From positions 1 to 15,897 of the forward strand of contig SHXF01000096.1 of the NCBI GenBank assembly GCA_009693435.1: a stretch of DNA of 15,897 nucleotides. Reading direction: 5' to 3'. Positions 1 through 15,897 of the stretch are shown piece by piece (positions within the stretch are counted from its first letter, which is position 1; every line of letters begins with the position of its first letter). A program made the translations under genes and the position numbers. The notes under the pieces were generated by a model. It did no database searches. It had not been told where the DNA came from and saw only the letters and a list, made by a program, of their open reading frames with translations. This DNA comes from Betaproteobacteria bacterium. GTDB lineage: Bacteria; Pseudomonadota; Gammaproteobacteria; Burkholderiales; SG8-39.

Positions 1-69
1 CTGCACCAGAGTCCCCTCGAACAATTCTCCGCTTTCGCTTGTCATCTCGATTCCATCTCGCGTTGTCAT
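1..69 (-). CDS. Possible 5' end of a gene running off the left edge
   Basis: On the minus strand an ATG at position 69 opens a frame that stays open for 23 codons to the edge of the window. AGAGAG lies just upstream of the ATG at a suitable distance and could be a ribosome binding site. The visible peptide begins MTTRDGIEMTSES and is polar and acidic, with no recognisable motif. A second in-frame ATG at position 45 is an alternative start. About 290 bases separate it from the divergent hypothetical gene to the right, which is room for promoters; the AT-rich stretch near 115-140 would be the natural place. With so little sequence the product cannot be named, and the frame could be chance. Confidence 0.4.
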   Translation of the reverse strand, partial: MTTRDGIEMTSESGELFEGTLVQ

Positions 70-166
70 AGCTCTCTTAACGTACCAGCGCTCTAACCGT
101 GGACCAGGTAGTACGGATATTTTTATAATTTTTCACAGGCTCTGAGTCGGCCGCGCTTCGACAGGT

Positions 167-228
167 GTCCTTCGACAAGCTCAGGACGAACGAGGGATTG
201 GGCGTCCTTCGACAGGCTCAGGACGAAC
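167..228. repeat. Two copies of a 25-bp dispersed repeat, 37-bp period
   Basis: GTCCTTCGACAAGCTCAGGA at 167 recurs with one mismatch at 204, and both copies continue as CGAAC. GTCCT and AGGAC in each copy can pair, giving a small hairpin. This motif is familiar as a dispersed intergenic repeat in many proteobacterial genomes. It lies upstream of the small hypothetical gene and is not coding. Confidence 0.8.
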
Positions 229-359
229 GGAAGAGGATTGATACTTGCAACGCGAATTCGGTGTATTCGCGAATCCACTGTGAACTGCGCCGGAAGGGAG
301 TACATTAAAAAAACCCTACCGCGGAAGGGGCCTATTCCGTTCTTTGAAAGATCAAATTC

Positions 360-707
360 ATGGCTATACCCGCGGAAACAAAACCAATGATATTGGGTGC
401 CTTCGTAGGGGCGTTTGCGCTGGCGGTTATCGGTTTCAAGTTCGGCGGATGGCTTACCACCGGTCAGGCAGAGATACTGGGAACGCAACAGGCGAGGACC
501 GCTGTCGCGACAGCGCTCGCGCCGATCTGCGCGGACAAGTTCAAGCGCGACGCGAAGTACGTGTCGAATCTCGCGGAGCTCAAAAAAGCCGATACCTGGT
601 CGCGCGGCGCGTACATCGAGAAGGGTGGCTGGGCGACGATGCAGGGCGCCAAGGCGCCCGAATCTCAGGTGGATACGGCCTGCGCGGCATTGATCATCGG
701 CACGTAG
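360..707 (+). CDS. Conserved hypothetical protein with one N-terminal membrane segment
   Basis: This 115-residue protein has one hydrophobic helix near residues 10-30 (ILGAFVGAFALAVIGF), then a glycine-rich turn and a soluble domain. It looks anchored in the inner membrane with most of its mass outside the cytoplasm. The soluble part has two cysteines (in APICADKF and DTACAAL) and a WSRGAYIEKGGWATM segment. I recall similar segments in short uncharacterised proteobacterial proteins, but I know no function. The ATG at 360 is preceded only by a weak GAAAG. Other frames over the same stretch lack this membrane-protein pattern. It stands alone, convergent with the molybdenum hydroxylase genes. 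Confidence 0.72.
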   Translation: MAIPAETKPMILGAFVGAFALAVIGFKFGGWLTTGQAEILGTQQARTAVATALAPICADKFKRDAKYVSNLAELKKADTWSRGAYIEKGGWATMQGAKAPESQVDTACAALIIGT

Positions 708-742
708 TCCTCGCCGGCACGCCCGGACAGGCGCGTGGTTGA

Positions 743-773
743 GAGTGACGGGATCGATGAGCGCCCGTCACTC
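743..773. terminator. Hairpin between convergent genes
   Basis: GAGTGACGGG at 743-752 pairs perfectly with CCCGTCACTC at 764-773 across an 11-base loop. It lies 36 bases after the stop of the small membrane protein and before the 3' end of the convergent large-subunit pseudogene. There is no T-run on either side, so intrinsic termination is not certain, but the position suits a shared transcription barrier. Confidence 0.5.
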
Positions 774-831
774 ATCCCGCGTCCGCTAGCGTGCATTCCG
801 TAGCGGCGACGCAACGGACCACGCACGCGGG

Positions 832-2488
832 CTACGCCCGCGCTTGCGCCCGCAGCGCCGCCAGCACCCGCGGCGGCGCAAACGGCACCTCCAGCAGTCT
901 CACACCCGTCGCGTCGAACACGGCATTGGCCAGCGCCGCAGGCACCGGCGTGGCTGAGGCTTCGCCCGCGCCCAGCGGCGGCTGGTCGGTTCGCTGGATC
1001 AGCTCGATATGCAGCGCCGGCACGCCGAGAAAGCGCAGGATGGGGTAGCTCGCCCAACTGGTACTGGTCACGCGTTCGGCGTTGAAAGTGGTGCGCTCGT
1101 AGAGCGTGCGCGACAGCGTCTGCAGCAGGTTGCCTTCCACCTGGTTATGCACTGCGTCCGGGTTGATCATCAGCCCGCAGTCGTGCGCGCAGGCCATTTG
1201 CAGCGCGCGGATCGCGCCGTCCGCGCGGTCCACCTCGACCTCTTTCGCCACCGCGGCATAGCTCTCGTTGTGCTTGTAGTGGATGTAGGCGATGCCGCGG
1301 CCGCGCACTTTGCCGGCCTTCTGCGCGACCTCCGGGGAGAGGCGCGGCGATGGGCGCGGCGTCCAGCCGATCAGCGCCGCGCAGCGCTTGAGCACTTCCA
1401 CGCCGCGCGCATCGATCACATCGCGCAGCCGGAATTCCAGCGGATCCATCTTCGCGGCGGCGGCCGGCTGGTCGATCATGCTTTCCACGGCGAAGCAGTT
1501 GGCCACCTTGCCCTGCGCGCGGATTTCGATCAGTTGCGGCGGGCCCTTCGGGTCCCAGCCCAGTTCGTCCGCGCGCATCCATTGCACGCGCACCGGCCGG
1601 CCGCTCGCTTTGGCCAGCAGCGCCGCGTCGGCGGCAGCGTCATCGTGGCCGTTCATGCCGTAGCAGCCGGCGCCATCGAGATAGATCACGCGCACCTTGT
1701 CCTGCGGCAAGCCGAGCGCGCGCGCCGGGGATGTGCCGGATGGACGCGTCACTCACTTCGAGCAGCTTCGCGCCCACCGCGGCCGGCCGCAGCACGCGCC
1801 CGTGCAGCATGCCGGGCAGCGTGAAGTCGTGCACGAACACCTGGCGGCCGGTCACCTTGGCGGGTATGTCGGGCCGCGGCATCGAGCGGCCGACGATCGA
1901 GTAGCGCTGCGGGTCCTTCAGCCGCACCTTGGGGTTCAGCTTCACGTTGAATGCGCGTTTGCCCGCGAGTTCCGCAATCGACACCTTGGGTCCGCCGCCC
2001 GCGGCGCCGATCTGTCCTGCTTCAAGCGTCAGCTCCGCGACGGGCCGCTGCAACTTCTCGGCAGCGAGCGCGAGCAGCGCATTGCGCGCCGTGGCGGCGG
2101 CCTGGCGCAACTGCACGCCGCCGCGCATCACGCCCGAGCTGCCGGCGGTGGGGCCCTGATCGGGTGTCAGCGCGGTGTCGCCTTCTATCAGTTCGATTCG
2201 ATAAACGTCGTCGGCCGTCATGTAAAGTTCTTCGGCGACCATCTGCCGCATCGCGATGCGGTGCCCGGTGCCGAGGTCGACCTTGCCCGAATACACCACC
2301 ACGCTGCCGTCCTTGCGCACCGCGAGAAAGGCATCCAGCTCGGTGAGATCGAGGGTGTGCGTGCTGACGCCGCTGACTGCCTGCGCGCGGGCGACCGACA
2401 GGCCGGTGAAGGAAAAGCCGACCACCAGCGCGGCGCCCTGCAGGAAGTCGCGGCGAGCGCGCGAGAGGGGAGCAATGCGCGCGTTCAT
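832..2488 (-). pseudogene. IorB-like molybdopterin-binding large subunit, internal deletion and frameshift
   Basis: This is the large, molybdenum-cofactor-binding subunit of an isoquinoline 1-oxidoreductase/aldehyde-oxidase-type hydroxylase, now broken. The N-terminal part (ATG at 2488) starts with a twin-arginine-like leader (SRARRDFLQG followed by a hydrophobic stretch), so the intact enzyme would have been exported. It runs in frame to SIRHIPG near 1725. The C-terminal part resumes in another frame at ALGLPQDKVRV near 1720 and continues to a stop at 832. It keeps the GAGEAS segment with the expected active-site glutamate. The two parts total about 550 codons, whereas family members are about 720-770, so roughly 170-200 residues are missing. 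The break falls in an alternating GC run at 1716-1725. The ATG overlaps the stop of the small subunit by four bases. An assembly error is the main alternative to a true pseudogene. Confidence 0.85.
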
Positions 2489-3021
2489 GCCAGATGCTCC
2501 GCGGTTTGATTCGCTGCGACACCCTCGTCCGCGGCAGAGTTACCCGCGGCATCTGCCATCGGCGCGCCCGCGGCGCGCTGCACCGCGCGCAGCACACGAT
2601 CGTGAGAGCCGCAACGGCACAGGTTGCCTTCCAGCGCAGCCTGGGCCTGCGCCCGCGAAGGACGCGGCGTGACCCGCAGCAGCGCGACCGCCGACATCAC
2701 CATGCCGGTGGTGCAGTAGCCGCACTGCGCGGCCTGCTCGGCGATGAAGGCCGCCTGCACCGGGTGCGGCTGCTCGGGCGAGCCCAGCCCTTCAATGGTG
2801 GTGATGCGCTTGCCCGCCGCGGCCGACACGCTCACCTGGCAGGCGCGCGCCGGCCGATTGTCTATCAGCACCGTGCAGGCGCCGCACTGGCCTTCCCCGC
2901 AGCCGAACTTGGCGCCGCGCAGGTCCATGGCATTGCGCAGCACGTACAGCAGCGGTTGCTTCGGGTCCCACGACTCGACACGCTGCCGCTGGCCGTTGAC
3001 GAGCAGATTGAAGGTAGCCAC
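2485..3021 (-). CDS. IorA-like 2Fe-2S small subunit of a molybdenum hydroxylase
   Basis: This 178-residue electron-transfer subunit would pass electrons from a molybdenum-cofactor large subunit. The N-terminal plant-ferredoxin-type cluster is carried by Cys41, Cys46, Cys49 (in GCGEGQCGAC) and Cys61. The C-terminal helical domain holds the second cluster with Cys100, Cys103 (QCGYC) and Cys135, Cys137 (LCRCG). All eight ligands are present and the length is normal apart from a slightly long, alanine-rich tail. I chose the GTG at 3021 because AGGAGG lies seven bases upstream and the family begins at this point (ATFNLLVNGQ). A longer frame exists upstream but has low-complexity sequence. The stop overlaps the large-subunit start as ATGA, indicating translational coupling. 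Because the large subunit is broken, this protein may lack its partner. Confidence 0.93.
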   Translation of the reverse strand: MATFNLLVNGQRQRVESWDPKQPLLYVLRNAMDLRGAKFGCGEGQCGACTVLIDNRPARACQVSVSAAAGKRITTIEGLGSPEQPHPVQAAFIAEQAAQCGYCTTGMVMSAVALLRVTPRPSRAQAQAALEGNLCRCGSHDRVLRAVQRAAGAPMADAAGNSAADEGVAANQTAEHLA

Positions 3022-3028
3022 TGGTTTG

Positions 3029-3034
3029 CCTCCT
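3029..3034 (-). promoter_or_regulatory. Ribosome binding site fixing a GTG start
   Basis: On the minus strand this reads AGGAGG, a full anti-Shine-Dalgarno match, seven bases before the GTG at 3021 of the 2Fe-2S subunit. It decides the start over the longer upstream frame. Confidence 0.85.
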
Positions 3035-3290
3035 GGGGGGCGCGTTGCGGGGCACCGGGGATTGTGCCGCCGCTGCGGCAAATGGTCTGCCGGCCGGCGG
3101 CTTGCATGCGCGTCCGGCACCGGTCAACTATAGGGGTCGGAGCGCCGACGGGCAAGCCGCGCCTGCCGTGTTGTCGGTGGTCCCCTTGCGGTCGCCGCGC
3201 CGCGCGCCGCTACTTCAGGGGGAGAATGGTATTCTTCACTCCCTGCGCCCTGGTCGGGCGCGTCCCCGCAATCCAGGAAATTCCAGAACC

Positions 3291-3731
3291 ATGTCCGCTT
3301 CCAACCCTTTTCCATGGACCGATCAGTACCTGCTCGGTTATCCGCCCATGGACGCCACCCATCGCGAATTCGTCGACATCGTCAACGCCATGCTGGCCGC
3401 GCCCGATGCCGAATTCGCCGCGCTGCTGGAACAATTCGCGCGGCACTCCGAAAAACATTTCGAGGAGGAGCGCGATTGGATGGCAAGCACCGAATTTCCC
3501 GCGAAGGATTGCCATGTCGACGAACATAACGCGGTGATGAAATCGGTGCGAGAAGTGCTTGAAGTGGTCGCAGGCGGCGACGTAGCCGAAGGCCGGCGGC
3601 TGGCGACCGAACTTGCCCGCTGGTTTCCCGGCCACGCCGATTACATGGACGCGTCCCTCGCCCAGTGGATGGCCAAGCGCCGCATGGGCGGCGTGCCGGT
3701 GGTGCTCAGGCGCAAGGCGACCGGCGCGTAG
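3291..3731 (+). CDS. Bacteriohemerythrin
   Basis: This 146-residue non-heme di-iron protein reversibly binds O2 and probably acts as a cytoplasmic oxygen carrier or sensor; there is no signal peptide or membrane segment. All seven expected iron ligands are visible: His24 (THREF), His56 and Glu60 (HFEEE), His75 and His79 (HVDEH), then His115 and Asp120 (HADYMD). The spacings match the family, and aromatic residues near the N-terminus (FPWTDQYLLGY) are also typical. I chose the ATG at 3291 because the family starts here and an AGGAAA lies about 11 bases upstream; the frame extends further 5' only as non-homologous sequence. It is divergent from the molybdenum hydroxylase genes, with 269 bases between the starts. 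Its physiological partner cannot be deduced. Confidence 0.93.
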   Translation: MSASNPFPWTDQYLLGYPPMDATHREFVDIVNAMLAAPDAEFAALLEQFARHSEKHFEEERDWMASTEFPAKDCHVDEHNAVMKSVREVLEVVAGGDVAEGRRLATELARWFPGHADYMDASLAQWMAKRRMGGVPVVLRRKATGA

Positions 3732-3767
3732 TCATGCCGATACCTATCTGACGGACTCTAACGCTTG

Positions 3768-3842
3768 CGTAGGGCGCGGATTCATCGCGCCGTGATCGCG
3801 GGAAAACCGCGGGTATTTGGCGCGTTGAAACTGCGCCCTACG
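3768..3842. repeat. 75-bp palindromic element with three internal stems
   Basis: The ends are perfect 10-bp inverted repeats, CGTAGGGCGC at 3768-3777 and GCGCCCTACG at 3833-3842. Inside are three further stems: GGCGCG/CGCGCC (3773-3778 with 3786-3791), CGCGG/CCGCG (3797-3801 with 3807-3811) and GGCGC/GCGCC (3819-3823 with 3833-3837). The first and third compete with the terminal stem. The element fills most of the 122-base gap between the convergent hemerythrin and secreted-protein genes. Elements with CGTAGGGCG-type ends are common dispersed intergenic repeats. It may also serve as a terminator. Confidence 0.65.
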
Positions 3843-3853
3843 GCCTGCCGCTG

Positions 3854-4354
3854 TTAGCGCCCGTCCCAGTAAACGAAGCGCATGTTGCGAAACGCGGTGG
3901 GCCGGCCGATTTTCACCACGGACACCGTTCCTTCGAACACCGGCGTTTTCAGCCCGATCACATCCGGCTGGTTCCAGTACGAACCGCGCTTGTCGAGAAA
4001 TTCGCCCTGTATGGCGATCGCGCCTATCGGCGTGCGCGCAAAGGCGAGGAATACGCTTTCGCCGGCGACCCGTGGGTTCTGGAACGGATAGCGGAACTGC
4101 TTCTCGTCGGCGATCCGCGTCACCACCAGTTGCGACTTCGGCCGGATCACCCGCGGATGGCGGTAATCCGGGCCTTCGTTGGTCTGGTAGGACACTGTCT
4201 CCAGTTCGAACCATTCGATCCGGTAGTCGCCGAACACGATGTCGTCCTGCGGCACGTAGTGCCCGTTGCGGTCAGCGGGTTCCTGCGCCGGGGCGGCGCC
4301 TGCGATGGAGAGCAGGACAAACAGCGCGCCGACCGAAAGCCATTTCCCCCGCAT
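3854..4354 (-). CDS. Secreted protein of unknown function
   Basis: This 166-residue protein begins with a clear Sec signal peptide (MRGKWLSVGALFVLLSIAGA, then APAQ), with probable cleavage after the AQ near residue 25. The mature part is rich in aromatic residues and beta-strand-like segments such as FGDYRIEWFELETV, and I see no cysteine pair or enzyme motif. It is likely periplasmic. I chose the ATG at 4354 because the signal peptide starts exactly there; an upstream ATG at 4405 would place a charged tail before the signal and overlap the previous gene. No strong ribosome binding site is visible, so translation may be coupled to the EVE-domain gene 37 bases upstream. It is the last gene of the run headed by the hydroxycinnamoyl-CoA lyase. 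I do not recognise the family. Confidence 0.7.
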   Translation of the reverse strand: MRGKWLSVGALFVLLSIAGAAPAQEPADRNGHYVPQDDIVFGDYRIEWFELETVSYQTNEGPDYRHPRVIRPKSQLVVTRIADEKQFRYPFQNPRVAGESVFLAFARTPIGAIAIQGEFLDKRGSYWNQPDVIGLKTPVFEGTVSVVKIGRPTAFRNMRFVYWDGR

Positions 4355-4391
4355 CGTCCCGTCCCGCCACCGGGTCCGCCCGGCGGAAAAA

Positions 4392-4841
4392 TCAGGACGC
4401 GTCATCGTCGTACGCCGCGCAACCCATTGCGTGCGCGATAAGCCGAAAGTCTGCGGCAGGTATCTTGAGCTGACCAAAGCGGAATGCGCCGCCCCAGTGG
4501 GTCTTGTTCTGAATGAAGCTAAGGTCACCAATCAGCGGTTTTATCGGCGCATCGCGGCACTTGCGGAACTGGATGTCCATGCGAAACGGGTGGAAGTCCG
4601 CGGACATCTCGACCTGATAGATCTCGCCGGTTTTGACATGGCCGATCGCGGTGAACGCCTGGCAGGGTTTACCGTCCGGATAGGACAGGCGCGGTGAATA
4701 CATGACGAGACAATCGCCCGCGCGCAGTTTCTGCAAAGGCGCCTTCTTCCCGTGTCCCAGTTGAATGAAGCCGCCCTTCACCCCCAGCATCACGTGGGCG
4801 CGCGATACCACGCCCAGACAGTGATTGCGTGTGCTCATCAT
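4392..4841 (-). CDS. EVE-domain (PUA-like) protein
   Basis: This 149-residue single-domain protein matches the EVE family. Characteristic features are the opening strand CLGVVSRAHVMLGVKGGFIQ, the HGKKAPLQKLRAGD turn, the CLVMYSPR strand and a central TAIGHVKTGEIYQV hairpin. EVE domains have a PUA-like fold and are thought to bind modified bases in DNA or RNA; this is family knowledge, and the ligand here is unknown. No fused nuclease or other effector domain is present. It starts at one of two consecutive ATG codons (4841 or 4838), with no strong ribosome binding site. It begins 24 bases after the hydrolase stop, so it is probably co-transcribed with the hydroxycinnamate genes, which is an odd partnership. 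Confidence 0.85.
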   Translation of the reverse strand: MMSTRNHCLGVVSRAHVMLGVKGGFIQLGHGKKAPLQKLRAGDCLVMYSPRLSYPDGKPCQAFTAIGHVKTGEIYQVEMSADFHPFRMDIQFRKCRDAPIKPLIGDLSFIQNKTHWGGAFRFGQLKIPAADFRLIAHAMGCAAYDDDAS

Positions 4842-4865
4842 GGGCCCCGGCCGTTTCGCGCCGTG

Positions 4866-5561
4866 CTATCGGCGCAGTTCCTCGAGCACCGTCAACGCGC
4901 GCTCGAACGAGAATGCATACGCCTGCGGATTGAAGGCCTTGGTGTTGCTCTTCATCATGTAGCCGTGAAGCACGCCGGGGAAGACGTGCAGGTACAGGTT
5001 CGGCATCTGCGCCGCCTTGGCGCGGTAGGCGTCCAGCACCTCTGCGGGCGCCGCATGATCCTGGTCACCGGACAAGACACAGACCGGCTTTTGCATGCCG
5101 AGTTCATCGATGAATACGCCCATGTCGGTCCCGTGGCAGGCGATCCCGGCATCGTAACCGAGGCGCTTGGTGGCGATGAGCGCATACGGGCCGCCGAAAC
5201 AGAAGCCGATGACGGCTGCGCGGCCGTTGAACGCGGGCTGCGCGCGCAGCATCGCCAGCGTGTTGCCGAGATCGGATTCGCCGGCCTTGATGACGTCCAT
5301 GCGGGGTTCGGCGCGCTTGGGCGCGCGCTCGTCGCCGCGGGCGAGGGGGCCGGGCACGCTGCGCCAGAACAGGTCGGGCGCCGCGGCGAGGCAACCGCGC
5401 GCAGCGAATGCATCAGCGATGGCTCGCAGGTCCTCGTCCACGCCGTATATGGAGGAGACGAGCACGATAGCAGGCACCTTGGCATCGCTGCCCGGGGTCG
5501 ACAGGTAGCAGTCGAATTCTCCGCCCGCATCCGAGCGAACCTTGATGTTTGTTGCCGGCAT
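4866..5561 (-). CDS. Dienelactone hydrolase family protein
   Basis: This 231-residue cytoplasmic alpha/beta hydrolase belongs to the dienelactone hydrolase family, known for opening the lactone ring in the modified ortho-cleavage pathway. The nucleophile is Cys121 in GFCFGG, the acid is in GDQDHAAP (Asp166 or Asp168) and the base is His199 in VLHGYM. Length is normal for the family. The glutamate that classical members carry in a QEIFG-type motif is replaced: here the motif reads SSIYGVDED, with Ser at residue 37. That suggests a different substrate or mechanism from classical ClcD. An AAGGA lies nine bases before the ATG at 5561. The gene starts 49 bases after the hydroxycinnamoyl-CoA lyase stop, so a shared mRNA is likely. 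The true substrate is unknown. Confidence 0.9.
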   Translation of the reverse strand: MPATNIKVRSDAGGEFDCYLSTPGSDAKVPAIVLVSSIYGVDEDLRAIADAFAARGCLAAAPDLFWRSVPGPLARGDERAPKRAEPRMDVIKAGESDLGNTLAMLRAQPAFNGRAAVIGFCFGGPYALIATKRLGYDAGIACHGTDMGVFIDELGMQKPVCVLSGDQDHAAPAEVLDAYRAKAAQMPNLYLHVFPGVLHGYMMKSNTKAFNPQAYAFSFERALTVLEELRR

Positions 5562-5610
5562 GTGGTTTTCCTTTTGGGTGTTGCTTTTGTCGGGTGTTCT
5601 GCCTTGTCTG

Positions 5611-6483
5611 CTACCGTTTGCGCTTGTACGCCTGCAAGCCCGGCTTGTAGCTCTTGTCGTCGAGGAACTGTTTCATGCCCTGCTCGCGGCCGCGCTCCGG
5701 ATCGAGGAACTGCGCCTGGTCGGACTTGGCGATCAGGTAATCGGCGGCTTCCTCCCATGTCATGTCGCTGGAAAATTTGAATGCGACTTTGGCCTGGCGC
5801 AGCACCGTGGGATTTTTCTCCAGCAGTTTCTTCGCCAGCTCGACGGTGCGTTTGCGCAATTTCGCCTTGGGCACGGCTTCGTTGACGAGACCCATCTCCG
5901 CTGCTTTTTTGCCGGTGAAGGTTTCGCCCGTCATCACATGGTAGAGCGCGTCGCGCCGGTTCATCATCTGCGAAACGGCTTTGCACACCACGCCGGCGGG
6001 GATGATGCCCCAGTTGATTTCCGACAAGCCGAATATCGCTTTCTCGTCGGCGATGGCGAGATCGCATGCCACCAGCGGCGTGAACGCGCCGCCGAAGCAC
6101 CAGCCGTTCACCATGGCAATGGTGGGCTTGGGGTAGTGCAGCAGCCTGCGCCACTGCCACGCCCAGTTGGCGCGATAGACCCTGCCGCGCACCGCGGGCG
6201 AGGCATTGTCGGTGGCGCGGAAGTAATCGCGCAGGTCCATGCCCGCTGACCAGGCGTCGCCCGCGCCGGTGAACACGAGCACGCCGGCGCGCTCGTCGGC
6301 TTCCAGCGCATCGAATACCTCCACCATCTCCAGCGCGAGGTCGGCGCTGATGGCGTTGCGCTTCTCGGGGCGATTGAAGATGACCCAGGCGATGCCCTCC
6401 TCGAATTCCACCAGGACGTTCTTGCCCCACGGGTCTCTGGATCGCTTGCCGGCTGGCTTTGCTTTCGGTCTGGTCGTTGCCAC
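5611..6483 (-). CDS. ech: p-Hydroxycinnamoyl-CoA hydratase/lyase (feruloyl-CoA hydratase/lyase)
   Basis: This crotonase-fold enzyme converts feruloyl-, caffeoyl- or p-coumaroyl-CoA to vanillin, protocatechualdehyde or 4-hydroxybenzaldehyde plus acetyl-CoA. The 290 residues match the characterised Pseudomonas enzyme, as I remember it, throughout. They include AGMDLRDYF (residues 80-88), the oxyanion-hole segment NGWCFGGAF (126-134), the catalytic acid Glu155 in GLSEINWG, MTGETFTGKKAAEMGLVNE, and the C-terminal GREQGMKQFLDDKS. The start is a GTG at 6483 with AGGAGA seven bases upstream; the open frame continues 5' only through a tandem repeat. Tyr87 matches the Pseudomonas Tyr75 that contacts the phenol ring, but the position matching Tyr239 is Ile251 here. 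It heads a run with the hydrolase, EVE and secreted-protein genes and is divergent from a CoA ligase. Confidence 0.93.
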   Translation of the reverse strand: MATTRPKAKPAGKRSRDPWGKNVLVEFEEGIAWVIFNRPEKRNAISADLALEMVEVFDALEADERAGVLVFTGAGDAWSAGMDLRDYFRATDNASPAVRGRVYRANWAWQWRRLLHYPKPTIAMVNGWCFGGAFTPLVACDLAIADEKAIFGLSEINWGIIPAGVVCKAVSQMMNRRDALYHVMTGETFTGKKAAEMGLVNEAVPKAKLRKRTVELAKKLLEKNPTVLRQAKVAFKFSSDMTWEEAADYLIAKSDQAQFLDPERGREQGMKQFLDDKSYKPGLQAYKRKR

Positions 6484-6490
6484 TGGCCTG

Positions 6491-6496
6491 TCTCCT
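6491..6496 (-). promoter_or_regulatory. Ribosome binding site fixing the lyase GTG start
   Basis: On the minus strand this reads AGGAGA, seven bases before the GTG at 6483. It uses the same spacing as the GTG-started 2Fe-2S subunit gene and rules out the longer frame that runs back through the 12-bp tandem repeat. Confidence 0.8.
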
Positions 6497-6551
6497 GGAT
6501 GGTTCGGCATGCCTATCCGCGGGGTGGCCCGCGATCTGTTGTTTGTTGCCT

Positions 6552-6611
6552 CGTATCGCAGCTCGTATTGCAGCTCGTATCGCAGCTCGTATTGCATCTC
6601 GTATTGCAGCC
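6552..6611. repeat. Five tandem copies of a 12-bp repeat
   Basis: The units, CGTATCGCAGCT and its variant CGTATTGCAGCT, alternate and repeat five times without gaps; the last two carry one base change each. The array sits between the divergent lyase and ligase starts. On the minus strand it encodes an open AIRA-type repeat peptide in one frame and YELRYELQ in another. These are probably accidental, because the lyase ribosome binding site lies downstream of the array. Confidence 0.9.
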
Positions 6612-6691
6612 ATGGGTTGCTGCTTGTCTTGCTAGACCATCAAATTATAGCGTGCGTCTCCAGCGAACCGGAGCAGCCGCAGGCCCGTTGC

Positions 6692-6697
6692 TATACT
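6692..6697 (+). promoter_or_regulatory. Possible -10 element of the CoA synthetase promoter
   Basis: TATACT in the context TTGCTATACTTCGCG lies 83 bases before the ligase ATG in the divergent spacer. No convincing -35 hexamer stands 16-18 bases upstream, so this is a weak call. No clear regulator-binding palindrome was identified in the spacer. Confidence 0.35.
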
Positions 6698-6780
6698 TCG
6701 CGCGTCAAATTCGTCATGCATCCGTGCACGCACGTCATCCTGGGCGGCGCGCGAATTCCATGTGAGGGTATTCCCGACCG

Positions 6781-8349
6781 ATGCGGCTCGAAACGATCTT
6801 TTCCGGTCACGCGCAGCGCCGGCCCGGGCATCCGGCGGTCATCTGCGGCGACGCGCGCGTCGGCTATGGCGCGTTGCAAGCCGCCATGCGCCGGCTCGCC
6901 TCGGGCCTCGCCGCGCTCGGCGTGAAGCCCGACGACCGGGTATTGATCTATCTGCCGAACGGCGTCGAATTCATCATTGCCGAATACGCAGTGTTCATGC
7001 TGGGCGCGATCGCGGTGCCGGTGAATACGCGTCTCACGGCGAACGAAATCACCCACATCTTCGCTGACGCCCAACCGGTTGCGGCGCTTTACCACGCCGG
7101 CGGCCGCGACGCGGTGCGCCCGGGCCTGCGCAACATCGAAGGCTGCCGCGCGCTGGTCCTGGGGCAAGCCGAAGCGGATGAAATATCACTCGATCGCCTG
7201 CTCGCGGCGCCGGCCGATTTGCTTCCCGAGAGTCCACTGCCCGAGGTGCCCTGTCAGCAGGAGGCGTGCATGATCCTGTACACCTCGGGCACCACCGGCC
7301 AGCCGAAGGGTGCGGTCATCACCCACGCCAACATGGTGGTGCAGAACCTGCTCATGCACGGCCTGGAATGGCGCTTGTCGCGCGATGACCGCTTTCTGGT
7401 GATGACGCCGCTTGCGCATCGCGCCGGCATATCGCGCCTGTTCAATGCGCTCGGGCTGGGCGGCACGCTGGTGATCGCCGCCGAAAAATTCGATCCACTG
7501 GCAACGCTGGAACTCATCGCGCGCGAGCGTATCACCGCCGCCGGACTGGTGCCGACGGTGATACGCATGCTGCTGCCGCATCTGCGCGACAACCCCGCCA
7601 GTTGCGCCTCGCTGCGCCTCATCACGGTGGCGACCGAAGCCTTTCCGGTGCCGCTCAAGCGGGAATTGCTGGCGCTCCTGCCCCATGCGGAGATCCATTC
7701 GCTGTTCGGCTCGACCGAGACGCTGGTCACCAACCTCAGTCATGCCGAGCAATTCACCCATCCGGCGTCGGTGGGCCGTCCGATCCCCGGGGTGGAGGTG
7801 CGCTTCGTTGACGACACGGGCAAGGATGTGCCCGCAGGCGAGGTGGGCGAGATGGCGGTGCGCTGCGGCGTGCCCGGTCGCTACGCCACCATCGCCGAAT
7901 ATTTCCGGCGTCCGGAGGAGACCGTGGCCGCGGTGAGAAACGGCTGGTTCCATACCGGGGACATGGGCCGGCAGGACATCGACGGGTATGTGTACATCGT
8001 CGATCGCAAGAAGGACATGGTGATTTCCGGCGGCTTCAACATCTACTCCAAAGAGGTAGAGCAGGTGCTGCAGATGCATCCGGGCGTGGCGGAGGCCGCC
8101 GTGATCGGCGTGCCGGACGAGATCTGGGGTGAAGCGGTGGCGGTATTCGTGGTGCGCCGCCCGGGCGCGACGCTGGACGCATCCTGCGTCATCGAGCACT
8201 GCAAGGCGCACCTCGCCGGATACAAGAAGCCGAAGCACGTGTTCTTCGTCGATTCGTTGCCGAAGAATTCCATCGGCAAGGTGTTGAAAACCGACTTGCG
8301 CAGCGACGCGGCAAAGCGACTGAATCCAGTCCGACTGAATTCGTCCTGA
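6781..8349 (+). CDS. Acyl-CoA synthetase, probable feruloyl/p-coumaroyl-CoA synthetase
   Basis: This 522-residue class I adenylate-forming enzyme joins a carboxylic acid to CoA through an acyl-AMP intermediate. Its motifs are in order: the phosphate-binding loop YTSGTTGQPKG (167-177), GSTET (310-314), HTGD (391-394), the hinge YIVDRKKDMVISGGFN (405-420) and the adenylation lysine Lys500 in LPKNSIGKV. It is soluble and complete. GAGGG stands about 11 bases before the ATG at 6781. The head-to-head pairing with a hydroxycinnamoyl-CoA lyase strongly suggests that the substrate is ferulate, caffeate or p-coumarate, but specificity is inferred from context alone. Medium-chain or other aromatic acids remain possible. 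It is shorter than the Pseudomonas enzyme of about 600 residues. Confidence 0.9.
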   Translation: MRLETIFSGHAQRRPGHPAVICGDARVGYGALQAAMRRLASGLAALGVKPDDRVLIYLPNGVEFIIAEYAVFMLGAIAVPVNTRLTANEITHIFADAQPVAALYHAGGRDAVRPGLRNIEGCRALVLGQAEADEISLDRLLAAPADLLPESPLPEVPCQQEACMILYTSGTTGQPKGAVITHANMVVQNLLMHGLEWRLSRDDRFLVMTPLAHRAGISRLFNALGLGGTLVIAAEKFDPLATLELIARERITAAGLVPTVIRMLLPHLRDNPASCASLRLITVATEAFPVPLKRELLALLPHAEIHSLFGSTETLVTNLSHAEQFTHPASVGRPIPGVEVRFVDDTGKDVPAGEVGEMAVRCGVPGRYATIAEYFRRPEETVAAVRNGWFHTGDMGRQDIDGYVYIVDRKKDMVISGGFNIYSKEVEQVLQMHPGVAEAAVIGVPDEIWGEAVAVFVVRRPGATLDASCVIEHCKAHLAGYKKPKHVFFVDSLPKNSIGKVLKTDLRSDAAKRLNPVRLNSS

Positions 8350-8370
8350 TCGTAAGGTACATTGCGTTCA

Positions 8371-8451
8371 CCTCCCGCGGAGACAGTAGCTTTGCATCCC
8401 TCTCCAGCGGAAGGATAGCTTTGCTTCCCCCTCCAGCGGAGGGATAGCTTT
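8371..8451. repeat. 29-bp tandem repeat, about 2.7 copies
   Basis: CTCCAGCGGAGGGATAGC preceded by TTTGCTTCCC forms a unit of about 29 bases. It repeats from a degenerate first copy (CCTCCCGCGGAGACAGTAGC at 8371) through two clearer copies. The third start merges directly into the larger inverted-repeat array to the right. A related single unit of about 30 bases, with CTCTACCCTCCGGAG, is inserted inside that array near 8860-8885, so the two repeat types are mixed. It is non-coding. Confidence 0.8.
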
Positions 8452-8452
8452 G

Positions 8453-8997
8453 CTTCCCTCTCCCCCCGGGAGAGGGATTGAGGGTGAGGGAAAACCCGGC
8501 ACAGCGTCGCGAATTTCCCCTCATCCCCGGCCCTTCTCCCGGGGGGAGAAGGGAGAAGGCCGTCGCTTCTTCCCCGGAGATCGGCACCGCTTCCCTCTCC
8601 CGCCGGGAGAGGGATCGAGGGTGAGGGAAGGTCCGGCACGGTCACGCGATTTTCCCCTCATCCCCACCCCTTCTCCCGGGGGGAGAAGGGAGAAGGCCGT
8701 CGCTCCTTCCCCGGAGATCGGCCCCGCTTCCCTCTCCCGCCGGGAGAGGGATCGAGGGTGAGGGAAAACCCGGCACAGCGTCGCGAATTTCCCCTCATCC
8801 CCGGCCCTTCTCCCGGAGGGAGAAGGGAGAAGGCCGTCGCTTCTTCCCTGGAGATCGGTCCTGCCTCGCTCTACCCTCCGGAGATCGGCCCTGCTTCCCT
8901 CTCCCGCCGGGAGAGGGATTGAGGGTGAGGGAAGGTCCGACGCGGTCTCGCGAATTTCCCCTCATCCCCGGCCCTTCTCCCGGAGGGAGAAGGGAGA
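8453..8997. repeat. Array of inverted GC-rich repeats (BIME-like), 137-bp composite unit, four copies
   Basis: CTTCCCTCTCC begins units at 8453, 8590, 8727 and 8894, so the periods are 137, 137 and 167; the third unit carries an extra 30-bp insert. Each unit holds a forward element (CCCTCTCCCGCCGGGAGAGG, followed by ATCGAGGGTGAGGGA) and, after a linker, its inverted counterpart (TTTCCCCTCATCCCCGGCCC, then TTCTCCCGGGGGGAGAAGGG). The array therefore holds eight hairpins in alternating orientation. The last unit is cut short at 8997. This resembles bacterial interspersed mosaic elements built from REP-like palindromes. The unit length is not a multiple of three, which argues against coding. Together with the 29-bp repeats it fills the 770-base gap between the ligase and the alpha/beta hydrolase. 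Confidence 0.9.
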
Positions 8998-9119
8998 TTA
9001 TCGATCGCGTCTTTGTTGATTCTGCGGGTCACATGGGGGATACATGCAGGATACATGCGGGACGTGCAGGGTCGGAAGAATGTAAAGTGCCAATCCGAAT
9101 CGAGCAACAGGGAGCACCC

Positions 9120-9917
9120 ATGAACAAACAGCATCACACCGTGCGCCTTTCATCCGGTGAACTCAACTACTTCGTCGCAGGCAGCGGGCGGCCGCTGTTG
9201 TATCTGCACCCGGCGGGTGGTGCGCGCTGGTCGGCGGTGCTGGACGGGCTGGCCGCATCGCACGCGCTTTATCTGCCGGTGGCGCCGGGATTCGACGGCA
9301 CGAAGGCGCATCCTTCGCTGAAATCCATCCGTGACCTCGCGGCGCTCTATGGTGAATTCATCGACGCGGTGGTGCTGAAGGACAACACCGGAACCTGTGA
9401 TCTGATGGGCTATTCCTTCGGCGGATGGGTCGCTGCGTGGCTGGCTGTACTCAGCCCCGGGCGCATCGAACAACTGGTGCTGGAGTGTCCGGCGGGATTT
9501 CGCCCCGCGGATGCGCCGCCGCCCGTCACGGACGCGGCTGCGCGCCTGAAGGCGTTATATCTGTATCCGGATAAGCTCGACCCGGCTGCGCCGCAGGTCG
9601 CTTTCGAGGCCGGCAACCGCGCGGCCTACGGCGCCTACACGCAAGGCAAGTCACGCGACGAAGACCTGATCGCGCGCCTGGGGGAGATCGACAAGCTGAC
9701 CCTGATCGTGCACGGCACCAGCGATGGCATCGTGCCCGAGGCAAGTTCGCAATTTCTGCGCCGCGCGATCCGGCATTCCTACCTCAGCTACATCTGGGAT
9801 GCCGCGCACGCCATCGAAAACGACCAGCCCGAACGCATGCTGGCACTCGTGGACGGTTTCCTGAAACGCTCCGAGGCGTTCATCGTCAACCGGGGAACGC
9901 CGGCGGCGAGCGCGTGA
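9120..9917 (+). CDS. Alpha/beta hydrolase
   Basis: This 265-residue cytoplasmic hydrolase has a full triad: Ser99 in the nucleophile elbow GYSFGG, Asp202 in HGTSDGIVP and His230 in DAAHAIENDQPE. The oxyanion-hole turn is HPAGG (30-34). The small cap region (about 125-180) is typical of carbon-carbon hydrolases and esterases in aromatic degradation, but substrate cannot be read from sequence. I chose the ATG at 9120 because AGGGAG lies five bases upstream and the protein begins there in family fashion; upstream sequence in the frame is repeat-derived. It is separated from the ligase by the repeat array, so it may have its own promoter near 9000-9110. The isomerase-like gene follows almost immediately and is probably co-transcribed. 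Confidence 0.9.
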   Translation: MNKQHHTVRLSSGELNYFVAGSGRPLLYLHPAGGARWSAVLDGLAASHALYLPVAPGFDGTKAHPSLKSIRDLAALYGEFIDAVVLKDNTGTCDLMGYSFGGWVAAWLAVLSPGRIEQLVLECPAGFRPADAPPPVTDAAARLKALYLYPDKLDPAAPQVAFEAGNRAAYGAYTQGKSRDEDLIARLGEIDKLTLIVHGTSDGIVPEASSQFLRRAIRHSYLSYIWDAAHAIENDQPERMLALVDGFLKRSEAFIVNRGTPAASA

Positions 9918-9943
9918 CGCGGGACGGCGTCGCCAAACGCATC

Positions 9944-10564
9944 ATGACGCCGATCGAGTTCTACTTCGATTTCATCTCGCCCTACGGCTATCTCGGCTCG
10001 ACGCAGATCGAAGCGGTCGCGGCGCGCCACGGCCGGGTGGTCGACTGGAAGCCGGTGCTGATCGGCATCACCATACTCAAGGTGATGGGCTCAAAACCAT
10101 TGCTCGACATTCCGCTGAAGGGCGATTACCTGCGCGACGACGGCCCGCGCATGGCGGCGTTGCTCGGCGTGCCGTTTCGCCAGCACAGCCTGAAGGGCAT
10201 CAATTCGGTTGCAGCCTCGCGCGCCTTTCTCTGGCTGAAAGCGCGCGACGCGGCACTCGCAGTACGCTTTGCCCAGCGCATTTACCGGCGGTTGTGGGTG
10301 GACAACATGGACATCACGCCGCCCGAAGCCGCAGCCGACGAAGCGGCGGCGCTGGGCGTGGATCGCGCTCAATTGCTGGTTGCCATTGCCACGCCGGAAA
10401 TCAAGCAAAAACTGAAGGACGCCGTGGATGCCGCCATGTCCAAGGGCGTGTTCGGCGTGCCGTTCTTCATCGCCGACGGCGAGCCGATATGGGGTGGCGA
10501 CCGGCTGTGGATGCTGGAGCACTGGCTTGAGTACGGCAGATGGGCGCCGGCCGCTCCCGGGTAG
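9944..10564 (+). CDS. 2-Hydroxychromene-2-carboxylate isomerase-like protein (DsbA fold, GST-kappa type)
   Basis: This 206-residue protein belongs to the family of NahD, the glutathione-dependent isomerase of naphthalene degradation. The N-terminal IEFYFDFISPYGYLGS carries the serine (Ser12) that replaces the DsbA cysteine pair and activates glutathione. The helical insert follows, and the C-terminal thioredoxin half has the cis-proline GVFGVPFF and then WGGDRL. No naphthalene genes are nearby, so the real substrate is unknown; many relatives are uncharacterised. I chose the ATG at 9944 because the family starts here. A GTG at 9914 would overlap the previous stop by four bases and add ten residues, and it is a credible alternative with a GGCGAG upstream. 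It is cotranscribed with the hydrolase. Confidence 0.88.
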   Translation: MTPIEFYFDFISPYGYLGSTQIEAVAARHGRVVDWKPVLIGITILKVMGSKPLLDIPLKGDYLRDDGPRMAALLGVPFRQHSLKGINSVAASRAFLWLKARDAALAVRFAQRIYRRLWVDNMDITPPEAAADEAAALGVDRAQLLVAIATPEIKQKLKDAVDAAMSKGVFGVPFFIADGEPIWGGDRLWMLEHWLEYGRWAPAAPG

Positions 10565-10654
10565 TTATATAAAAATTAGCAGCTGAACTGCCCGGTAATG
10601 TCCGCAGTACGGGGCTGTCTTCGAACAAAAGTCAAAGAATATTCTCGATCGCCA

Positions 10655-10690
10655 TCAGTCCACCCTGGCCCCGTTCGCGTTCATCATGAT
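10655..10690 (-). pseudogene. Remnant of the 3' end of a second Bug/TctC receptor gene
   Basis: On the minus strand this stretch reads ...MNANGARVD and then a stop. The intact receptor gene ends ...VKASGARVD and a stop exactly 420 bases to the right. Nineteen bases are identical from the stop codon inward, and similarity continues past the stop as CTCGATC. Nothing else of a receptor gene is recognisable upstream of it. It is probably a scrap of a duplicated paralogue. Nothing else is seen in the gap 10565-10698. Confidence 0.55.
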
Positions 10691-10698
10691 GATTCGAT

Positions 10699-10724
10699 AA
10701 AAAAGCCGGGCTCCCGCCGCTTTT
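10699..10724 (-). terminator. Rho-independent terminator of the minus-strand run
   Basis: Directly after the stop of the small coiled-coil gene the minus strand reads AAAAGCGGCGGGAGCCCGGC followed by TTTTTT. The stem is GC-rich with a bulge and a tiny loop, and it is followed by a six-T tract, the classic layout. It would end transcription of the ligase-dehydrogenase-receptor-coiled-coil run. Confidence 0.75.
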
Positions 10725-10948
10725 CAAACTGATATGAGTTCGAGTCTGCGTTCGATGCGGTCCAGGCGTTTTTCGACGCCGTCGATGCGGGCGTGCACGA
10801 TTGCGTTATCGCCATGCAGGTGCGCGATCTGACCTTCCATAGAAGTCAGGCGGTATTTGATGCTGGTTAGGTCGTCCGCCATTTGATCTATCTTGCCGCG
10901 CATGGGGCGCAGGTGCTCGATGATCAGATTTTCGGTGTTGTCGGTCAC
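10724..10948 (-). CDS. Small coiled-coil protein, conserved hypothetical
   Basis: This 74-residue protein has heptad-patterned helices from about residue 15 to the end (for example IDQMADDLTSIKYRLTSMEG and IDGVEKRLDRIERRLEL), typical of an extended coiled coil. There is no signal or membrane segment. The start is a GTG at 10948 with GGAGA eight bases upstream. I recall short proteins of this type (TDNTENLIIEHLR at the N-terminus) as widespread hypotheticals in proteobacteria, with no known role; by shape they may be oligomerisation or partner-binding proteins. It is last in the minus-strand run, 126 bases after the receptor stop, and is followed at once by a terminator. Confidence 0.8.
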   Translation of the reverse strand: MTDNTENLIIEHLRPMRGKIDQMADDLTSIKYRLTSMEGQIAHLHGDNAIVHARIDGVEKRLDRIERRLELISV

Positions 10949-11074
10949 AGTTTCAGTCTCCGAGCGGCATTATGCGATATTTGATCGTCCCATTGGCGAG
11001 TCGGGACAGGAATGTGGCGCGCGTAATTGTGGTTAGCGGGCCCCGAGGAAGACCTATGACTGGCCCACTCTCGA

Positions 11075-12055
11075 TCAGTCCACCCTGGCCCCGCTCGCCT
11101 TCACCACCGGCGCCCATTTGGCGATCTCCTCGCGGATGAATGCCGCGAACTGTTCGGGCGACAGAGTGACCGGATCGAGGCCGATGCCGGTCAGGCGCTC
11201 GCGCACCTCGGGTTGCGACAACGCCGCGACGATGACCTGGTTGTAGCGGTTGACGATGTCGCGCGGCGTGCCGGCCGGCGCGACCACGCCGAACCAGGCG
11301 CGCACGTCGAAGCCGGGGAAGCCCTGTTCCGCCACCGGCACCTGGTCGGGCAGCGCGCCGGAGCGTGCCAGCGAGGTGATGCCGATGGCGCGCAGCCTGC
11401 CTGAGCGGATGTGCGCAATCGCATCCGGGATGCTGACGAACATCAGCTGGATCTGGCCCGACAACAGGTCGGGGATCGCCTGTGCCGCGCCTTTGTACGG
11501 CACGTGCACCATGTCCGTTTGCGTGATCATCTTGACCATCTCGCCGGCGAGATGCTGCGAGGTGCCGGCGCCGGCCGAGCCGAAAGCGACCTTGCCCGGG
11601 TTGGCGCGCGCGTGAGCCACCAGTTCCTGCATGTTCTTCGCCGGCACCGCCGGATTCACCACCACCACGTTCTTCAGTTCGGCCGCGACGGTGATCGGCG
11701 AAAAATCGCGGATCGCATCGAACGGCATCTTCGCGCCGTAGAGACTGGGGTTGATGCCGTGGGTGGAACTGGTGACCATGCCGATGGTGTAACCGTCGGG
11801 TGCGGATCTGGCCACGGCTTCGGCGCCGATGTTGCCGCCGCCACCGACCCGGTTCTCGACGACCACCTGCTGCCCCATCTGCTCGGAAATCTTCTGTCCC
11901 AGGGTGCGCGCCAGGATGTCGAGGGCGCCGCCGGCGGGAGTGAGGGTGATGAGGCGGATCGGTTTTGCCGGAAACGGCAGCGGCGCCTGCGCGAACGCGC
12001 TCGCGCAGACCACGATGGCGCCGGCGACTATCATTGCGAAGCGAACCTTCATCAT
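11075..12055 (-). CDS. Bug/TctC-family periplasmic solute-binding receptor
   Basis: This 326-residue periplasmic receptor belongs to the tripartite tricarboxylate transporter (TctC/Bug) family, which binds small carboxylates. It has a Sec signal peptide (MMKVRFAMIVAGAIVVCASA, then FAQ) cleaved near residue 23. Family marks include PAKPIRLITLTPAGGALDIL, VVENRVGGGGNIGAEAVARS, PDGYTIGM, the HVPYKGAAQAIPDLLSGQIQ segment and a C-terminal KWAPVVKASGARVD. AGGAGG stands eight bases before the ATG. No TctA/TctB membrane genes lie in the window, which is usual for these receptors in Burkholderiales, where orphan copies are numerous. It follows the D-2-hydroxyacid dehydrogenase by 55 bases. The ligand is unknown, but a hydroxy or oxo acid would suit the neighbouring genes. 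Confidence 0.95.
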   Translation of the reverse strand: MMKVRFAMIVAGAIVVCASAFAQAPLPFPAKPIRLITLTPAGGALDILARTLGQKISEQMGQQVVVENRVGGGGNIGAEAVARSAPDGYTIGMVTSSTHGINPSLYGAKMPFDAIRDFSPITVAAELKNVVVVNPAVPAKNMQELVAHARANPGKVAFGSAGAGTSQHLAGEMVKMITQTDMVHVPYKGAAQAIPDLLSGQIQLMFVSIPDAIAHIRSGRLRAIGITSLARSGALPDQVPVAEQGFPGFDVRAWFGVVAPAGTPRDIVNRYNQVIVAALSQPEVRERLTGIGLDPVTLSPEQFAAFIREEIAKWAPVVKASGARVD

Positions 12056-12110
12056 CGGATGTCCCTCCTTGGCGCTTGCGCACTCTCATCGTCGCCGAAT
12101 TCCGCCACGC

Positions 12111-13061
12111 TCAGTAGCCGCGCTCCCGCTCCACCAGATTACGCAGCGGTTCGCCGGCGAGCAGGCAGCGCGCATTGTCGGCGAATAGGGTTGCGACCAT
12201 TGCCGGACGCCCGGGATGCATGCCGCCGATGTGCGGCAGCACCTGTATGCCTGCCGTGGTCCAGAACGGATGGCTGGCGGGCAGCGGTTCCTCGCGGAAC
12301 ACGTCCAGCACCGCGCCGGCGATGGTTTTCGCGCGCACCGCCGCGATCAGGTCCTCGTCGACGATCAGGCCGCCGCGGCCGAAATTGATGAGATACGCGC
12401 CCGGGCGCATCGCCTTGAAGCGCGCGGCGTTCATGAAGTTCTCGGTGTCGCGCGTAAGGGGCAGCAGCACCACCACGTAATCCGCCTGGCCGAGCACTTC
12501 GTCGGTGGCATCGGGTGCATGGATCCGTTCCACCCCGGGCAGCGCCTCGACACGGCGCCGCGTGCCGATGACGCGCATCTCGAGCGCCGCAGCCTTCTTT
12601 GCCAGTTCGCCGCCGATGGCACCCAGGCCGAGGATGCCCAGCGTCTGCCCGGCCAGGGTCGTGGAAGGCCGCCGCTCCCAGCGCTGCTCGCGCTGATGAG
12701 AGGCGTGCAAGGCATACGACTTGGTGAGGTGGAACAGCGCGCCGAGAATGTTTTCCGGCATCTGCACGCGATGCGTGCCGCGCGCGCTGGTGAGCGCGAC
12801 ATGCGCCGGCAGTTCGGGCGTCAGCCAGTCCTCGACGCCGGCGGTGAGCGATTGCACCCAGCGCAACTTCGGCATGCGCGCGAACAGCCCGGGCGGTGGA
12901 AACCAGCCCAGCAGGATCTCGGTCCGGGCGAGGAGATCCGCGGGCGGCTCGTCCTCCATTTTGACCGCGTGGATATCGAGACGATCAGCGAGCCCGGCGC
13001 GCGCCAGCGCCTGGCGATGCAGTTCGGCGTCGTTCACCCAGAGAAGCGTGGTCGTTGTCAT
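12111..13061 (-). CDS. D-2-hydroxyacid dehydrogenase family protein
   Basis: This 316-residue cytoplasmic oxidoreductase would interconvert a 2-oxoacid and a D-2-hydroxyacid. The Rossmann motif is GLGAIG (145-150), and the catalytic set is Arg229 (FGRGG), Glu258 (REEPLP) and His277 (PHIGG). After the second strand (MRVIGTRRR, near 162-170) the acidic residue typical of NAD-specific enzymes is absent and arginines follow, which suggests NADP(H) preference and a glyoxylate/hydroxypyruvate-reductase-like activity. That is inference. Length and domain order are normal. The ATG at 13061 lacks a strong ribosome binding site. It lies 48 bases after the CoA ligase stop and 55 before the receptor, so all are probably on one transcript. 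Confidence 0.93.
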   Translation of the reverse strand: MTTTTLLWVNDAELHRQALARAGLADRLDIHAVKMEDEPPADLLARTEILLGWFPPPGLFARMPKLRWVQSLTAGVEDWLTPELPAHVALTSARGTHRVQMPENILGALFHLTKSYALHASHQREQRWERRPSTTLAGQTLGILGLGAIGGELAKKAAALEMRVIGTRRRVEALPGVERIHAPDATDEVLGQADYVVVLLPLTRDTENFMNAARFKAMRPGAYLINFGRGGLIVDEDLIAAVRAKTIAGAVLDVFREEPLPASHPFWTTAGIQVLPHIGGMHPGRPAMVATLFADNARCLLAGEPLRNLVERERGY

Positions 13062-13109
13062 TCTGTTCTTGGCGGAATCAAATTGGTTGCACTGCGTGAT
13101 CGCACTGCG

Positions 13110-14816
13110 TCACTGCGTTGCCGATGCCGGCTGCTCGCGCGAGGTGTCGCGCAAGGTGTCGTGCGAGGTGTCGTGCAAGCTGTCGCGCAGTGTGTTCTTG
13201 GCGATTTTGCCAAAGCCGACGCGCGGCAGCGCCGGCACCACGATCACGTCGCGCGGCACCTTGAATTTCGCCAGCGATGCGCGGCAATGCGCGATCACCC
13301 GCGCAGGGATGGTCGCAACAGATTCGCTCACACCCGCTTGCGGGTCGCGCCCGTCAGTGTCGAGTTCGACGAACGCCACCACTACCTCGCCATAATCGGC
13401 ATCGGGCCGCGCCACCACCGCCGCGCCGCGCACGCCAGCCACTTCCAGCACCACCCGCTCGACCTCCGCCGGCGACACGCCTTCGCCGCCCACCTTGATC
13501 ACGTCCTTCGCGCGGTCGGCGAACTGTATGAATCCGTCCGGGTGCAGGATGACGCGATCGCCAGTGCGGAAGTAGCCGCCCTCATCGAAGGCATCGGCGG
13601 TGGCGCGGGCATCGTCCACATAGTTGGCGAATATCGACACGCCGGGCACGCCCCGCACCAGCAGGTTGCCGGTGCCGCCCGGTTCCACGGCGCAGCCGTC
13701 ATCGTCTTCGATGCGGATGCCATAGGCCGGCGATGGACGGCCTATGGAACCGGAGCGCTGCGGCAGCCACGGATCGCCGATGATGCCCTGGCCGACCATT
13801 TCGGTCATGCCCCAGGCGCCGAGTATGCGCACGCCGAAATGCGCTTCGAATTGATGCAGGCAGAGCGCATCCACCCACTGTCGAAATGCGTGGCTGGCCG
13901 GCGCCGGCTGCTGCGCCAGCACGCGCGCGGTGAAAATCACCTGCGAGCCGACCGTGGCGCGATGTGCCAGCGCCGCGCCCCAGTAGCGGCTCGCTGAAAA
14001 ACGCGGCTGCAGCAGCACCGTCGCGCCGGCCCATAACGCCGGCAAAAACGACCAGGACAGCGCCACCACGTGATAAAGCGGCAGGAAAATCTGATACACA
14101 TCGTCGCCGCGCAATGCCTGCTGCAACGCCCCAAGCCGTCCGCCCCACAGCGCGTTGGCGTGTGTCCACAGCACGCCTTTCGGCCGCGAGGTAGTGCCGG
14201 TAGTGAACAGGATCAGAGCCGGCGCGGCGGGATCGGGCGCGCGTCGCGGCAGCGGCTCGCCGTACAGGGCTGAAAACGACTCGGCGGCGGCCGGTACGCT
14301 GCCAACAGCGGCAGGTGTGCCGGCATCGGACCTCGTCACCGCCAGCCATTTCAGGCCCCGGCAATGCGCTGCCACCAGCGCGGCGAATTTCGGCTGCGTG
14401 ACCGCGCCGACGGCGCCGGTGAAACCGACATACCAGTCCAGTTCCGCCCCCGCTGCCATCGCGTTCACCGGCACGTACACGGCACCCAGGCGCGCGCAGG
14501 CAAACAGGGTCAGCAGCGCCTCGGGACAGTTCTCCAGCATCACCATCACCCGATCGCCCGGGCGCACACCGCGCGCCGCGAGGCCGCCGGCGACACGCGC
14601 CGCTTCGTCGGCAAATCGCGCGTAGGACCAGGTTTCGGCGTGACCGGAGGCGGATTCGCCGTGGCCGGTCATAGGTTCGCCGCCACCGGCCAAAGGTTCG
14701 CCCTGTCCGGCGAAGGGCGCCCACACCAGGAACGGATGCCCGGCGCGCTGCTGCGCGCGCGTCTCGAGCAACGACGCCAGATCGAATCCTGCGAAGGGAG
14801 ATGCGTCGACAACCAT
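13110..14816 (-). CDS. AMP-dependent acyl-CoA ligase, CaiC-like, with repeat insertions
   Basis: This class I adenylate-forming CoA ligase has 568 residues from the chosen start. Motifs are LFTTGTTSRPKG (203-214), GAWGMTEM (333-340), RTGD (417-420), the hinge QFADRAKDVIKVGGEG (431-446) and the adenylation lysine Lys537 in GFGKIAK. The WGMTE core and overall pattern resemble crotonobetaine/carnitine-CoA ligases, but the acid is unknown. Four heptapeptide repeats (PFAGQGE, PLAGGGE, PMTGHGE, SASGHAE; residues 34-61) are inserted between the first strand and TWSYARF. The C-terminus ends in tetrapeptide repeats (TLRDSLHDTSHDTLRDTSRE). The frame extends to an ATG at 14906 and a TTG at 14918. I prefer the ATG at 14816 because family similarity begins just after it. 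It is first in the run with the dehydrogenase and receptor genes. Confidence 0.88.
   Translation of the reverse strand: MVVDASPFAGFDLASLLETRAQQRAGHPFLVWAPFAGQGEPLAGGGEPMTGHGESASGHAETWSYARFADEAARVAGGLAARGVRPGDRVMVMLENCPEALLTLFACARLGAVYVPVNAMAAGAELDWYVGFTGAVGAVTQPKFAALVAAHCRGLKWLAVTRSDAGTPAAVGSVPAAAESFSALYGEPLPRRAPDPAAPALILFTTGTTSRPKGVLWTHANALWGGRLGALQQALRGDDVYQIFLPLYHVVALSWSFLPALWAGATVLLQPRFSASRYWGAALAHRATVGSQVIFTARVLAQQPAPASHAFRQWVDALCLHQFEAHFGVRILGAWGMTEMVGQGIIGDPWLPQRSGSIGRPSPAYGIRIEDDDGCAVEPGGTGNLLVRGVPGVSIFANYVDDARATADAFDEGGYFRTGDRVILHPDGFIQFADRAKDVIKVGGEGVSPAEVERVVLEVAGVRGAAVVARPDADYGEVVVAFVELDTDGRDPQAGVSESVATIPARVIAHCRASLAKFKVPRDVIVVPALPRVGFGKIAKNTLRDSLHDTSHDTLRDTSREQPASATQ
13137..13196. 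repeat. 12-bp in-frame tandem repeat at the 3' end of the CoA ligase gene
   Basis: Units GCGCGAGGTGTC, GCGCAAGGTGTC, GTGCGAGGTGTC and GTGCAAGCTGTC follow one another from 13137 to 13184, with a decayed fifth to 13196. On the coding strand they give DTSR, DTLR, DTSH and DSLH, so the ligase tail has been lengthened by whole codons without breaking the frame. The repeat lies after the catalytic lysine and is unlikely to matter for catalysis. Confidence 0.88.
14634..14717. repeat. 21-bp in-frame tandem repeat inside the CoA ligase gene
   Basis: Units start with TTCGGC or TTCGCC at 14634, 14655, 14676 and 14697, a strict 21-base period, and share a CCGG core. On the coding strand each gives one heptapeptide with a G-x-G-E or similar ending. 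The reading frame is kept. The position is a surface-loop region near the N-terminus, before the first conserved motifs. Confidence 0.85.
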
Positions 14817-14826
14817 GGGAGCGGCG

Positions 14827-14832
14827 AGTATA
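14827..14832 (-). promoter_or_regulatory. Possible -10 element before the preferred CoA ligase start
   Basis: The minus strand reads GATATACTCGCC here, with the TATACT hexamer ending ten bases before the ATG at 14816. If used, the mRNA would be almost leaderless at that ATG, which would explain why no ribosome binding site is visible. The -35 region is poor, so the call is weak. Confidence 0.3.
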
Positions 14833-15015
14833 TCAGCGGCGCTGTGGCCGGCCTGTTGCCGGGGGAAGCTGCCACCGGAATCGTCATGCGCAGTATGAGG
14901 TTTCATTGTGATTTTCAATGAATCGGGATAGGGTGTTGAAAGAGAAGTGAGATGACGTCAGTGAGCTGATTGAATCGCCGAAATAGTTGCCAATCACAAA
15001 GTTTCAGTGAAATTC

Positions 15016-15049
15016 GTCAACTAAAAATGTCAACCAAGTCAAGTTGGGC
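15016..15049 (+). other. Cassette left boundary: GTTGGGC core preceded by GTCAAC direct repeats
   Basis: GTTGGGC at 15043-15049 fits the integron core consensus GTTRRRY and stands 17 bases before the cassette ATG, a typical distance. Just upstream are three short direct repeats, GTCAAC at 15016 and 15029 and GTCAAG at 15038. No attC-like folded structure is visible on its left, so this could be an attI-like site, a worn attC or a secondary insertion site. The rest of 14919-15015 is relatively AT-rich and shows only a TGACGTCA palindrome at 14953-14960. Confidence 0.45.
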
Positions 15050-15066
15050 CCAGAAAGGAGACGAAC

Positions 15067-15327
15067 ATGTCGACCGCTACCGCTGACGAAATTCGTCAAT
15101 TCGTGGACATCACGTATTTTCAGCCAGCCCGGCGAGGCCGTAAGCGCCAAGTCACCGTGGTTGCGTTGGACGTCCACAACGACATGAAGCTCGACAATCG
15201 AATGCCCGCTATATGCAGCGCGTTGGACGCCAAAGTCGTAGAAGCAAAGTACCGCGTCTCGCTTACTAAACGTTCTGGTCCGAGACAAAGCTCAACAGCT
15301 ACTTGGGTGTTCTCAACACAGCCGTGA
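15067..15327 (+). CDS. Cassette-encoded small hypothetical protein
   Basis: This 86-residue soluble protein starts at an ATG with AAAGGAG about six bases upstream, the strongest ribosome binding site at this end of the window. It begins with TADEIRQFVDITYFQPARRG, continues with a hydrophobic strand VTVVALDVHNDM, then NRMPAICSALDA and a basic KRSGPRQSSTATWVF segment near the end. The mix of helix, strand and basic residues could fit a nucleic-acid-binding protein, but that is a guess. I recall similar short proteins only as uncharacterised hypotheticals. It is the only gene of the presumed cassette and lies in the same direction as its attC. No signal peptide or membrane segment is visible. 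Confidence 0.7.
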   Translation: MSTATADEIRQFVDITYFQPARRGRKRQVTVVALDVHNDMKLDNRMPAICSALDAKVVEAKYRVSLTKRSGPRQSSTATWVFSTQP

Positions 15328-15433
15328 TTTCGGACCAACAGACAAAATTTGGCAGTTGCCCGATGTTTGCTTCTGCGCACTCCAAGTTTCACTGCTTCAA
15401 CCCGTTTCTCTACTGTTTTAATGTTGCGCCGCA

Positions 15434-15506
15434 GCCTAACCCACGGCTCAACCGGACGCCCCACGGCTGGCTTCTCCGGCCGTGGGCTGCCGGTTAGCCG
15501 CAACGT
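15434..15506 (+). other. attC-like recombination site, interrupted in its right core
   Basis: The left core is GCCTAAC (15434-15440), fitting RYYYAAC. A left arm GGCTCAACCGGACGCC is followed by a strong central palindrome (CCCACGGC with GCCGTGGG around a GGCTTCTCC-type loop). The right arm is GGGCTGCCGGTTAGC. The arms pair with one extra C in the left arm (GCTCAACC against GCTAACC), the extrahelical base that gives attC sites their orientation. The site should end in GTTRRRY; instead CAACGT runs straight into the intron start, so the right core is split. Confidence 0.65.
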
Positions 15507-15897
15507 GTGTGTCGGGCATGGCGCGTTACTTAGTCGGTGCAAGTCCGACTGCCAGGTTTTCGCAGAGCCGAAGGCAAGGAGAAGGGCAAGGGCGTCGTCG
15601 CGAGGCGGGGTCTGAAGGAAGTCCAATCCGAAACTGCGGGGCGATGAACAAAAACCGGCCTGATCGAAAATGCGGAGGCGTGGTGCATCCGGGGCGTGCA
15701 GGTTCGATTCGGGGCACGTGACCGCGAAGCCCTCCATCTGCGGTTGGGGTGCACTTTATAAATCCGGCGCCTATGCAGCGAAGGTAACGAGTCTTACCCC
15801 GGGAGATCTGCCGGATCTGTTGGCGCTAGTGAATGAACCCACGCCAACTGGGCAAGGCGCAAGCCGAGCCGAACGAATGGCAGAAGTCAGCAGAGGG
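15507..15897 (+). mobile_element. Group II intron, 5' ribozyme portion, cut by the window edge
   Basis: The sequence opens with GTGTGTCGGGCATGG, matching the GTGYG 5' consensus. The stem AGTCGG/CCGACT around TGCAAGT (15532-15550) follows, as do GCGAGGCGGGGTCTGAAGGA and, near the edge, AATGGCAGAAGTCAGCAGAG. The last motif is one I know from just upstream of bacterial group II intron reverse transcriptase genes. No long frame is present, as expected for domains I-III, and the reverse transcriptase ORF, domain V and the 3' exon must lie to the right. The first intron base could be 15505 or 15507, because GTGTG can be read at either. The intron reads in the same direction as the cassette ORF. It is a mobile retroelement and a self-splicing RNA, probably active if its reverse transcriptase is intact. 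Confidence 0.88.

Follow-up and report, generated by a model that had tools for sequence, protein, structure and literature searches.

A group IIC intron in cassette orientation in the right core of an integron attC site: a probable member of a lineage that prefers the attC top strand

Group IIC-attC introns are inserted in the bottom strand of integron attC sites and lie opposite to the cassettes. They target TTGT/T in the GTTRRRY core, read on the other strand (available text of PMC7923331). Bottom-strand introns of the S.ma.I2 kind, represented here by locus L085, resemble the intron lineage described below in their IIC ribozyme, the attC hairpin as 5' motif, insertion at GT/T in GTTRRRY and a reverse transcriptase without endonuclease domain. 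They differ in attC strand and orientation, in target (TTGT versus RCGT), in EBS1 (ACAA versus ACGT) and in reverse transcriptase clade. The likeness to S.ma.I2 is by published name only, the sequences compared being L085 and its relatives. An Enterobacter cloacae IIC intron in the attC top strand was reported in a 2012 paper cited in the available text of PMC7923331. It is likened to the present intron through that citation. The intron of Shewanella algae KC-Na-R1 has the same orientation as the cassettes (available text of PMC9229058). The IIB intron UHB.I2 also lies just after an attC in cassette orientation (available text of PMC7923331) but differs in its IIB ribozyme, its CL1 protein and its UUGCG start. 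The available part of PMC6591265 compares pR148, pVb0267, pVb0499 and pEC732_IMP14, and orientation is not discussed in that part. A literature search, with most subscription papers outside its scope, found no description of a top-strand IIC lineage or of its EBS1. As far as the sources were seen, which was in part, two single same-orientation IIC introns in attC had appeared in print as oddities, one of them very likely a lineage member.

The window is the whole stretch of DNA analysed, 15,897 nucleotides in length. Its last 900 bases hold, in + strand order, a core-like GTTGGGC, an 86-aa ORF, an attC and the 5' part of an intron. The preferred reading, with a probability of about 0.84, is that a group IIC intron occupies the right core of the attC on its top strand, that its likely route of entry was reverse splicing into the top strand in its folded state, and that it belongs to a lineage preferring that strand. 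Direct observations are the attC with its orientation, the point at which the intron begins, the match of EBS1 to IBS1, and a shared strand and position across many other sites of the lineage. The features are as follows.

15043..15049, + strand: GTTGGGC, a GTTRRRY core, likely left boundary of the cassette; the ATG follows after 17 nt
15067..15327, + strand: 86-aa ORF, likely cassette gene, with one array homologue in L212
15434..15506, + strand: attC top strand through the first two bases of the R' core (covariance model R1, fold)
15434..15440, + strand: R'' core GCCTAAC (sequence)
15445..15499, + strand: attC hairpin whose 5' arm leaves C15449 and A15456 unpaired (fold, sequence)
15503..15506, + strand: IBS1 ACGT, end of the 5' exon (CGT ends 67 of 74 listed exons, window included)
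15507..15897, + strand: 5' part of a group IIC intron, truncated where the contig stops (GTGTG start, Rfam, DNA tree)
15716..15719, + strand: EBS1 ACGT, pairing over four bases with IBS1 at 15503-15506

The attC begins with an R'' core of the form RYYYAAC and has palindromic L boxes and extrahelical bases on one side. The L box AACCGG (15450-15455) pairs with CCGGTT (15490-15495), and past the unpaired C15449 the stem is extended outward by GGCT (15445-15448) pairing with AGCC (15496-15499). An inner stem of 11 bp (15460-15470 / 15476-15486) is set off by unpaired bases, four on the 5' side starting with A15456 and three on the 3' side. Folded as single-stranded DNA, 15420-15505 gave -27.1 kcal/mol, with a z of -3.95 against shuffles. 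A15456 and C15449 are six bases apart and give T-N6-G extrahelical bases on the bottom strand. This is the arrangement of canonical, easily excised attC bottom strands (available text of PMC3053210), and the + strand is therefore the attC top strand and the cassette strand. Only G15505-T15506 of the R' core is present before the intron starts with GTGTG at 15507. A finder for attC sites with both cores intact found none in 14001-15600 of the window, as expected since the R' core is split.

Covariance model R1 was built from 20 lineage 5' exons, with the window and plasmids excluded. The hairpin in its training alignment covaries: 93.5% of cells were paired compared to 65.5% in shuffles, and the covariation score was 0.656 compared to 0.136; none of 500 shuffles reached either value. 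The pairing was destroyed when partners were slid. On the window R1 matched 15434-15506 on the + strand with 36.7 bits (E 1.6e-8 over 49.8 kb), the sole window match up to E 5. With filters off, 14900-15897 gave two extra matches of 5.0 and 4.3 bits, which is chance level. In all R1 gave nine matches across six sources: one in the window, three at plasmid intron sites and five at intron-free attCs. Of these five, three follow qac cassettes of class 1 integrons and the other two are in L212. By the record annotations and the L212 ORF, all nine are in cassette orientation. The sequence-only reading had described an attC-like fold whose last core is cut where a group II intron begins, with the intron in cassette orientation. 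All of this held, as did the contrast it drew with known IIC-attC introns, the ORF, the attC top strand and the intron being on the + strand.

The GTTGGGC at 15043-15049 is of a type expected by chance about 0.016 times per 40 nt on one strand of the window. The 86-aa ORF that follows had no match in a Pfam search. A homologue with 52% identity lies inside a cassette array in L212 (one of 74 genomes, one family). The core-to-core finder placed an attC ahead of it, and from the GTTAGGC of that attC to the ATG of the homologue there are 17 nt, the same spacing as in the window. Two more attCs were detected upstream on the same strand with R1, and a further attC-like stretch was seen by eye downstream. 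A wider draw gave homologues in 0 of 360 genomes, so the claim for a cassette gene rests on this single array homologue. Given the homologue and the equal core-to-ATG distance, 15043-15506 is likely a single integron gene cassette, with the ORF between core site and attC. Plasmids hold more distant homologues of the ORF in 85 records, all below 60% identity, many of them named AAA family ATPase. The ORF resembles part of these proteins, at best with 45.7% identity (Sphingobium), and judged from sequence may be a detached domain of them.

The cassette region adjoins genes on the opposite strand for an AMP-binding enzyme, with matches in 4 of 300 genomes at 50-53% identity, and a 2-hydroxyacid dehydrogenase. 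A plasmid search with the DNA of 14930-15510 found nothing similar, and the attC region gave weak short matches only. No integrase gene was noticed when the ORF list of the window, which ends at 15897, was read through. The single attC and the missing integrase gene, at a point where the contig ends, would suit a chromosomal hairpin that merely resembles an attC beside a chance ORF. That explanation is hardly credible given the E value of the R1 match, the presence of both R'' and the T-N6-G bases, and an ORF homologue at an equal distance from its core in a cassette array. In a separate, repeat-rich intergenic stretch of the window (8450-9000), several weak matches to unrelated microRNA families were seen, far under the cut-offs.

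The cassette intron itself has a GUGYG 5' end and a match to the ribozyme domain (Rfam group-II-D1D4-3, 15594-15792, + strand, E 6.5e-12). As is usual for group IIC, the stem-loop of 15445-15499 stands in place of IBS2 and the EBS1-IBS1 pairing is short. Group-II-D1D4-3 was read as a IIC model, and the assignment to IIC is supported by the kin in the reverse transcriptase and ribozyme trees. Of the intron the contig covers 391 bases, up to 15897; domains V and VI, the reverse transcriptase and the 3' exon lie beyond that point. Kin about 75% identical were found by blastn in class 1 integrons, and kin 86% identical in genomes. The blastn matches include pR148, pVb0267, pVb0499 and pEC732_IMP14. 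They also include a plasmid of KC-Na-R1, on which an intron 74.8% identical over 77% of the query follows aadA1 in cassette orientation. It is very likely the intron of PMC9229058, as described in the available text, and lies in a class 1 integron on a resistance plasmid, whereas the window has a likely lone cassette beside chromosomal genes. In the DNA tree the window ribozyme grouped with L011, L148 and L176 at 100/97, inside the lineage. Contigs often end within a lineage intron, as in the window and in L116, L128, L132, L149 and L150, and this fits several copies per genome.

Relatives of the intron were assembled as 74 listed sites, chosen by intron sequence similarity and not by exon. 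In one of the similarity searches the best 80 of at least 433 relatives were used. Among 369 genomes of one class, 28 had some intron match and 16 had a match from the first base of the intron. The list includes L043 and L051, which are other IIC introns of weak similarity, and L027 twice. Twenty of the site rows trained R1 and 47 rows (45 loci) were held out; L052 was unscored, L001-L003 and the window were scored apart from the held-out set, and L043 and L051 were scored among the other IIC introns. The comparison set was made up of introns related to L085, which lies opposite blaIMP-4 and fits the published description of bottom-strand IIC-attC introns. R1 missed the attC to which the L085 intron lies opposite.

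The two sets fell on different attC strands. In the 45 held-out loci all 39 R1 matches at E<=0.01, in 23 loci, were on the intron strand, and 17 fall at the 5' splice site. With the limit at E<=1 the intron strand carried 55 of 56 matches, 22 at the splice site. In the 25 loci of the bottom-strand lineage all nine matches at E<=0.01 were on the opposite strand, six at the splice site, one of the nine (in L096) being a training sequence; at E<=1 it was 12 of 13, eight at the splice site. An R1 match at E<=0.01 was present in just 7 of these 25 loci. Since R1 matches also occur away from splice sites, several lineage introns sit in arrays of multiple attCs with the same direction.

The hairpins of the exons agree with the strand assignment. 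In 72 lineage exons (window and L052, with four bases of exon, left out) the extra base was in the 5' arm in 36, in the 3' arm in three and symmetric in four at a score of at least 22, compared to 2.65, 2.9 and 1.4, respectively, when shuffled exons were put through the same fold finder. With no score limit the counts were 45, 10 and five, with 12 unfolded. Of the 25 exons of the bottom-strand lineage, 16 have the extra base in the 3' arm and two in the 5' arm.

A generalist IIC intron, entering after any stable hairpin followed by CGT, could have hit the attC as a common hairpin and with no preference for the top strand. This is unlikely, and parts of the data speak for it. For 25 of the 47 held-out rows (46 distinct sites) no R1 match was found at the splice site at E<=1, and at L126, L147 and L184 no attC was seen by eye at the insertion site. 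Two of the three nearest relatives of the window intron, L011 and L148, have no splice-site match, and the third, L176, scored 32.2 bits. Some unmatched sites have attC-like hairpins of different spacing (L007). Against a generalist, the 17 held-out splice sites that follow an attC at E<=0.01 are all in one orientation with zero in the other, and a need for hairpin and CGT alone should yield some attCs in the other orientation. The other IIC introns (49 loci, 336 kb) gave no R1 match at E<=1; several of them are preceded by terminator-like hairpins with T runs, as judged by eye. Genome G832 has five copies of the lineage intron (L177, L184, L186, L189, L191). A splice-site match was found in L186 alone; some of the copies therefore occupy CGT sites at which no attC was recognised.

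To locate EBS1, the first occurrence of a sequence box was taken, independently of the exon; L043 and L051 were dropped, leaving 72 rows. As a control, full exon pairing was found in five of the nine other IIC introns with a box (of 36), where 0.77 were expected and 0 of 2000 permutations reached this. In the top-strand lineage 47 of the 72 rows have a box. EBS1 is ACGT in 45 of the 47, and in 38 of the 47 it forms four base pairs with its own exon, wobble included. The commonest exon ends are ACGT (33) and GCGT (26), because EBS1 ACGT pairs with both once G-U wobble is allowed. In the bottom-strand lineage EBS1 is ACAA in 10 of the 11 rows with a box (of 25) and is fully paired in nine of the 11, and 19 of 25 exons end in TTGT. 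Where the 3' end was recognised among the relatives (26 distinct loci of 34 examined) the first base of the 3' exon is T in 25, and in 21 this T is followed by A.

These pairings bear on whether the window holds an ordinary bottom-strand IIC-attC intron, its attC having been misread in direction or its cassette inverted. Such an error is conceivable: an attC is almost palindromic, and the target that the known introns use, TTGT/T, belongs to the same GTTRRRY core on the other strand (available text of PMC7923331). It is nevertheless very improbable here. The 5' arm has the extra bases, as is the case for attC top strands; R1 matched the + strand only, and the intron is on that strand too. The 5' exon ends in ACGT and not TTGT, EBS1 is ACGT and not ACAA, and the window ribozyme groups with the other lineage.

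The top-strand and bottom-strand introns are also separate in their proteins. The lineage groups had already been named, by intron start and exon, when the reverse transcriptase tree was built. The tree was made by maximum likelihood with 73 of the 123 proteins found. Twenty-five proteins of the top-strand lineage and L033, whose contig starts inside its intron, formed one clade (100/99). The bottom-strand lineage, only six proteins in this tree, formed its own clade (100/99) beside four proteins of which three are named Bacillota. One of these six, L209, was on a long branch. A single clade of both lineages was rejected (p-AU 0.0055). Proteins of two lineage members and of L085 have RVT_1 and GIIM and no endonuclease domain.

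Since the relatives lie in the same orientation at dozens of other attC sites, the window intron likely belongs to a separate lineage, one that from its sequence likely attacks the attC face that the well-known integron introns leave alone. The sequence-only reading had offered two explanations for the orientation, the other attC face or a different intron class. Each is true in part. The strand counts of R1 support use of the other face, and the intron is still of group IIC, but the reverse transcriptase clades and EBS1 set its lineage apart.

In the preferred reading, that of reverse splicing into the top strand, the intron RNA and its reverse transcriptase would bind the single-stranded top-strand hairpin, which would take the role that IBS2 has in other group II introns. 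EBS1 ACGU would pair with the RCGT below the hairpin and the RNA would be inserted between GT and T of GTTRRRY. The inserted RNA would then be copied from a replication primer, the proteins of relatives being without an endonuclease domain. The better-known IIC-attC introns would mirror this on the bottom strand, EBS1 being ACAA and the target TTGT. The split R' core is predicted to stop integrase recombination at this attC, so that the cassette would be locked in place, as had been proposed from the sequence. The companion proposal, that the intron could move with the cassette, found no support in this analysis. Since the intron has the sense orientation of the cassette, cassette transcripts could lose it by splicing, which does not hold for the antisense bottom-strand introns.

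On balance it seems that IIC introns have settled attC sites at least twice, once on the bottom strand (ACAA/TTGT) and once on the top strand (ACGU/RCGT, including the window). The top-strand lineage, being sense and spliceable from transcripts, would do less harm than its antisense counterpart as it spreads through arrays, while freezing the cassettes it has entered. Same-orientation IIC introns in attC sites would thus pass from single oddities to the rule for a whole lineage, and the choice of strand would have a base-pairing reason in clean contrast with the known IIC-attC lineage. The window intron is one more member, and the interest lies in the rule. Three testable questions are raised. 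The first is how a retroelement chooses between the faces of a single-stranded site that has folded. The second is whether folding takes place in cells for attC top strands, which are not used by the integrase, and the third whether the introns freeze cassette order and yet stay silent in expression.

No introns similar to that of the window were found in phage records, and a search of viral contigs by protein gave no confirmed relative. One viral contig (L218, 12709-12800) has a lineage intron start after a hairpin, which the attC model scored at 19.7 bits (E 0.0028). Lineage members L030-L033 and L040 are in contigs labelled Desulfobacteraceae, Deltaproteobacteria, Bacillota and Gemmatimonadetes, which suggests that the lineage has spread beyond Pseudomonadota if the bins are right. 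In L096 a 49-base attC (1452-1500) lies between a left-running intron of the bottom-strand type on its left and a right-running intron of the top-strand type on its right. Both kinds of intron have apparently used the two faces of one attC; the double insertion is possibly an assembly error. In L177 (1270-1330) an attC is followed by the first 28 bases of a lineage intron and then directly by the start of another, which seems to be an intron inserted into an intron.
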